Assembly (NCBI RefSeq): GCF_016924655.1
Contig: NZ_JAFFJU010000002.1
Span: 744,001-808,000, forward strand
Direction of reading: 5' to 3'
Length of the DNA stretch: 64,000 bases
From: Sphingomonas arenae
Lineage (GTDB): Bacteria > Pseudomonadota > Alphaproteobacteria > Sphingomonadales > Sphingomonadaceae
The translations under genes and the position numbers were made by a program. Under the pieces are notes generated by a model that worked only from the letters and a program-made list of their open reading frames with translations, did not search any database and was not told where the DNA came from. Each line of letters begins with the position of its first letter. Position 1 is the first letter of the stretch. Positions 1-64,000 of the stretch are shown in pieces.

Positions 1-1
1 C

Positions 2-490
2 GGCACAAATCCAGTCAGAACGCTGCTGCTGGTCAATTTGGTCATGTGGCTGGTTGCGACCGTCTTTACGGTGCAATCATCGATCGTCCTGCTCACCGCC
101 GGCTGTGCATTGTGGATGTTCCTGGGACCGTATGCAGAAGCCGCAGAACACACCACCCTGCAGAAGGTCGTGCCTTACGAACGCCAGGGGCGCGTCTTTG
201 GCTTTGCTCAGTCGGTCGAGCAGGCCGCCTCTCCCCTCACCGCCTTCCTGATCGCGCCGTTAGCCCAATTCGTCTTCATCCCCTTCATGACGGACGGTGC
301 CGGCGCCGATGCGATCGGCACCTGGTACGGAACTGGTGCTGCCAGGGGAATGGCCCTTGTTTTCAGTATCGCCGGTGCGCTTGGCCTGATAGCGACCATC
401 TTCGCCTTGAACTCGCGCTACTATCGTCAGCTTTCGGCAGTCTACCGCACTCCGGGTAATCCGGCCCCACAAGCTGTCCCCAGTCCCTGA
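2..490 (+). CDS. MFS transporter, C-terminal part (5' end outside window)
   Basis: The reading frame is open from the first bases of the window, so the gene starts upstream. The visible 162 residues hold hydrophobic segments and the loop PYERQGRVFGF, which matches the (V/L)PxExxGRVxG signature of drug/siderophore-type major facilitator pumps (MFS_3/EntS-like). It would be an inner-membrane proton-driven exporter. The substrate cannot be inferred from this fragment. The following gene starts 60 bases downstream with its own ribosome binding site. Confidence 0.75.
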   Translation, partial: GTNPVRTLLLVNLVMWLVATVFTVQSSIVLLTAGCALWMFLGPYAEAAEHTTLQKVVPYERQGRVFGFAQSVEQAASPLTAFLIAPLAQFVFIPFMTDGAGADAIGTWYGTGAARGMALVFSIAGALGLIATIFALNSRYYRQLSAVYRTPGNPAPQAVPSP

Positions 491-550
491 ACTTGCCGTT
501 CGCTTGCTCCGCCCCGATATCTGCCGTGCTATCGCAACAGGGAGCGCCCG

Positions 551-925
551 ATGAGCAAGAGCAAGAAAGCCAAGAAGGCCAGCCAGGACGAGCCCAAGCT
601 CGAGCTGATCGCCGGCGGCAAGCAGGATTCAGGCAAGAAAGGGAAGAAGGGCAAGAAGGCCGACGGCGAGGGCAAGTCGGAGAAGCATCATGGTGGGCTC
701 GACGGCCTGCTGAAGATCGCCGAGCACCCGCTGGTGGCGGACTTGATCGCGGTCGGTGCGCTCGCGGCCGTCGCGGCAATAGCCGAGGCCGGGAAGGACG
801 ATCCCGCCGCCGTGAAGTCCTCCAGGGCGGTCAAGTCCGCCGGCAAGGCGGCCGCTGCCGCCATCGGTGCCCGGCTGCTCAAGGAAGTGACGACCGGCAG
901 CGCGAAGAAGAAGGGGGAGGCCTAG
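551..925 (+). CDS. Lysine-rich small protein of unknown function
   Basis: A 124-residue protein. The first 50 residues are very rich in Lys, Gly and Glu (for example KKGKKGKKADGEGK). A hydrophobic Ala-rich stretch lies near residues 60-80, with an Ala/Lys-rich C-terminus. GGGAGCGCCCG before the ATG gives a ribosome binding site. It is convergent with rsmD and overlaps its end by 4 bases. The composition suggests a nucleic-acid-binding or histone-like tail, but no family is recognised, so function is unknown. Confidence 0.6.
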   Translation: MSKSKKAKKASQDEPKLELIAGGKQDSGKKGKKGKKADGEGKSEKHHGGLDGLLKIAEHPLVADLIAVGALAAVAAIAEAGKDDPAAVKSSRAVKSAGKAAAAAIGARLLKEVTTGSAKKKGEA

Positions 926-1464
926 GCTCCGCGCCGCAACAGGGTCAGCCGCGCGCGGCCCGTGTCGCGCTCGGCCTCGAATTCGAAGGGGCCTGCCTCG
1001 ACCGCCTCCCCACGCGCCGTCTCGATCGCCAGCCAGCCGCCGGGCGCCAGCCAGTCCGCCGCCGCGACGGCTCCGGCAACCGCGGTGCCCGATCCGGTTG
1101 CATAAGGCGGATCGGCAAGCACCAGGTCGAACTGCATGCCCCTGGGTAGTGCAGCCGCCGAGTGGGCTGCCAGCGTCACCCGTCCGCTCGCCCCCAGGCT
1201 GGCGGCATTCGCCTGGATCCCCCGCCGCGCGCCCTGTTCCGTCTCGACGAACGTCACGCTCGCCGCCCCGCGCGACAAGGCCTCGAAGCCGAGCGCCCCA
1301 CTGCCGGCATACAGGTCCGCCACCCTCAGACCCTCGAAGCTGCCGATCCGGCTCACCAGCATGGAGAACAAGGTCTCACGCGTGCGGTCCGCCGTCGGCC
1401 GCGTCCCAAGCCCCGGCGGAGCAATCAGCTTGCGCCCACGCCAATCGCCGGCGATGATCCTCAT
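922..1464 (-). CDS. rsmD: 16S rRNA (guanine966-N2)-methyltransferase RsmD
   Basis: 180 residues, the usual length for RsmD. The SAM-binding motif DLYAGSG is at 50-56 and the N-methyltransferase catalytic motif DPPY at 118-121. The N-terminus (MRIIAGDWRGRKL) is the typical RsmD start. The enzyme methylates G966 of 16S rRNA in the assembling 30S subunit. It overlaps the upstream pseudouridine synthase by 4 bases (ATGA), so the two rRNA-modification genes are translationally coupled. Confidence 0.93.
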   Translation of the reverse strand: MRIIAGDWRGRKLIAPPGLGTRPTADRTRETLFSMLVSRIGSFEGLRVADLYAGSGALGFEALSRGAASVTFVETEQGARRGIQANAASLGASGRVTLAAHSAAALPRGMQFDLVLADPPYATGSGTAVAGAVAAADWLAPGGWLAIETARGEAVEAGPFEFEAERDTGRARLTLLRRGA

Positions 1465-2276
1465 TTCAGGGTGCGGCGGAACTGGAACAACTCTTCCCGG
1501 CCCACCTCGACCACGCGCCCGGGCTCCAGCCCCTCCACGGTCAGCGGGCCGTAGTGCGTTCGGATCAACCGCGACACCTGCAGCCCCAAATAGGCCAGCA
1601 CGCGCCGGACCTCCCGGTTCTTACCTTCGGTCAGCGCCAGTTCGATCCAGCAGTTGCGCCCGGTCCGCCGCTCCAGGTTGGCATCGATCGAACCATAGCG
1701 AACACCTTCAATCGCCACGCCTTCGGCGAGGTCCTCCAGCTGCGCCTGGCTGATGTCCCCGAACGCCCGCGCACGATAGCGCCGCACCACGCCGGTCTTC
1801 GGCAGTTCCAGCTGCCGCTTCAGCTCGCCGTCGTTGGTCAGGAGCAGCAGCCCTTCCGTCATGAAGTCCAGCCGCCCGACGGGCATGACCCGCGGCAGCC
1901 CGGGCGGCAGCTTGTCATAGATGGTCGGTCGCCCCTTGGGATCGTTGGCGGCCGTAAGGCAGCTCGGCGGCTTGTAGAACCGCCACAACCGCGCGGGCTC
2001 CGGCTTGGCCACGGGCTGGCCGTCGACCGTCACGCCCTTGAGCGTCTCCAGCAGGGTCGCCGGAGTGGTCACCGTCTCGCCGTCCAGCGCGATCCGCCCG
2101 TCCGCAATCATTCGCTCGATGTCACGACGAGAGGCCACCCCGGCCCGGGCGAGCAGCTTGGCGATCCGCTGCGGTCCGCTCTCTCTGGCGACGGGCGGAC
2201 CGCGCCGGGTCGGACCTCCCGCTTTTCGCGTCGGGCCCTTGGGCACGGACGGTCGGTTCGTTCGTTCCGGAGGCAC
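1461..2276 (-). CDS. rluB: Ribosomal large-subunit pseudouridine synthase, RluB/RsuA family
   Basis: 271 residues from a GTG start. An S4 RNA-binding domain (about 36-80, KLLARAGVASRRDIERMI) is followed by a catalytic domain with the GRLD motif (134-137; Asp137 is the expected nucleophile). The frame is open further upstream, but that would overlap the divergent response-regulator gene. GTG at 2276 has AAGGAA seven bases before it and leaves 24 bases between the two genes, so I chose it. RluB rather than RluE/RsuA is the likeliest member, but the modified position is not proven by sequence. Confidence 0.85.
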   Translation of the reverse strand: MPPERTNRPSVPKGPTRKAGGPTRRGPPVARESGPQRIAKLLARAGVASRRDIERMIADGRIALDGETVTTPATLLETLKGVTVDGQPVAKPEPARLWRFYKPPSCLTAANDPKGRPTIYDKLPPGLPRVMPVGRLDFMTEGLLLLTNDGELKRQLELPKTGVVRRYRARAFGDISQAQLEDLAEGVAIEGVRYGSIDANLERRTGRNCWIELALTEGKNREVRRVLAYLGLQVSRLIRTHYGPLTVEGLEPGRVVEVGREELFQFRRTLK

Positions 2277-2300
2277 AATCGATTTCCTTGAGGGTTCGGG

Positions 2301-2747
2301 ATGCTGTTCGGCAAGCGGAAGGCGAAGGTCAAGCGTATCCTCATCGTCGAGGACGAGCCGCTTGTTGCGTTCGACAATGAGACGATGATCGGGGAGGCCG
2401 GCTACACGGTCGTGGCAACGGTCGATAGGGCGAGTGAGGCGCTCGCCATCCTCGACCGCGAGCTTCAGGTCCGCGACGACGATGAGGAACATGGCGTCGA
2501 TCTTGTTCTGACCGACATCGCGCTGACCGGGGATCGCAACGGGGTGGACCTGGCCCGCGAGGCCTCGGCTCGAGGCGTCCCGGTCCTCTTCGCCACCGGC
2601 AATCCTCCCGACGGCGCCGACCGCGCGGCGCTCGGCCACTTGCTCAAGCCCTACAACGACCGGACGCTCAAGGCCGCGCTGAAGGCGGTCGACCGCCATC
2701 TCTCGGGCGAGAAGGTCAAGGCGCCCGACGGCCTGGTCCTCTACTAG
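2301..2747 (+). CDS. Single-domain response regulator (receiver only)
   Basis: 148 residues forming one CheY-like receiver domain. The acidic pocket is Glu17/Asp18, the phospho-acceptor Asp72 lies in LVLTD, Thr99 is the conserved Ser/Thr and Lys116 is in LLKPY. There is no output domain. An acidic insertion (DDDEEHG, about 59-65) precedes the phosphorylation strand. No histidine kinase is nearby, so the partner is unknown. Single receivers of this kind in alphaproteobacteria often work in phosphorelays or stress pathways. GAGGG precedes the ATG. Confidence 0.85.
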   Translation: MLFGKRKAKVKRILIVEDEPLVAFDNETMIGEAGYTVVATVDRASEALAILDRELQVRDDDEEHGVDLVLTDIALTGDRNGVDLAREASARGVPVLFATGNPPDGADRAALGHLLKPYNDRTLKAALKAVDRHLSGEKVKAPDGLVLY

Positions 2748-3886
2748 GCGAGTGCCGCGTCCACCTTCGCATGGAACTCCGCAATGCCATGCTCCAGCGA
2801 TCCGATCGTGATTTCCGGGACCAGTCCGGATGCCAGCCCCTGGTGGCAGAGAGCCGCGGCGCGGAAGTCCTCACCGCCGAAAGTCCCAGCGTCCAGTAGG
2901 TCCCAGCTCTTCTGCCAGTGCCGCTCGGCATCGGCCGAGGTCGGCGCCTCCGGGATCAGCATGATGTCCTCGACCAGCGTCCGGCCCGCTGATTGGGGAT
3001 AACAGATCAGCAGGTTGATATAGTCCGGGCTGACCACGACCACCGTGTTGGGAAAGAGGTGATAGGTATAGGTCACCGCGCGGCGCAGCTCTCCCCAGTC
3101 GCTTCGGTCGATGTTGGCGAGGTAGTCCGCTCGTCCCACCACGGCGCGCTGGTGAAGTCCGATGGTGTCGGCGGCGGTGATGCCGTCGGCGAAGAAGGGC
3201 CCAATCGTCGCCGCGTGCAGCCGGGCGACGTGGTAGCTCTCCAGGAAGGCATCGATGACGAGCTTCCAGTTCGCTGCGACATCGTGCGTGTTGCGGCGGT
3301 AAAGGTGCAGCGCGGCCAGCCCGAACGCATCCATGTCGTCGACCAGCTGCTCGACCGCTACGAAATTGCCTTCCAACGACCGGCGGAACCAGATGAGGCC
3401 GCCGCTCTCGAACGCCGCAAACTCGCGCAGCCCGAAATCGCTCTTCTCCAGCCCCGGGAAGCACTCCGCCCGCGGCACTCCGGCCAGCGCGCCGTCGGAC
3501 CGGTAGGCCCAGGCGTGATAGGGGCAGACGATGCGGTTGGCCGGCACCACGTCGCCACTCTCGATCAGGCGAGTCCCTCGATGACGGCAGACGTTGGCAA
3601 GCACGTGCGCCCGGCCTTCACCGTCACGGCTGACGATCAGCGGCACGCCATAGTCGTCATGCGCGATCGCCTGGTTGGGCTGCGGCAGCATGGCCGAGGG
3701 ACCCAGCAGCAACGGAAGCCGCCCGAACAACCGTTCCTGTTCCTGCGCGAACCTGTCCTCGTCGAGGTACAGCCGCGCCGGTAGCGTCTTGATCCCAGCT
3801 CCCAGCGCCGCGTCACCCCGCGCCAGCCGCTCCGCGAGTGCCAGCTGACCAGGAGTGGGCCGGGACGATCGAACCGGTACGTCCAT
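2744..3886 (-). CDS. Rieske [2Fe-2S] aromatic-ring-hydroxylating oxygenase, alpha-subunit type
   Basis: 380 residues. The Rieske ligands are Cys100-x-His102 and Cys121-x2-His124 (CRHRG and CPYHAW). The mononuclear-iron region has NWKLVIDAFLESYHVARLH, with Asn206, Glu216, His219 and His224. It should catalyse oxygenation of an aromatic or quaternary-amine substrate with electrons from a separate reductase. No beta subunit, ferredoxin or reductase gene lies nearby, so the substrate is open. The start is uncertain: ATG at 3886 has a poor ribosome binding site, and an upstream in-frame GTG is possible. It overlaps the end of the receiver gene by 4 bases. Confidence 0.85.
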   Translation of the reverse strand: MDVPVRSSRPTPGQLALAERLARGDAALGAGIKTLPARLYLDEDRFAQEQERLFGRLPLLLGPSAMLPQPNQAIAHDDYGVPLIVSRDGEGRAHVLANVCRHRGTRLIESGDVVPANRIVCPYHAWAYRSDGALAGVPRAECFPGLEKSDFGLREFAAFESGGLIWFRRSLEGNFVAVEQLVDDMDAFGLAALHLYRRNTHDVAANWKLVIDAFLESYHVARLHAATIGPFFADGITAADTIGLHQRAVVGRADYLANIDRSDWGELRRAVTYTYHLFPNTVVVVSPDYINLLICYPQSAGRTLVEDIMLIPEAPTSADAERHWQKSWDLLDAGTFGGEDFRAAALCHQGLASGLVPEITIGSLEHGIAEFHAKVDAALA

Positions 3887-3986
3887 AGCCGCATCGTGCG
3901 CCTGCCGCGTCACGATGACAAGCCAGCCCCTGTTCAGGCGAAAAGAGGCTGCTAAGCAGGCACGTACGAGCGGGAGAGGGGAACGC

Positions 3987-5378
3987 ATGGCGACGGCAAG
4001 CGAGGGCATCGGCGACCTGGGCTGGAGGCGAGCGCTGCCGGAGGGGGTACGTCCCTACACCGAAGCTGCGCCTCTCGGGGCGTTCTTCCTCGGCGTGTCG
4101 TCCGGCTTCCCTTACGCGATGATCGGCGCCACCCTGACGACCCGACTGGCGCAGGACGGTATCACCAAGTCTACCGTGACCACCTTCGCTCTCGCGTTCC
4201 TGGTGTACAACCTCAAGTTCCTTTGGGCCTGGATCGTCGATGGCGTCCGGCTGCCGGTCCTCGGGCGGCTTGGCCAACGCGTGTCGTGGCTGATCTTCTC
4301 GGGGTTGCTTGTGATGGCGGCCGTTGCCAACCTCGCCTTCCAGGACCCGAGCGCCAACATCTTTCAGACTGCTGTTGCGGCCATCCTGGTCGGAGTGGCC
4401 GGCGCAACCTACGACATCGTCATCGACGGCTACCGGATCGAAAGCCTTGAACCGCGGCAGCTCGGGGTCGGCAGCGGCATGAGCCAATACGGTTGGCGCA
4501 TCGGCTCCGTGGCGGCTGGCGCCCTGGCGCTGGTGCTCGCGGCGCGAGTCGGCTGGCCGATCGCTTATTTCACCTGCGCGGCCTTCGCCCTTCCCGCCAT
4601 GTTGACCGGTCTCCTCCTCGGTGAACCCAAGCGCCACCGCGAGCCGATCGAGCGCAAGGGCCTGGGACAGGCTCTATCCACCGTGATCGGCCCCTTCGTC
4701 GAGTTCTTCCAGCGGCAGGGGGCCTGGCTGGTCCTGCTGTTCATCCTGCTCCACAAGATCGGCGACACGCTCGGCCAGTTGGTCCTGCGCCTGCTGCTCG
4801 ATGATATGGGCTACACCAACGACGAGATCGCCATCTACGACGTTGGTGCGGGCTTCTGGGCCTACCTCATCGGCATCTTCATCGGGGGCGTGCTCTACAC
4901 CAAGATGGGCATGAAGCGCTCCGTTCTGCTGAGCCTCATCCTGATGGGCGTCTCGAACGCGAGCTTCGCGCTACTGGCTGCCACGGGCAAGTCGAACCTC
5001 GGGCTTGCCGCGGTCATCAGCTTCGAGAACATCGCAAGCGGGATCGGCGGCGTGGTCGTGATCGCTTACTTCTCTGCCCTCTGCAATTTGCGCTTCACCG
5101 CGTCTCAATATGCGCTGATCAGTGCGGCGGCGAGCGTGGTCGGCAGGGTGCTCACCGGCACCACCGCGGGCGCGATGGTGGAAGCGATTGGCTGGGTGAA
5201 CTTCTACCTGATCACGACGGTGGTCGCACTCCCCGGGATCGTCCTGTTCTGGCTGATGATGCGCAGCGGCCTGGTCGATAGTTCGATCGGCTCGGCAGGC
5301 GTGGAAGGGGAAGGCGACGCCCGGGCGAGACATGCTGACGACGAACTCCCGGAACGGCCCCGTCAGACTGGCGCCTGA
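3987..5378 (+). CDS. ampG: AmpG-like muropeptide MFS transporter
   Basis: 463 residues with about 12-14 hydrophobic helices. The N-terminal helix region contains GFFLGVSSGFPY-like sequence (here FFLGVSSGFPYAMIG), and GAGFWAYLIGIFIGG occurs mid-protein. Both are characteristic of AmpG permeases, which import anhydro-muropeptides for cell-wall recycling. ATG at 3987 is preceded by GGGAGAGGGG. It is divergent from the Rieske gene and convergent with folC, overlapping the end of folC by 16 bases. The AmpG substrate assignment comes from family resemblance; the window holds no other recycling gene. Confidence 0.8.
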   Translation: MATASEGIGDLGWRRALPEGVRPYTEAAPLGAFFLGVSSGFPYAMIGATLTTRLAQDGITKSTVTTFALAFLVYNLKFLWAWIVDGVRLPVLGRLGQRVSWLIFSGLLVMAAVANLAFQDPSANIFQTAVAAILVGVAGATYDIVIDGYRIESLEPRQLGVGSGMSQYGWRIGSVAAGALALVLAARVGWPIAYFTCAAFALPAMLTGLLLGEPKRHREPIERKGLGQALSTVIGPFVEFFQRQGAWLVLLFILLHKIGDTLGQLVLRLLLDDMGYTNDEIAIYDVGAGFWAYLIGIFIGGVLYTKMGMKRSVLLSLILMGVSNASFALLAATGKSNLGLAAVISFENIASGIGGVVVIAYFSALCNLRFTASQYALISAAASVVGRVLTGTTAGAMVEAIGWVNFYLITTVVALPGIVLFWLMMRSGLVDSSIGSAGVEGEGDARARHADDELPERPRQTGA

Positions 5379-6655
5379 TCGTTAAGGCGTAGGACCTCGC
5401 CCGCCAGATATAGCGAGCCTGCGATCAGCACGGGCACGTCCGCCGGCGCAGCGGCAACCGCTTCCTCCACCGAAGCGAACGCCCGCGCGTTCATCCCGGC
5501 TCCGTTGGCGATCCCGGCAAGTTCCTCCGGCGTGAAGCAATCATGGTCCGGCACCGGCACCGTCGAAACGCTCGTGGCAATCTCCAGGAACGGCTCCAGC
5601 AGACCCTTTGGGTCCTTGGTCGTCAGGCACCCGACCACAAGGTGCAGAGGCGTGCCGATCCGCTGTCGTGCGGTCTCCGCGAGGGCACGCGCGGCTGCGG
5701 CATTGTGCCCCCCGTCCAGCCAGACCTGCCGCTCCCCAATGAGCGGCCCTGGATGCAACCGCTGGAAACGCGCGGGCCATTCCGCCCAGCCCATCGCGGC
5801 TGACAGCGCGCTCTCCGATACGGGCAGCTGGTGCTGGTGGCGGAGCATGGCGACCGCGAGCGCGGCATTTTGCGCCTGGTGCCGGCCCGGCAGCAATGGC
5901 TGGGGTAGGGCCAAGCTCCCATGCACATCACGATAGCGCAGTCGCCCGCCAGCGGATTGCGCATCCCAGTCGCGACCGCGCGCGAGCCAGCGGGCACCCC
6001 GCTCCGCGGCCACCTGCGCGATGCGTTCGGACACGGGGCGCTGATAAGCCTGGGTGACAAGCGGCACGCCATCCTTGGCAATGCCCGCCTTCTCCGCACC
6101 GATCTGCGCCAGCGTCTTGCCCAGCCATTGCTGGTGATCGATGCCCAGGGCCGCGATCCCGCATACCAGCGGCCGGTCGATCACGTTGGTTGCGTCCAGC
6201 CGCCCACCCATGCCGACTTCCAGCACCACGGCATCGGCCGGCGTGCGCGCGAAGGCCAGGAACGCGGCTGCCGTGGTCACCTCGAAGAAGCTTGGCTCCA
6301 GCGCGCCGCTGGCATCCAGCACCTCCTCCAGCAGCGTCGCGAGCCGCTCGTCGCCGATCAGCGCGCCCGTCAGCCGGATCCGCTCGTTGAAGCGGACGAG
6401 ATGTGGGCTGGTGAAAACATGAACGCGATACCCCGCCGCCTCCAGCGCCGCCCGCAGGAACGCGCAGGTCGAACCCTTTCCGTTGGTGCCTGCGACATGG
6501 AAGACCGGCGGCAACTCATCGTGCGGGCGCCCGAGCCGATCGAGCAAGGCGGTGATCCGCTCGAGGCCCAGTCGATCCCCGCCCGGCGACAATGCCGCCA
6601 GCCGGTCCAGCTGCTCCTGGACCCCGGGATGAAGAGACCGGGCCTTGTCCGCCAT
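5363..6655 (-). CDS. folC: Bifunctional folylpolyglutamate/dihydrofolate synthase
   Basis: 430 residues of the Mur-ligase superfamily. The ATP-binding loop HVAGTNGKGST is at about 53-63 and LEVGMGGRLDATN is the second signature. It adds glutamate to dihydropteroate and to folates in the cytosol. Its start shares one base with the accD stop (TGATG), so the pair is co-translated. accD-folC adjacency is widely conserved in proteobacteria. The 3' end overlaps the convergent ampG-like gene by 16 bases. Confidence 0.95.
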   Translation of the reverse strand: MADKARSLHPGVQEQLDRLAALSPGGDRLGLERITALLDRLGRPHDELPPVFHVAGTNGKGSTCAFLRAALEAAGYRVHVFTSPHLVRFNERIRLTGALIGDERLATLLEEVLDASGALEPSFFEVTTAAAFLAFARTPADAVVLEVGMGGRLDATNVIDRPLVCGIAALGIDHQQWLGKTLAQIGAEKAGIAKDGVPLVTQAYQRPVSERIAQVAAERGARWLARGRDWDAQSAGGRLRYRDVHGSLALPQPLLPGRHQAQNAALAVAMLRHQHQLPVSESALSAAMGWAEWPARFQRLHPGPLIGERQVWLDGGHNAAAARALAETARQRIGTPLHLVVGCLTTKDPKGLLEPFLEIATSVSTVPVPDHDCFTPEELAGIANGAGMNARAFASVEEAVAAAPADVPVLIAGSLYLAGEVLRLNDQAPV

Positions 6656-7509
6656 CAGGCGGCCTCTTTCTCCGGCGCCAGGTAGCCGATCAGCTTGGCG
6701 AGCGTGGCACGCAGGTCCGCGCGGTGGACGACCATGTCGATCATTCCGTGCTCCAGCAGATATTCCGCCCGCTGAAAGCCCTCCGGCAGCTTCTCCCGGA
6801 TCGTCTGCTCGATCACCCGCTGCCCTGCGAAGCCGATCAGGGCACCGGGCTCCGCGATCTGAATGTCGCCCAGCATGGCATAGGACGCGGTCACCCCGCC
6901 GGTGGTCGGGTCGGTCAGCACCACGATATAGGGCAGCCCGGCCTCGCGGAGCTGCGCCAGGACCACGGTGCTGCGCGGCATCTGCATCAGGCTGAGGATG
7001 CCCTCCTGCATCCGCGCGCCGCCGGCCGCGGTGAAGATGATATAGGGCGCCTCAGCCTCGATCGCAGCGCGAACCCCGGCGACGAATGCGGTGCCGACTG
7101 CCACTCCCATCGACCCGCCCATGAAGGCGAAGTCCTGCACGCCCACCACCGCGGTGCGCCCCTCGATTGTGCCCCGCGCATTGATCAGCGCGTCCCGTTC
7201 CTCCGTGCTCGCACGTGCGGCCCTCAGGCGATCGACATACTTCTTGGTGTCGCGGAACTTGAGCGGGTCCTCCCGCGCATCCGGTTGAGCGAGCTTCACA
7301 TAGTCGCCGCCGTCGAACAGCATGCCGAAGCGCTGGTGCGAGCGGATGCGGTCGTGGTGATCGCACCTCGGGCACACGCACAGATTGTCTTCCCATTCCT
7401 TGGTGAAGATCATCGTGTTGCACTTGCCGCACTTGTGCCAGAGGTTGTCGGCGACCTGCCTCTTCGGCAGGAACGGAATGCCATTGCGGACGCGGCTCAG
7501 CCAGCTCAT
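6655..7509 (-). CDS. accD: Acetyl-CoA carboxylase carboxyltransferase subunit beta
   Basis: 284 residues. An N-terminal zinc ribbon uses Cys27, Cys30, Cys46 and Cys49 (CGKC and CPRC), followed by the crotonase-like carboxyltransferase domain with GGARMQEG. With AccA it transfers the carboxyl group from biotin to acetyl-CoA, the committed step of fatty-acid synthesis. It is co-transcribed with folC. In many alphaproteobacteria trpF-trpB-trpA lie between pyrF and accD; here only 48 bases separate the two genes. Confidence 0.96.
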
Positions 7510-7557
7510 CGGTCAGTCTCTATTGCGTTTCGCGGACGCGCCTAGCGCCGCCGGGCC

Positions 7558-8229
7558 TCAGAGGGAAGCCGCGATGTCCCGCGCCGCGGCTGAAGGGTCG
7601 GCTGCCCCGGTGATGGGACGCCCGATCACGAGGATGGACGCGCCCTGCGACAGCGCATCGCGCGGGGTCATTACCCTCTTCTGATCGCCCACTTCGCCGC
7701 CCGCCGGCCGGACACCCGGAACGACGAAGGTGCCTTCTGGCCATGCCGCACGCGCTGCCGCCACCTCTTGCCCGGAGCAGACGATCCCATCGCAACCTGC
7801 GGAGCGCGTGAGCGCCGCCAGCCGCGCGACCTGCTCTTCCGGTGTTCCGCCCACCCCTACCGCCTGCAGATCGGAAGCGTCGAGGCTGGTCAGCACCGTA
7901 ACCGCTACCACCTTGGTCTCCGCTGGCGCTGCAGCCTTGGCCGCAGCCAGCATCGCGTGCCCGCCCGCTGCATGGACCGTCAGCACTGCCGGGCGCAGCG
8001 GACGCAGCGCCTCGATCGCCTTGGCGACCGTATTGGGAATGTCGTGCAGCTTCAGGTCCAGGAAGATCGGCAGTCCAGCAGACCCCAGTGCCTCCACCCC
8101 CGCCGGCCCGTTGGCGGCGAAGAACTCCAGCCCCAGCTTCAGTCCGCCGACGTGAGGCGCCACTGCCTCCGCCAACTGCCGCGCACGAGCGAGGTCCGGC
8201 GTATCGATTGCCACATAGGTCGGGTTCAT
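7558..8229 (-). CDS. pyrF: Orotidine 5'-phosphate decarboxylase
   Basis: 223 residues, the usual length. The catalytic tetrad motif is LDLKLHD (Asp58, Lys60, Asp63) with Lys31 in GGLKLG. The C-terminal phosphate-binding VIGRPITGA is intact. It converts OMP to UMP, the last step of pyrimidine synthesis. The frame is open far upstream, but ATG at 8229 overlaps the lapA stop as ATGA and gives the canonical N-terminus. Downstream is accD, without the trp genes often found there. Confidence 0.95.
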   Translation of the reverse strand: MNPTYVAIDTPDLARARQLAEAVAPHVGGLKLGLEFFAANGPAGVEALGSAGLPIFLDLKLHDIPNTVAKAIEALRPLRPAVLTVHAAGGHAMLAAAKAAAPAETKVVAVTVLTSLDASDLQAVGVGGTPEEQVARLAALTRSAGCDGIVCSGQEVAAARAAWPEGTFVVPGVRPAGGEVGDQKRVMTPRDALSQGASILVIGRPITGAADPSAAARDIAASL

Positions 8230-8519
8230 CGGGCGAGTTCGTTCGGCTCGGACCCGACCGTCGCCGGTGTGTTGGCGGTCATGGGCGCCGGCTGCTCCAG
8301 AAGCATCAGCTTGCGCCGCAGCCGCCAGACCTTCGCCCGCAGGATCAGGAACACCGGCAGAAAGCCCAGGAGGAACGCCACCGCGATGAGCAGCGGCAGC
8401 TTGATGTCCGCCTGCAGGCTGCCCCACAGGTTCAGCGTGACGTCCGTCCAGTTGTTTCGGGCCATGATCGCGACGAACACGGCGATGACGACCCAGAACA
8501 GGGTTCGCAGGAACTGCAT
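8226..8519 (-). CDS. lapA: LapA-domain small inner-membrane protein
   Basis: 97 residues. The N-terminal transmembrane segment is FWVVIAVFVAIMA, and a second near 40-60 (LLIAVAFLLGFLPVFLIL) is followed by a basic stretch (RAKVWRLRRK). This is the LapA/YciS layout (DUF1049), a family linked to lipopolysaccharide assembly. A short Ala/Thr-rich tail ends the protein. It overlaps pyrF by 4 bases, and lapA-pyrF adjacency is common in proteobacteria. ATG at 8519 was chosen because the upstream extension is not membrane-like. Confidence 0.8.
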   Translation of the reverse strand: MQFLRTLFWVVIAVFVAIMARNNWTDVTLNLWGSLQADIKLPLLIAVAFLLGFLPVFLILRAKVWRLRRKLMLLEQPAPMTANTPATVGSEPNELAR

Positions 8520-8667
8520 GGACCGGTTTCTTACGGCAGGCCGACCCACTTGGCCAGCCGAACGGGAGTCCACCGCTGCAACCAATCCGTTCGTCGCACG
8601 CTAACACCGGAGGTGTTGAGCCTCGTGACTCGCCACGGCACACCCGTGGGCGGGGAGGAGCAGACCA

Positions 8668-10005
8668 CTGAAGAAGCTGAACTTATTGGGCGTGGGCGCG
8701 TGCCTGGCGATGGCGGGAGCCATTGCGAGCATCCGCGTGGTCGATCAGCCCGCCGCCGCCGCGACTCCCAATCCTGCGGCCGCACACCTGCATCTCGCCA
8801 AGGTCGCTCCTGCCGAGCGGCGTGCCATCGACTATGCCCGCCTCGACGTCCGCCTCAAGCGGATGGTCGCCAAGCCGAACATGGTCGGAATGGCCGTCGG
8901 GGTGATCGAGAATGGCCGCATCACTTTCCTGTCGGGCTATGGCGAGACCGTCGCCGGCTCAGGCGACCCGGTCACGCCCGAGACGGTTTTCCGATGGGCT
9001 TCCGTGTCCAAGGGCGTTGCTTCGACCATGGTCGCCAAGCTCGCTGAGCAGGGCAAGGTCGACCTCAATGCCCCCATTGCCAACTATGCCCCGGGCCTGA
9101 AGCTCCCCGCAGGCGCGGAATATCGCGCAACGGTCACCGACGTGCTCAGCCACCGGCTCGGCCTCTACCGCAACGCGCTCGATAACAAGCTCGAGGAAGG
9201 ACTTCAGCCCGCGGCGCTCAGACAGGAGCTCTCGACCCTCAACCTCATCTGCCCGCCGGGCACCTGCTGGTCGTACCAGAATGTCGCTTACGACGCCTCG
9301 AGCGACATCGTCCGGCGCGCCACCCGCCAGTCCTACCAGGACGCCGTGAAGCACCAGTTGTTCGATCCGATCGGCATGACCTCCGCTTCCGTGACCCGAG
9401 AAGGCCTGGTCAGCGCACGCAGCTGGGCCCGGCCGCACAGCGTCGGCCGCCGTCCGCTCGAGGTACTCGAGCCCTACTATCTCGTGCCGGCCGCCGGCGG
9501 CGTGAACAGCAACATCAAGGACATGGCGCTGTGGATGATCGCCCAGGCCGGCGGAATGCCGGACGTGCTGAGCCCGCGCCTGCTCCAGACCATCCATGCT
9601 CCGCTGGTGAAGACGCCCGGCGAACGTGGACGGATGCGCAAGTTCCTGGAGCGGCTGGGCGACGCCTATTACGGTCTGGGCTGGCGGCAATATGACTATG
9701 CCGGGCACACGATCGTGGGCCATCGCGGCGGCGTGAACGGCTACCGTTCGCTCATCCTGTTCGACCCTGCGAAGAAGAGCGGCGTGGTCGCGCTTTGGAA
9801 TAGCAACACCAGCCAGCCGGGCGGGCTGGAGTTCGAGGTCATGGACATGATCTACGGCCTCCCCTTCCGCGATTGGATGGAGCTGGACAGCAAGCCCGGC
9901 GCCCCGCGGGCAGTGCCGGTGGAGCCGGACGAGGCCGCCGAACCCGAAACACAGACCATTGCGTCGGCCAACGGCGGCGGGTCGGCGGGTCGCGGCGCTC
10001 GCTAG
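8668..10005 (+). CDS. Serine hydrolase of the beta-lactamase (class C)/D-alanyl-peptidase fold, apparent CTG start
   Basis: 445 residues if translation begins at CTG 8668. The active-site motifs are SVSK (112-115), YQN (203-205) and a late HRG in GHRGGVNG, as in class C beta-lactamases, esterases and DD-peptidases. The CTG start gives a signal sequence beginning MKKLNLLGVGAC, which can be read as a lipobox ending at Cys12. GGAGGAG lies 7 bases before this CTG. The only other nearby start, TTG at 8686, is 25 bases from that site and would lose the positive N-terminus. Substrate unknown. The end overlaps a convergent L,D-transpeptidase gene by 4 bases. Confidence 0.82.
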   Translation: MKKLNLLGVGACLAMAGAIASIRVVDQPAAAATPNPAAAHLHLAKVAPAERRAIDYARLDVRLKRMVAKPNMVGMAVGVIENGRITFLSGYGETVAGSGDPVTPETVFRWASVSKGVASTMVAKLAEQGKVDLNAPIANYAPGLKLPAGAEYRATVTDVLSHRLGLYRNALDNKLEEGLQPAALRQELSTLNLICPPGTCWSYQNVAYDASSDIVRRATRQSYQDAVKHQLFDPIGMTSASVTREGLVSARSWARPHSVGRRPLEVLEPYYLVPAAGGVNSNIKDMALWMIAQAGGMPDVLSPRLLQTIHAPLVKTPGERGRMRKFLERLGDAYYGLGWRQYDYAGHTIVGHRGGVNGYRSLILFDPAKKSGVVALWNSNTSQPGGLEFEVMDMIYGLPFRDWMELDSKPGAPRAVPVEPDEAAEPETQTIASANGGGSAGRGAR

Positions 10006-10553
10006 GCGCCGATCAGGACGGGCGTTCCCACCCGGGTCACGCCATAGAGCTTCTGCGCGAACTGCTTGGGCAGACGCACGCAGCCATGGCTCGCCGGTTC
10101 ACCCGGATTGTGGCCTGCGTGAAGCGCGATCCCATATTGGTCCAGCCGCTGCATGAACGGCATCGGCGCATCGTCATACTTTCGGCTGCGGTGAAACACC
10201 TTCTTCTCCTGGATTGGGAAGATGCCGGTGGGGGTATCCTTGCCCGGCTTGCCGCTGGAGATGGTGGACACAGCCACCAGCTCGTCACCCCGATAAAGGT
10301 AGGCCAACTGATCGAACAGGCTGATGACCACGCGCGGCTCGCCGGAGGTCGGCGCGTCCTTGCGCCATAGATACTGGTTGGGCTTGAGCGCCTTCTCACC
10401 GAAGATGGCGATCATGTCGGCCCGGGCGATGTCGGCTGCCGACGCGGCCTCCATCTTCGCTTCGGGGGTCTCGATCGTACTGGCGGCAACGGCGGCCGGA
10501 AGGCCGAGGGCGAGCGTCGCCGATGCCGCCAGCGCGAAGGCTAGCTTCTTCAT
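10002..10553 (-). CDS. L,D-transpeptidase (YkuD family), secreted
   Basis: 183 residues. A signal peptide (MKKLAFALAASATLALG, cleaved near AVAAS) precedes a YkuD domain with the catalytic motif SHGCVRLP; the nucleophile is Cys158 and His156 is beside it. Such enzymes make 3-3 peptidoglycan cross-links or attach proteins to the wall in the periplasm. A closely similar second copy lies at 26313-26894. It is convergent with the serine hydrolase gene. Confidence 0.9.
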   Translation of the reverse strand: MKKLAFALAASATLALGLPAAVAASTIETPEAKMEAASAADIARADMIAIFGEKALKPNQYLWRKDAPTSGEPRVVISLFDQLAYLYRGDELVAVSTISSGKPGKDTPTGIFPIQEKKVFHRSRKYDDAPMPFMQRLDQYGIALHAGHNPGEPASHGCVRLPKQFAQKLYGVTRVGTPVLIGA

Positions 10554-10641
10554 TTTCGCGACTCATTTTCTATTGACTAGTTGGACAAATTAACGGCCGG
10601 CCCCACGGCCCGGTTCCAACATGAGTCGCGAGCGGAACGGT

Positions 10642-10884
10642 TCAGGCGTGCGCAACCAGGAACTTGGCAAGGTCGTCCGATCCGCCGATCAGCGTCCCGT
10701 CGACCCAGATCAGCGGCGTGGTCGAGACCCCATGCTCGGCCTTGAACGCCTCCACTTCCTCGCGGCTGGACAGAATATGCTCCTCCACCTCGAAGTTCGC
10801 CTCTTCGAGCATTTGCTTCGCCCGGCGACCGTACGGGCATTCGTGGTCCGGCAGGATCATGCGGTAGAGGACGGCGCTGGGCAT
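10642..10884 (-). CDS. Glutaredoxin-like protein with CPYG active site
   Basis: 80 residues, a single thioredoxin-fold glutaredoxin. The active site is ECPYGRRAK, so the second catalytic Cys of the usual CPYC is Gly, leaving a monothiol centre. The cis-Pro loop STTPLIWVDG and the GSDDL glutathione-binding motif are present. It should handle glutathione mixed disulfides rather than dithiol reduction, or carry Fe-S clusters. ATG at 10884 has AAGGAG seven bases upstream, which decides the start over ATG 10908. Confidence 0.85.
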   Translation of the reverse strand: MPSAVLYRMILPDHECPYGRRAKQMLEEANFEVEEHILSSREEVEAFKAEHGVSTTPLIWVDGTLIGGSDDLAKFLVAHA

Positions 10885-10949
10885 GGTAAGGCTCCTTCTG
10901 ACAGTCACGCTTTGAGCGCTTGCGTGAAGCTAGGGTTCCGGGAGGGCGA

Positions 10950-12092
10950 ATGAAGAGGTTTCATCGAACGGGTGCCCTGCTGGCCACGTTGCTGGCGTGT
11001 GGCGGAGCAGCGCAGACGCCAGCATCTCCGCCCTGCCCAGGCCCGACCGCAGCCGGCACTCCGCTTGCCCAGCTCGGCGCCAGGGGGCCGCAACTGCTGC
11101 TCGATGCCAACTTCCCCGATCCGTTCGTCGCGCAGTTCGGCAAGACCTTTCACGCTTATGCCACGGGCAACCAGGTCGGCGGCGCCCAGCGCAACGTCCA
11201 GCATATCGCCTCCACCGACCTCACTCGCTGGAGCGAGGCTGGCGAGGCCTTCCCCGCAGCCAACTTGCCGGCATGGGTCGACAGGCAGCATCCACAGGTC
11301 TGGGCGCCTGAAGTGATGAAGGTCGGACCCCGCTACGTGCTCTACTACAATGCCCGCCATGCCACGCTGACCCGGACAGAAGCCCCACCCGGCGGCCCGC
11401 AAGTCATGAAGCGCCACTGCGTCGGCGCCGCGGTCGCGGACCGCGCGGAGGGACCCTTCGTCGGCATCGACACGCCGCTTGTCTGCAGCGAGTTTCCGAA
11501 CGGGGTCATCGACGCGTCCGTGTTCCGCGAGGGCGACCAGTTCACACTCACCTTCAAGGATGACAGCAACTGCTGCGCGGAAGGCTCCGCCATTTATGCG
11601 CAGGGCCTCAGCGCCGATGGCCTTGCCGCTGTGGGACCCGCCACCCGGCTGATCGCCAACAACGACTCGCCCGGCAAGGAAGACGATTGGGAGTGGCGGG
11701 TGGTGGAAGCGCCCACGGTGGCGCAGCGCCACGGAGCGACTTGGCTGTTCTACTCGGCCAACTTCTTCGGCAACAAGAATTACGCGGTCGCCTATCTCAA
11801 GTGCGCGAGCCCGCGTGGCCCTTGCGTTGATCGCACCGACAACCCGATCCTGTGGTCACACCGCGAAACCAAGCTGATCGGCCCTGGCCATCAGTCGATC
11901 CTCCCTGTCGCTGGCCGCGACCTCCTCTTCTTCCATGGCTGGAACGCCGACCCGGACGGGCGCGAGCAGCCGGGCGTTCACAAGCGCTGCCTCTACGTCG
12001 GCCGGCTCGAATGGCGGCCGATCGCCGGCATGCTCCGCGCGCGGGTCGCCGGCGGCAAGCCCTCGCGCGGGGACGGCGCCGACGTGCCCTGA
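10950..12092 (+). CDS. Glycoside hydrolase family 43-like lipoprotein
   Basis: 380 residues. A signal sequence ends in the lipobox LLAC (Cys17). Blade motifs of the five-bladed GH43/GH32 clan follow: FPDPF at 55-59, WAPEV at 118-122, GVIDAS with Asp188, and VVEAPT with Glu253 as the likely general acid. It is probably an extracytoplasmic arabinosidase or xylosidase-type enzyme; no transporter or other sugar gene is next to it. Several Cys residues suggest disulfides. GGAGGG sits just before the ATG. Confidence 0.8.
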   Translation: MKRFHRTGALLATLLACGGAAQTPASPPCPGPTAAGTPLAQLGARGPQLLLDANFPDPFVAQFGKTFHAYATGNQVGGAQRNVQHIASTDLTRWSEAGEAFPAANLPAWVDRQHPQVWAPEVMKVGPRYVLYYNARHATLTRTEAPPGGPQVMKRHCVGAAVADRAEGPFVGIDTPLVCSEFPNGVIDASVFREGDQFTLTFKDDSNCCAEGSAIYAQGLSADGLAAVGPATRLIANNDSPGKEDDWEWRVVEAPTVAQRHGATWLFYSANFFGNKNYAVAYLKCASPRGPCVDRTDNPILWSHRETKLIGPGHQSILPVAGRDLLFFHGWNADPDGREQPGVHKRCLYVGRLEWRPIAGMLRARVAGGKPSRGDGADVP

Positions 12093-12105
12093 CGCTTTCG
12101 GCGGC

Positions 12106-12131
12106 GGAACAATCGGGCGGCACTTTGCGCT
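12106..12131 (+). promoter_or_regulatory. Possible EcfG-type stress promoter before the hemerythrin gene
   Basis: GGAAC at 12106-12110 is followed after 17 bases by CGCT at 12128-12131. The alphaproteobacterial EcfG consensus is GGAAC-N16/17-CGTT, so the -35 is exact and the -10 differs at one base. It lies 23 bases upstream of the hemerythrin ATG. Confidence 0.4.
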
Positions 12132-12154
12132 TTGTGCCGCAAAGGAGAGCGCCA

Positions 12155-12667
12155 ATGTCCGACAAGACTGCACCCGATGCCGTGACCCTGCTCAAGGAAG
12201 ATCACCGCCGCGTCGAGGAGCTGTTCAAGGAGTTCCAGAAGGCCAAGGGCGACGGCGCGAAGAAGCGCATCGCCGAGAAGATCTGCGCCGAGCTGATCGT
12301 CCACACCGAACTGGAAGAGAAGATCTTCTACCCCGCCTGCGAGGGCAAGGTGAAGGAGGACGACCTTCAGGAGGCCTACGTCGAGCATGACAGCGCCAAG
12401 GTGCTGGTCGCCGAGATCGCGAATGGCGGCCCGGACGACGACTTCTACGAGGCCAAGGTCAAGGTCCTGCAGGAGGAGATCGAGCATCACGTCAAGGAAG
12501 AGGAAGGTTGGCTGAACGGCATCTTCTCCCAGGCCAGGCGCCACGGCGTGGACATGGATGCGCTCGGCCTGGAGCTCGCCGAGCGGCAGAAGCAGCTGTT
12601 CGCCCAGATCAAGGAGAAGGGCCTGCCCAAGGTGAAGCTTTCCACCATGGAAACCGCCAGGGTCTAA
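12155..12667 (+). CDS. Hemerythrin HHE domain protein
   Basis: 170 residues. His17 (EDHRRVEELF), His50 and Glu54 (VHTELEEKIFYP), a later EHD, and EHHVKEEE form the two HHE half-sites expected to bind a di-iron centre. The family senses or stores oxygen/NO or protects against iron and nitrosative stress in the cytosol. Charged Lys/Glu content is high. AAAGGAG precedes the ATG. A possible EcfG-type promoter upstream fits a stress role. Confidence 0.88.
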   Translation: MSDKTAPDAVTLLKEDHRRVEELFKEFQKAKGDGAKKRIAEKICAELIVHTELEEKIFYPACEGKVKEDDLQEAYVEHDSAKVLVAEIANGGPDDDFYEAKVKVLQEEIEHHVKEEEGWLNGIFSQARRHGVDMDALGLELAERQKQLFAQIKEKGLPKVKLSTMETARV

Positions 12668-12708
12668 ACGGCCTGTTCCCCGCGCCCGGTTGCGAGTAGG
12701 GGCCGAGC

Positions 12709-14370
12709 ATGCCCCATGATCATCTCCCCTCTGCGCTGTCGCAGGCCCTTGCCGCGCGCGGTTACGACACGCTCACCGAAGTCCAGACCAGGGCTTCCGC
12801 GCCGGAGGCTACCGGCCGCGACCTGATCGTCTCCGCTCGGACCGGCTCGGGCAAGACCGTCGCCTTCGGCCTCGCCATGGCCGGCGAGCTGCTCGAGGAC
12901 GACAAACTGCCCTTCGCCCGCACTCCGTTCGGCCTCGTCATCGCGCCGACCCGGGAACTTGCCCTCCAGGTCTCTACCGAGCTGGAATGGCTCTATGCCG
13001 AGGCGGGCGGCCGGATCGTCACCTGCGTCGGCGGAATGGACCCGATCAAGGAACGGCGCGCCCTGCACGGCGGCGCGCACATCGTCGTCGGCACGCCCGG
13101 TCGCCTGCGCGACCATCTCGAACGCGGCGCCCTTGACCTCTCGACCCTCCGCGTGGCCGTTTTGGACGAGGCGGACGAGATGCTCGACATGGGCTTCCGC
13201 GAGGAACTCGAGGAAATCCTCGACGCCACCCCGGACGAACGCCGCACCCTGCTGTTCTCGGCGACCATGCCGCGACCCATCGTGGCGCTCGCAAAACGTT
13301 ACCAGAAGGATGCGCTGCGGATCGAAACGCTCGGCAGCGAGCCCGGGCACGGCGACATCGCTTACCAGGCCGTCGCGGTCAGCCCGACCGATATCGAGCA
13401 TGCCGTTGTCAATCTCCTCCGCTTCCACGAGGCAGAGACGGCAATCCTGTTCTGCGCCACCCGGGAAGCCGTGCGCCGGCTCCACGGCAGCCTGTCGGAA
13501 CGCGGTTTCGAAGCCGTAGCGCTGTCGGGCGAGCACAGCCAGTCCGACCGTAACCGCGCCCTCCAGGCCCTGCGCGACGGTCGTGCCCGGGTGCTGGTCG
13601 CCACCGACGTCGCCGCCCGCGGCATCGACCTGCCTTCCGTCACGCTCGTCATCCACGTCGAGCTTCCCCGCGATGCCGAAGCCCTGCAGCACCGCTCCGG
13701 CCGCACCGGCCGCGCGGGCCGGAAGGGCACCGCCATCCTCATCGTCCCCAACATGCGGCGGCGGCGCGTGGACTCCATGCTGCGCGGCGCCCGCATTCCC
13801 GTCGAGTGGATCGACGCGCCGACCCCCGAGGACATCCGCAGCCGAGATCGGGAGCGCCTGCTGGAGCGGCTGCGCGCACCCGTTGAGGCGGACGAGGACG
13901 ATCAGGCTCTTGCCGCCCAGCTTCTTGCCGAGCTCGGGCCGGGCGGCGTCGCCGCGGCCCTGGTCAAGACGCTGAGCTCGGACCTCCCCGCGCCCGAGGA
14001 CATCATCGGCGCTGGCGACAGGCCGGACGAGTCGGGCCCTCGTGCCGGCTTCGAAGGCTCTAGCTGGTTCAAGATCAACGCCGGCCGCAAGCACGGCGCC
14101 GACCCGCGCTGGCTGCTTCCGCTGATCTGCCGCATCGGCCACGTCAGCCGGAACGACATCGGCGCGATCCGCATGGCCGCGATGGAAAGCTATTTCGAAG
14201 TGTCGCAGCGGGCGGTCCAGAACTTCGTCCGCGCCCTCCGCAAGAGCTCCGCGACGATGGCGCAGGACGGCATCCTGGTGGAACCCTCCACCTCGCCCGC
14301 CGAGCACATCGCCGCCGGCGGGGGCCCGCCGAAGCCGCGCCGCAAGTTCGGGCCGCGCGCTCGCCGGTAA
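12709..14370 (+). CDS. DEAD-box RNA helicase, DbpA-like
   Basis: 553 residues. The helicase motifs appear in order: ARTGSGKT (I), PTRELA (Ia), DEAD within VLDEADEMLD (II), SATMP (III) and HRSGRTGRAGRKG (VI). The C-terminal region (about 440-525) resembles the DbpA RNA-binding domain, which targets 23S rRNA helix 92. The tail is Pro/Arg-rich. It probably acts in large-subunit assembly. The long open frame on the opposite strand is a codon-bias shadow. Confidence 0.9.
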   Translation: MPHDHLPSALSQALAARGYDTLTEVQTRASAPEATGRDLIVSARTGSGKTVAFGLAMAGELLEDDKLPFARTPFGLVIAPTRELALQVSTELEWLYAEAGGRIVTCVGGMDPIKERRALHGGAHIVVGTPGRLRDHLERGALDLSTLRVAVLDEADEMLDMGFREELEEILDATPDERRTLLFSATMPRPIVALAKRYQKDALRIETLGSEPGHGDIAYQAVAVSPTDIEHAVVNLLRFHEAETAILFCATREAVRRLHGSLSERGFEAVALSGEHSQSDRNRALQALRDGRARVLVATDVAARGIDLPSVTLVIHVELPRDAEALQHRSGRTGRAGRKGTAILIVPNMRRRRVDSMLRGARIPVEWIDAPTPEDIRSRDRERLLERLRAPVEADEDDQALAAQLLAELGPGGVAAALVKTLSSDLPAPEDIIGAGDRPDESGPRAGFEGSSWFKINAGRKHGADPRWLLPLICRIGHVSRNDIGAIRMAAMESYFEVSQRAVQNFVRALRKSSATMAQDGILVEPSTSPAEHIAAGGGPPKPRRKFGPRARR

Positions 14371-14524
14371 GCTTTGGCTTAACCCTCTGCACGCTTCGTC
14401 ACCTGCCTCAGCTCGACTCACCGATAACCAGCGGCCCAGCTGTTTACCTAAACGAACCGTTGCGACGGGTTCAGCTTTGCCCCGCCACAAGGCCGATCAA
14501 CCCGCGAGTAACAGGAGAAGAACA

Positions 14525-14839
14525 ATGCGGAAGATGATGCTGGCGCTGGCCGCCACCTCCATGACCGTCCCGGCGGCAACCATCGCGTTCCCGCAGACGG
14601 CCGAGGCCCACCAGGCGCGCTACTACAGCGGCAAGACGTGGCGCGACAACCGCGGCCGCCTGCGCTGCAAGCGTCCGAATGGCACCACCGGCCTGATCGT
14701 CGGCGCGGCCGGCGGTGCGCTGGTCGGCCGGGCGATCGACACCCGCGGTGAGCGTGCCACCGGCACGATCCTCGGCGCGGCCGCCGGCGCCCTGCTCGGC
14801 CGCCACGTCGACCGCAACCGCCGAGTCCGCTGCCGCTAA
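14525..14839 (+). CDS. Secreted glycine-zipper (2TM) small protein
   Basis: 104 residues. A signal peptide ends near AEA-H (residue 28). A basic segment (NRGRLRCKRPNG) and a glycine-zipper pair follow: GLIVGAAGGALVGRAID and GTILGAAAGALLGRHVD. The last residues are NRRVRCR. Proteins of this type (Rick_17kDa/glycine-zipper families) insert into the outer membrane or periplasmic face. AGGAGAAG precedes the ATG. A strong terminator follows at 14901. Confidence 0.75.
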   Translation: MRKMMLALAATSMTVPAATIAFPQTAEAHQARYYSGKTWRDNRGRLRCKRPNGTTGLIVGAAGGALVGRAIDTRGERATGTILGAAAGALLGRHVDRNRRVRCR

Positions 14840-14847
14840 CGTCATGA

Positions 14848-14900
14848 GCCTCCCCTGCCTTTGCAGGGGAGGGGAACCACCCGCTAGGGTGGTGGAGGGG
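14848..14900 (+). repeat. Palindromic intergenic repeat (GC-rich, two stems)
   Basis: CCTCCCCTGC and GCAGGGGAGG form one hairpin, and CCACC-CGCTA-GGGTGG forms a second, ending in GGAGGGG. The arrangement resembles the element at 17357-17420, so this is probably one repeat family in this genome. It sits between a small gene and its terminator. Confidence 0.6.
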
Positions 14901-14932
14901 CCGCCGGCCGAGAGGCCGGCGGTTTCCTTTTG
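14901..14932 (+). terminator. Rho-independent terminator after the glycine-zipper gene
   Basis: A nine-base perfect stem CCGCCGGCC/GGCCGGCGG with loop GAGA is followed by TTTCCTTTT. Confidence 0.8.
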
Positions 14933-14958
14933 CTCTCGCCCGCCGCTGCGTCACTGTA

Positions 14959-14987
14959 TTGACATGGCAACACACTAGGCATAGCAT
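14959..14987 (+). promoter_or_regulatory. Sigma70-type promoter for the 15012 membrane-protein gene
   Basis: TTGACA at 14959-14964, a 17-base spacer and TAGCAT at 14982-14987. The -35 is a perfect consensus. The predicted start near 14994 leaves a short leader containing AGGGAGG before the ATG. Confidence 0.65.
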
Positions 14988-15011
14988 CCCTCCAACAGGG
15001 AGGAATGTGCC

Positions 15012-16100
15012 ATGTACAGCCAGAACGACCTAGACGAGGCGGTCGCCGCGGGTGCGATCAGCGCCGATGCCGCCGCCGCGCTCCGCGCTCATGTCGACCG
15101 TCTCCGGACCAGTCCCGCGATCGATGAAGAACAGTTCCGGCTGATCACCGGCTTCAACGACATCTTCGTCTCCATTGCCGCCGCCATCCTGCTGTTCGCC
15201 GTCGGCTTCATCGGCCAGCAGATCGGTCCGCAGATCGAGCCGGGCGGCCCCTCGCCTACCATCGGCCTGTTCATCGCCGTGACCGCCTGGGGCCTTTCCG
15301 AATTCTTCACCCGCAAGCGCCGCATGGCGTTGCCCTCGATCCTGCTCCTGCTCGCGTTCGCGGGCGGAGTGCTCGCGGCGGTCGGCTTCACCCTCGCGCT
15401 GTTCATCAATCCGGAGTCCTTCTCCGACCAGCAAGAAGTCGTCGTCGCCGGGTTGATGGGGGCCACCGCCGCGGCGGTCACCGCCGTTGCGACCTGGTTC
15501 CACTGGAGGCGCTTCCGCGTTCCGATCACCGTCGCTGCCGGCACTGCCGCGGCTGTCGGGATCTGCGCGGGCATCCTGCTGGCGGTGATCGGCGACCGGC
15601 CGAACACCGAACAGATCATGCTCGGCTTCCTGCTCCTGCTTGGCGTGGGCGTGTTCCTGTTCGCCATGCGGTGGGACGCCTCCGATCCCAAGCGCATCAC
15701 CCGCCGCTCGGATGTCGCCTTCTGGCTCCACCTGCTTGCCGCGCCGATGATCGTGCATCCGGTCTTCACCCTGCTCGGCCTCAACGACGGCCAGGCCACC
15801 GTCGGCGAAGCAGTGGTCGTGCTGCTGCTCTACGTCGCGCTGGCGATCACCGCCCTCGCCATCGACCGGCGCGCGCTGCTGGTCTCCGCGCTGGCCTACG
15901 TGCTCTTCGCGCTCAACCGCCTGTTCGAGCAGGTCGGCGCAGTGGAGCTCAACGTAGCCCTGACCGCACTGGTGATCGGCTCGGCGCTGCTGCTGCTCTC
16001 CGCCTTCTGGCACCAGGCGCGCGCGGCGATCGTCACTCGGCTTCCCGCCGCGCTGCAAGGCCGGCTGCCGCACCTCACCGGTCAGTTCGCGACCGCGTAA
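15012..16100 (+). CDS. Polytopic membrane protein of unknown function (DUF2157-like layout)
   Basis: 362 residues. A soluble N-terminus of about 50 residues (DLDEAVAAGAISADAAAALR, a helical segment like those before DUF2157 domains) is followed by about ten hydrophobic helices with short loops. There is no catalytic motif and no transporter signature. It is monocistronic with a clear sigma70-type promoter and a hairpin downstream, so it is a real, separately expressed gene. Function unknown. Confidence 0.75.
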   Translation: MYSQNDLDEAVAAGAISADAAAALRAHVDRLRTSPAIDEEQFRLITGFNDIFVSIAAAILLFAVGFIGQQIGPQIEPGGPSPTIGLFIAVTAWGLSEFFTRKRRMALPSILLLLAFAGGVLAAVGFTLALFINPESFSDQQEVVVAGLMGATAAAVTAVATWFHWRRFRVPITVAAGTAAAVGICAGILLAVIGDRPNTEQIMLGFLLLLGVGVFLFAMRWDASDPKRITRRSDVAFWLHLLAAPMIVHPVFTLLGLNDGQATVGEAVVVLLLYVALAITALAIDRRALLVSALAYVLFALNRLFEQVGAVELNVALTALVIGSALLLLSAFWHQARAAIVTRLPAALQGRLPHLTGQFATA

Positions 16101-16110
16101 ATCCTTGCAA

Positions 16111-16142
16111 GGCGGCGCCTCTTCGGGTAGGGGCGCCGCCTT
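16111..16142 (+). terminator. GC hairpin terminator upstream of rplK
   Basis: GGCGGCGCC (16111-16119) pairs with GGCGCCGCC (16132-16140). Only two T residues follow, so termination may be weak. Confidence 0.5.
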
Positions 16143-16165
16143 CCGACACATCGTTGGAAATGCCT

Positions 16166-16199
16166 GCGGGAGGCTGCCGCGCGTAGCCGTTCGTACCGC
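16166..16199 (+). promoter_or_regulatory. Candidate L1-binding mRNA leader hairpin before rplK
   Basis: An outer stem GCGG/CCGC (16166-16169 with 16196-16199), a GA bulge, and an inner stem GGCT/AGCC (72-75 with 85-88 of 16100) with a 3' internal loop GTTCGTA. This layout resembles the L1 operator that copies the 23S rRNA site and controls L11-L1 synthesis. The assignment rests on structure only. Confidence 0.35.
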
Positions 16200-16220
16200 T
16201 CAACTTGAAACGAGAGTGAC

Positions 16221-16652
16221 ATGGCCAAGAAGATTACAGGCTATATCAAGCTGCAGGTGCCGGCCGGCGCCGCCAATCCATCTCCGCCGATCGGCCCAGC
16301 CCTGGGTCAGCGCGGCGTCAACATCATGGAATTCTGCAAGGCGTTCAACGCGTCCACGCAGGACATGGAAAAGGGCATGCCAATCCCGACGGTGATCACC
16401 GTTTATGCGGATCGCTCCTTCTCCTTTGCCACCAAGACCCCGCCCGCCAGCTTTCTGATCAAGAAGGCCGCCGGCCTCAAGTCCGGTTCCAAGGAGCCGG
16501 GCAAGGTCAGCGCCGGCACCATTAAGCGTTCGCAGCTCTCGGAGATTGCGGAAGCGAAGATGAAGGACCTCAATGCCAACGACATTGAGGCCGCAACGAA
16601 GATCATCGAGGGCTCGGCGCGCGCCATGGGCCTCCAGGTTGTGGAGGGCTAA
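16221..16652 (+). CDS. rplK: 50S ribosomal protein L11
   Basis: 143 residues, full length. The N-terminal [20 protein letters not shown] is the invariant Pro-rich L11 signature, and the C-terminal rRNA-binding domain is complete. It binds 23S rRNA at the GTPase-associated centre. rplA follows after 3 bases. secE-nusG, often upstream, are not here. Confidence 0.97.
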
Positions 16653-16655
16653 GCA

Positions 16656-17351
16656 ATGGCCAAGCTGACCAAGAAGCAGAAGGCCCAGGCGGGCCAGGTC
16701 GACCGTGAGAAGCTCTACGGCGTCGATGAGGCGATCAGCCTCGTGAAGAGCCTCGCCTCCTCCAAGTTCGACGAGACCCTCGAGGTCGCGCTGAACCTGG
16801 GCGTTGATCCGCGTCACGCCGACCAGATGGTCCGCGGCGTCGTCAACCTGCCCAAGGGCACCGGCAAGACTGTTCGCGTCGCCGTGTTCGCCAAGGGCGC
16901 GAAGGCCGAGGAAGCCACCGCGGCCGGCGCAGACGTCGTTGGCGCCGAGGACCTGATGGAGACCATCCAGGGCGGCCAGATCGACTTCGACCGCGTCATC
17001 GCCACCCCCGACATGATGGGCGTGGTCGGCCGTCTCGGTAAGGTGCTGGGTCCCAAGGGCCTGATGCCGAACCCGAAGCTCGGCACGGTCACCATGGACG
17101 TGACCAAGGCCGTCACTGACGCCAAGGCCGGCCAGATCGAGTTCCGCGTCGAGAAGGCGGGAATCATCCACGCCGGCATCGGCAAGCTCTCGTTCGACGC
17201 CGCCGACCTCCGCGCCAACTACGATGCGTTCGTCGACGCGATCGTCAAGGCGAAGCCGGCCGGTGCCAAGGGCAAGTATCTCAAGAAGGCGGCCATCAGC
17301 TCGACCATGGGTCCGGGCGTGAAGGTCGCCGTCGAGGAAGGCGCGGCTTAA
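16656..17351 (+). CDS. rplA: 50S ribosomal protein L1
   Basis: 231 residues. [17 protein letters not shown] is the L1 signature. It forms the L1 stalk and in many bacteria represses its own rplKA mRNA. A repeat and a terminator follow, so rplJ-rplL are not part of this transcript, unlike in E. coli. Confidence 0.97.
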
Positions 17352-17356
17352 CAACA

Positions 17357-17420
17357 CCCCTCTCCCGCTCGCGGGAGAGGGAGGGGCCCGCCGCGCAGCG
17401 GTGGGAGGGTGAGGGGCCGG
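17357..17420 (+). repeat. Palindromic intergenic repeat after rplA
   Basis: CCTCTCCCGC/GCGGGAGAGG forms a 10-bp stem with a 2-base loop, followed by CCGCC-GCGCA-GCGGTGGGAGGGTGAGGGG. It is of the same style as the element at 14848-14900. Confidence 0.6.
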
Positions 17421-17444
17421 GGCAGCAATGCTCCGGCCCTTTTT
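17413..17444 (+). terminator. Terminator of the rplK-rplA operon
   Basis: GGGGCCGG(GGCA)/(TGCT)CCGGCCC stem with a short loop, followed by TTTTT at 17440-17444. Confidence 0.8.
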
Positions 17445-17460
17445 CGTTGCGCGTATCGGA

Positions 17461-17486
17461 CGTCCGCTTTCGACCCATTGCGGACG
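17461..17486. repeat. REP-like hairpin, copy 1 (left flank of AT-rich gene)
   Basis: CGTCCGC/GCGGACG seven-base inverted repeat with a 12-base loop. It matches the copy at 17841-17866 at 23 of 26 positions. Confidence 0.7.
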
Positions 17487-17524
17487 TTTGCGGATCTGAC
17501 ACGATAGGCGACAGGGAGCACCTG

Positions 17525-17815
17525 ATGCACTTGTTCTCAGACCTTCGATTATTTGAAAAGCCTCCGAAGAAAGCTGGTTTCGCTAGTTTGCGGTGGATAG
17601 CGTGGCGCTTTCTCATGTATGGCGCCGCGTTCCTTGCATTTACCGCAGTATTCGCCGCCATTCACTATGTGGGAGGAGAGCCGATCTACTACAAAAATGA
17701 GGACCGCTATCTCACTTCAGCGGAGGCAAAGGACGGGTTCCTGATGTTCTTCTCCGCCGGTGGCTTATTCTTCATCCTTGGTCTTGCGGGCGTGCGGTTC
17801 ATACCTAGACCGTAG
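17525..17815 (+). CDS. AT-rich small membrane protein of unknown function
   Basis: 96 residues. There are two hydrophobic segments (about 25-45, MYGAAFLAFTAVFAAI, and 75-92, LMFFSAGGLFFILGLAGV) with a polar loop of Tyr, Lys and Asp between. AGGGAG precedes ATG 17525. Base composition is visibly lower in G+C than all neighbours, and codons such as TTA, AAA and GAA are used freely. The gene is bracketed by two copies of a REP-like hairpin, so it may have been acquired. No family recognised. Confidence 0.6.
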   Translation: MHLFSDLRLFEKPPKKAGFASLRWIAWRFLMYGAAFLAFTAVFAAIHYVGGEPIYYKNEDRYLTSAEAKDGFLMFFSAGGLFFILGLAGVRFIPRP

Positions 17816-17840
17816 CTGCGCAAACGTCGCCTCCCAACCA

Positions 17841-17866
17841 CGTCCGCTTTCCACCCGTAGCGGACG
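17841..17866. repeat. REP-like hairpin, copy 2 (right flank of AT-rich gene)
   Basis: The same CGTCCGC...GCGGACG hairpin as at 17461-17486, with three substitutions confined to the loop. Confidence 0.7.
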
Positions 17867-18093
17867 TTCACTCAACCCTTGAACAATAGGAATTCGCCTG
17901 CTTCGCTTAAGGAGGCGGCGCTGCCGTTCGGCTCATTCTCATCGCGACCCTCCTCTTGCCGCGAGCGAGCAGTCGAACTGGTGACCGAGCCACTGCAGCC
18001 GCGCCGAACAGCGCCACGACCGTGAACATTGTGAACATTCGATCCCGGTGCCTTTGCCCGTCCCGCGCGTTTGGTGCGTGAAGGAGAGCGAAC

Positions 18094-18495
18094 ATGCAGC
18101 AGAACGATGGCACCCAGGGCGGCGGGCTTGGCGAGAAGCAACTCGCCGCTGCGAACGCCGAGAACGAAGACGCCTTCGCCGGCTCGGCCGACCCGTCCGG
18201 CGGTGAGCTCGACGACGTCGAGTTCAGCAACGAACATCCGCTGAGCAGCCCTGGCGAGCTCGCCGGCACCGCCGACCAGGCGATCGCCCGCGAGATCGCG
18301 GCCCTTGGCCCCGCCGACGGCAGCCTCGCCGATGCTGCCGGAACGCAGGGCGGCGCGAGCACGGATACTATCGGTGACGCGATCGGGGCGGCCGCCGGCA
18401 TGGACGTCGGCTCGGGCACGCCGGGCGACACCAGCGAGCTGCGCAGCGACAACATGAACGCTCAGCGCAACACGCTCCCGGTCGACGGGCAATAG
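18094..18495 (+). CDS. Acidic low-complexity protein of unknown function
   Basis: 133 residues, rich in Asp, Glu, Gly, Ala and Ser, with no hydrophobic core and almost no aromatic residues, so it is probably largely disordered. GAAGGAG precedes the ATG. It lies among small stress-type genes and just before the flavoprotein gene. No family recognised; similar acidic disordered proteins in sphingomonads are often stress-induced, but that is inference. Confidence 0.6.
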   Translation: MQQNDGTQGGGLGEKQLAAANAENEDAFAGSADPSGGELDDVEFSNEHPLSSPGELAGTADQAIAREIAALGPADGSLADAAGTQGGASTDTIGDAIGAAAGMDVGSGTPGDTSELRSDNMNAQRNTLPVDGQ

Positions 18496-18536
18496 CCAGC
18501 ACTGGCGGGGCGGCGCCGTTGCGCTAAGGCAGCGCG

Positions 18537-19721
18537 ATGCCGCCCCGCCTCGAGACCTACGACGCCATCATCCTCGGCGCAGGCGGCGCCGGACTCATGT
18601 GCGCGGGCGTTGCGGGGCAACTCGGCAAGCGCGTGCTGCTGCTCGACCATGCCGATGCGCCCGGCAAGAAGATCCTCATCTCCGGCGGCGGCCGCTGCAA
18701 CTTCACCAACATCCATGCCGCGCCCGACCGCTACTGGTCGGCCAACCCGCACTTCGCGGTCTCGGCGCTGGCCCGCTACACCGCCCGCGACTTCCTCGAC
18801 CTGGTCGAAAGCCACCGCATCGCGTGGCACGAGAAGACGCTTGGCCAGCTCTTCTGCGACGGCTCTGCCCGGCAGATCGTCGACCTGCTGCTCGCCGAAT
18901 GCGCCAAGGGGGACGTCACCCTCCGTCTCTCTTCACCCTTCCGCGACATCGACCATGCCGACGGCCGGTTTCGCATCACCGCTGGCGACACGCTAGGCGA
19001 AGCGCCCGCCCTCGTTATCGCCACGGGTGGCCCGTCCATCCCCAAGCTCGGCGCGACCGGCTTCGCCTACGACCTCGCCCGCCGCTTCGGCCTCAGGGTA
19101 GTGGAGCCCCGACCCGCCCTCGTTCCCCTGACCCTCGGCGGGGAAGAGGCCCTGTTCCGCACGCTCTCTGGTGTCGCCGCCCCCGTCGAGGCACGCTGCG
19201 GCCCCGCCACCTTCCGGGAAGCCGCGCTCTTCACCCATCGCGGCCTGTCCGGTCCCGCCATTCTCCAGGTCAGCAGCGCCTGGCGCCACGGCCAGCCGGT
19301 CGCCATCGACTTTCTGCCGGACGAGCCTGCCGGCTGGCTGGCCGCGGCCAAGCGTGAGCGCCCCCGCGCCCAGTTCGCGACCCAGCTCAACACCCGCCTG
19401 CCCGCTCGCCTCGCCGAGGCACTCACCGAACGCCTCGCCCTCACCGGCGAGCTCGGCAACCTCCCTGACCGCAAGCTGGCTGAAGCCGAGGAGCGCCTAC
19501 GCGACTGGCGCTTCCACCCCAATGGGACGGAGGGCTTCACCAAGGCCGAGGTCACCCTTGGAGGCATCTCGACGGACGCGCTCTCCTCCCGCACCATGGA
19601 AGCGCGCAAGGTCCCTGGCCTCTACGCCATCGGCGAGGCGGTGGACGTCACCGGGTGGCTCGGCGGCTACAATTTCCAGTGGGCCTGGGCCAGCGGCTGG
19701 GCAGCCGCGCAGGCGCTCTGA
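18537..19721 (+). CDS. NAD(P)/FAD-dependent oxidoreductase, HI0933/BaiN family
   Basis: 394 residues. The FAD-binding Rossmann motif GAGGAGLMCA lies at the N-terminus, followed by the family signature GKKILISGGGRCNFTN. The C-terminal GLYAIGEAVDVTGWLGGYN is the second FAD contact and ends typical HI0933 proteins. Members are flavoprotein reductases of unclear substrate, some acting on steroid or bile-acid enones. The length fits. It appears monocistronic. Confidence 0.88.
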   Translation: MPPRLETYDAIILGAGGAGLMCAGVAGQLGKRVLLLDHADAPGKKILISGGGRCNFTNIHAAPDRYWSANPHFAVSALARYTARDFLDLVESHRIAWHEKTLGQLFCDGSARQIVDLLLAECAKGDVTLRLSSPFRDIDHADGRFRITAGDTLGEAPALVIATGGPSIPKLGATGFAYDLARRFGLRVVEPRPALVPLTLGGEEALFRTLSGVAAPVEARCGPATFREAALFTHRGLSGPAILQVSSAWRHGQPVAIDFLPDEPAGWLAAAKRERPRAQFATQLNTRLPARLAEALTERLALTGELGNLPDRKLAEAEERLRDWRFHPNGTEGFTKAEVTLGGISTDALSSRTMEARKVPGLYAIGEAVDVTGWLGGYNFQWAWASGWAAAQAL

Positions 19722-19749
19722 TTCCAAGGTCCGTTCGTCGCTACACGCC

Positions 19750-19775
19750 GGAAACAGGGGCGGTTCATGGGCGTT
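19750..19775 (+). promoter_or_regulatory. EcfG-type stress promoter before the ferritin-like gene
   Basis: GGAAAC (19750-19755), a 16-base spacer and CGTT (19772-19775). Apart from one extra A this matches GGAAC-N16/17-CGTT. The ATG is 50 bases downstream, with AGGAGGAG between. Confidence 0.5.
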
Positions 19776-19824
19776 ACCTCTCCAACGGCCACCCCCTCAT
19801 GGCCGTCATCAGGAGGAGTGTACA

Positions 19825-20334
19825 ATGGACCAGGGCCAAAGCAGCCAGGCAACCGGCACGCGCGACGAAACCTACGACATCATCGCCGTCGTCTATCACG
19901 CGCTCCAAGGCGCTGAAAATTGCCAGACCTACATGCAGGACGCCTCGAGCCGCCAGGAGCTGCGCCAGTTCTTCGAGCGCGCCTGTGACATGCAGCGTCA
20001 GCTCGCCGACGAGGGCAAGCGCCTGCTGCATGATCAGCTGATGCAGGGCGGAAGCTCCGGCGGCGGAAGTGCGTTCAGCCAGTTCGGATCGGGCGGCAGC
20101 GCCGGGATGGGCAGCAGCCAGGGCATGAGCAGCGGCGGCGACCAGTTCGGCTCCAGCGGCGGCAGCATGGGCGGCTCGCAGGACATGAGCAGCCAGGGCA
20201 TGGGCAGCACCGCCGGTCTCGGCCGCGACGTGGGCAACGACCCGCAGTCGGAGCAGTTCGGCCAGAGCCCGTCAGGGCAGGGCCAGCGCCACACGGAGAT
20301 GAACACCGGCGGCGGCGGAACCTCGAGCTTCTGA
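19825..20334 (+). CDS. Small helical protein with Gly/Ser/Met/Gln-rich tail
   Basis: 169 residues. Residues 15-75 (ETYDIIAVVYHALQGAENC onward) form a helical region. Residues 76-169 are low-complexity GGS, MGSS and QG repeats ending TGGGGTSSF. The helical part resembles small ferritin-like or stress proteins in which one helix pair handles redox or oligomerisation, but no metal ligand set can be assigned. AGGAGGAG precedes the ATG. A candidate EcfG promoter lies upstream and a terminator follows. Confidence 0.65.
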   Translation: MDQGQSSQATGTRDETYDIIAVVYHALQGAENCQTYMQDASSRQELRQFFERACDMQRQLADEGKRLLHDQLMQGGSSGGGSAFSQFGSGGSAGMGSSQGMSSGGDQFGSSGGSMGGSQDMSSQGMGSTAGLGRDVGNDPQSEQFGQSPSGQGQRHTEMNTGGGGTSSF

Positions 20335-20384
20335 CGTCGGAATCGACCTCCCCCGCGCGGCGGGGAGGCCAGCCTTACAGGGAA

Positions 20385-20412
20385 GAGCGTCGGGCGACCG
20401 GCGCTCTTTCTT
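20385..20412 (+). terminator. Terminator after the Gly/Ser-rich protein gene
   Basis: GAGCGTCGG/CCGGCGCTC stem (one G-U pair), loop GCGA, then TTTCTTTC. Confidence 0.75.
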
Positions 20413-20598
20413 TCAGTGCCGGGACTGGCTTTCTCGCGCGGCTTCCTGCTCTGCTTCGACCGCCTTCTGGTGGCTTTCGATCGCCGTGTCGATCAGCATG
20501 GCGAGCGAGCGGGTCTGCCGGGTCTTCATCGCCAGTTCGATGCTGTCGCGCTCATGTGTGCGAAAACGCCGCGCGCGATATTGAGGACTGAGTTCCAT
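20413..20598 (-). CDS. Short charged helical protein of unknown function
   Basis: 61 residues from ATG 20598. It is rich in Arg, Glu and Ala, without membrane segments, and ends HQKAVEAEQEAARESQSRH, a likely coiled coil. The ribosome binding site is poor. The candidate EcfG promoter at 20608-20633 would start transcription close to this ATG, so translation may be leaderless, or may begin at an internal ATG (20529). A GTG at 20625 is also possible. No family recognised. Confidence 0.45.
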   Translation of the reverse strand: MELSPQYRARRFRTHERDSIELAMKTRQTRSLAMLIDTAIESHQKAVEAEQEAARESQSRH

Positions 20599-20607
20599 GG
20601 CCCGGTC

Positions 20608-20633
20608 AACGCCCGTGCGGCCCACCCGTTTCC
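20608..20633 (-). promoter_or_regulatory. EcfG-type stress promoter on the minus strand
   Basis: On the minus strand, GGAAAC (20633-20628), a 16-base spacer and CGTT (20611-20608). It has the same form and spacing as the site at 19750, and points at the small 20413-20598 gene. Confidence 0.45.
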
Positions 20634-20664
20634 GCGAAATCGATGTTTCATCAACCCCAAGCGC

Positions 20665-20693
20665 TTGACCTGCCGCAGATTCTTTCGCTTAGT
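20665..20693 (+). promoter_or_regulatory. Promoter of the Trp-attenuated operon
   Basis: TTGACC (20665-20670), a 17-base spacer and CTTAGT (20688-20693). The -10 is weak. The predicted start, seven bases on, is at 20700, exactly the first base of the leader-peptide GTG, implying a leaderless leader ORF. Confidence 0.5.
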
Positions 20694-20699
20694 GGAGCC

Positions 20700-20804
20700 G
20701 TGACGCAGACCGCACTCACCTCCGCCGCATGCGCGACCCCGATCGCAGCCGTGGCCGTGCGCTGGTGGCGTTGGCAGCCCGAGCCCTTCGGCGTGCCTGC
20801 CTAG
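20700..20804 (+). CDS. trpL: Trp leader peptide (attenuation)
   Basis: A 34-residue ORF from GTG to TAG. Trp codons stand at positions 22, 23 and 25 (VRWWRWQP), in a window where Trp is otherwise rare. GGAG is only two bases from the GTG, too close for normal initiation. With the promoter at 20665-20693 the transcript would begin on the GTG itself, as reported for the leaderless trpL of Sinorhizobium meliloti. Just after the Trp codons, GGCAG (20773-20777) can pair with CTGCC (20797-20801) as the pause hairpin. CGGCG (20789-20793) can instead pair with CGCCG (20839-20843) as the antiterminator. Ribosome stalling at the Trp codons would favour the antiterminator. Confidence 0.8.
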   Translation: MTQTALTSAACATPIAAVAVRWWRWQPEPFGVPA

Positions 20805-20834
20805 ACTCGCGTCTTTCGACCCGTGTTTCAGCCA

Positions 20835-20861
20835 AGCCCGCCGGTTCCGGTGGGCTTTTTT
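20835..20861 (+). terminator. Attenuator terminator of the DAHP synthase-trpE-trpG operon
   Basis: AGCCCGCCGG (20835-20844) pairs with CCGGTGGGCT (20847-20856, one G-U), followed by six T residues. Its 5' arm also pairs with the antiterminator segment around 20788-20796, so the two structures exclude each other. Confidence 0.85.
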
Positions 20862-20894
20862 CTTGCCCTCTCCTTTCACGAAAGCAGCCGTCCG

Positions 20895-21908
20895 ATGATC
20901 ATCGTTCTCAGTCCCAACGCCCCCGCGGACAGTGCCGAGCGCCTGCTTGGCCGAATCAAGGACGCCGGCCTGCAACCCTTGCACATGCCTGGGACGGAGC
21001 GTGTTGTCCTCGGCGCGCTCGGTGACGAGCGGATCCTGGCCGAACTCGCGCTCGACAGCGACCCGGACGTGGAGTCCGTCAAGCCGATCCTCGCTCCCTA
21101 CAAGCTCGTCAGCCGGGAGCTTCATCCCCACGATACGGTGGTGGACGTCGGCGGTGTGCCCGTAGGCGGCTCGGCTCTGGCCGTTATCGCCGGCCCGTGC
21201 GCCGTGGAGACGCAGGACCAGCTCTTCGCCAGCGCCAAGGCGGCACAAGATTCCGGCGCCACCATCCTGCGTGCGGGCGCGTACAAGCCGCGCACCAGCC
21301 CCTACGGCTTCTCCGGGCACGGTCCCGCTGGCCTCACGATCCTTCGCGAAGTTGCCGACGACCTCGGCATGCCAGTGGTGACGGAAGTGATGGACACGGC
21401 CGACATCGATGCCGTCGCGGACCACGCCGATGCGCTCCAGATCGGCGCCCGCAACATGCAGAATTTCGCCCTGCTCCGCGCGGTAGGCGCTGCGGGCCGC
21501 CCCGTCCTGCTGAAGCGCGGTCCGGCCGCGAAGATCGAGGAATGGCTGCTCGCCGCCGAATATCTCATGGCCGCCGGTAACGATCAGGTCATCCTCTGCG
21601 AACGCGGCATCCGCACCTTCGAGACTGCGACCCGCAACACGCTCGACCTCAATGCCGTGCCCTATGTGAAGAGCAAGACCCACCTGCCCATCGTCGTCGA
21701 CCCGTCCCATGGCACCGGCATCCGCGACCTGGTCCCGCCGATGGCGCTGGCGGGCGTCGCGTGCGGCGCGGATGGCCTGATGGTCGAGGTTCACTGCAAT
21801 CCGCCCAAGGCGCTCTCGGACGGCGCCCAGTCGCTCTTCCCCGCCCAGTTCGCCGAGCTGATGCGCACCCTGAGACCGGTGGCCGCGGCGGTCGGCCGGA
21901 CGCTCTGA
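20895..21908 (+). CDS. aroF: 3-deoxy-7-phosphoheptulonate (DAHP) synthase, class I beta (Thermotoga-like)
   Basis: 337 residues. An N-terminal ferredoxin/ACT-like segment (1-80) precedes the barrel. Barrel motifs are [46 protein letters not shown] and VDPSHGTG, all of the AroA-I-beta type that resembles KDO8P synthase. It condenses PEP and erythrose-4-phosphate, the first shikimate step. The start sits 33 bases after the attenuator, and its stop overlaps the trpE start (TGATG). Placing this enzyme under a Trp attenuator is notable. Confidence 0.93.
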
Positions 21909-23401
21909 TGCCACTCGCCACCGCCACCCGGCCGGCCGAGGCCCGCGTGCTCCAGCGGCGCCTCGGTGCGCCGATTGATCCGCTCGCGCTCTATGCCGCC
22001 CTTTCCGACCATGGGCGGCGAGCAGACACGGCGTTGTTCGAAGGCAGCGATGGCCTCACCCTGCTAATGGCTCGCGCGGCCGTGCGGGCGGAATGCCGGG
22101 GCGGCACGATCGAGTACACTGCACTGACGGCTAATGGCCACGCCCTGCTGGCAGCGCTGGGTGGGGGCGAGCGGCTGCAACTCCAGTTCGACCCGCCCGG
22201 CACGCTGGACGCCGAAGAGCGACTGCTCGCCCCGGCTCCGCTCCATGCCGTCCGCTCACTGCTTCAGGCGGCGCTTCCACCTGCAGCCGACCCATTCGGC
22301 GTCCTCGCGCTCGGCGTCATCGGCTTCGACCACGCGGGCTTCGGCGAGGACATGCCGCCGCAGCAGCCGAACGCCGCCGGCTTCCCCGACTATCTGTTCT
22401 GGATCCCGGACGAACTCGTGCTGTTCCAGCCCGGTGCCGCGCCCCGCCTGATCTGCACCGCGTTTGGCGGAGAGGAGCGGCACTACCATGACGCCGCCGG
22501 CCGACTGGACCGCCTGCTGACGGCTTCGGCGGACGTGAAGCCGCTTGCGCCACCGTCGCCGCCCGGCCCAGCTCCCGTCATCTCGACCGATCTCGATGAT
22601 CCGGCCTATCGCGCCGTTGTTGAGCGTTGTCAGCAGGCGATCGCCGCCGGCGAAGTCTACCAGATCGTGCCCAGCCGCACCTTCTCCGCGCCCTGCCCGG
22701 ACCCGCTCGCCGCCTACCAGCGTCTCCGCATGGTCGAGACGAACGGCTACCGCTTCTTCGTCGCCGCGCCGGAGACGACCCTGCTCGGTGCCAGTCCCGA
22801 GACCTCCGTCCGCCTGTTCCGCGAAGAGGGCGCGCTCACCGTCGAGGTCAAGCCGATCGCCGGCACTCGCCCGCGCGGCGCAACACCGGACGAAGACGAC
22901 CGGCTGGAGGCCGAGATGCGCCTCGATGCCAAGGAACTGGCCGAACACATGATGCTGGTGGATCTCGCCCGCAACGACGTCGCGCGGATCAGCCTACCGG
23001 GCACCCGGCGAGTGTCCCGGCTCCTCACCGTCGAGCGCTACGCCCGCGTGATGCATCTGGTCTCTTCGGTGACCGGTCGGCTCGCCATCGGGTTCGACGC
23101 CTTCGACGCGCTGGCGGCCTGCCTTAATGTCGGCACGCTGACCGGCGCTCCCAAGGTCCGCGCCATGCAGCTGCTGCGTGAACTCGAGGCCACGGGCCGT
23201 GGCCCTTATGGCGGAGCGATCGGCTGGGTGAACGGCGCGGGCCTGATGGACACGGCCGTTGTGATCCGGTCCGCGCTGGTCCACGAGGGGATTGCGACCG
23301 TCCGTGCGGGAGCGGGCGTGGTTCAGGACAGCCTGCCCCAGGCGGAAGCCGACGAAACCCGCCGCAAGGCCAGTGCCCTCCTGGGAGTCCTGACCCAATG
23401 A
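21908..23401 (+). CDS. trpE: Anthranilate synthase component I
   Basis: 497 residues. The chorismate-binding domain is complete: IPSRTF-like QIVPSRTFSA, FFVAAPETTLLGASPE, VKPIAGTRPRG, DLARNDVARI, GTLTGAPKVRAM and GAIGWVN. It makes anthranilate from chorismate with ammonia supplied by TrpG. The upstream frame is open, but ATG 21908 overlaps the previous stop by one base and gives a normal TrpE N-terminus. It is coupled to trpG by a 4-base overlap. Confidence 0.95.
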   Translation: MPLATATRPAEARVLQRRLGAPIDPLALYAALSDHGRRADTALFEGSDGLTLLMARAAVRAECRGGTIEYTALTANGHALLAALGGGERLQLQFDPPGTLDAEERLLAPAPLHAVRSLLQAALPPAADPFGVLALGVIGFDHAGFGEDMPPQQPNAAGFPDYLFWIPDELVLFQPGAAPRLICTAFGGEERHYHDAAGRLDRLLTASADVKPLAPPSPPGPAPVISTDLDDPAYRAVVERCQQAIAAGEVYQIVPSRTFSAPCPDPLAAYQRLRMVETNGYRFFVAAPETTLLGASPETSVRLFREEGALTVEVKPIAGTRPRGATPDEDDRLEAEMRLDAKELAEHMMLVDLARNDVARISLPGTRRVSRLLTVERYARVMHLVSSVTGRLAIGFDAFDALAACLNVGTLTGAPKVRAMQLLRELEATGRGPYGGAIGWVNGAGLMDTAVVIRSALVHEGIATVRAGAGVVQDSLPQAEADETRRKASALLGVLTQ

Positions 23402-23964
23402 ACCGACCCGTCCTGCTGATCGACAATCTCGACAGCTTCACCTTCAACCTGGTCGAGAGCCTCAAGCGGCTCGGTCATCCCACCCGCGTCGTCCGCAACC
23501 GGATCGGCGCGGGCGAGGCGCTTGCGCAGGCCGAGTCCAACGACGCCGCGATTCTCCTCTCGCCTGGCCCTGGCGGCCCGGAGGAAGCGGGCTGCTGCCT
23601 GGAGCTTATCGCTCGCGCCAAGGGTCGTGTCCCGGTGATCGGTATCTGCCTTGGCCACCAGGCGATCGTGAAGGAAGCCGGCGGCAAGGTCAGCCGTGCC
23701 GACGAGCCGGTGCACGGCAAGACCACCGTCCTGCGCCACGACGGTCATGGACCCTTCGTGGGACTGCCGAACCCCATCGCAGTCGGTCGCTATCACAGCC
23801 TCGCCACCCGCGACCTGCCCGATCGCTTCACGGTCCATGCGCGCGTCGGCGACATGGTCATGGCCTTCAGCGATCCGGTCGCCCGGCAGGCTGGGCTCCA
23901 GTTCCATCCGGAGTCCATTTTGACGACGCACGGCGACGCCATGCTCTGCAACCTGCTGAACTGA
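23398..23964 (+). CDS. trpG: Anthranilate synthase component II (glutamine amidotransferase)
   Basis: 188 residues, a class I amidotransferase. The triad is Cys84 (GICLGHQ), His170 and Glu172 (FHPES). LLSPGPGGP is the oxyanion-loop signature. It hydrolyses glutamine and delivers ammonia to TrpE. Where many relatives have trpD-trpC next, here an unrelated membrane protein follows after 40 bases, so the operon ends at anthranilate. The possibility that the gene also serves as PabA cannot be excluded by sequence. Confidence 0.94.
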   Translation: MNRPVLLIDNLDSFTFNLVESLKRLGHPTRVVRNRIGAGEALAQAESNDAAILLSPGPGGPEEAGCCLELIARAKGRVPVIGICLGHQAIVKEAGGKVSRADEPVHGKTTVLRHDGHGPFVGLPNPIAVGRYHSLATRDLPDRFTVHARVGDMVMAFSDPVARQAGLQFHPESILTTHGDAMLCNLLN

Positions 23965-24004
23965 GCCGGTTGCGAGCGTCCTTCGCCTCGGCCAAGCGAT
24001 TCAC

Positions 24005-24565
24005 ATGACTACCGCGGAAACTCTGTTCGGCTGCGGTTACGGCGCCGCCGCCCTGCTGGCGCTTGCGGCTGCCCGGCGCCGCCGCTCGGACGGCTCACGG
24101 GAGGCCTGGGCGTGGCTGCTAGTCGCGCTTGCGCTCGCGACCTTTGCGCTCCTGCGCTTCACCGCCATTCACGAGGACGCCGTCGCCGCTATCCGCGCGG
24201 TCGCCCGGCAGGACGGCTGGTACGAGCAGCGCAAGCTGCTCCAAGGGGCGCTGCTCGAATTTCTGGTGATCGCGGCCGGCGTGGTGATCGTCCTGTTCGC
24301 GCTCGGCGTCCACTTCCTGCGCCCGGCTATCCTGACGGCGAGCACCGGCGTCGCGCTGCTGGCGATGCTCTCGCTGGCGCGGGCCATGTCGTTCCACCGC
24401 CTGGACTACGTCCTTCAGCGACAGATCGGCCCGCTCAACCTCGCGCAATATGAAGAGCTGGTGCTTCTGCTCTTCACCGGCGGCGCCGCCCTGTTTGCCG
24501 CCACGAAAAAGGGCGCGGCCGATGACGACCGCGCCCCTGAAATCTCGCAAGCCGAAGAGGCTTAG
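24005..24565 (+). CDS. Membrane protein of unknown function
   Basis: 186 residues with four hydrophobic helices (about 8-24, 35-53, 82-102 and 106-124) and a possible fifth near 148-165. A basic cluster ([10 protein letters not shown]) follows the first helix. The C-terminus is charged and overlaps the rplQ stop by 4 bases. The region coding residues about 169-177 doubles as the rplQ terminator on the other strand. No family recognised. Confidence 0.7.
24506..24536 (-). terminator. Terminator of rplQ, embedded in the opposite coding region
   Basis: On the minus strand GGGCGCGG and CCGCGCCC form an 8-bp stem followed by TTTTT. It lies inside the 3' end of the convergent membrane-protein gene. 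Confidence 0.75.
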
Positions 24566-24981
24566 GCCGCCTCCAGCTCCTCGTCGCTCAGCACCGGACC
24601 CGAGTCCTGGCCCTTGGCGCTGACGTCGCGGTCGACGAACTCGATGATCGCCATCGGCGCGGCGTCCGACTGGCGAATGCCGGCCTTGACCACGCGGGTG
24701 TAGCCGCCGTTGCGCTCCGCGTAGCGCGGGCCGATCACGTCGAACAGCTTCACCAGCTGCGCGTCGTCGAGCAGGCGGGCATGGGCCAAGCGGCGATTCG
24801 ACAGGCCTCCCTTCTTGGCCAGCGTCACCAGCTTCTCGGTATAGGGCCGAAGCTCCTTCGCCTTGGCGAGGGTCGTGGTGATCTGCTCATGCTTGATGAG
24901 GGCGGCAGCCATGTTGCGGAACAGGGCCGCACGGTGGCTGGAGGTACGCTGCAGCTTACGGCCGCCGACGCGATGGCGCAT
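24562..24981 (-). CDS. rplQ: 50S ribosomal protein L17
   Basis: 139 residues. [17 protein letters not shown] is the invariant L17 start; the upstream in-frame extension is rejected because of it. The C-terminus has a normal alphaproteobacterial acidic tail. It stands alone with its own terminator and presumably its own promoter in 24982-25178. In most bacteria it directly follows rpoA, which here lies about 12 kb away on the same strand. Confidence 0.96.
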
Positions 24982-25178
24982 GTCTTCTTCTCCGTTCGTC
25001 AGGGCCCCGTATGAGGTAAGCCCAGCCAGGCGGTGGTTCGGGGCACCGCCATTACCCCTAAGCACAACGGCGAGCCCCCGGCCGGCCGCACACGAGCGCC
25101 CCTCAACCCGAAAGCCACACCCGAGTCAAGAGGAAGCGAACCACTGCAACCACTTGCGCCGGCAGCCATTGAGCCGCG

Positions 25179-26309
25179 ATGGCCTTTCGCAGCATCTTTC
25201 TCGCCGGCTTCGAATGCTCCTCCCATCGCCGGGCCGACGGGCGCAGGCTCGACCTCATCCGCGCGACCGGGCACGAGCAGCAGGCCTTGAGCGACTATCA
25301 TGCCTGCAGCGCACTCGGCATCCGCACCGCCCGCGATGGCCTCCGCTGGCACCGCATCGGCGCCGACCCGGTCCGCTACGACTGGTCCAGCTGGCACCCC
25401 ATGCTGGAGGCGGCGGAGGAGGCGGGCATGGAGGTCATCTGGGACCTTCTTCACTACGGCGTGCCGGACTGGCTTCCGCTCGACAGCCCCGACCTCCCCG
25501 CCCGCTTTGCCGACTTTGCCGCCGCCGCCGTCCGCCTCCACCGCCACGTCACCGGCCGTCCGGCGTTCGTCTGCCCGATCAACGAAATCTCCTTCTTCAC
25601 CTACGCCGTCCGCAAGGGAATCTTCCCCGGCGTCCCCGGAGCGCGTCCCGGCGAGTTCAAGCGTCACCTCGTGCGCGCCGCGCTCGCCTCCGTCGAAGCC
25701 ATGAGGGCCGAGGACCCCGCCACGCGCTTCACCTGGGCCGAGCCGCTGATCCACGTCCTTCCCGCCAGCGGAGAACCCGAGGACCTGGAGCGCGCGCGCA
25801 TCCACCGCCTCGGCCAATACGAAGCGATGGACCTGCTCCTCGGCCTCGCCGAACCGGAACTCGGCGGCGGGCCCCGTGCCGCTGACGTGATCGGCCTCAA
25901 CTTCTACCCGGATAACCAGTGGGTGAAGGACGGCTCCACCGTCCCGCTCGGCCACCATGACTATCGGCCGCTCGCCGACATGCTGGAGGAGACCTGGCGG
26001 CGCTTCGGCAAGCCGATCTTCCTGTCGGAGACCGGCTGCGAGGGCAGCGCCCGACCCGCCTGGCTGTCCTACGTCTGCGGGGAAGTCCGCGAGGCGATGC
26101 GCCGCGGCGTGCCCGTTCAGGGCATCTGCATCTACCCGGTGACCGCCTTCCCCGGCTGGGACGACGAGCGCCACGCGGAGGTCGGCCTGTTCTCCATGCC
26201 GCACAGCGACGGCCACCGTCGGGTCTACGAGCCACTCGCCACGGAACTCGCCCGCCAGCAGCGCCTGTTCGAAGAGGAGTTCGGCCGCCTTCGCGAAGCC
26301 GCCGAATGA
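25179..26309 (+). CDS. Glycoside hydrolase family 1-like (clan GH-A) protein
   Basis: 376 residues, shorter than typical GH1 beta-glucosidases (about 450). It shows GIRTARDGLRWHRIG early in the barrel, the acid/base Glu in CPINEISFF, and the nucleophile Glu in FLSETGCEG. Loops between strands are short. It has no signal peptide, so it is cytosolic. Substrate unknown; clan membership is clear, family less so. It is preceded by a 197-base gap that must also contain the divergent rplQ promoter. Confidence 0.75.
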   Translation: MAFRSIFLAGFECSSHRRADGRRLDLIRATGHEQQALSDYHACSALGIRTARDGLRWHRIGADPVRYDWSSWHPMLEAAEEAGMEVIWDLLHYGVPDWLPLDSPDLPARFADFAAAAVRLHRHVTGRPAFVCPINEISFFTYAVRKGIFPGVPGARPGEFKRHLVRAALASVEAMRAEDPATRFTWAEPLIHVLPASGEPEDLERARIHRLGQYEAMDLLLGLAEPELGGGPRAADVIGLNFYPDNQWVKDGSTVPLGHHDYRPLADMLEETWRRFGKPIFLSETGCEGSARPAWLSYVCGEVREAMRRGVPVQGICIYPVTAFPGWDDERHAEVGLFSMPHSDGHRRVYEPLATELARQQRLFEEEFGRLREAAE

Positions 26310-26312
26310 GCC

Positions 26313-26894
26313 TCAGCCCTCGATGATGACCTCGGTCCCGAGTTTGGTCAGACCGTAGAGCTTCTTGGCGAACTCCACCGGCAGCCGAACGCAGCCGTGG
26401 CTCGCCGGATAGCCGGGCAGAGCCCCGCCGTGAAAGGCGATGCCCTTCTCGTCATACATCTGCATGTATGGCATGGGCGCGTTGTCGTACTTGCGGGAAA
26501 AGCCCTTCACCTGCTTGCGAAAGACTTTCCAGTATCCGAGCGGCGTTTCGCGCCCCTTCTTCCCGCTGGAGATGGTGGAGACCCCCACCAACTGGTCGCC
26601 GCGATAGACATAGAACAGCTGCTGGAAGAGGTCGATCACCACCTTCGGCTCGCCCTCGGGGATCACTGCTGCCCAGCGATACTGGCCCGGCTTCAGCGCC
26701 AGCGGCCCGAACAGCGCGACCGCCTGGCCGTGCGCCTTCGGCGCGTGGCCATGGGTCCACTTGTAAGGCAGCTGCGCGGGCGCAGGCCTGGGCGCCACCG
26801 GAGCCGCAACCTTCTGCGGCGCCGTCGCGCAGCCCGCCAGCAGCGCGGCACCTGCAGCGGAGAGCGTGAAAGCCTTGATCCTTTTGATCGTCAT
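26313..26894 (-). CDS. L,D-transpeptidase (YkuD) lipoprotein
   Basis: 193 residues. The lipobox is LLAGCAT (Cys22). A Pro/Ala-rich linker and a YkuD domain with SHGCVRLP follow (nucleophile Cys168). It is clearly related to the 10002-10553 enzyme across the whole catalytic domain (shared LKPGQYRW-like, STISSGK and KYDxAPMP motifs), but is anchored as a lipoprotein rather than freely secreted. It should cross-link peptidoglycan or link it to outer-membrane proteins. Confidence 0.9.
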   Translation of the reverse strand: MTIKRIKAFTLSAAGAALLAGCATAPQKVAAPVAPRPAPAQLPYKWTHGHAPKAHGQAVALFGPLALKPGQYRWAAVIPEGEPKVVIDLFQQLFYVYRGDQLVGVSTISSGKKGRETPLGYWKVFRKQVKGFSRKYDNAPMPYMQMYDEKGIAFHGGALPGYPASHGCVRLPVEFAKKLYGLTKLGTEVIIEG

Positions 26895-26967
26895 AGCGCA
26901 CGTTCACAGCGGAAGGACGTCTTGACGTCAATCCACCGGTAAACCGCGGATTACCGGTTAACTGCCG

Positions 26968-28539
26968 TCATTCCCACTCGATCGTGCCCGGCGGCTTGCT
27001 CGTGTAATCGTAGACGACCCGGTTGATGCCCTGCACTTCGTTGACGATGCGCGTGGCGACGCGGCTGAGGAACTCGGCGGAGAAGGGATAGACGTCCGCC
27101 GTCATTCCATCGACGCTGGTCACCGCGCGAAGCCCGCAGACGCTGTCATAGGTCCGGGCGTCGCCCATCACCCCGACCGTGCGCACCGGCAGCAGGACCG
27201 CAAACGCCTGCCAGATCGCGTCATACAGCCCGGCGTTGCGGATTTCTTCGAGGTAGATCGCATCCGCCTTGCGCAGGATGTCGCAGCGCTCCTTGGTGAC
27301 CTCGCCCGGGATGCGGATGGCGAGGCCGGGCCCCGGGAAGGGATGCCGCTTCACGAACGCATCCGGCAGCCCCAGCTCGCGGCCGAGTTCGCGCACCTCG
27401 TCCTTGAACAGTTCGCGCAAGGGCTCGACCAGCTTCATGTTCATGCGCTCAGGGAGCCCACCGACATTGTGGTGGCTCTTGATCGTCACCGACGGTCCGC
27501 CGGTGAAGCTGACGCTCTCGATCACGTCTGGGTAGAGCGTGCCCTGCGCCAGGAAGTCCGCACCGCCGACCTTCTTCGCCTCGGCCTCGAAGACGTTGAT
27601 GAACTCGGCGCCGATGAATTTGCGCTTCTTCTCGGGGTCGGTGACCCCCTCCAGCCCGCCGAGGAAGTCGGCGCTCGCATCCACGTGCACTAGCGGAATG
27701 TTGTAGCTGTTCCGGAACAGGCTGACGACCTGCTCCGCCTCACCCGCGCGCATCAGGCCGTGGTCGACGAACACGCAGGTCAGCTGGTCGCCGATCGCCT
27801 CATGGATCAGCACCGCCGCCACCGCGCTGTCCACACCCCCGGACAGGCCGCAGATCACGCGGCCGCCACCCACCTGCTGGCGGATCTCCGCGATCTTGGC
27901 GTCGCGGAACGCTTCCATGCTCCACGTGCCCTCGCACCCGCAGATGTGCCGGGCGAAGTTGGCGAGCAGCTTGCCGCCGTCGGGCGTGTGCACCACCTCC
28001 GGGTGGAACATCAGGCTGTAGCGTCTGGCTGCCTCGTTGGTCGCGATGGCATAGGGTGCCCCCTCCGACCGGGCGACGATCTCGAACCCCGGCGCCAGGC
28101 TCTCGACCCGGTCGCCGTGGCTCATCCATACCTGGTGTGTCTCGCCGACCTGCCACAGCCCGTCGAACAGCGCCGAATGGGCGACCACCTCTACGAATGC
28201 CCGCCCGAACTCCTTCTGGTCCGAGGTCACCACCTTGCCGCCAAGCTGCTGGTGGAGCGTCTGCTGCCCGTAGCAGATACCAAGCAGCGGCAACCCGCTG
28301 TCGAACAGCACTTGCGGCGCACGGGGTGAGTCCTCCCACGTCACCGATGACGGACCGCCCGAGAAGATGATGCCCTTGGGCGCGAGGCGGTGAAACGCCT
28401 CCTCAGCGGTCGTGAACGGCGCAATCTCGCAATAAACGCCCGCCTCGCGCACTCGCCTGGCGATCAACTGGGTCACCTGGCTTCCGAAATCGACGATGAG
28501 GATGGTGTCGCCAAAAGTCTCTGACGTCTGGACGGTCAC
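26968..28539 (-). CDS. guaA: GMP synthase (glutamine-hydrolysing)
   Basis: 523 residues, full length. The N-terminal amidotransferase has Cys89 in GICYGQQ. The ATP-pyrophosphatase P-loop [13 protein letters not shown] follows at about 233, and the dimerisation domain ends KPPGTIEWE as in all GuaA proteins. It aminates XMP to GMP. It is single, with no guaB next to it. Confidence 0.97.
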
Positions 28540-28553
28540 GTCGGGGCTCCGCG

Positions 28554-28592
28554 CAAAAAGAAAGTGCGCGAGCCACTAGGGCCCGCGCACTT
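28554..28592 (-). terminator. Terminator between the Tyr/Gly-rich gene and guaA
   Basis: On the minus strand GTGCGCG/CGCGCAC stem with a 13-base loop, followed by TTTCTTTTT. Confidence 0.75.
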
Positions 28593-28614
28593 CCCTGTCC
28601 ACTTGGGGTTGGGC

Positions 28615-29196
28615 TCAGTAGCCGTAGCGCCCCGCGTAGCGATTGCGGTTCAGGTCGAGGTCGCTGATCCGGCCGCGGCTGTCGATCGTGCACTCGAAGC
28701 GATACTCCGGTGCCGCATTGTAGCCGTAGCCACCGCCGTAAGGTGCCCCGTAACCACCGTTATAGCCGCCGTAGCCACCGTAGTTGCCGGCATAGCCGCC
28801 ACGGCCCGCCAGACCCCAGACCTTGAACGCACCGCTGCGGCGGCGCTCCACCCGGTCGATCTGGACGACGCGGAAGCCCGCGTTGTTGTAGCCGTAGCCA
28901 TAGGGGTTGCCATAACCACGATTGTACCCGTTCAGGCGGCTTTCGGTCGCGCGCGCGCACTGATCGATGGCGTAGCGCTCGTTCTGGTAACCGTAGCCAT
29001 ACTGGTTTCCGTAGCGGCCATAGTTCCCGTAACCGCCACGCAGGATCGAATCCAGGATCGCGCCGACGATCACGTTGCCCGAGCCATAGCCACCACCATA
29101 AGGCGGATAATATTGTGCTGCTGCCGGAGCAGAGAGACCACCGGCCGCCACAGCGACAACCGCGGCACCGGCAAAGAACTTCGAGACAGCCTTCAT
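28615..29196 (-). CDS. Secreted Tyr/Gly-rich protein
   Basis: 193 residues. A signal peptide (ends near APAAAQ, residue 28) is followed by tracts of GYG, NYG and YGG repeats, two Cys residues (CARATES and FECTIDSRGR) and a C-terminal charged strand (ISDLDLNRNRY). The ordered parts resemble small sphingomonad surface or periplasmic proteins; the repeats are probably flexible. ATG 29196 follows GGGAG. Function unknown. Confidence 0.75.
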   Translation of the reverse strand: MKAVSKFFAGAAVVAVAAGGLSAPAAAQYYPPYGGGYGSGNVIVGAILDSILRGGYGNYGRYGNQYGYGYQNERYAIDQCARATESRLNGYNRGYGNPYGYGYNNAGFRVVQIDRVERRRSGAFKVWGLAGRGGYAGNYGGYGGYNGGYGAPYGGGYGYNAAPEYRFECTIDSRGRISDLDLNRNRYAGRYGY

Positions 29197-29325
29197 GGCC
29201 TTTTCTCCCATCCTGAGCGGGCCCACCCGCCGATGAAACGCCTTTTGCCGGATTATGGCTGCATCACCCCTGAATGGTCGTGACGGCTACGGTTCATCTT
29301 CCCGGCGGCTCGGGAAGGCAATTCG

Positions 29326-29556
29326 ATGGAACCCACGTCCGCCGCGACATTTACCGTCCGTATGCCCAAGGTAACTTATTCTAAGCCCAGCGACGTCACG
29401 GCCGAGGAAGGACGCGTGCTGGTGGATGGGCCGGATTCAGTCGACGTCGCGTTGACCCCCGAAGCCGCCGAAGAGACAGGCGCCCGCCTAATCAACGGGG
29501 CGGCTAAGGCTGCGGGTCAGAACCGCGAGAAGCGGATCGATCATCGTCCGAAGTGA
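29326..29556 (+). CDS. Small soluble protein of unknown function
   Basis: 76 residues with a mixed beta-like N-terminal half (TFTVRMPKVTYS, EEGRVLVDGPDSVDVALTPE) and a charged C-terminus. GGAAGG precedes the ATG. Its last 53 bases overlap the end of the convergent 29504-29731 gene, so one of the two 3' ends may be unusual. No family recognised. Confidence 0.5.
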   Translation: MEPTSAATFTVRMPKVTYSKPSDVTAEEGRVLVDGPDSVDVALTPEAAEETGARLINGAAKAAGQNREKRIDHRPK

Positions 29557-29731
29557 GACCCAAAGCGTCGTTATCCGCCCGCGCTTTAACGGTGCTGATG
29601 TTGCTCTTGACCTGATATTCATGCGCGAGCTTCAGGTGGACTTCGCGAGCGCGTGGATCGGACGCGGCGTCGGCACTGCGCATCTCCTCGTCGGCACGAG
29701 CCTTCAGGTAATCACGGTCGTCGCTGTCCAT
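29504..29731 (-). CDS. Small charged helical protein of unknown function
   Basis: 75 residues from ATG 29731, which has GGAG and AAGG upstream; the open frame beyond it is not protein-like. It is highly charged and helical (DRDYLKARADEEMRSADAA and REVHLKLAHEY), a profile seen in short sphingomonad stress proteins. It overlaps the convergent gene by 53 bases. Function unknown. Confidence 0.6.
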   Translation of the reverse strand: MDSDDRDYLKARADEEMRSADAASDPRAREVHLKLAHEYQVKSNISTVKARADNDALGLTSDDDRSASRGSDPQP

Positions 29732-29874
29732 CGCCTTTCTCCGAAGGTGCAATCTAGTCGTTACGGCTAGCGATCTGCCTTGGTGCACAATGCTCGATCG
29801 CGGCATTGGCTTCAGAACTTGGCTACGGACCATGGGCCGTATCCCTGAACCTGGAGCATGGTCGGGCGCGCGGC

Positions 29875-29909
29875 AAAAAAAGGGCCCCGGCGAAATGATC
29901 ACCGGGGCC
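29875..29909 (-). terminator. Strong terminator of a candidate sRNA
   Basis: On the minus strand GGCCCCGG/CCGGGGCC forms an 8-bp stem with an 11-base loop, followed by seven T residues. No credible protein gene ends here. Confidence 0.8.
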
Positions 29910-29995
29910 AAGTTGGTCTTCTATCAGGGGAGTTCAAATACGCGTGACCGAATGTCCGGGATTAGAAGTTTCTTCTCTCGTCCACCCTCGCCTTG
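29876..29995 (-). ncRNA. Candidate small RNA, about 120 nt
   Basis: The 385-base gap 29732-30116 has no convincing ORF. On its minus strand there is a possible promoter (TTGCGG at 30034-30029, 18 bases, TAGATA within 30010-30002), then about 120 bases ending in a strong terminator. Just before the terminator is GAACTCCCCTGATAG, an unpaired-looking CU-rich stretch able to pair with ribosome binding sites, as in alphaproteobacterial sRNAs of the anti-SD type. It is divergent from the Lrp-type regulator. Confidence 0.4.
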
Positions 29996-30116
29996 CGTCC
30001 CGTTTATCTAGTCCGCACAGGGATTGATCCGCAACACCGATGCACAAATAACATTGATCCTGCGCGCAGCTCGCGCCAGAGAGCAACATTCTTCTATTTT
30101 GGACCGGCGCCACGAA

Positions 30117-30572
30117 ATGGATCAAACCGACCGCAGGATCCTTGCGCTGCTGCAGCAGGATGCATCACGCTCCGTCGCCGACATCGCCGCCGAGGTTGGG
30201 CTCAGTCAGACCCCGTGCTGGCGCCGCATCCAGAAGCTTCATGCCACCGGCGTGATCGACCGCACCGTCGCCATCCTCAACCCCGAAAGCATCGGCCTTG
30301 GCCTCACCGTCTTCATCGAAGTGGAGGCCGCCGACCACAGCCCGGAGTGGCTGCAGTCCTTCACCGCCAAGGTTTCCGCCATGCCCGAGGTGCTGGAGAT
30401 CCACCGCATGGCCGGCGACATTGACTATCTCCTGCGCGTCGCCGTGCGCGACATGGCGCATTTCGACGATTTCTACCGCACCCTGATCGACACGGTGGCG
30501 CTCAAGAACGTGACCTCCCGTTTCGCCATGGAGCGGGTGAAGGCAACCACCGCCTACCCGCTGGAACGCTGA
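30117..30572 (+). CDS. Lrp/AsnC family transcriptional regulator
   Basis: 151 residues. The N-terminal winged HTH (MDQTDRRILALLQQDASRS; recognition helix SQTPCWRRIQKL) is followed by a RAM/ACT-like ligand domain (EIHRMAGDIDYLLRVAVRDM). Such proteins respond to amino acids and form octamers. The open frame extends upstream, but ATG 30117 gives the standard start. The target is unknown; the adjacent divergent candidate sRNA is a possible one. Confidence 0.9.
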   Translation: MDQTDRRILALLQQDASRSVADIAAEVGLSQTPCWRRIQKLHATGVIDRTVAILNPESIGLGLTVFIEVEAADHSPEWLQSFTAKVSAMPEVLEIHRMAGDIDYLLRVAVRDMAHFDDFYRTLIDTVALKNVTSRFAMERVKATTAYPLER

Positions 30573-30625
30573 AGCTGGTCTTTTGCACGCGTTGAGCATC
30601 GGGGCTCGGCATCTATTCTGACACG

Positions 30626-31984
30626 ATGTTCAGCCTTCTCCTCGCCGCCCTTTCGGTATCCGTCAGTTCGCCGCCCGGTGCGCCGCCGCTGCGAGCTCCC
30701 GAAACCTTGATCCTCGGAGACCCGACCGGGATCGAATGGAGCGGGTTGGAACCAGGCGAAACGGTCCGGCTTCATGCGCTTCGTCGCACCACCGCGACCC
30801 GCTTCGAGAACGGGCAGCGGGCGGACACGCCAGTCCTGCTTCATGCCTGGGCCGACTATCGCGTTGGCAATGACGGTCAGGTGGATCCCGATCGGAGCCC
30901 CGCCATCGATGGGACCTACAAAGGCCTCGACGCGAATGGCCTGCTTTGGTCCGGCTGGCCGGCTGGGGACAGCCGCATCGGACCAGGATCACGTGCCGAC
31001 CTCCCGACGGACCTGCTGACGGACCAGCGCACCTTGCTCGTCGTCCCTGAGCGGGCCGGCCTGCTGCTCGCACCGCGCGCTATTCCGCTTAGGTCCTTCA
31101 GCGACCGGGTTCGCTTTACGGAGCTGACCGTTCACCGGGACGGGGTCAGCGGCGTCTTCGCGAGCCTCGACGGTGCCCGCGCGAAACCTGCTCTGATCCA
31201 GCTGCACGGAAGCGAGGGCGGCAGCATAACCGACGCGCGCGCACGTGCGGGGCGCCTCGCTGAACGCGGCTTCTCCGTGCTGGCGCTGAACTATGTCGCT
31301 TACGGCTGGACCGGGGGGATCGCCGGCGTGGAACCAACGCTCGCCAACGTTCCTGTCGAGACGATCGACCGCGCTCGTTCTTGGCTGGCTTCACGGCCAG
31401 AGGTGGCCAGCTCGCGCATCGGGCTCATCGGCGGATCGAAAGGCGCCGAGTTCGCACTGGTCGCAGCCACCCGCTACCCGTGGATAAAGGCTGTTGTCGG
31501 TTGTGTCCCGTCCGACGCCGTCTGGGCGGGCTATGGACGGGAGCCAAAACCGGGCGAACTGCTCTCCAGCTGGACGATCGCTGGAAAGCCTCTGCCCTTC
31601 ATTCCCTACGACCGTTACGACGACGTCTTCTCGGGAAAGGCGACGGCAGCCGAGGTCCATGTCCGCTCACGGCAGAAGGCAGGAGAGGCCGCGGTGAAAG
31701 CCTCGCTCATCCCGATCGAGCGGATCACGGCGCCACTTCTTTTGCTCTCGGGCGGCAAGGACGAGGTCTGGCCGTCGGCGATAATGTCCGCCAGCATCGC
31801 GGCAGCGGCGCAACGCCGCAGGGCTCCGCGCGTGACGCACCTTTCCTGGCCCGACGCTGGACACAACATCTGCGGCACGGGCACTGCCCCGGTTCGAGAG
31901 ACCGGCTCCGACGGTGCTGCCGACGCGAAAGCGAGTGGCGAGGCCTTCCGCGCGACGCTGCAGTTTCTGCGCGCCACGCTCTGA
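30626..31984 (+). CDS. Acyl-CoA thioesterase/BAAT-like alpha/beta hydrolase
   Basis: 452 residues. A likely signal peptide (1-18) precedes an N-terminal immunoglobulin-like domain with IEWSGLEPGE (the Bile_Hydr_Trans domain). The C-terminal hydrolase has the nucleophile elbow LIGGSKGAE, a late Asp in SGGKDEVW and a His in DAGHNICG. The family hydrolyses acyl-CoA or transfers acyl groups; here export to the periplasm suggests ester or antibiotic-like substrates instead. The terminus contains no anchor. Confidence 0.8.
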   Translation: MFSLLLAALSVSVSSPPGAPPLRAPETLILGDPTGIEWSGLEPGETVRLHALRRTTATRFENGQRADTPVLLHAWADYRVGNDGQVDPDRSPAIDGTYKGLDANGLLWSGWPAGDSRIGPGSRADLPTDLLTDQRTLLVVPERAGLLLAPRAIPLRSFSDRVRFTELTVHRDGVSGVFASLDGARAKPALIQLHGSEGGSITDARARAGRLAERGFSVLALNYVAYGWTGGIAGVEPTLANVPVETIDRARSWLASRPEVASSRIGLIGGSKGAEFALVAATRYPWIKAVVGCVPSDAVWAGYGREPKPGELLSSWTIAGKPLPFIPYDRYDDVFSGKATAAEVHVRSRQKAGEAAVKASLIPIERITAPLLLLSGGKDEVWPSAIMSASIAAAAQRRRAPRVTHLSWPDAGHNICGTGTAPVRETGSDGAADAKASGEAFRATLQFLRATL

Positions 31985-32002
31985 GGACCTCGCCCCGTCG
32001 GA

Positions 32003-34183
32003 CTATTGCTGCCCGATCTTCAGCCCCGTGAAGTGCGCCAGGAACGCGGCCACGTCCGACGCTTCCTCGATGATCTTGTCCGTCGGCTTGCCGGCACCAT
32101 GCCCAGCCCGGGTCTCGATCCGGATGAGGTGCGGCTTACCGGCAGGATCGGCTTGCTGCAGCGCCGCGATATACTTGAAGCTATGCCCCGGCACGACGCG
32201 GTCGTCGGTGTCCGCCGTTGTCACCAGCACCGCCGGATAGGACACTCCCGTCTTGATGTTGTGATAGGGCGAATAGGCCAGCAGGGTCCGGAAGTCGGCT
32301 TCCTTGTTGGGATAGCCAAAATCGTCGACCCAGTAGCGCCCGGCGGTGAATCGGTCGAAGCGCAGCATGTCCATGACGCCGACTGCCGCATTGGCAGCCG
32401 AGAACAGGTCCGGCCGCTGGTTCACCACCGCGCCCACCAGCAGGCCGCCGTTCGACCCGCCCTGGATCGCCAGCCCGCCCTTTGGCGTGATCCCGTTGGC
32501 GATCAGATACTCGCCCGCGCCAATGAAGTCGTCGAACACGTTCTGCTTGTTGGCGAGCCGCCCCGCGTCGTGCCACGCCTTGCCATACTCGCCGCCGCCG
32601 CGGATGTTGGCCAGCGCCCACACGCCGCCATTCTCAAGCCACGCCAGCCGCGTCGCGGAGAAGCTGGGGGTCAGCGACACGTTGAACCCGCCATAGCCGT
32701 ACAGCAAAGTCGGCGCGGGTCCGCTCGTGCCCGCCTTGCGCACCACGAACATCGGCACGCGCGTCCCGTCCTTGGACTGGTAGAAGCGCTGCTCGACCGA
32801 GAAATCCTCCGGGTTGAACGCCACCTTCGGCGCCGCCCATGTGGAGCTCTCGCCCGCCTTCACGTCATAGCGATAGATGGTCGTCGGCCGATTGAAGCTG
32901 GTGAAGGCGAAGAACGTCTCCGCATCATCATACTCGCCGCCGAAGCCGCTCGCCGTCCCGATACCGGGCAGCTCGATAACCTTCTCGCGGGCACCGGCTA
33001 GACTGTGCACCCGCACCTCCGTCTTGGCATCCACCAGGTAGGAGGCGATCAGCTTGCCCCCGACCAGGCTCGCCCCGTCCAGCGTCGCCTGGTCCTCGGC
33101 GATCACGACCCGCGGCTGCGGCTTCGCCTGGCGGATATCCAGCGCCACCACCTTCAGCTTGGGCGCGCCCTCGTTCGTGATGAAGTAGAAGGTCGACCCG
33201 CGATTGCCGATGTAGCTGTAGTTGTTCTCGAAGCCGGGGATCAGCACGCGGGCGTTCGGCCCCCGCTTGCGCGGATCGACCAGCGTCACCTCATAGCGAT
33301 CGTCCGTCCCGCTCGACGAGGTGATGACCACATAGCGTCCGTCGTCGCTCACGGTGGCGATATGGCTCAGCTCCGGCTTGGTCGGCGTCGCAAAGATCGA
33401 TCGGTCCTGCGCCTGCGTGGTGCCCAGCTTGTGGAAGAACACCTCGTGGTTCTTGTTCAAGGACTGGAAGGTCTGCCCCGCAGCCGGCTCCGGGAAGCGC
33501 GAGTAATAGAATCCGCTGCCGTCCTTTGCCCAGCTCAGCGCCGAGAACTTCACCCACTTCACCTCGTCGCCGACCGGCTGTCCCGTCGCCACGTCCAGCA
33601 CCCGCACCGTGCGCCAGTCGGTCCCGCCGTCCTGCACCGAGTAGAGGACGTACTTGCCATCCTCGCTCGGCACCCATTCGGCCAGCGCCGTCGCGCCGTC
33701 CTTGGACCACTGGTTCGGGTCGATCAGCAGCCGCGGCTCGCCGTCCAGGCTGTCGCGCACGTACAGCGGCGACTGGTTCTGAAGCCCCGTGTTCCGCTGG
33801 TAGAAGTAGCGCCCGCCCTTCTTCACCGGCACGCCGAACCGCTCGTAATTGTAGAGCTCGGTCATCCGCGCCTTCAGCGCATCGCGCCCCGGCAAGGAGT
33901 CGAGGAACCCATCCGTCACCCGGTTCTGCGCCGCGACCCACGCGGCAACCTCCGGATCGGTGCGGACGTCATTCTCCAGCCACCGGTAAGGGTCGGCCAC
34001 CTGCACGCCGAACTGCGTCTCGGTGAGGTCCTGCCGCCGCGTCTCGGGGAAGGCGAGCGCCGGCTCGGCTGCAGCCGCTGCCTCCACCGGGGCAGCCGGA
34101 GGGGCCTCGCTGGACGAAACGGGGGGCGTGCTGGTGCAGGCGGCGATGGTCGGAAGGGTCATCAGCAGAAGGCTCTTGCGCAT
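32003..34183 (-). CDS. Prolyl oligopeptidase (S9A) lipoprotein
   Basis: 726 residues. The lipobox is TIAAC (Cys16). An N-terminal seven-bladed propeller covers about 75-480. The catalytic domain carries GGSNGGLL with the nucleophile Ser, TADTDDRV with the Asp, and AGHGAGKP with His695. It cleaves short peptides after Pro in the periplasm. Length and order match S9A peptidases of sphingomonads. It is convergent with the BAAT-like gene, 18 bases apart. Confidence 0.93.
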   Translation of the reverse strand: MRKSLLLMTLPTIAACTSTPPVSSSEAPPAAPVEAAAAAEPALAFPETRRQDLTETQFGVQVADPYRWLENDVRTDPEVAAWVAAQNRVTDGFLDSLPGRDALKARMTELYNYERFGVPVKKGGRYFYQRNTGLQNQSPLYVRDSLDGEPRLLIDPNQWSKDGATALAEWVPSEDGKYVLYSVQDGGTDWRTVRVLDVATGQPVGDEVKWVKFSALSWAKDGSGFYYSRFPEPAAGQTFQSLNKNHEVFFHKLGTTQAQDRSIFATPTKPELSHIATVSDDGRYVVITSSSGTDDRYEVTLVDPRKRGPNARVLIPGFENNYSYIGNRGSTFYFITNEGAPKLKVVALDIRQAKPQPRVVIAEDQATLDGASLVGGKLIASYLVDAKTEVRVHSLAGAREKVIELPGIGTASGFGGEYDDAETFFAFTSFNRPTTIYRYDVKAGESSTWAAPKVAFNPEDFSVEQRFYQSKDGTRVPMFVVRKAGTSGPAPTLLYGYGGFNVSLTPSFSATRLAWLENGGVWALANIRGGGEYGKAWHDAGRLANKQNVFDDFIGAGEYLIANGITPKGGLAIQGGSNGGLLVGAVVNQRPDLFSAANAAVGVMDMLRFDRFTAGRYWVDDFGYPNKEADFRTLLAYSPYHNIKTGVSYPAVLVTTADTDDRVVPGHSFKYIAALQQADPAGKPHLIRIETRAGHGAGKPTDKIIEEASDVAAFLAHFTGLKIGQQ

Positions 34184-34280
34184 GAGGATCGACAGCTCCG
34201 GTCAGAACAGGTGGCGCTCGTATGCAGCTCTTTGCCTCACCCGCCAAGCCGTCCCGGAGGGCTCTGCCAATGCTCGCGCG

Positions 34281-34305
34281 GGAACGACGTTCAACGAACA
34301 TGGTT
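34281..34305 (+). promoter_or_regulatory. Possible EcfG-type promoter before the 34335 gene
   Basis: GGAAC (34281-34285), a 16-base spacer and GGTT (34302-34305). It is one mismatch from GGAAC-N16-CGTT and 30 bases from the ATG. Confidence 0.45.
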
Positions 34306-34334
34306 ACTCCCCCGTAACCATATGTGAGGCGAAC

Positions 34335-34781
34335 ATGAGTCACTTTCGTCGTTATGCCTATGCGTGGATCACCGTCGCCTTCTTCCTGGGCTCGCTTATC
34401 CTGCACTGGCTGTTCGGCTGGTATGCGTTCCAGGACGAGGCCTTGCAGCACGGCCAGAGCCCGGACGCAGCCGGATATCTCCACGAGATGCTGCGCGACA
34501 CCTTCGAGAACTGGCAGTCCGAGTTCTTGCAGCTGCTCTGGCAGGTCGTGGGCCTTGCCTATTTCCTCTACGTCGGCTCGCCCTCGTCGAAGGAGAACGA
34601 CGACCGCATGGAAGCGAAGATCGACGCTCTTCTGCGGATCACGGGCGGTCCTGATGCCGACCGGCTCGTGGGCGAGCTCGACCGGCACTATCTGCGGGAG
34701 CACGGCGCTTCACCCTACGGCCACGACGACCGGCTCGCGCGCGAAGCGGGCCAGCACGTCCGCCATGTCGCGGCGCCGTGA
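34335..34781 (+). CDS. Small two-helix membrane protein (DUF6766-like)
   Basis: 148 residues. The first membrane helix is at 9-29 (YAWITVAFFLGSLILHWLFG), then WYAFQDEALQHGQ, and a second helix around 67-83 (LQLLWQVVGLAYFLYVG). A soluble charged C-terminus (94-148) ends with several His. The sequence W-x-A-F-Q-D-E after helix one resembles DUF6766 proteins. A possible EcfG promoter suggests stress control. GAGGCGAAC precedes the ATG. Function unknown. Confidence 0.65.
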   Translation: MSHFRRYAYAWITVAFFLGSLILHWLFGWYAFQDEALQHGQSPDAAGYLHEMLRDTFENWQSEFLQLLWQVVGLAYFLYVGSPSSKENDDRMEAKIDALLRITGGPDADRLVGELDRHYLREHGASPYGHDDRLAREAGQHVRHVAAP

Positions 34782-34950
34782 GGCATCCCAACAACAGTCT
34801 CGAATTGAAACAAACCTGCAATTTCAGCGGGTATACTGACGCGGTTAAATCATTTAACAAAACATTAATGCCGATTCGTCGGCGTTGCTAGAGTTCCGGG
34901 TGGGGGGCACCAAAACGCTCCGCCCACAATGTTTTGGGAAGGGGTTTGTC

Positions 34951-35541
34951 ATGCAGATCGCACGTTGGCTCGCGCCCGTGGCTTTAGCCGCGGCTTCGGT
35001 TTCTTTCAGCACCACCGCAAGTGCATCCGACCTCATCGAGTCGGCTTGCGATCCGGTCACGGACGGCGACGCCGCCGGGTGCCTCTTCAGCGGCAACATC
35101 AACGGCAACAACAACCCGGGGAACGTCAACAGCTACGGCTATGCCGAAGCGCAGTACAACACCTGGGCGGCCGCCAACGGCACCGCGCTGATCGACCTCG
35201 TATTCCTGACCGCGACCGACGCCGGCAACTTCGGCGATTTCGGCTCGATCGTGAATAACGGCACGTCGGGCTCGTTCGATCTGTCCGGCTTCGACATCGA
35301 TTATTACGCGGTGAAGTACGGCAACGAGTTCACGCTGTACGAATATCTGGGCACCGATGGCACCGGCAACTGGGTCACGAACGGCAAGAACGACATGTCG
35401 CACATCGTGTTCTTCGGCAAGGCGGGTTCCGCCGTTCCGGAGCCGGGCACCTGGGCGATGATGCTGCTGGGCTTCGGCGCGATCGGCTTCAGCATGCGCA
35501 GCAGCCGTCGTCGTGGCGCTCTGCTGGCGCAGGCTGCCTAA
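34951..35541 (+). CDS. PEP-CTERM sorting-domain surface protein
   Basis: 196 residues. A signal peptide (1-26, cleavage near ASAS) and an Asn/Gly-rich beta-type body precede the C-terminal tripartite signal: VPEPGTW at 162-168, a hydrophobic helix (AMMLLGFGAIGFSM) and the basic SSRRRG. PEP-CTERM proteins are processed by exosortase and exported with exopolysaccharide. No exosortase or polysaccharide gene is in this window. The upstream region 34782-34950 has TATACT (34832) and a GCCGATTCGTCGGC hairpin. Confidence 0.9.
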   Translation: MQIARWLAPVALAAASVSFSTTASASDLIESACDPVTDGDAAGCLFSGNINGNNNPGNVNSYGYAEAQYNTWAAANGTALIDLVFLTATDAGNFGDFGSIVNNGTSGSFDLSGFDIDYYAVKYGNEFTLYEYLGTDGTGNWVTNGKNDMSHIVFFGKAGSAVPEPGTWAMMLLGFGAIGFSMRSSRRRGALLAQAA

Positions 35542-35571
35542 CTCTTCTATCGAAGAGCACGAAACTCCCCA

Positions 35572-35607
35572 CCGCCGTCGGGCTCCTGCTCGGCGGCGGC
35601 CCTTTTT
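35572..35607 (+). terminator. Terminator after the PEP-CTERM gene
   Basis: CCGCCG/CGGCGG stem with an internal loop, followed by CCCTTTTT. It abuts the stop of the convergent 35607-36488 gene. Confidence 0.55.
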
Positions 35608-36488
35608 CATCTCGGCCAGTTCCACGCATCCGAGCTCTCGTCGTAACGGACCTGGACGATCCCATCGCAATGCGGGCAGCATAGCCCCACAGTCGCCGCG
35701 GACAGGCGTTCCGGCTCCTCCTCCGTCACCACCACCAGCTCGTGGATCTTCCCCTGCTCTCCCGGGGGCGGCGCATATCGCTTCAGCCCCTTCTCCAGCC
35801 TGGCGATGATCACATCGTCGTCCACCTTGGGCCAGGCCGGTGCGGCGGGGGGAGCGGCCTTGGCCCCGGGATCAGCCCGCGGCCGAGTCAGCGACAGCAA
35901 ACGGATGGCCTCCGCCGTGGAAACCGGCGGCAGCTCTCCTGCAAGATCGGCAACGGCGGGGTCGAACTGCCGCTCGGCTGCCTCCAGCAGCAGCGCCTCC
36001 AGCCGTGCCCGGCCGACCTGGATCGCTCCGTCCGACGCCTGGGCAAATCCTGGCTGCTTCAGCCTGCGCTGATAGATTGCCGCCGTGGAGATCCCGGCTG
36101 CCGCGGCCGCGCTGCGCACGTTGGCGGACGCGGCGAGTTCGGCCAGGAACGCCGCCTCCCGCCGCGCCGACCATCGCCCATGCGCTGCCTTGACGAGCTG
36201 CGGACCCTCGCCACTCAAGGTCCGGAGCTGCTCCTCCCTTGAACCCCGGTTGGTGATGTCGTCCAACAGTCCTTGGCTGCGCGATTCCTCCTCCTTTGAC
36301 CGGGCGGTCTCCCCTTCCGCCGCGGCTTCGCGCCACGCCGCCGAGAAATCCGCATCGCGCTTCCGGCGCGCATAAGCCGTCGTGAAGTCTATCCCTGCCT
36401 CAAAGGCGGCCTGCCGCGCAACGCCGTGCCGCGCCAGCGCGCGCAGAAACGCCACGACCCACCGTGGCTCCTTTCCAGTCAATCCCAT
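35607..36488 (-). CDS. Tandem helix-turn-helix protein of unknown function (terminase small-subunit-like repeats)
   Basis: 293 residues. Two 35-residue segments, F14-F48 and F114-F148, align without gaps exactly 100 residues apart with 14 identities. Shared features include AxxAGI and YxRR, the look of the HTH in phage terminase small subunits. Residues 60-100 are highly charged. The C-terminus holds CCPHC (about 271-275) and ends in Trp/Asn-rich DAWNWPR. No phage gene lies nearby. A palindrome TAACCTATATGGTTA sits 26 bases before the start and could be its operator. GGGGGG precedes the ATG. Confidence 0.7.
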   Translation of the reverse strand: MGLTGKEPRWVVAFLRALARHGVARQAAFEAGIDFTTAYARRKRDADFSAAWREAAAEGETARSKEEESRSQGLLDDITNRGSREEQLRTLSGEGPQLVKAAHGRWSARREAAFLAELAASANVRSAAAAAGISTAAIYQRRLKQPGFAQASDGAIQVGRARLEALLLEAAERQFDPAVADLAGELPPVSTAEAIRLLSLTRPRADPGAKAAPPAAPAWPKVDDDVIIARLEKGLKRYAPPPGEQGKIHELVVVTEEEPERLSAATVGLCCPHCDGIVQVRYDESSDAWNWPR

Positions 36489-36514
36489 AGCAAACCCCCC
36501 GCAGCTTCGACCCG

Positions 36515-36529
36515 TAACCTATATGGTTA
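36515..36529 (-). promoter_or_regulatory. Palindromic operator candidate upstream of the tandem-HTH gene
   Basis: TAACC-TATAT-GGTTA is a perfect 5-5-5 inverted repeat, the only AT-rich spot in this region, located 26 bases upstream of the ATG at 36488. Confidence 0.4.
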
Positions 36530-36673
36530 GGTGTAGGACAGCAGTATCTTGCGTCGTCACGGGACAGACCGGATTCGCAGCCTTCCGTCGATGAACCGGC
36601 GCAAGCCACAGGAGTTCTAGCTCAGGGTGTATGCCCGGCCGCGTGGCTGGGCCTGTTGCGGAGTATGCGTGGG

Positions 36674-36994
36674 ATGGTTGGATCGGCGTGTCAGCATCTC
36701 ACGGAAGCCGATCTCTCCATCGCCCCAGTCACGACGCGAGCGCTCACCTCGCTTTTCACCGGTCAGCCCGTGCCAGCTGTCGGGCAATCCAGTCACCGCC
36801 CATTTACCGCCGGGAAGGACGCGTGCATCGCCGCGATCCTGGAGGCCTTCCGGGCCGAGCAGACGGCAGATGACGGCCTCCTCATCCATCTCGGGACCCG
36901 CGAGATGGAGGCGCTCGGCAACATCATCATGCAGGTCGACACGCTGATCAGCGGACTGATGGGCGTGGGCATCGACGGCCAGCCGCTCGGCTGA
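36674..36994 (+). CDS. Small protein of unknown function
   Basis: 106 residues from ATG 36674 (ATG 36665 is equally possible, with GCGGAG upstream). The C-terminal half (ACIAAILEAFRAEQTADDG, then GTREMEALGNIIMQVDTLI) looks helical and amphipathic. There is no signal peptide or membrane segment. It may face a compact regulatory region shared with the divergent tandem-HTH gene. No family recognised; coding potential is moderate. Confidence 0.45.
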   Translation: MVGSACQHLTEADLSIAPVTTRALTSLFTGQPVPAVGQSSHRPFTAGKDACIAAILEAFRAEQTADDGLLIHLGTREMEALGNIIMQVDTLISGLMGVGIDGQPLG

Positions 36995-37159
36995 TCTTGC
37001 CTCCCTGCCTTGCTCGCTTGCGCGGCCAAGCTCGCCCCGGCGAGTGTCCTTGAAGCGCTTGCCGCGACCGTCTTCGGCCTGACTCCTTGAGCGCCTGCCA
37101 TGCCGCTTATCGGAGCACGGCCTGCAGTCATGCCGCAGACCGTTACTTGCCCCGCAACG

Positions 37160-37186
37160 AAAAAGGCCGCCCCTCTCGGGACGGCC
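37160..37186 (-). terminator. Terminator of the rpsM-rpsK-rpoA operon
   Basis: On the minus strand GGCCGTCCC/GGGGCGGCC (one G-U pair), loop GAGA, followed by TTTTT. It lies directly after rpoA, where rplQ would normally follow. Confidence 0.85.
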
Positions 37187-37216
37187 TCTTCATTCTTCGC
37201 CAGTTGATGCCCGGGC

Positions 37217-38287
37217 TTAGCCCAGCATCTCCTGCTCGAGCTTCTTGGCCATTTCCTCGATGTTCTCCGGCGGCCACCCAGGGATGTCCATGCCGAGGCG
37301 GAGGCCCATCGATGCCAGCACTTCCTTGATCTCGTTCAAGGACTTGCGTCCGAAGTTCGGGGTGCGGAGCATTTCCGCTTCCGTCTTCTGCACCAGGTCG
37401 CCGATGTAGATGATGTTGTCGTTCTTCAGGCAGTTGGCCGAACGGACCGACAACTCCAGCTCGTCCACCTTCTTCAGCAGGTAGCGGTTGAGCTGGTTGG
37501 TGTCCGTCTGCGTCTCGATCGGCGCGGCGGCCGTCGCGGCGTGGCCGATCATCGGCGACGCGGCCCGGACCTGGCCATCGTCGAAGCCCACGAACAGCGC
37601 CAGCTGGTCCTGCAGGATGCGCGCGGCGTAGCCGATCGCTTCCTCCGGGCTCACCGTGCCATCCGTTTCGACCGTCAGCGTCAGCTTGTCATAGTCCAGC
37701 TCTTGGCCGACGCGGGTGTTCTCGACCTTGTAGGCCACCTGGCGGACCGGGCTGTACAGCGCGTCAACCGGGATGAGGCCGATCGGCGCATCGGCCGGAC
37801 GGTTCGCCGAGGCCGGGACATAGCCCTTCCCGATGTCGGCGGTCAGTTCCATGTTGAGCGTCGCGCCCTGGTCGAGGTGGCAGATGACGAGATCGGGATT
37901 GGTGATCTCGATATCGCCGGTGGTCTGGATCTGGCCAGCCGTGACCTCACCCGGACCGGTGGCGGTCAGGTGCAGGCGCTTGGGGCCTTCGCCTTCCATC
38001 TTGAGCGCGATCTGCTTCACGTTCAGCACGATGTCCGTGATGTCCTCGCGAACGCCCGCGAGCGACGAGAACTCGTGGAGCACGCCTTCGATCTTGATCG
38101 AGGTGACGGCTGCGCCCTGCAGCGACGACAGCAGAACGCGGCGCAGCGAGTTGCCGAGCGTCATGCCGAAGCCGCGCTCCAGCGGCTCGGCCACGAACAC
38201 GGCCTTGCGGCGCGCGTCGCCTGCCGGCTTGCGCTCCAGCGCGTTCGGCTTCTTCAATTCCTGCCAGTTCTTTGCGTTGACGGCCAT
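37217..38287 (-). CDS. rpoA: DNA-directed RNA polymerase subunit alpha
   Basis: 356 residues. The N-terminal assembly domain includes [21 protein letters not shown], and the alpha-CTD has [20 protein letters not shown] and [14 protein letters not shown]. It is full length and forms the dimer that nucleates polymerase assembly. It is the last gene of rpsM-rpsK-rpoA and is followed by a terminator. Confidence 0.98.
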
Positions 38288-38383
38288 TTTCTATCCTTGG
38301 CAGAGCGAGGTGCGGCGTCCCGCAAACCTCTGTTTTTCTGATCTTCTCTTCCACTCGGCCGAAGTACCACTTCGGCCGAAAGG

Positions 38384-38773
38384 TCAGACGCGGCGACGCT
38401 TGGACGGGCGAACGCCGTTGTGCGGGATCGGCGTCACGTCGCGGATGGACGTGATCTGGAACCCGACCGCCTGCAGCGCCCGAAGCGCGCTCTCGCGGCC
38501 CGATCCGGGACCCTTGACCTCGACCTCAAGCGTGCGGACGCCATGGTCGGCGGCCTTGCGGCCAGCGTCCTCGGCCGCGACCTGCGCAGCGTACGGCGTC
38601 GACTTGCGGCTGCCCTTGAAGCCCATCATCCCGGCGGAGCTCCACGCGATGGCGTTGCCCTGCGCGTCGGTGATGGTGATCATGGTGTTGTTGAAGCTGG
38701 CGTTGACGTGCGCAACGCCGGCCGTGATGTTCTTGCGCTCGCGGCGGCGAAGGCGCTGGGGTGCTTGAGCCAT
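38384..38773 (-). CDS. rpsK: 30S ribosomal protein S11
   Basis: 129 residues. [21 protein letters not shown] and the C-terminal [18 protein letters not shown] are invariant S11 features. It forms the platform of the 30S subunit. It lies between rpsM and rpoA, with a short repeat in the upstream gap. Confidence 0.98.
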
Positions 38774-38822
38774 TGGCTGTTCCTACATCGTTGGGGCGGC
38801 GCGACGGACGAACCGGCGCTCA

Positions 38823-38843
38823 CCCTGAGCTTGTCGAAGGGTG
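38823..38843. repeat. Short palindromic repeat (CTGAG..GTCGAAG family), half copy
   Basis: CACCCTGAGCTTGTCGAAGGGTG lies in the rpsM-rpsK gap. The core CTGAGCTTGTCGAAG (38825-38839) matches one arm of the element inserted in ileS at 41840-41883, with C to T at one position. Confidence 0.7.
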
Positions 38844-38849
38844 AGAAGG

Positions 38850-39218
38850 TTACTTCTTCTTGCCCGCGATCGGCTTCGCCTTGCCCTTGCGGGTGCGCGC
38901 ATTGGTGTGCGTGCGCTGGCCGCGGACCGGCAGGCCCTTGCGGTGACGCAGGCCGCGGTAGCAGGCAAGGTCCATCAGCCGCTTGATGTTCATCGCGGTC
39001 TCACGGCGGAGGTCGCCCTCGACCGTGTGGTCGGCGTCGATCGTTTCACGGATCTGCAGCACTTCCTGGTCCGACAGATCCTGGACCCGGCGCTCCGGCG
39101 CAATGTTCAGCTTGGCGGTGATTTCCTTGGCCTTGGTCTGCCCAATGCCGTGGATGTAGGTCAGCGCGATTTCCACGCGCTTGTTGGTCGGGATGTTGAC
39201 ACCCGCAATACGTGCCAT
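38850..39218 (-). CDS. rpsM: 30S ribosomal protein S13
   Basis: 122 residues from ATG 39218 ([20 protein letters not shown] is the S13 start). The C-terminal [19 protein letters not shown] signature is complete. It sits at the head of the 30S subunit. Upstream there is no secY-adk; ribF is divergent after a 203-base gap that must hold both promoters. Confidence 0.98.
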
Positions 39219-39421
39219 GTTCTCTTCAGTCTCCGTCTGCTCCACAGGACACCCGCAGGCGTCCTATCTCGTCGCTGGGACCCGCTTCCAACGGAAAAAC
39301 GGCGGACGCAGGACATGCGCCGCCGGCCACCGGAGGAACGGGATGGCGCGCAGATAGGTTTGGAGGACCGCGGAGTCAACCGCTTTGCGGAAGGATATCA
39401 CCTCCGCTACAGCCCTCGCGA

Positions 39422-40360
39422 ATGGAGCGGCTTTCCCTTGGCGATGGCGTGCCGGAGCGGTTTCGGGGCGGCATCGTCGCCCTCGGCAACTTCGACGGCT
39501 TTCACCTCGGCCACCAGGCGGTGGTCGGGCGAGCCGTCGCCCGCGCCGCGCATGAACGCCGCCCGGCGATCGTCGCCACCTTCGACCCGCACCCGGTGCG
39601 TTTCTTCAGGCCGGACGTTCCACCCTTCCGCCTGACCAGCCTGGAACAGCGCGAGCGCCTGTTCGCGCAGGTCGGCGCCGACGCCATGCTGGTGTTCGAC
39701 TTCAATGCCGAGCTCGCCGCCACCTCCGCCGAGGAGTTCGTCGCTCTCCTCTGCGAGCGGGTCGGAGCGGCGGGCGTAGTCACCGGTGAGGACTTCACCT
39801 TCGGCGCCCGCCGGGGCGGGAATGTCGCCGTGCTCCGCGACGTCGGCGCTCGCCACGGCATGGCGGCGGAGACCGTTCCCGCCGTGATCCTCGATGGAGG
39901 GCCCGTGTCGTCCAGCCGGGTCCGACAGGCGCTCGCGGCTGGCGACATGGGCACCGCGACGCGCCTGCTCACCCGCCCCTTCGCCATCGAGGGCGAGGTC
40001 CTTCACGGCGACAAGCGCGGGCGCGAGCTCGGCTATCCCACCGCGAACATGGAGCTCGGCCGCTATCAGCGCCCCGCCTATGGCATCTACGCCGTCCGTG
40101 CCCGGCTGGACGACGGCAGCGAGTATGCGGGGGTCGCGAGCCTCGGCGTCCGCCCGACCTTCGAGCCACCGAAGGAACTGCTCGAGACCTACCTGTTCGA
40201 TTTCGCGGGCGACCTCTACGGGCGAACCGTGGAAGTGGCGCTGCATCACTACCTTCGCGGAGAGGAGAGGTTCGACAGCCTCGATGCCCTCATCGAGCAG
40301 ATGCGGGCGGACGAAGCCGAGGCCCGGCGCCTCCTTCTACCCTCGTCATTGCGAGCGTAG
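39422..40360 (+). CDS. ribF: Bifunctional riboflavin kinase/FAD synthetase
   Basis: 312 residues. The nucleotidyltransferase motif GNFDGFHLGH is at 22-31, with SSSRVRQAL later. The C-terminal flavokinase has GDKRGRELGYPTANM and GVASLGVRPTF. It makes FMN and FAD from riboflavin. The last five codons and the stop lie inside the palindromic repeat at 40344-40417, so the repeat supplied the natural stop. The ribF-ileS-lspA order is common in proteobacteria. Confidence 0.95.
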   Translation: MERLSLGDGVPERFRGGIVALGNFDGFHLGHQAVVGRAVARAAHERRPAIVATFDPHPVRFFRPDVPPFRLTSLEQRERLFAQVGADAMLVFDFNAELAATSAEEFVALLCERVGAAGVVTGEDFTFGARRGGNVAVLRDVGARHGMAAETVPAVILDGGPVSSSRVRQALAAGDMGTATRLLTRPFAIEGEVLHGDKRGRELGYPTANMELGRYQRPAYGIYAVRARLDDGSEYAGVASLGVRPTFEPPKELLETYLFDFAGDLYGRTVEVALHHYLRGEERFDSLDALIEQMRADEAEARRLLLPSSLRA

Positions 40361-40417
40361 CCAAGCAATCCAGTTCACGCGTACCCCTGGATTGCTTCGC
40401 CGTCGGCTCGGAATGAC
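40344..40417. repeat. Long palindromic repeat between ribF and ileS
   Basis: CGTCATTGCGAGC with AAGCAATCCAG forms the left arm, and CTGGATTGCTT with CTCGGAATGACGG the right arm, separated by about 14 bases. This sequence style recurs in many alphaproteobacterial genomes. It overlaps the ribF stop codon. Confidence 0.75.
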
Positions 40418-40461
40418 GGCTCTCTTTGACTCCCGCCACTCACCCGCTAGAGCCGCGCCCG

Positions 40462-43317
40462 ATGTCCGACGCTCCTGACAAACCCGATTACCGTTCAACC
40501 GTCTTCCTGCCGAAGACCGATTTCCCGATGAAGGCCGGCCTGCCGCAGAAGGAGCCGCAGATCCTCGCCCGCTGGAAAGCGGAGGACCTCTACGGCCAGG
40601 TGCGCAAGGCGCGTGCCGGCCGGAGCAAGTTCATCTTCCACGACGGCCCGCCTTATGCCAACGGCGACATCCACATCGGCCACACGCTCAACAAGACCTT
40701 GAAGGACATGGTCGTCCGCACCCAGACGCTGCTGGGCAGGGACGCGCCCTACGTGCCCGGCTGGGACTGCCACGGCCTGCCGATCGAGTGGAAGGTCGAG
40801 GAGCAGTATCGCAAGAAGAAGCTCAACAAGGACGAGGTTCCCCCGGCCGAGTTCCGCGCCGAGTGCCGCGCCTATGCCCAGCATTGGGTGAACGTCCAGC
40901 GCGAGCAGTTCCAGCGCCTCGGCATCACCGGCGACTGGGACAAGCCCTACCTCACCATGGACTTCAAGGCGGAGGCGACCATTGTCTCCGAGCTGATGAA
41001 GTTCGCGGAAAGCGGCCAGGTCTATCGCGGCGCCAAGCCGGTGATGTGGAGTCCGGTCGAAAAGACCGCGCTGGCCGAAGCCGAGATTGAATATGAGGAC
41101 GTCACCTCGACCCAGATCGACGTCGCGTTCGAGATTGTCGAGAGCCCCATTCCCGAGCTGGTCGGCGCGCATGCGGTGGTGTGGACGACCACGCCGTGGA
41201 CGATCCCGGTCAACCAGGCGATCGCTTATGGGGAGGAGATTGAATACGTCCTCTTCACCATGGAGGGGCGGCGTTACCTCCTAGCAGGGCAGCTGCTGAC
41301 CGAAACATACCTCCGCGTCGGTTTCAAGCATTTTGATGGCGTCATTCAGGATCAGCTTGGACAGAAGCCGTGGGAGCGCGAAGGGAAGCGCTTCAAAGGC
41401 TCCGACCTCGCCGGCACCATCACCCGCCACCCGATGCACCACCTCGGCGGCTTCTTCGCCCGTCCGCGCCCGCTGATCCCCGGGCACCACGTCACCACCG
41501 ACGCGGGCACCGGGCTCGTCCACATGGCGCCGGATCATGGCGAGGAGGACTTCGAGGTCTGCAAGGCGCACGGCATCGATCCGGTCTTCGCGGTCGAGGG
41601 CGACGGCAGGTACCGCGCCGACTGGCTGTGGCTGGGCGGCCAGGGCTCGGTCATCAACACCAAGTTCAACGCGCCGGACGGGCCGATCTGCTCCGACCTG
41701 CGCGAGGCCGGGGCGCTGCTGTCTGCCGGCGACTTTCGCCACAGCTACCCGCACTCGTGGCGGTCGAAGGCGCGCGTTATCTACCGCTGCACCCCCCAAT
41801 GGTTCATCGCCATGGACCGGCCCATCAACAGCGCTCACGCTGAGCCTGTCGAAGCGTCGTCCAACACCCTTCGACAGGCTCAGGGCGAGAGCGAGGGGAA
41901 AACCCTGCGCCAACTCGCCATGCAGGCCATCGCCGACACCCGCTTCGTCCCCGAGAAAGGCCGCAACCGCATCGGCTCCATGGTCGAGGGCCGCCCCGAC
42001 TGGGTGCTCTCCCGCCAGCGCGCCTGGGGCGTGCCGATCACCCTGTTTGTCGACCGCAAGACCGGCCGTTACCTCGTCGACGCGGACGTCAACGCCCGGA
42101 TCGTCGCCGCGATCCGCGAGAAGGGCGTGGACGCCTGGACCGAAGAAGGCGCGGCCGCGCGCTTCCTCGGCCCCGACCGCAACCCGGACGACTACGAGCA
42201 GGTCACCGACATCCTCGACGTCTGGTTCGACAGCGGCTGCACCCACGTCTTCACGCTCGAGTCCGGCGAGTGGCCAGATCAGCGCTGGCCCGCGGACCTC
42301 TACCTCGAAGGCTCCGACCAGCATCGCGGCTGGTTCCAGTCGTCGCTGCTGGAAAGCTGCGGCACCCGCGGCCGCGCGCCGTTCAAGGCGGTGCTGACCC
42401 ACGGCTTCACCATGGATGCCAAGGGCATGAAGATGTCCAAGTCGCTGGGCAACACCATCAACCCGCTCGACCTGATGCGCGACACGGGCGCGGACATCCT
42501 GCGGCTGTGGGCCCTGAGCGTCGACTCGACCGAGGACCACCGCATCGGCAAGGAGATCCTGGCCGGCGTCTCCGACCAGTATCGCAAGCTCCGCAACACC
42601 TTCCGCTACCTGCTCGGCGCGCTCGACGGCTTCACGGAGCAGGAGCGGATCACTGACGTCGCGGCCATGCCAGAGCTGGAGCGCTACATGCTGGCACTGC
42701 TGGCGAAGCTTGACGGCGAGCTCAGGCAGGCAGTCGAGGACTTCGACTTCAACGGCTACACCCGCGCAGTCGGCGACTTCTGCAACAACGACCTCAGCGC
42801 ATTCTACTTCGATATCCGCAAGGACTGCCTCTACTGCGACGCGCCGGCGGATCCGAAGCGGCGAGCGTATCGCTCGGTGCTAGACATCCTGTTCCATGCG
42901 CTGGTCCGCTGGATGGCGCCAGTGTTGGTGTTCACCACAGAGGAGGTCTGGGGCACGCGTTACCCTGAGGGCGGTAGCGTCCACCTGCTGGAGTGGCCCG
43001 AGGTACCACACGTCGCCGAAGTCACTGGAGAATGGGAGCAACTCCGCGCCTTACGGGCTCAGGTCACCGAAGCTATTGAGCCGCTGCGCCGTGAAAAGGT
43101 CGTCGGCTCCAGCCTCGAAGCGGAAGTGACCATGCCCGCGTCCGCCGATGCCGACTTCCTCGCCGAGCTGTTCATCGTCTCGTCAGTGAAGCCCGGCGAT
43201 GCCGTCTCCGTGACCAAGACCGACAAGCACAAGTGCGGCCGCTGCTGGCGGCACCTGCCGGAGGTCACCGAGGACGGCGATCTCTGCAACCGCTGCGACG
43301 AGGTGGTGAATGGCTGA
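40462..43317 (+). CDS. ileS: Isoleucyl-tRNA synthetase with a repeat-encoded insertion
   Basis: 951 residues. HIGH is at 71-74 and KMSKS at 657-661. The editing domain is complete, and a C-terminal zinc site uses CGRCWRH and CNRCDE. It charges tRNA-Ile in the cytosol. Residues about 457-478 (HAEPVEASS...LRQAQGE) are not part of normal IleS: they are the in-frame translation of a palindromic repeat at 41840-41883. They follow PQWFIAMDRPI and precede LRQLAMQAI. The frame continues intact, so the protein is probably functional. It overlaps lspA by 8 bases. Confidence 0.96.
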   Translation: MSDAPDKPDYRSTVFLPKTDFPMKAGLPQKEPQILARWKAEDLYGQVRKARAGRSKFIFHDGPPYANGDIHIGHTLNKTLKDMVVRTQTLLGRDAPYVPGWDCHGLPIEWKVEEQYRKKKLNKDEVPPAEFRAECRAYAQHWVNVQREQFQRLGITGDWDKPYLTMDFKAEATIVSELMKFAESGQVYRGAKPVMWSPVEKTALAEAEIEYEDVTSTQIDVAFEIVESPIPELVGAHAVVWTTTPWTIPVNQAIAYGEEIEYVLFTMEGRRYLLAGQLLTETYLRVGFKHFDGVIQDQLGQKPWEREGKRFKGSDLAGTITRHPMHHLGGFFARPRPLIPGHHVTTDAGTGLVHMAPDHGEEDFEVCKAHGIDPVFAVEGDGRYRADWLWLGGQGSVINTKFNAPDGPICSDLREAGALLSAGDFRHSYPHSWRSKARVIYRCTPQWFIAMDRPINSAHAEPVEASSNTLRQAQGESEGKTLRQLAMQAIADTRFVPEKGRNRIGSMVEGRPDWVLSRQRAWGVPITLFVDRKTGRYLVDADVNARIVAAIREKGVDAWTEEGAAARFLGPDRNPDDYEQVTDILDVWFDSGCTHVFTLESGEWPDQRWPADLYLEGSDQHRGWFQSSLLESCGTRGRAPFKAVLTHGFTMDAKGMKMSKSLGNTINPLDLMRDTGADILRLWALSVDSTEDHRIGKEILAGVSDQYRKLRNTFRYLLGALDGFTEQERITDVAAMPELERYMLALLAKLDGELRQAVEDFDFNGYTRAVGDFCNNDLSAFYFDIRKDCLYCDAPADPKRRAYRSVLDILFHALVRWMAPVLVFTTEEVWGTRYPEGGSVHLLEWPEVPHVAEVTGEWEQLRALRAQVTEAIEPLRREKVVGSSLEAEVTMPASADADFLAELFIVSSVKPGDAVSVTKTDKHKCGRCWRHLPEVTEDGDLCNRCDEVVNG
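41840..41883. repeat. Palindromic repeat inserted within ileS
   Basis: Perfect 15-base arms: CTGAGCCTGTCGAAG (41840-41854) and CTTCGACAGGCTCAG (41869-41883), with a 14-base loop. The same family occurs at 38823 and 54384. Confidence 0.85.
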
Positions 43318-43828
43318 CCTCGGCCCCAATCACGCAGGTCGCAAGGCCGGGCTGTTCGTCGCCGCGCTGATCTTCGTCGCGGATCAGCTGACCAAATGGA
43401 TCGTCATCAATCCGCTGCAGCTCCAGTCGGTCCGCAACATTCAGGTCCTCCCCTTCTTCGACCTGACCTGGGTCGAGAACCGAGGCATCTCGCTCGGCCT
43501 GTTCACCGCCGGCAGCGAGACTGCACGGTGGGTGCTGGTCGCAGTGACCGCCACCATTGCGGTGGCAGTGGCCTGGTGGATGTGGCGGGAACAGCGGCGC
43601 GGAGACCAGGTGGCGCTCGGCATGGTCCTCGGCGGGGCGCTCGGCAACATCGTCGACCGTAGCCGCTTTGGCTATGTCGTTGACTTCGCGGACCTTCATA
43701 TTGGTGAGTTCCGACCCTTTTTAGTCTTCAACGTAGCCGATGCTGCCATTAGCATTGGCGTCGTGATCCTGATATTGCGTGCATTCCTGGTGAAGGACGC
43801 GCCCAAGGAGATTCCTCAAGATGCGTAA
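43310..43828 (+). CDS. lspA: Lipoprotein signal peptidase (signal peptidase II)
   Basis: 172 residues with four membrane helices. The catalytic aspartates lie in GNIVDR and FNVADAAI, and the ADQLTKWIV and WVENRGISLG motifs are present. It removes signal peptides of the many lipoproteins in this window. It starts within the ileS end (8-base overlap) and overlaps the next gene by 8 bases. Confidence 0.95.
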   Translation: MADLGPNHAGRKAGLFVAALIFVADQLTKWIVINPLQLQSVRNIQVLPFFDLTWVENRGISLGLFTAGSETARWVLVAVTATIAVAVAWWMWREQRRGDQVALGMVLGGALGNIVDRSRFGYVVDFADLHIGEFRPFLVFNVADAAISIGVVILILRAFLVKDAPKEIPQDA

Positions 43829-44237
43829 GATTTCCGTCCTTCTGATCGCCGGAACGGCCCTGTCCCTGGCCGGCTGCGCGTCCGTGTTCGGTGGCGGCAA
43901 CAAGGGCAGCCGCCTCGACGAGTTCGCAGTCGCCCGCAACGCGCCGCTGGTGATCCCGCCCGACTACACGCTGGTTCCGCCGGCCCCGGGTACGGTTTCC
44001 ACCACCGCACAGGACGCACAGAGCCAGGCGATTCAGGCGCTGTTCGGCGGCCCGGCTCCGCGCAGTGCCGGCGAGATGTCGGTGCTGGATCGCGCCGGCA
44101 CAGATCGTGTCGCGCTCGGCGCACGCTCCGTCGCCGGCGACCCGAACACCACCGTGGTCGACAAGGGTGCCGTCACCCAGACGATCATCGCCGCGCCTGA
44201 ATCCGATAGCCAGGTGGCAACAGCGCAGCCTCAGTAA
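43821..44237 (+). CDS. DUF3035/BamF-type lipoprotein
   Basis: 138 residues. The lipobox is LAGC (Cys19). The DUF3035 core DEFAVARNAPLVIPPDY is intact, followed by a Pro/Gly-rich low-complexity tail. In Caulobacter a DUF3035 protein (BamF) is an alphaproteobacterial accessory of the BAM complex that inserts outer-membrane beta-barrels. The overlap with lspA fits co-expression with lipoprotein processing. Confidence 0.85.
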   Translation: MRKISVLLIAGTALSLAGCASVFGGGNKGSRLDEFAVARNAPLVIPPDYTLVPPAPGTVSTTAQDAQSQAIQALFGGPAPRSAGEMSVLDRAGTDRVALGARSVAGDPNTTVVDKGAVTQTIIAAPESDSQVATAQPQ

Positions 44238-44259
44238 CTCCAACCGTCCGGGGGGACGC

Positions 44260-44811
44260 ATGGTCGACGACAACATTTCCGCCCGCCTGGTCGAGATCGA
44301 AGCGATGCTCGACCGCTCGCGCCGCCGCTTCGATGAAGGCGCCAAGCTGGTCGACGAGGCGCACAAGGCCATCGCCGAACTCCAGCAGCAGCTGATCGGC
44401 GCACCGATGTCGGTCGGACAGGACGAAAGCGACGAGGTCGCCAGCCGACTGCTGAACTCGCTTCGGGCCAGCGGGGGCGAGATGCCGCCTACCTTGTGCG
44501 GCGGCCGCCTGGCGGTAGACCAGGTGCAGCGGCTCATCCGCATCGACGGCCACCCGATCGCGATCACGGAGATGGAGTATCGCGTGCTCGAGCTGCTGGC
44601 GTTTGCCCGCAATAACGTGGTCACGCGCACCATGCTGCTCAAGCATCTCTACCGTCGCGCCGACGACCAGCCGCAGCCCAAGATCATCGATGTGTTCATC
44701 TCCAAGCTGCGCAAGAAACTGCGGCTCGCGTCCAACGGCGCCGAATTCATCGAGACGATCCCCCAGCGTGGCTGGATCCTGCGAGATATCGAGACCGCCC
44801 ACGCGGCTTGA
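44260..44811 (+). CDS. Orphan winged-helix DNA-binding protein with N-terminal coiled coil
   Basis: 183 residues. Residues 5-48 are a heptad-like charged helix (ARLVEIEAMLDRSRRRFDEG). Residues 80-180 are an OmpR/PhoB-type winged helix (EMEYRVLELLAFARNNVVTR, KIIDVFISKLRKKL, TIPQRGWIL). The receiver domain of a normal response regulator is missing and replaced by the coiled coil, so control cannot be by phosphorylation. No kinase is nearby. GGGGGGACGC precedes ATG 44260. Confidence 0.8.
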   Translation: MVDDNISARLVEIEAMLDRSRRRFDEGAKLVDEAHKAIAELQQQLIGAPMSVGQDESDEVASRLLNSLRASGGEMPPTLCGGRLAVDQVQRLIRIDGHPIAITEMEYRVLELLAFARNNVVTRTMLLKHLYRRADDQPQPKIIDVFISKLRKKLRLASNGAEFIETIPQRGWILRDIETAHAA

Positions 44812-44865
44812 GGCGCATCGGAACCGCTGACGTTGGGTGTTGAATCGGAGGAGCACCTCCTGTTC

Positions 44866-48993
<4,128 letters not shown>

Positions 48994-49141
48994 CGCACAC
49001 CTCCCCAAATGGCCGGCCCAAGATCATCCGGGGTGTCGGCGAAATCGCTATTGGAGCCATGACTTTAACAAGCCGGAGGGTTGTGGGGAAGTCGGCGGGG
49101 CGGCCGCGAACCAGCTTCTTCCCAGCCAACTGCAGGTCTGC

Positions 49142-50512
49142 TCAGAAGCTCAATTCTTCGTATACCCGGGCAACGTGCCCGCCCCATTCGCCATGATACC
49201 GGGCCAGCAGGCGGTCGGCTGGCGTAATCCCCGTCGCCACCACTTCGCGAAGAGGATCCAGGAAGCCGCTTTCATTGTCGCCGGCCATGTTCAGTTCGGC
49301 GCGGGCATTCAGGCCGGCCGCGGCAATCTCGAGAACCCGGGCGGACAGCTCCCGAACTGTTCCCCCACCGGGAACCGGGGCCTCCAGCGCCAGCCGAGGT
49401 ACCTCGTGCCGCAGCTGCTCGCGCTGTTCGATGGTCCAGTGCTTGCACAGGTCCCACGCCCCCTCCAGCGCCGCATCGTCATAGAGCAGCCCGACCCATA
49501 GCGCCGGCAGCGCGCAGATCCGGCCCCAGCGCCCACCGTCGGCGCCGCGCATCTCGAGGAAGCTCTTCAGGCGAACTTCGGGAAAGGCGGTGGACAGATG
49601 ATCCGTCCAGTCGCTGATAGTCGGACGCTGACCCGGCAACTGCGGGAGCTTGCCGTCGATGAATGCCCGGAAGCTCTCGCCCGCGCAGTCGATGTACTGA
49701 CCGTCGCGAAAGACGAAGTACATGGGGACGTCGAGCGCATAGTCGCAGTAGCGCTCATAGCCGAACCCATCTTCGAACACGAACGGCAGCATCCCTGTCC
49801 GATGCGGGTCCGTGTCCTCCCAGATGTGGCTGCGGAAGCTCTTGTAGCCGTTGGGCTTGCCCTCGGTCAGCGGCGAGTTTGCGAAGAGCGCCGTCGCCAC
49901 CGGCTGCAGGGCGAGGCCGACCCGGAACTTCTTCACCATGTCGGCTTCGGACGCATAGTCCAGGTTGACCTGGATGGTGCAGGTCCGCAGCATCATATCG
50001 AGGCCCAGCGTGCCGACCCGCGGCATGTGGTTGAGCATGATCTTGTACCGACCCTTGGGCATGATGGGCAGGTCGGCGCGGGCCTTGTCGGGCCACATGC
50101 CGAGACCCAGGAACCCCAGGCCCAGGCGATCGCCGACTGCCTTCACCTGCTCCAGGTGTCGCCCAGCTTCAGCACAGGTCTGGTGCAGGTCCTTCAGCGG
50201 CGCTCCCGACAATTCCAGCTGTCCGGCGGGTTCGAGGCTGATCGTGCCGTCCGCGCCCGTCAGGGCGATGATCTTGCCACCCTCTTCAACGGGCTGCCAG
50301 CCAAACTCGGTCAGGCCGGTCAGCAGATCACGGATGCCGCCCGTCTCATCCCACGAGGGCGCCCGGTGGTCCTCGACCCGATAGACGAATTTCTCGTGCT
50401 CCGTCCCGATCCGCCAGCGCTCACGCGTCTTCTCGCCGCCCGAGAAGACGGACAGGAGATCATCGCGGCTCTCGATGAGCGGGCTGTCGGAAAGGTCGGT
50501 TCGCGTGGTCAT
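49142..50512 (-). CDS. gshA: Glutamate-cysteine ligase (plant/alphaproteobacterial type)
   Basis: 456 residues. The family signature is GTEHEKFVYR near the start, followed by GISLEPAGQLELSG-like TISLEPAGQLELS and MLRTCTIQVNLDY. It makes gamma-glutamylcysteine for glutathione, which the glutaredoxin in this window uses. It follows rsmE by 12 bases on the same strand. rsmE-gshA adjacency is typical in sphingomonads. Confidence 0.95.
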   Translation of the reverse strand: MTTRTDLSDSPLIESRDDLLSVFSGGEKTRERWRIGTEHEKFVYRVEDHRAPSWDETGGIRDLLTGLTEFGWQPVEEGGKIIALTGADGTISLEPAGQLELSGAPLKDLHQTCAEAGRHLEQVKAVGDRLGLGFLGLGMWPDKARADLPIMPKGRYKIMLNHMPRVGTLGLDMMLRTCTIQVNLDYASEADMVKKFRVGLALQPVATALFANSPLTEGKPNGYKSFRSHIWEDTDPHRTGMLPFVFEDGFGYERYCDYALDVPMYFVFRDGQYIDCAGESFRAFIDGKLPQLPGQRPTISDWTDHLSTAFPEVRLKSFLEMRGADGGRWGRICALPALWVGLLYDDAALEGAWDLCKHWTIEQREQLRHEVPRLALEAPVPGGGTVRELSARVLEIAAAGLNARAELNMAGDNESGFLDPLREVVATGITPADRLLARYHGEWGGHVARVYEELSF

Positions 50513-50524
50513 GCGAGGCGGCGC

Positions 50525-51259
50525 TTAGCGCCAGTCTCCGGCAAGCGCCATATAGGCGGCAACGGCGGCAAGCGCGGCCGTCTCCGCGCGCAGTATTCTG
50601 GGACCGAGCGAGACTGCACGGGCGCTCGGGTGAGCCCGGATCGCGGCACGCTCCTCGTCCGTAAAGCCGCCCTCCGGGCCCGTCAGGATCGCGCCGGGTC
50701 CTGGCTGAAAGGCAGACCGCGGCGGCTCGCCGCCGGTCTCGTCCGCGAAGTAAAGCGGCGCATCGATGCCTCCCAGGAATGCGGGCAGGCTTACAGGCTC
50801 GACCAAGGCGGGAAGAAGAGTCCGCCTGCACTGCTCCGCGGCTTCGATGGCGATCGATTGGAGCCGCTCCAGCTTGACCCGCTCGACGATCGTCCGTTGC
50901 GTCACCACTGGCTGCAGCCGCGATACCCCGAGCTCGGTCGCTTTCTCTACCAGCCAGTCCACCTGGGCGCGCTTTACGGGGGCGAAGGCGAGGGTCAGGT
51001 CCGGAACCCGCTCCACCTCGCGGGTTCGCTCCTCCACCACCAGGGTCATCCGCCTGCGGCCCGCTTCCGAGATTCGGGCGAGCCATTCCCCACTGGCTCC
51101 GTCGAACAGGAGTGCCCCCGCGCCGGTTCCCAATCGCAGGACATTGCCCAGGTAGTTCGCCTGGCCAGGGTCGAGATCCACTAGGTTTCCCTGGGCAAGC
51201 GGCACCCGGACGAACAGTCGCGGAAGGCTCTTCGGGGGCCAGGCGGGGACGGCGGGCAT
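50525..51259 (-). CDS. rsmE: 16S rRNA (uracil1498-N3)-methyltransferase RsmE
   Basis: 244 residues, SPOUT-type. The knot region has GAILTGPEGGFTDEE and SLGPRILRAETA, the diagnostic RsmE motifs. The N-terminal PUA-like domain starts PRLFVRVPL. It methylates U1498 of 16S rRNA. It is the first gene of rsmE-gshA. The start is ATG 51259, with only GGAC-like sequence upstream. Confidence 0.93.
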   Translation of the reverse strand: MPAVPAWPPKSLPRLFVRVPLAQGNLVDLDPGQANYLGNVLRLGTGAGALLFDGASGEWLARISEAGRRRMTLVVEERTREVERVPDLTLAFAPVKRAQVDWLVEKATELGVSRLQPVVTQRTIVERVKLERLQSIAIEAAEQCRRTLLPALVEPVSLPAFLGGIDAPLYFADETGGEPPRSAFQPGPGAILTGPEGGFTDEERAAIRAHPSARAVSLGPRILRAETAALAAVAAYMALAGDWR

Positions 51260-51299
51260 CGCCCTTGCTTATCCACCTTTGCTGGCTCCGGCCAGAATC

Positions 51300-51324
51300 G
51301 GAACCAACCCGCATCTGAATGGTA
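51300..51324 (+). promoter_or_regulatory. Weak EcfG-like site before the DUF4142 gene
   Basis: GGAAC (51300-51304), a 16-base spacer and GGTA (51321-51324). The -35 is exact and the -10 matches two of four bases. Confidence 0.3.
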
Positions 51325-51392
51325 AGTGGCGGAGCGGTGCCAGACCTGACGATCGAGAGCGGGCGGCACCTCGCTCGAAGGAGGAGTTCACG

Positions 51393-52007
51393 ATGAAGAA
51401 GCTTGCCATAATGCTGGCGGCGACCACTGCGCTGTCAGCCTGTGCGACGAACGAGGACATGGCGGCGACCGAGCCGATGGCTCCGGCCGCAGCTGCCGCA
51501 GTCGATCCGAACTCGCCGCTTGCCGCTCCAAACTACATGGCGATGGCCGCCAGCGGCGACCAGTTCGAGATCCAGTCGAGCCAGATGGCGCTGCAGATGT
51601 CGCAGAATCCCGCTGTGCAGAGCTTCGCACGGCTGATGATCGCGCATCACCAGGCGATGAGCGCCAACCTGATGAGCGCCGCCCAGTCCGCCGGCCTGAC
51701 CCCGCCGCCCCCGACACTGATGCCGCAGCACCAGCAGATGCTGCAGCAACTGCAGGCCGCCGGTCCGAATTTCGACCAGGCCTACAAGGATGCGCAGATC
51801 ATGTCGCACCAGGAGTCGCTCAACCTGCACCAGGGCTATGCGAACGGTGGCGACGTGCCGGCGCTGCGCAACGTCGCATCGGCCGCCGTGCCGATCGTGC
51901 AGCAGCACCTCACCACTGCACAGAACCTCAACGTGTCCATGGCTCCGATGCAGGGCACGACTCCGGCTCCGACCGACGGCACCAGCAGGGCCGGCGAGCG
52001 CGGCTAA
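51393..52007 (+). CDS. DUF4142 lipoprotein
   Basis: 204 residues. The lipobox is LSACAT (Cys17). The DUF4142 helical body follows (SSQMALQMSQNPAVQSFARLM, then HHQAMSANL), with a Pro/Gln-rich segment and a low-complexity C-terminus. The fold is ferritin-like in architecture, but no metal site is evident. AAGGAGGAG precedes the ATG. A weak EcfG-like site upstream may indicate stress control. Confidence 0.85.
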   Translation: MKKLAIMLAATTALSACATNEDMAATEPMAPAAAAAVDPNSPLAAPNYMAMAASGDQFEIQSSQMALQMSQNPAVQSFARLMIAHHQAMSANLMSAAQSAGLTPPPPTLMPQHQQMLQQLQAAGPNFDQAYKDAQIMSHQESLNLHQGYANGGDVPALRNVASAAVPIVQQHLTTAQNLNVSMAPMQGTTPAPTDGTSRAGERG

Positions 52008-52053
52008 CCTGATGGCCTTCCGCAAGGAGGGCTCTCGCGGCTAGGAGGTCGGT

Positions 52054-52971
52054 GTGGACACCCATACCGACCTCGTCCCCGACAGTGAACGGCGCGGCCT
52101 CATCGGAGCGCTGCCAGCGCGGTTGCGCCCGTTCGCGTCATTGATGCGGCTAGACCGGCCGATCGGGACGTGGCTGCTGTTCTGGCCATGTGCGTGGAGC
52201 ATGGCGCTGGCCGGTGTGAGCGGTCGCTGGAGCCTGCTCGCCTGGTTCCTGCTCGGCGCTTTCGCGATGCGGTCGGCAGGCTGCGTCTACAACGATATCG
52301 TCGACCGCGACCTCGATGCACAGGTCGAACGAACGCGCCTCCGCCCTCTCGCCAGCGGACGGGTAAGCGGGCGCGCCGCCTGGGTGCTGACTTTGGTCCT
52401 CTGCGCCTTGGGGCTGGTCGTCCTCCTGCAGCTCGAACCCACGGCGCAATGGGTGGCGCTCGGCAGCCTCGCGCTCGTCGTCGCCTACCCTTTCATGAAG
52501 CGCATCACCTGGTGGCCCCAGGCGTGGCTCGGCTTGGTCTTCTCCTGGGGAGCGCTGGTCGGTTGGCCCGCCGTCACCGGAGAGATCGGCGTTCCAGCGC
52601 TTTGGCTCTATGCTGGCAGCGTTGCCTGGGTGATCGGCTACGACACGCTCTACGCCATTCAGGACAAGGAAGACGACGCCCTCGTGGGGGTCCGGTCGAG
52701 CGCGAGACGGCTCGGCTCGGCCGCGCCGCTTGGCATTAGCCTGTTCTACGCTCTCGCGCTGCTGCTCTGGGGTGCAGCTCTGTGGAGCGTTCGGCCCGAA
52801 TGGCTGGCACTTGTTGCTCTCGTGCCTGCAGCGGTGCACCTGTTGAGCCAGGCGCTCCGGGCCGATCCCAACGATGGCGAGCTTGCCCTCCGGCTGTTTC
52901 GTTCCAACAGGGCCACCGGGCTGCTGGTCTTCCTCGCGATGCTTGTGGTGGGGTTGAGCGCAGCCGAGTGA
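52054..52971 (+). CDS. ubiA: 4-hydroxybenzoate polyprenyltransferase
   Basis: 305 residues, about eight membrane helices. The prenyl-diphosphate/Mg motifs are NDIVDRDLDAQVERTRLRPL and DTLYAIQDKEDD. It attaches the polyprenyl tail to 4-hydroxybenzoate in ubiquinone synthesis. It starts at GTG 52054 with GGAGG upstream. The pmbA-type gene follows after 18 bases. Confidence 0.95.
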   Translation: MDTHTDLVPDSERRGLIGALPARLRPFASLMRLDRPIGTWLLFWPCAWSMALAGVSGRWSLLAWFLLGAFAMRSAGCVYNDIVDRDLDAQVERTRLRPLASGRVSGRAAWVLTLVLCALGLVVLLQLEPTAQWVALGSLALVVAYPFMKRITWWPQAWLGLVFSWGALVGWPAVTGEIGVPALWLYAGSVAWVIGYDTLYAIQDKEDDALVGVRSSARRLGSAAPLGISLFYALALLLWGAALWSVRPEWLALVALVPAAVHLLSQALRADPNDGELALRLFRSNRATGLLVFLAMLVVGLSAAE

Positions 52972-52989
52972 CGGCCTAACCGCGCAGCC

Positions 52990-54336
52990 ATGCTGACCCC
53001 CGACCAAGCCCGCACCATCGCCGAACAGCTCGTCGAGCAGGCCACCAGCGCGGGTGCGACCGCAGCGGACGCGATGCTGGCCGCCGATGCGTCGAGCAGC
53101 GTGTCCGTCCGCCTCGGCGAACTGGAAGATGTCTCCCGTTCGGAGGGGCAAGAGATTGGCCTTAGGGTTTTCGATGGTCAGCGCTCCGCCTCGGTGTCCT
53201 CTTCGGACCTTTCGCCCGAGGCGCTCGCGGAGCTGGTGCAGCGCGCGGTGGCGATGGCCCGCGAGGCACCAGAGGACCCATTCGCCGGACTCGCACCTGC
53301 GGAACTGCTGTTGCAAGGCGAGAGGCCCGATGTCGACTCCTTCGACCCGGCCGAACCTGCTCCGTCGGCGCTGCGGGCTCGGGCTTCCGCTGCAGAGAGC
53401 GCCGCGCGGGGCGTCGCCGGAGTAACGAACAGCAATGGCGGCTCCGCCTCCGCGTCCGCCTCGATCATCGCCTTGGCGACGTCAGGCGGCTTCTCCGGCG
53501 CTTATCGCGCCTCAGGGCACAGCACATCCGCAAGCGTGGTCGCTGGGGAAGGCAGCGCGATGCAGCGCGATTACGCCTACCACAGCGCCCGCCATCTCTC
53601 CGACCTTGAAGATGCGGAAGCGATTGGCCGACGGGCGGGTGAACGCGCAGCGGCGCGCGTTGGCTCATCCAAGGTCGCGCCCGGACGAATGCCGGTCCTC
53701 TTCGACCCGCGCGTCGCGACATCGCTGCTCGGTCATCTGGTGTCCGCCATCAACGGAGCCGTCATTGCCCGGCAAACCAGCTTCCTGCTCGGCAAGCTGG
53801 GCGAGCGCATCTTTGCGCCTGGCATCACCGTTCACGACGATCCGCTGCGCGTTCGCGGCCTGCGCTCACGCCCGTTCGACGGCGAGGGGCTGCCTTCGCG
53901 CGCAACGAACCTGGTCGATGACGGAGTCCTGACCACCTGGCTGGCCGACAGTGCCGCCGCGCGGCAGCTCGGCATCGCGCCGACGGGACACGCCGCACGC
54001 GGCATCGGCGGAGCGCCGGGTGCCAGCCCCAGCAACCTCACCCTGCTCGCCGGCCGACGCAGCCGCGAGGAGCTGCTCGCCGCCTGTCCCCGCGCGATCC
54101 TGGTAACGGAGCTGATCGGTCAGGGCGTGAACGGCGTGACCGGGGACTATAGCAGGGGCGCTGCCGGTTTCCTTGTCACGGACGGCGAGATTGGCGCTCC
54201 GGTCAGCGAGATCACCATCGCCTCCAACCTCCTGGAGATGTTCGCCACCCTCGAACCGGCCAGCGATCTCGAGATTCGCCGCGGCATCGATGCGCCGACC
54301 ATCCTCGTGCCGGAAATGACGGTCGCCTCGGCCTAG
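52990..54336 (+). CDS. pmbA: TldD/PmbA-family metalloprotease subunit (PmbA/TldE-like)
   Basis: 448 residues. The N-terminal half contains RSEGQEIGLRVFDGQRSASV and the C-terminal half NLVDDGVLTTWL and LIGQGVNGVTGDYSRGAAG, typical of TldE/PmbA, which lacks the HExxxH motif of TldD. The TldD partner that carries the zinc site is not in this window. The pair degrades modified peptides or leader sequences. Following ubiA suggests co-transcription. Confidence 0.92.
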   Translation: MLTPDQARTIAEQLVEQATSAGATAADAMLAADASSSVSVRLGELEDVSRSEGQEIGLRVFDGQRSASVSSSDLSPEALAELVQRAVAMAREAPEDPFAGLAPAELLLQGERPDVDSFDPAEPAPSALRARASAAESAARGVAGVTNSNGGSASASASIIALATSGGFSGAYRASGHSTSASVVAGEGSAMQRDYAYHSARHLSDLEDAEAIGRRAGERAAARVGSSKVAPGRMPVLFDPRVATSLLGHLVSAINGAVIARQTSFLLGKLGERIFAPGITVHDDPLRVRGLRSRPFDGEGLPSRATNLVDDGVLTTWLADSAAARQLGIAPTGHAARGIGGAPGASPSNLTLLAGRRSREELLAACPRAILVTELIGQGVNGVTGDYSRGAAGFLVTDGEIGAPVSEITIASNLLEMFATLEPASDLEIRRGIDAPTILVPEMTVASA

Positions 54337-54383
54337 GCCTGGGCACGCGAGCGGGGCTCAAGCTGGATTTCCACGGAAACGGC

Positions 54384-54470
54384 GCTCACCCTGCCTGTCC
54401 TGAGCTCCGCCGAAGGGAACCTGTCGAAGGGTGTTTGGCCTAGTACGCTTCGACAAGCTCAGAGTGGGCG
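54384..54470. repeat. Palindromic intergenic repeat (CTGAG..GTCGAAG family)
   Basis: CTCACCCTG...TGAGC, CCTGTCGAAGGGTG and CGCTTCGACAAGCTCAG occur in a row, a composite of the motif seen in ileS and before rpsM. Confidence 0.7.
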
Positions 54471-54474
54471 CCAA

Positions 54475-54909
54475 TCACGGAGCGCCTACCCGCAGCCGCG
54501 CGGCATCGATCTTGATGCAGCGGTCCATGACGACCTTCAGCCCCGCCGCCTCCGCTCTGGCCGCCGCTTTGTCGTCGACAACCCCGAGTTGCAGCCACAC
54601 CGCCTTGGCTCCGACGGCAATCGCTTCATCCACCACCCCGCCAGCGTCTTCCGACCGGCGGAAAACGTCGACGATGTCGATCGGCTCGTCGATGCTGGCA
54701 AGGGACGCCCGAACCCTCTGTCCAAGGATCTCCCCGCCTTCGAGCCGCGGATTGACGGGCATCACCCGCCAACCTCGCTCGAGTAGGAACCGCATCACGC
54801 CATAGGATGCGCGCTCGGGCCGATTGGATGCGCCGACGACGGCAACCGCGCGACTTTCCGACAGCAATCGGGCGAGAGACCGGTCATCCTCGATCGGCAT
54901 GGCTGCCAT
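54475..54909 (-). CDS. CoA-binding domain protein (YccU family)
   Basis: 144 residues. A Rossmann-like CoA-binding fold has VAVVGASNRPERASYGVMR and VMPVNPRLEGGEILG. Such single-domain proteins bind CoA or acyl-CoA; the enzymatic role is unclear. ATG 54900 is an alternative start. It follows the Mrp gene by 6 bases on the same strand. Confidence 0.88.
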   Translation of the reverse strand: MAAMPIEDDRSLARLLSESRAVAVVGASNRPERASYGVMRFLLERGWRVMPVNPRLEGGEILGQRVRASLASIDEPIDIVDVFRRSEDAGGVVDEAIAVGAKAVWLQLGVVDDKAAARAEAAGLKVVMDRCIKIDAARLRVGAP

Positions 54910-54915
54910 CCTTCC

Positions 54916-55863
54916 TCACAACGCGGCTAGCATCTTCTCGGCCAGTTCCCGGAACACGGCCGCTGCCGGTCCGGTCCCTCCGGCCGGCGGCTGCCCTGCG
55001 TCGGACGCCTCTCGCAAGCTCGCGGACAACGGAAGTCTCCCCAGGAATGGAATCCCGAGCTCGGCCGCAGCCGCCTCCGCGCCGCCATGGCCGAACGGGT
55101 CGGACGGTTGGCCGCAGTGCGGGCAGTCATAACCTGCCATATTCTCTATGATGCCGAGCACCGGCACGCTGGTCTTGCGGAACAGATCGATGGCCCGGGT
55201 CGCGTCGATCAGCGACAGGTCCTGTGGGGTCGAAATCACCACCGCCCCCGCCGGCCGCGCCTTCTGGATCAGCGACAATTGCACGTCGCCGGTGCCCGGC
55301 GGCAGGTCGACGATGATGATCTCCGCATTGCCCCAATCGCCTTCGATCAGCTGGGTCAGCGCCCCCGACGCCATCGGCCCACGCCAGGCCAGCGCATGCC
55401 CCTCCGAAACGAGCTGGCCCACGGACAGCAGCTTGACTCCCTGAACCTCGACCGGGATCAGCTTCCGCCCTTCCGCTTCCGGCTTCTCGCGGGTCCCGAG
55501 AAGACGCGGCTGCGACGGACCGTAGATGTCCGCGTCGATCAGCCCCACCTTCTTGCCCATGCGCGCCAGCGCCACGGCGAGATTCGCCGACAGCGTGGAC
55601 TTCCCCACCCCGCCCTTGCCACTGCCGATGGCGATCAGCCTACGCTCGGGCCGGCTCGCCGTCAGGGCGACCCGCGCCTGGGTGACCTCCGGCGCCGCCA
55701 GAGCCGCCTGCTGCAGCCGTTGTTCCAGCGACTGCCGTTCGCCAGCGGTGAGCCCCGTCGCGTCGGCCACGACCGTGGCGACTCCTCCCGACACCCGAGC
55801 CGAACGAACCCGCGGCAAATCCTCTGCACTTGGGTGAAAGATGAGATCCGAAGGCTGGGACAT
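54916..55863 (-). CDS. apbC: Mrp/ApbC-family Fe-S cluster carrier ATPase
   Basis: 315 residues. The deviant Walker A is GSGKGGVGKST (80-90). Cys247 and Cys250 (YDCPHCG) are the cluster-binding pair. The N-terminal domain (1-70) is DUF59-like but reduced. It transfers Fe-S clusters in the cytosol. The open frame extends upstream into the divergent hflK region; ATG 55863 is chosen as it leaves room for both genes. Confidence 0.92.
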   Translation of the reverse strand: MSQPSDLIFHPSAEDLPRVRSARVSGGVATVVADATGLTAGERQSLEQRLQQAALAAPEVTQARVALTASRPERRLIAIGSGKGGVGKSTLSANLAVALARMGKKVGLIDADIYGPSQPRLLGTREKPEAEGRKLIPVEVQGVKLLSVGQLVSEGHALAWRGPMASGALTQLIEGDWGNAEIIIVDLPPGTGDVQLSLIQKARPAGAVVISTPQDLSLIDATRAIDLFRKTSVPVLGIIENMAGYDCPHCGQPSDPFGHGGAEAAAAELGIPFLGRLPLSASLREASDAGQPPAGGTGPAAAVFRELAEKMLAAL

Positions 55864-55963
55864 GGGCGGCGCATCTAGGCCTCGCCCGCCCAAGCGGCAA
55901 TGCCGCACCGATTGTTCCGCTTCCCCACTGTTTTTCCGTGGGCGCGCATCTATATCTGCCGGC

Positions 55964-57085
55964 ATGAACATTTTCCCGGGGTGGGCCTCGCGAGCACGCG
56001 GGCTATTTGCGGACAGCAAGGGACCGTGGGGTCCGAGCAGTGGCGGCAGCGGCTCCGGTGGCGGTGTCGAACCCCCGAGCAGTCCCGGCGGACCCTGGAC
56101 GGACGCGCCGCGCCGGCGTCCTGGCCCGGCCGCGAGCTTCGGCAACGTCAGCAATCTCGACGATTTCATCCGCAAGAGCCGGGCACGGTTTGGCGGCGGG
56201 CCCGGCACTCCGGGCAGCGGACCGAACCGGCGCTTCTTGGTGTGGGGAGCGCTGGCTTTCCTCGCCTTGTGGCTCGTCTTCACGACCTTCCACAGCATCG
56301 CTCCGGGCGAACGCGGCGTCGTGACGACCCTCGGCCGCTACAGCCGCACCCTGAACCCGGGCATCGGGTTCACGCTGCCGTCCCCCATCGAACGGGTCCA
56401 GAAGGTCGACGTCGAGAACATCCGGGAAGAGAACCTTGGCTCGGCCTCGGAAGAAACGCTGATGCTCACGGGTGACCAGAACATCATCGACATCGCCTAT
56501 CAGGTCCGCTGGAACATCCGCGATCCCGAAGCCTATCTCTTCAACCTTGCGGAGCCGCAGGACACCGTCCGGCAAGTCGCCGAAAGCTCGATGCGCGCCG
56601 TCATCGGCTCCGTGTCGCTCAACGATGCCATCGGCGAGGGCCGCGGCGACATCGAAGCGCGGGTCACCGAACAGATGCAGCGGGTTCTCGACGCCTACCG
56701 CTCCGGCGTGACGGTGCAGGGCATCTCCATCCGCCAAGCCGACCCGCCGGCCGCCGTCAACGAGGCGTTCAAGCAAGTGACGGCTGCGCAGCAGCAGGCC
56801 CAGAGCTATCTCAACGAGGCGCGCGCCTACGCGCTGCAGGTGACGGCCCGCGCGCAGGGTGAAGCAGCTGCCTTCGACAAGGTATACGAGCAGTACAGCC
56901 TTGCGCCGGAGGTTACCCGCCGCCGCATGTATTATGAAACCATGGAGCGTGTTCTGCGCAACGTCGACAAGACCATCGTGGAGGCGCCGGGCGTGAACTC
57001 CTACCTGCCTCTGCCTCAGGTGCAACAGCAGCAGCGGAGCAGCGGCACGACCCAGCCCTCCGCCAGCAGCGGAGGCAGCCGATGA
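55964..57085 (+). CDS. hflK: FtsH protease modulator HflK
   Basis: 373 residues. A Gly/Ser/Pro-rich N-terminus (cytosolic) is followed by one membrane helix (about 90-108) and the SPFH/Band 7 domain (SIAPGERGVVTTLGR onward). The C-terminus is Gln/Ser-rich. With HflC it forms a cage on FtsH in the periplasm and controls membrane-protein turnover. It overlaps hflC by 4 bases. Confidence 0.95.
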   Translation: MNIFPGWASRARGLFADSKGPWGPSSGGSGSGGGVEPPSSPGGPWTDAPRRRPGPAASFGNVSNLDDFIRKSRARFGGGPGTPGSGPNRRFLVWGALAFLALWLVFTTFHSIAPGERGVVTTLGRYSRTLNPGIGFTLPSPIERVQKVDVENIREENLGSASEETLMLTGDQNIIDIAYQVRWNIRDPEAYLFNLAEPQDTVRQVAESSMRAVIGSVSLNDAIGEGRGDIEARVTEQMQRVLDAYRSGVTVQGISIRQADPPAAVNEAFKQVTAAQQQAQSYLNEARAYALQVTARAQGEAAAFDKVYEQYSLAPEVTRRRMYYETMERVLRNVDKTIVEAPGVNSYLPLPQVQQQQRSSGTTQPSASSGGSR

Positions 57086-57921
57086 TCGACGCCATCATCC
57101 GCCGTCCCATCCTGTGGAGCTTCGTCGCCGTCTTCACTCTGGTGATGCTGCTTTCCAGCGTCATCATCGTACCGGAAACGAAGCAGGCGCTGATCGTTCA
57201 GTTCGGTAAGCCGGACCGGATCCTCGGCGCGACCCAGGCGGGGATCAACTGGCGCATTCCCTTCTTCGACCAGACCGTCTGGGTCGACAAGCGGGTCCGC
57301 CCTGTCGACATGGAGCGCCAGCAGGTCCTTTCCACCGATCAGCGCCGGCTCGAGGTCGATGCTTTCGCACGCTACCGGATCATCAACCCGCTGCGCATGT
57401 ACATCGCGGCCCGCTCCGAGGACCGCTTGAGCGAGGTGCTCCGGCCGATCCTGGGCTCCGAGCTGCGCAACGAGCTCGGCAAGCGGGAATTCGCATCGCT
57501 CCTCTCCGCCGAGCGCGAAGGTGTCACGGAGGCTGTCCGCCGGAACCTCGACCGCGTCGCCCGCCAGTATGGCGCGCAGATTGTCGACGTCCGGATCAAG
57601 AAGGCCGACCTGCCCGATGGTGCACCGCTCGAGTCCGCTTACGGACGGATGCGGAGCGCGCGCGAGCAAGAGGCCCGCTCGATCTTGGCCCAGGGCGCGA
57701 AGGAAGCGCAGATCATCCGCGCCGAGGCCGACGCCCAAGCGGCCCGGACCTATGCCGCCGCGTTCGGCAAGGACCCTCAGTTCTATGATTTCTATCGCGC
57801 CATGCAGTCTTACCAGACGACGTTCCTCGACGATGGCAACGGCAAGCCGGCCGGGACCACCGTCGTCCTGTCCCCCGACAATGACTTCCTTCGGGAGTTT
57901 ACGGGACGGGGGGCGCGCTGA
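57082..57921 (+). CDS. hflC: FtsH protease modulator HflC
   Basis: 279 residues. One N-terminal membrane helix, then the Band 7 domain with VPETKQALIVQFGKP, RVRPVDMERQQVLSTDQRR and the heptad region SAREQEARSILAQGAKEAQ. The partner of HflK. The degP-type gene follows after 71 bases, the usual hflK-hflC-degP order of alphaproteobacteria. Confidence 0.95.
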   Translation: MIDAIIRRPILWSFVAVFTLVMLLSSVIIVPETKQALIVQFGKPDRILGATQAGINWRIPFFDQTVWVDKRVRPVDMERQQVLSTDQRRLEVDAFARYRIINPLRMYIAARSEDRLSEVLRPILGSELRNELGKREFASLLSAEREGVTEAVRRNLDRVARQYGAQIVDVRIKKADLPDGAPLESAYGRMRSAREQEARSILAQGAKEAQIIRAEADAQAARTYAAAFGKDPQFYDFYRAMQSYQTTFLDDGNGKPAGTTVVLSPDNDFLREFTGRGAR

Positions 57922-57992
57922 AATCATTCAATCCGTGTTCAGGCGCTTGACCTAGCAACGGGGATGGATGCCAATTCCATGAAGGACCAGAG

Positions 57993-59546
57993 ATGACCTC
58001 GTCGAAGGAGTTCTCCAAAGTGCGCTATGCCTATGGTGTTGCGGCAGCCCTGCTGATCGGCGGAACCGCTTTCTCCGTCGCAACAGGGCCCGTCGGGGCG
58101 CAGGTCGCGCAGAATGCGCCGGCGGCCATTGCGCCTCGGCCGGGTGCACCCGGTTCGTTCGCGGACCTGACCGCGCGCCTGCAGCCGGCCGTAGTCAACA
58201 TTTCCACTCGTCAACGCGTACCGGTCCGCGCCCAGGCCGACCCGCTGGAGGAGTTCTTCCGGCGCTTCGGCGGCCCTGGTGGCCAGTCGCCGGGCGGTAG
58301 CGGCGGTGACGCCCCCCGCACGCGGGAGACCGGTTCCCTCGGCTCCGGCTTCATCATCTCTCCGGACGGCTACATCGTTACCAACAACCACCTTGTGCAG
58401 GGTGCGACCGGCACCGGCACCGTGGATGAAGTGATGGTCAAGCTGGCCGACCGCCGCGAGTTCCCTGCCCGGATCATCGGTCGCGACCAGGCCTCCGACC
58501 TCGCGCTCCTGAAGATCGAGGGCAGCAACCTTCCTTTCGTGAACTGGGGCGACAGCACCCGCTCGCGGGTCGGCGACTGGGTGATCGCGATCGGTAACCC
58601 CTATGGCCTGGGCGGCACGGTCACGGCCGGCATCATCTCCGCACTGCATCGCGGTATCACGGGCGCCGGCGCCTACGACCGCTACATCCAGACCGATGCC
58701 AGCATCAACATGGGCAACAGCGGCGGCCCGATGTTCGACATGAACGGCAACGTCATCGGCATCAACTCGGCCCTGATCTCGCCGACCGGAAGCAACGTCG
58801 GCATCGGTCTCGCCATCCCTGCCGAGCTTGCCCGCCCTGTAATCGACAGCCTTCGTCGTGGACAGCGCCCGCAGCGCGGCTACCTCGGCGTCGGCCTTCA
58901 GCCGCTGGACGAGAACATCGCCGAATCGCTGGGCCTCCCCAAGGAGCGTGGCGAGATCGTCCGCTCGGTGGTTCCGGGGGGCGCTGCGGCCCGAGCCGGC
59001 ATCCAGCAGGGCGACGTGATCCTGAGCGTGAACGGCCGAGCGGTCACGCCGGAGGAAACCGTGTCGTTCCTCATTGCCAACACCACGGTCGGTGCTCGCG
59101 TGCCTGTCGAGGTAATCCGTGACGGACGCCGTCAAACCCTCCAGGTCACGGTCGCTCAGCGCCCCACCGAGGAAGAACTGGCCCGCCAGTCCGGCGGTGG
59201 CTTCGAGGAGCCGGAGAGCACCGGACCCGCAGTCCCTGCCAACCAGGCGCTCGGCCTTGGACTGCAGGCACTTACGCCGGACATCGCGCGTGCGGTGAAC
59301 CTGCCGGCCGACGCTCGCGGGGTGATCATTTCCGCGGTCGATCCCAACAGCGACGCTGCTGAGAAGGGCCTCCGCCGCGGCGACCTGATCATCTCGGTCA
59401 ACCGTCAGCCCGTAACCTCCCCGCAGCAGGTCACTGCGGCGGTGGATGCAGCACGTCGGGGCGGACGCACCAGTGTCCTCCTGCTGATCAAGCGCGGCAG
59501 CGCGCCCGAGGCGTTCTTCGGCGTCGAAATCGGCTCCGCTCGCTAA
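57993..59546 (+). CDS. degP: Do-family periplasmic serine protease (DegP/HtrA)
   Basis: 517 residues. A signal sequence (to about 37, GPVGAQ) is followed by the trypsin-like domain with His133, Asp169 and Ser243 (NNHLVQ, ASDLALLKI, GNSGGPMF). Two PDZ domains follow (about 285-375 and 405-505). It degrades misfolded envelope proteins. It lies directly downstream of hflKC, so these quality-control functions are likely co-expressed. A 9-residue Gly-rich loop follows the LA-loop region. Confidence 0.94.
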   Translation: MTSSKEFSKVRYAYGVAAALLIGGTAFSVATGPVGAQVAQNAPAAIAPRPGAPGSFADLTARLQPAVVNISTRQRVPVRAQADPLEEFFRRFGGPGGQSPGGSGGDAPRTRETGSLGSGFIISPDGYIVTNNHLVQGATGTGTVDEVMVKLADRREFPARIIGRDQASDLALLKIEGSNLPFVNWGDSTRSRVGDWVIAIGNPYGLGGTVTAGIISALHRGITGAGAYDRYIQTDASINMGNSGGPMFDMNGNVIGINSALISPTGSNVGIGLAIPAELARPVIDSLRRGQRPQRGYLGVGLQPLDENIAESLGLPKERGEIVRSVVPGGAAARAGIQQGDVILSVNGRAVTPEETVSFLIANTTVGARVPVEVIRDGRRQTLQVTVAQRPTEEELARQSGGGFEEPESTGPAVPANQALGLGLQALTPDIARAVNLPADARGVIISAVDPNSDAAEKGLRRGDLIISVNRQPVTSPQQVTAAVDAARRGGRTSVLLLIKRGSAPEAFFGVEIGSAR

Positions 59547-59553
59547 GCCCTCT

Positions 59554-59581
59554 GCGGCCCCGGACCATGTTCCGGGGTCGC
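59554..59581 (+). terminator. GC hairpin after degP
   Basis: GCGGCCCCGGA pairs with TCCGGGGTCGC (10-11 bp, 7-base loop). There is no T tract, so this may be a transcript-end stabiliser rather than a terminator. Confidence 0.4.
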
Positions 59582-59613
59582 AATGAGCCCTGGCCGGCGC
59601 TAGTCTGCTTGCC

Positions 59614-61218
59614 ATGAGCAGCATCGTCATCGGCGCCCAGGTGGGCGGTAGCCATCCCCAACAGCTCGAACTCAGCCGCGCGAACCGGCACGGCCTGATC
59701 GCGGGTGCGACCGGCACCGGCAAGACGGTCACGCTCCAGGGCATCGTCGAGGGCTTCTCCGCAGCGGGCGTCCCGACCTTCGTCGCCGACGTGAAGGGAG
59801 ACCTCGCCGGCTTGGCCATGGCGGGTTCACCCACCTCCAAGCTCCACGACATCTTCGCCGCCCGAGCTTCGGAGATTGGGCAAGGCGACTGGCAATACCA
59901 CGACAATCCGGTGCAGTTCTGGGACTTGTTTGGTGAGCAGGGTCACCCGATCCGCACGACTGTCAGCGAAATGGGCCCACTGCTTCTCGCCCGGCTGATG
60001 AACCTCAATGAAGTGCAGGAAGGGGTGCTGACCATCGCCTTCCACGTGGCGGACAAGGACGGGCTGCTGCTGCTCGACCTCGACGACCTCCAGGCGATGC
60101 TGGTCAGCTGCGGCGAACGGGCCGAGGAGCTGACGCTGGAGTATGGCAACATCTCCAAGCCGTCCGTCGGTGCCATCCAGCGCTCGCTTCTGCAGCTGCG
60201 CAGCCAAGGTGGCGATCGTTTCTTCGGCGAACCCGCGCTCGATCTCGCCGACTTTCTCGGCAAAGACGATCAGGGCCGTGGAGTCGTGAACATCCTCGCC
60301 GCCGACAAGCTGATGGCCAGCCCGCGGCTCTATTCCACCTTCCTCCTCTGGCTGCTCTCCGAACTGTTCGAGCAACTGCCCGAGGTTGGGGACCTGCCCG
60401 TACCGAAGCTCTGCTTCTTCTTCGACGAAGCACACCTCCTGTTCGATGATGCGCCCCCAGCCTTGCTCGAGAAGGTCGAGCAGGTCGTTCGGCTGGTCCG
60501 TTCCAAGGGCGTGGGTGTCTACTTCATCACCCAGAATCCGATCGACATCCCGGACACCATCGCGGGCCAGCTCGGCAACCGGGTGCAGCATGCGCTGCGC
60601 GCCTTCACCCCGCGGGACCAGGCAGCGGTGAAGAGCGCGGCCGAAACCTTCCGCCCCAATCCGGACGTCGACGTCGCCAGCGCCATCACCGAGTTGAAGG
60701 TTGGGGAGGCGCTCGTCTCCCTCCTGCAGCCGGACGGTGCGCCAAGCCCGGTCGAGCGGATCCTGATCAAGGCCCCTTCTTCTCGCGTTGGTCCGCTGAG
60801 CCCGCAGGAGCGCGCGATCATCATCTCCACTGACGCGGTCGGCGCCAAGTACGACACCCTCGTGGACCGCACGAGTGCCGAGGAGATCCTGGCTGCGAAA
60901 GGAGCCGAAGCCGCCGCTGCCGCCGCGGCGGAGAAGGCGGCCACCGAAGCGGAAAAGGCCGCCGCGCTCCGCGCCAAGGAGGAAGCCCGGGCCGCCAAGG
61001 AACAGGCACGCCTCGATGCTGCGGCCCTGCGCGAGGAGGAGCGCCGACGCCGCGAGGCGGAACGGGAGGAAGCCCGCCGAGCGAGGGAAGCCGCAAAGCC
61101 CAGCGCGTTCGACAAGGCCGTGCAGAGTGCAACGCGTTCGGCCGCAAGCTCCATCGGCCGGCAGCTCGGCAACCAGCTTCTCCGCGGTATCCTCGGAGGA
61201 TTGCTGAAAGGGCGCTGA
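59614..61218 (+). CDS. HerA-like ATPase (DUF853 family)
   Basis: 534 residues. Walker A GATGTGKT is at 31-38, Walker B is [12 protein letters not shown], and the sensor region is [22 protein letters not shown]. It resembles HerA/FtsK-type hexameric translocases without the nuclease partner. Residues about 430-500 form a long Ala/Glu/Arg coiled coil. No NurA or defence genes are adjacent. It overlaps the next gene as TGATG, so it is operonic with it. Confidence 0.88.
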
Positions 61219-61577
61219 TGATTTTTCTGACACCCCTGATAGTCCTTGCCGCGCCGGCTGCTCCTGCCACGGTCCAGGCTCTCGCCGGCCAGTACCGCCT
61301 CTCGCAGATGGAGATGGGAGGTGCGCTGGAGCTTCGGGCTGATGGCGGTTTCCGCTACATCCTCGACTATGGTGCCGTCAGCGAGGCTGCGGAGGGCCGC
61401 TGGTCCATCGCCAACGGCAAGGTCAAACTCACCAGCGAGCCGATGAACCCGGAAGTGCTCTACGACATGGAGCGGAACGACGCGAAGTTCCGGGACCAGG
61501 CCCTCGCAATCGACGGCGACACGCTGGTGATGGAGCGCTACGACACGCGCATGTTTTTCCGCCGAGTCCGCCGATGA
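61218..61577 (+). CDS. Small secreted beta-type protein of unknown function
   Basis: 119 residues. The signal peptide is [17 protein letters not shown]. The body reads as repeated beta-strands (GGALELRADGGFRYILDYG, then SEAAEGRWSIANGKVKLTS), a small lipocalin-like barrel. It lies between and overlaps the HerA-like and M20 genes. No family recognised with certainty. Confidence 0.65.
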   Translation: MIFLTPLIVLAAPAAPATVQALAGQYRLSQMEMGGALELRADGGFRYILDYGAVSEAAEGRWSIANGKVKLTSEPMNPEVLYDMERNDAKFRDQALAIDGDTLVMERYDTRMFFRRVRR

Positions 61578-62779
61578 CCCTTCTCAACACCGACTTCACC
61601 GCCGCCGCTGCTGCCGAGTTCGAACAGACGGTCGCGCTCCGCCGCGCCATCCACGCCGATCCCGAGGTCGGCCTCCACTGCAACCGGACCACTGCCAAGC
61701 TGAAGGCCGCGCTCGACGGTCTTCCGCTGGAAATCCGTGACAGCACCTCCACCAGCGGCTTCGTTGCCATTTTGCGTGGCGCGCAGCCGGGTCGCACGGT
61801 TCTCCTGCGCGGAGACATGGACGCCCTTCCCATCCAGGAGGAAACCGGCCTGCCTTTCGCGAGCCAGGTCGCGGGCCAGATGCACGCCTGCGGACACGAC
61901 ACCCACTCCGCCATGCTGGCCTCGGCCGCCCGGATCCTCTGCGCCCAGCAGGCGAGCCTCCAGGGCACGATCGTCTTCATGTTCCAGCCCGGCGAGGAAG
62001 GTTATCACGGCGCGCGCTTCATGATTGAGGACGGGCTGCTCGACGATCCGGCGCCGGAAGCCGCTTTCGCCCTCCACATCTGGCCCACCCTGCCCGGCGG
62101 CGTGGTCACCAGCCGTCCGGGCCCGCTGCTCGCCTCCACGGATTCGCTCAACGCCATCATTCGCGGCGAGGGCGGCCACGCAGCGATGCCCTACGACACG
62201 GTCGACCCTCTCCCGGTCGCGTGTGAAGCGGTCCTCGCCGCACAGACCTTCATTGCCCGCCGCACGCCCTTTTTTGATCCCGCCGTCCTGTCAGTCACCA
62301 GCCTGCACGCGGGCTCGGCCTACAACATCGTCCCGGACACGGTGGAGCTGAAAGGCACGCTGCGGACCCTGACCGACGAGCGCCGGATGCAGGGACGCGC
62401 CGCCTTCGACCGCATCATGACCCAGGTCGCCGCGGCCCACGACTGCTCCGCGGAGGTCCGCATCGACGAGGGCTATCCCGCCACCCGCAACGACCCCCGT
62501 GCCGTGACGCTGGTGGAGGAGATCGCCACCGACCTGTTCGGCGCCGGAACCTACAGCGAAATGCCCAATCCCATCATGGGCGGTGAAGACTTTGCTTACG
62601 TCCTGCAGAAGGTGCCAGGAGCCATGGCCTTCCTCGGCGTCGCCGCGCCGGGCGAGAATGCGGCACACCGGCCGACCCTGCACAACAGCCGCATGATCGT
62701 GCACGAAGACTGGCTGCAGCGCGGCGTGGCTCTGCACTGCGCCTTCGCCACTCGCTTTCTCGCGCGCGGCTGGGAGTAG
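61574..62779 (+). CDS. M20-family amidohydrolase
   Basis: 401 residues. Metal ligands include Cys106/His108 (HACGHDTH, 104-111) and Glu in FQPGEEGYHG, with His in GGHAAMP and a late HNSRM. This is the M20D layout (hippuricase, N-acyl amino-acid or indole-acetyl-amino-acid hydrolases). It is cytosolic. The 4-base overlap with the preceding gene completes a three-gene operon. Substrate unknown. Confidence 0.92.
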   Translation: MTLLNTDFTAAAAAEFEQTVALRRAIHADPEVGLHCNRTTAKLKAALDGLPLEIRDSTSTSGFVAILRGAQPGRTVLLRGDMDALPIQEETGLPFASQVAGQMHACGHDTHSAMLASAARILCAQQASLQGTIVFMFQPGEEGYHGARFMIEDGLLDDPAPEAAFALHIWPTLPGGVVTSRPGPLLASTDSLNAIIRGEGGHAAMPYDTVDPLPVACEAVLAAQTFIARRTPFFDPAVLSVTSLHAGSAYNIVPDTVELKGTLRTLTDERRMQGRAAFDRIMTQVAAAHDCSAEVRIDEGYPATRNDPRAVTLVEEIATDLFGAGTYSEMPNPIMGGEDFAYVLQKVPGAMAFLGVAAPGENAAHRPTLHNSRMIVHEDWLQRGVALHCAFATRFLARGWE

Positions 62780-62826
62780 ACGGACGCTCTCCCTCTCCTT
62801 AGCAGTGCACCCGACCAGGAGAGAAG

Positions 62827-64000
62827 ATGATGGCAACTACCGCAGCCCCGGCCCTCGCACCGGCGTCCGACCTTCGCGAGCTCACCCTGCGGGGCATCTT
62901 GCTGGGTGCGGTTCTCACGGTCCTGTTCACCGCCGCCAACGTCTACCTGGGCCTCAGGATCGGCATTACCTTCGCCACTTCCATCCCGGCCGCCGTCATC
63001 TCCATGGCAGTGCTCCGCTTCGTGCGCGGCGCGACGATTCAGGAAAACAACATCGTCCAGACGATTGCCTCCTCAGCGGGCACGCTGAGCGCGATCATCT
63101 TCGTCCTGCCCGGCCTGGTCATGGTGGGCTGGTGGACCGGCTTTCCTTACTGGCTCTCCGTCGCCGTGATCGCCATCGGCGGCGTGCTCGGCGTCATGTA
63201 CTCCGTTCCCCTCCGCCGCGCGCTCGTGACCGGCTCCGACCTCCCCTACCCCGAAGGCGTCGCCGCCGCCGAGGTGCTGAAGGTCGGCAACGGGGTCGGC
63301 GGCGTGGAGGAGAACAAGCGCGGCCTTGCCGCCATCCTCGTCAGTTCGCTGGTCAGCGCCGGCTACGCGCTGCTGACGCAGTTCAAGCTGGTGGCGGCCG
63401 AAGCGGCGACGACCTTCCGTCTCGGCGCCGGCGGAACCACGCTCTCCGGCAGCCTCAGCATGGCGCTGATCGGGGTCGGCCACCTGGTTGGCCTGGCCGT
63501 CGGCATCGCCATGTTCGTCGGACTGCTGATCAGCTGGGGCGTCCTCGTCCCCTGGCTCACCGCCGCGACCCCGATTGCCGCCGGCACGGGCCTCGAAGAC
63601 CACGTCGGCGGCATCTTCCGAAGCGAAGTGCGGTTCATCGGCGCGGGCACCATCGGCGTTGCCGCTATCTGGACCCTCCTCAAGATCATCGGCCCCATCA
63701 GCCGCGGAGTCACCTCGGCCATCGCCGCCAGCCGCGCCCGCAGGCTCGGCGGGCAGGACAGCCTGGCCCTGACGGAGCGGGACCTGCCCATCGGGATCAT
63801 CTTCGGGACCATCCTCCTGTCCATGATCCCGATCGGCCTGCTGCTCTACGGCTTCGCCCAGACCGGCCCGATCGCGACCAACCCCGGCCCGACGCTCGGC
63901 CTTTCGATCGGCTACATCCTGATCGTCGGCGTGATCATCGCCAGCGTGTGCGGCTACATGGCCGGGCTGATCGGCGCGTCCAACAGTCCGATCAGTGGCG
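62827..64000 (+). CDS. OPT-family oligopeptide transporter (3' end outside window)
   Basis: The first 391 codons are in the window, and the frame is open to the edge. The N-terminal LTLRGILLGAVLTVLFTAAN and NVYLGLRIGITFATSIPAA match the OPT/YSL family, followed by about eight membrane helices including DLPYPEGVAAAEVLKVG. It probably imports peptides or metal-chelate peptides. ATG 62830 is an equal start. GAGAAG precedes it. Confidence 0.9.
   Translation, partial: MMATTAAPALAPASDLRELTLRGILLGAVLTVLFTAANVYLGLRIGITFATSIPAAVISMAVLRFVRGATIQENNIVQTIASSAGTLSAIIFVLPGLVMVGWWTGFPYWLSVAVIAIGGVLGVMYSVPLRRALVTGSDLPYPEGVAAAEVLKVGNGVGGVEENKRGLAAILVSSLVSAGYALLTQFKLVAAEAATTFRLGAGGTTLSGSLSMALIGVGHLVGLAVGIAMFVGLLISWGVLVPWLTAATPIAAGTGLEDHVGGIFRSEVRFIGAGTIGVAAIWTLLKIIGPISRGVTSAIAASRARRLGGQDSLALTERDLPIGIIFGTILLSMIPIGLLLYGFAQTGPIATNPGPTLGLSIGYILIVGVIIASVCGYMAGLIGASNSPISG

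Follow-up and report, generated by a model that had tools for sequence, protein, structure and literature searches.

What controls the aroF-trpE-trpG operon of Sphingomonas arenae, and at which nucleotide does its transcript begin? In the window, as we call the whole 64,000-nucleotide stretch of DNA that was analysed, a DAHP synthase gene stands at the head of an anthranilate synthase operon and is preceded by a short Trp-rich reading frame and a terminator. We assign a probability of roughly 0.9 to the reading that a classical ribosome-mediated Trp transcription attenuator, carried on a leaderless transcript, controls the three genes.

Gene arrangement and the leader reading frame

The first gene of the operon (20895..21908, forward strand) encodes an aroF-type DAHP synthase of type Ibeta, recognized by PRK08673 (468 bits), PF00793 and PF18152. 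It is followed on the same strand by trpE (21908..23401), coding for a divergent anthranilate synthase component I, and trpG (23398..23964), coding for the glutamine amidotransferase subunit, both assigned by domain matches. Stop and start codons overlap from gene to gene. With aroF ahead of trpE and then trpG, the original prediction was right in naming DAHP synthase, and not trpE, as the first controlled gene.

The leader peptide frame (20700..20804, forward strand), predicted to be leaderless, runs from a GTG at 20700 to a TAG at 20802-20804 and encodes 34 amino acids, MTQTALTSAACATPIAAVAVRWWRWQPEPFGVPA. Its Trp codons, at 20763, 20766 and 20772 in the context R-W-W-R-W, define the putative regulatory segment W W R W (20763..20774, forward strand). 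The 34-codon GTG frame with its WWRW is present as originally claimed, and a Trp-rich leader is conserved among relatives, as described below.

Conservation of the leader before aroF

Within the window's genus, 35 of 71 genomes have a DAHP synthase of this type (E <= 1e-100), as do 20 of 26 genomes of a second genus. Six close forms (>400 bits) occur in a draw of 298 family genomes, the window's included, and one of these represents a third genus (G044). The total is 56 loci, again counting the window's. A Trp-rich leader frame and a terminator precede aroF at all 55 readable loci; in L138 the sequence ends 114 nt before aroF and shows the terminator only. The automatic rule passed over the leader of L165, which was assigned manually. 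In genome G564, which is included among the 55 readable loci and stands outside the counts over 54, the aroF start is out of frame in the assembly, and a TTGAC lies 36 nt before its second ATG. Because the sequences are related, all counts across loci are non-independent.

The 54 leaders range from 22 to 47 amino acids in length and start with ATG in 53 cases, the window alone having GTG. Each contains two to five Trp codons (three in 33 leaders, four in 17, five in 3 and two in 1). The same leader rule picked out no Trp leader at any of 30 ordinary trpE loci, drawn from 281 family genomes with a match; one of the 30, L285, has a short upstream flank. Six of the 30 contain WW in some reading frame that lacks the promoter spacing, and these were not counted as leaders; a terminator directly behind the frame is lacking in five of them, and in L261 there is a weak stem of 5 pairs (-7.2 kcal/mol). 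Inheritance of the leader from the family's ordinary trpE is disfavoured by its absence, under this rule, from the 30 loci. Among the 80 matches listed from a single scan of genome contigs, no locus carries a sphingomonad name. The rplQ gene is 84 % identical to Sphingomonas parapaucimobilis DNA over 448 bases.

Promoter and predicted leaderless start

A -35 box, TTGACC, occupies positions 20665..20670 of the forward strand, and after a 17-nt spacer a weak -10-like element, CTTAGT (20688..20693, forward strand, identified by eye), is followed by 6 nt and then the GTG. Counting about 7 nt from the -10 element, likewise by eye, places the predicted +1 at or next to 20700. A strict sigma-70 promoter scan of 20300-24200 listed no promoter.

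The position of the -35 motif was compared across the 54 stretches of up to 420 nt before aroF, which hold 55 occurrences of TTGAC. Forty-four of these precede the leader start by 35-41 nt (43 by 35-39 nt), and the remaining 11 are all downstream of it, such that no TTGAC other than the promoter site occurs upstream in any of the 54. The exact motif is missing from the expected site in 10 of the 54 leaders, and the -10 boxes are weak. The spacing statistic is partly circular, since the rule for choosing start codons rewarded TTGAC spacing, a rule that did not impose the lack of other upstream copies. An SD-like motif precedes only four of the 54 leader starts, as against 20 of the 54 aroF starts. 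Leaderless initiation therefore looks like a conserved design across these leaders, given the 44 of 54 correctly spaced promoter motifs and the lack of competing ones. The predicted spacing at the same 44 loci fits leaderless leaders of the Sinorhizobium meliloti type, in which the 5' end coincides with the leader start codon, and the conserved promoter-to-start distance supports in silico the original placement of the start on the GTG.

It would be unlikely, in our estimation, that the attenuator works as proposed on a longer 5' UTR, with its leader translated from an ordinary site. An operon with the same gene order in Ferrimonas balearica has its leader ATG 75 nt after a TTGACA, with AGG repeats before the ATG (by eye); a leadered form of this operon type thus seems to exist, and the window's own -10 box is weak. 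Against this stand the spacing in 44 of 54 leaders, the lack of any further upstream TTGAC within the sequences covered, the scarcity of SD-like sequences before the leader starts, and an equal TTGAC spacing at all 20 unfused trpD loci (see below).

Terminator, antiterminator and proposed pause helix

An intrinsic terminator stem-loop was found at 20834..20857 of the forward strand, with its T run extending to 20861, by terminator scanning and by folding; it has 10 pairs, a loop of 4 and a T-rich 3' side. Three terminator-like sites were detected in 20300-24200, compared to a shuffle mean of 1.5, and one of the other two overlaps 20834-20857. The RNA that would be free with the ribosome at the stop codon (20815-20862) folds into this terminator, at -18.6 kcal/mol (z -2.5). 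The whole switch region, 20760-20862, has a folding z of -3.04.

Pair changes on both sides of the stem were observed across 74 terminators, 55 of them before aroF and 19 before trpD, a doubtful one (L230) having been dropped. At position -2 the pair is G-C in 46, A-T in 17 and G-T in 11 of the 74, and at position -3 it is A-T in 14, G-C in 16 and G-T in 28; as the pairs were taken from single-sequence folds, paired columns are expected and the evidence lies in the variety of pair types.

The antiterminator was folded from 20776-20845, approximately the RNA left free by a ribosome stalled on the Trp codons. Here 20788-20793 pairs with 20839-20844, accompanied by further short helices, which matches the pairing of 20789-93 with 20839-43 put forward originally; the z value is -1.57, with 16 of 200 shuffles as stable. 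On the basis of folding and pairing tests, the 5' strand of this structure, segment 2 (20788..20800, forward strand), contains GGCGTGCC and would lie under a ribosome that has reached the leader's stop codon. Its partner, segment 3 (20832..20844, forward strand; folding and duplex test), is at once the 3' strand of the antiterminator and the 5' arm of the terminator. The pause helix fared less well. Instead of 20773-77 with 20797-801, folding joins 20773-76 to 20794-97 and 20767-70 to 20798-801, so that the register is displaced, and the resulting hairpin has the stability of shuffled sequence (z 0.01). Two of the three helices, the terminator and the antiterminator but not the pause helix, are thus supported beyond composition. 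In silico, the locus combines a Trp-codon frame before the operon, an intrinsic terminator before the first gene and an antiterminator that shares the terminator's 5' arm.

Antiterminator pairing across 54 leaders

For each leader we computed the probability that the 5' arm of the terminator pairs upstream. The mean over the 54 leaders is 0.78 for a ribosome on the Trp codons, modelled by freeing the RNA beginning 15 nt past the first base of the first Trp codon; it drops to 0.55 when leader codons and spacer are shuffled, and to 0.36 for a ribosome at the stop codon. The real sequence exceeds its shuffled mean in 52 of the 54 and falls below it in two. Individually, 28 of the 54 reach p <= 0.1 against their own shuffles and 19 reach p <= 0.05; the window's leader gives 0.76 versus 0.56 (p 0.07). 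Simpler duplex energies have a mean z of -0.92 and are negative in 46 of the 54 leaders and not negative in eight, the window's value being -0.32.

The geometry of the antiterminator is not uniform across leaders, since the best segment 2 lies just past the stop codon in four (L119, L120, L123 and L124) and at least 20 nt before it in several others. A segment-2 motif, GGCGNGCM, is present in 32 of the 54 leaders and falls in reading frames 0, 1 and 2 in 17, 9 and 6 of them, respectively, with the peptide readings GVPA, RRAG and ARPS differing by frame. With one motif occurring in all three frames, the RNA and not the leader peptide seems to be what selection has acted on, and a peptide function for the leader C-terminus is disfavoured on the same grounds.

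As the evidence for regulation comes from sequence, one might picture a constitutive terminator that happens to follow a chance Trp-containing frame. We regard this as very improbable, in view of a leader and terminator at every readable aroF locus, the clustering of the Trp codons, antiterminator pairing above the shuffled mean in nearly all leaders, and the lack, by rule, of any comparable leader at the ordinary trpE loci. The central claim of the original prediction, a Trp attenuator before DAHP synthase, is accordingly upheld in silico by the leader and terminator (55 of 55 loci) and by the antiterminator (52 of 54).

Under the proposed mechanism, transcription would start on the GTG or a few bases from it at most, and the ribosome would consequently load at the 5' end without a Shine-Dalgarno site. 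When tRNA-Trp is charged, the ribosome would reach the stop codon and cover segment 2 (about 20788-20800); segments 3 and 4 would then pair, and RNA polymerase would halt at about 20861. When it is uncharged, the ribosome would stall at 20763-20774 and leave segment 2 free to pair with segment 3, upon which the polymerase would read through into aroF. The DAHP synthase would in this way be made as a Trp-dedicated isoenzyme, and a second leaderless attenuator, before trpD-trpCF-trpB-trpA, would convey the same signal to the other operon in cis.

A predicted second attenuator and the layout of the trp operons

The genome of the window has a single trpD, located in a trpD-trpCF-trpB-trpA run outside the window. 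This run is preceded by a second predicted leaderless Trp attenuator (L200:7539-7740, within G000:C2:1018000-1034000), assigned by its leader, MTATFSSNAPRSGAHWRWWRPMTSAARWRWR, and its terminator, with a TTGACA 37 nt before the ATG. We read 30 trpD loci, out of 65 genomes of the genus with trpD. Ten of the 30 lack a leader; their trpD lies downstream of aroF-trpE-trpG, according to gene maps of G392 and G435 and to match coordinates for the other eight. At the remaining 20 loci trpD stands apart from trpG, and a Trp leader is present at every one, preceded at 35-39 nt by TTGAC, a spacing that the start rule favoured; nine of these loci are in genomes with aroF-trpE elsewhere or on another contig, and 11 in genomes without aroF-trpE. 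A terminator was picked at all 20, that of L230 being doubtful. In the second-genus genome G053, a single intergenic region (L287:5990-6560) houses both the aroF leader and the trpD leader, which diverge back to back and each have a TTGACG 36 nt before the ATG. The relatives thus have either a fused operon behind one attenuator or split operons with two.

Genomes of the genus without aroF-trpE (e.g., G145, G493, G574 and G569, corresponding to L202, L203, L210 and L221) have kept trpD with its Trp leader, and they showed no TrpE. A search of 24 such genomes for chorismate-binding proteins (E <= 1e-30) yielded one protein in 13 and none in 11. Eleven of the 13 could be compared and are 34.7-39.5 % identical to TrpE, in the chorismate-binding domain only; L238 and L246 gave no match to TrpE and were left out of the comparison, as was the second chorismate-binding protein of the window's own genome, for which a wrong frame had been taken. 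By inference these proteins are PabB-like, and genomes with a trpD leader and no TrpE may depend on anthranilate from outside. In G570 (C1:817905-818875) trpD appears as two overlapping matches, possibly a broken gene. A trpE of the window's type lies near a contig end in G602 (C17:404-1885), a genome with no match to the window-type DAHP synthase; the aroF part was probably cut off by the contig end.

Could the leader RNA also act in trans?

The terminated leader RNA, of about 160 nt, could also work in trans as an sRNA, as suggested originally by analogy with S. meliloti rnTrpL. According to the available portions of PMC7298713 and PMC7143759, rnTrpL starts at the trpL ATG and destabilizes trpDC mRNA; in the former, trpDC is described as a separate operon, attenuation regulating trpE(G) alone among three trp operons. 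Here the trpD operon has its own cis attenuator, with Trp leader and terminator, and a duplex scan of the leader RNA against the starts of trpD, trpCF, trpB and trpA gave ranks of 24, 32, 25 and 63 among 92 background starts, with no preference for these targets. The scan is crude, as folding within each RNA is left out of account and some of the 92 background starts belong to spurious ORFs. Trans regulation of the four genes was rejected on these two grounds, and the analogy with S. meliloti thus goes unsupported; we consider such a role improbable. It would also be unnecessary here, since the split trpD loci carry their own Trp leader and TTGAC spacing. Equally speculative is a scheme in which the two leaderless leaders form a paired system, combining cis attenuation with trans action of their terminated RNAs, whose terminator arms are near-identical, on each other or on other mRNAs; the leader would have been duplicated at the splitting of the operon, leaving each half with the same sensor. 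We give this scheme little weight.

Comparison with known systems

The E. coli trp attenuator has a leader frame with tandem Trp codons and a choice between antiterminator and terminator, and its trpL has an SD site. The window's leader shares the tandem Trp codons and the antiterminator/terminator choice and, as a predicted leaderless frame, would differ from E. coli in the matter of the SD site. No Rfam family reached its gathering score in the window, and L001 and L200 both lacked any match at E <= 1, RF00513 (Trp_leader) included; the window's leader is thus matched by no known Rfam family. As in S. meliloti, in the sections of PMC7298713 available, the leader frame contains Trp codons, is leaderless (with the 5' end at the ATG there, and predicted here) and serves cis attenuation of an operon that holds an anthranilate synthase gene. 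Unlike that system, as presented in the same sections, DAHP synthase rather than trpE(G) comes first, the trpD operon has its own cis attenuator whereas trpDC is controlled in trans in S. meliloti, and the leader peptide has 34 residues compared to 14 (PMC7298713).

Another counterpart is the Ferrimonas balearica operon (L036), in which the order is aroF-trpE-trpG-trpD-trpC, DAHP synthase again comes first, and a Trp leader, MTHRSAQHIAWWWRSQT, and a terminator precede aroF; its AroF is 59 % identical to the window's. This leader (L036:3771-3980, WWW, recognized from the sequence) has an apparently normal 5' UTR. In contrast to the window's, it is predicted to be internal to the transcript and not at the 5' end, and trpD belongs to the same run. 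Its match to RF00513 is weak, at 29.8 bits where the gathering score is 41 bits.

The open-licence literature, covered as titles and abstract openings with Vitreschak 2004 and Merino 2008 outside it, yielded no Trp attenuator before DAHP synthase in this group. The name aroAIbeta, as used in the work cited next, we take to denote DAHP synthase. The general idea is not new, since putative attenuators of clusters including aroAIbeta are tabulated for other phyla in the accessible part of PMC1173090. The mechanism is already known; the arrangement, a DAHP-synthase-first operon with a predicted twin attenuator before trpD, would be a variant of it.

Origin and physiology

In an AroF tree built by a quick method from 46 rows, the 16 family sequences given form a group (support 94), which six others adjoin, among them Ferrimonas, a member of the Kangiellaceae and another gammaproteobacterium; the 22 together have a support of 100. 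These three gammaproteobacteria have aroF-trpE-trpG-trpD-trpC in a single run, and Ferrimonas alone among them shows a clear Trp leader. The window's TrpE is 46 % identical to that of Ferrimonas (498 positions), 34-36 % to those of the other two, and 36-45 % to the 30 ordinary family TrpE proteins over 257-374 positions. Judging from these sequences, the operon was likely exchanged together with its attenuator, in one direction or the other. The leaderless form may be specific to the present lineage, given the distance between TTGACA and the leader ATG in Ferrimonas.

A type II DAHP synthase is present in 26 of the 35 genus genomes with aroF-trpE, the window's included, and in 11 of the 36 without. 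The simplest reading would be a Trp-controlled DAHP synthase isoenzyme beside another, by analogy with E. coli AroH, a DAHP synthase that is inhibited by Trp and controlled by TrpR, as stated in the available part of PMC5343134, where TrpR regulons are placed in gammaproteobacteria. In both organisms one DAHP synthase isoenzyme would be tied to Trp supply; repressor control in E. coli (PMC5343134, same part) differs from the attenuation proposed here. One genome, G534 (C1, a single contig, rated complete), has the Trp-attenuated DAHP synthase and no type II match, which raises the question of how Phe and Tyr are supplied under Trp excess.

Implications

Predicted leaderless amino-acid attenuators now extend past the rhizobial case, and in the present lineage Trp attenuation would have taken over the enzyme at the entry to the aromatic pathway. 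In related genomes the genes form a single operon under one attenuator, or two separate operons with an attenuator each (in one case back to back and divergent), or are reduced to the trpD half; how an RNA sensor is gained and lost as operons split can thus be tested directly. For the coordination of split trp operons, two cis attenuators would provide a simpler alternative to a trans-acting attenuator RNA.
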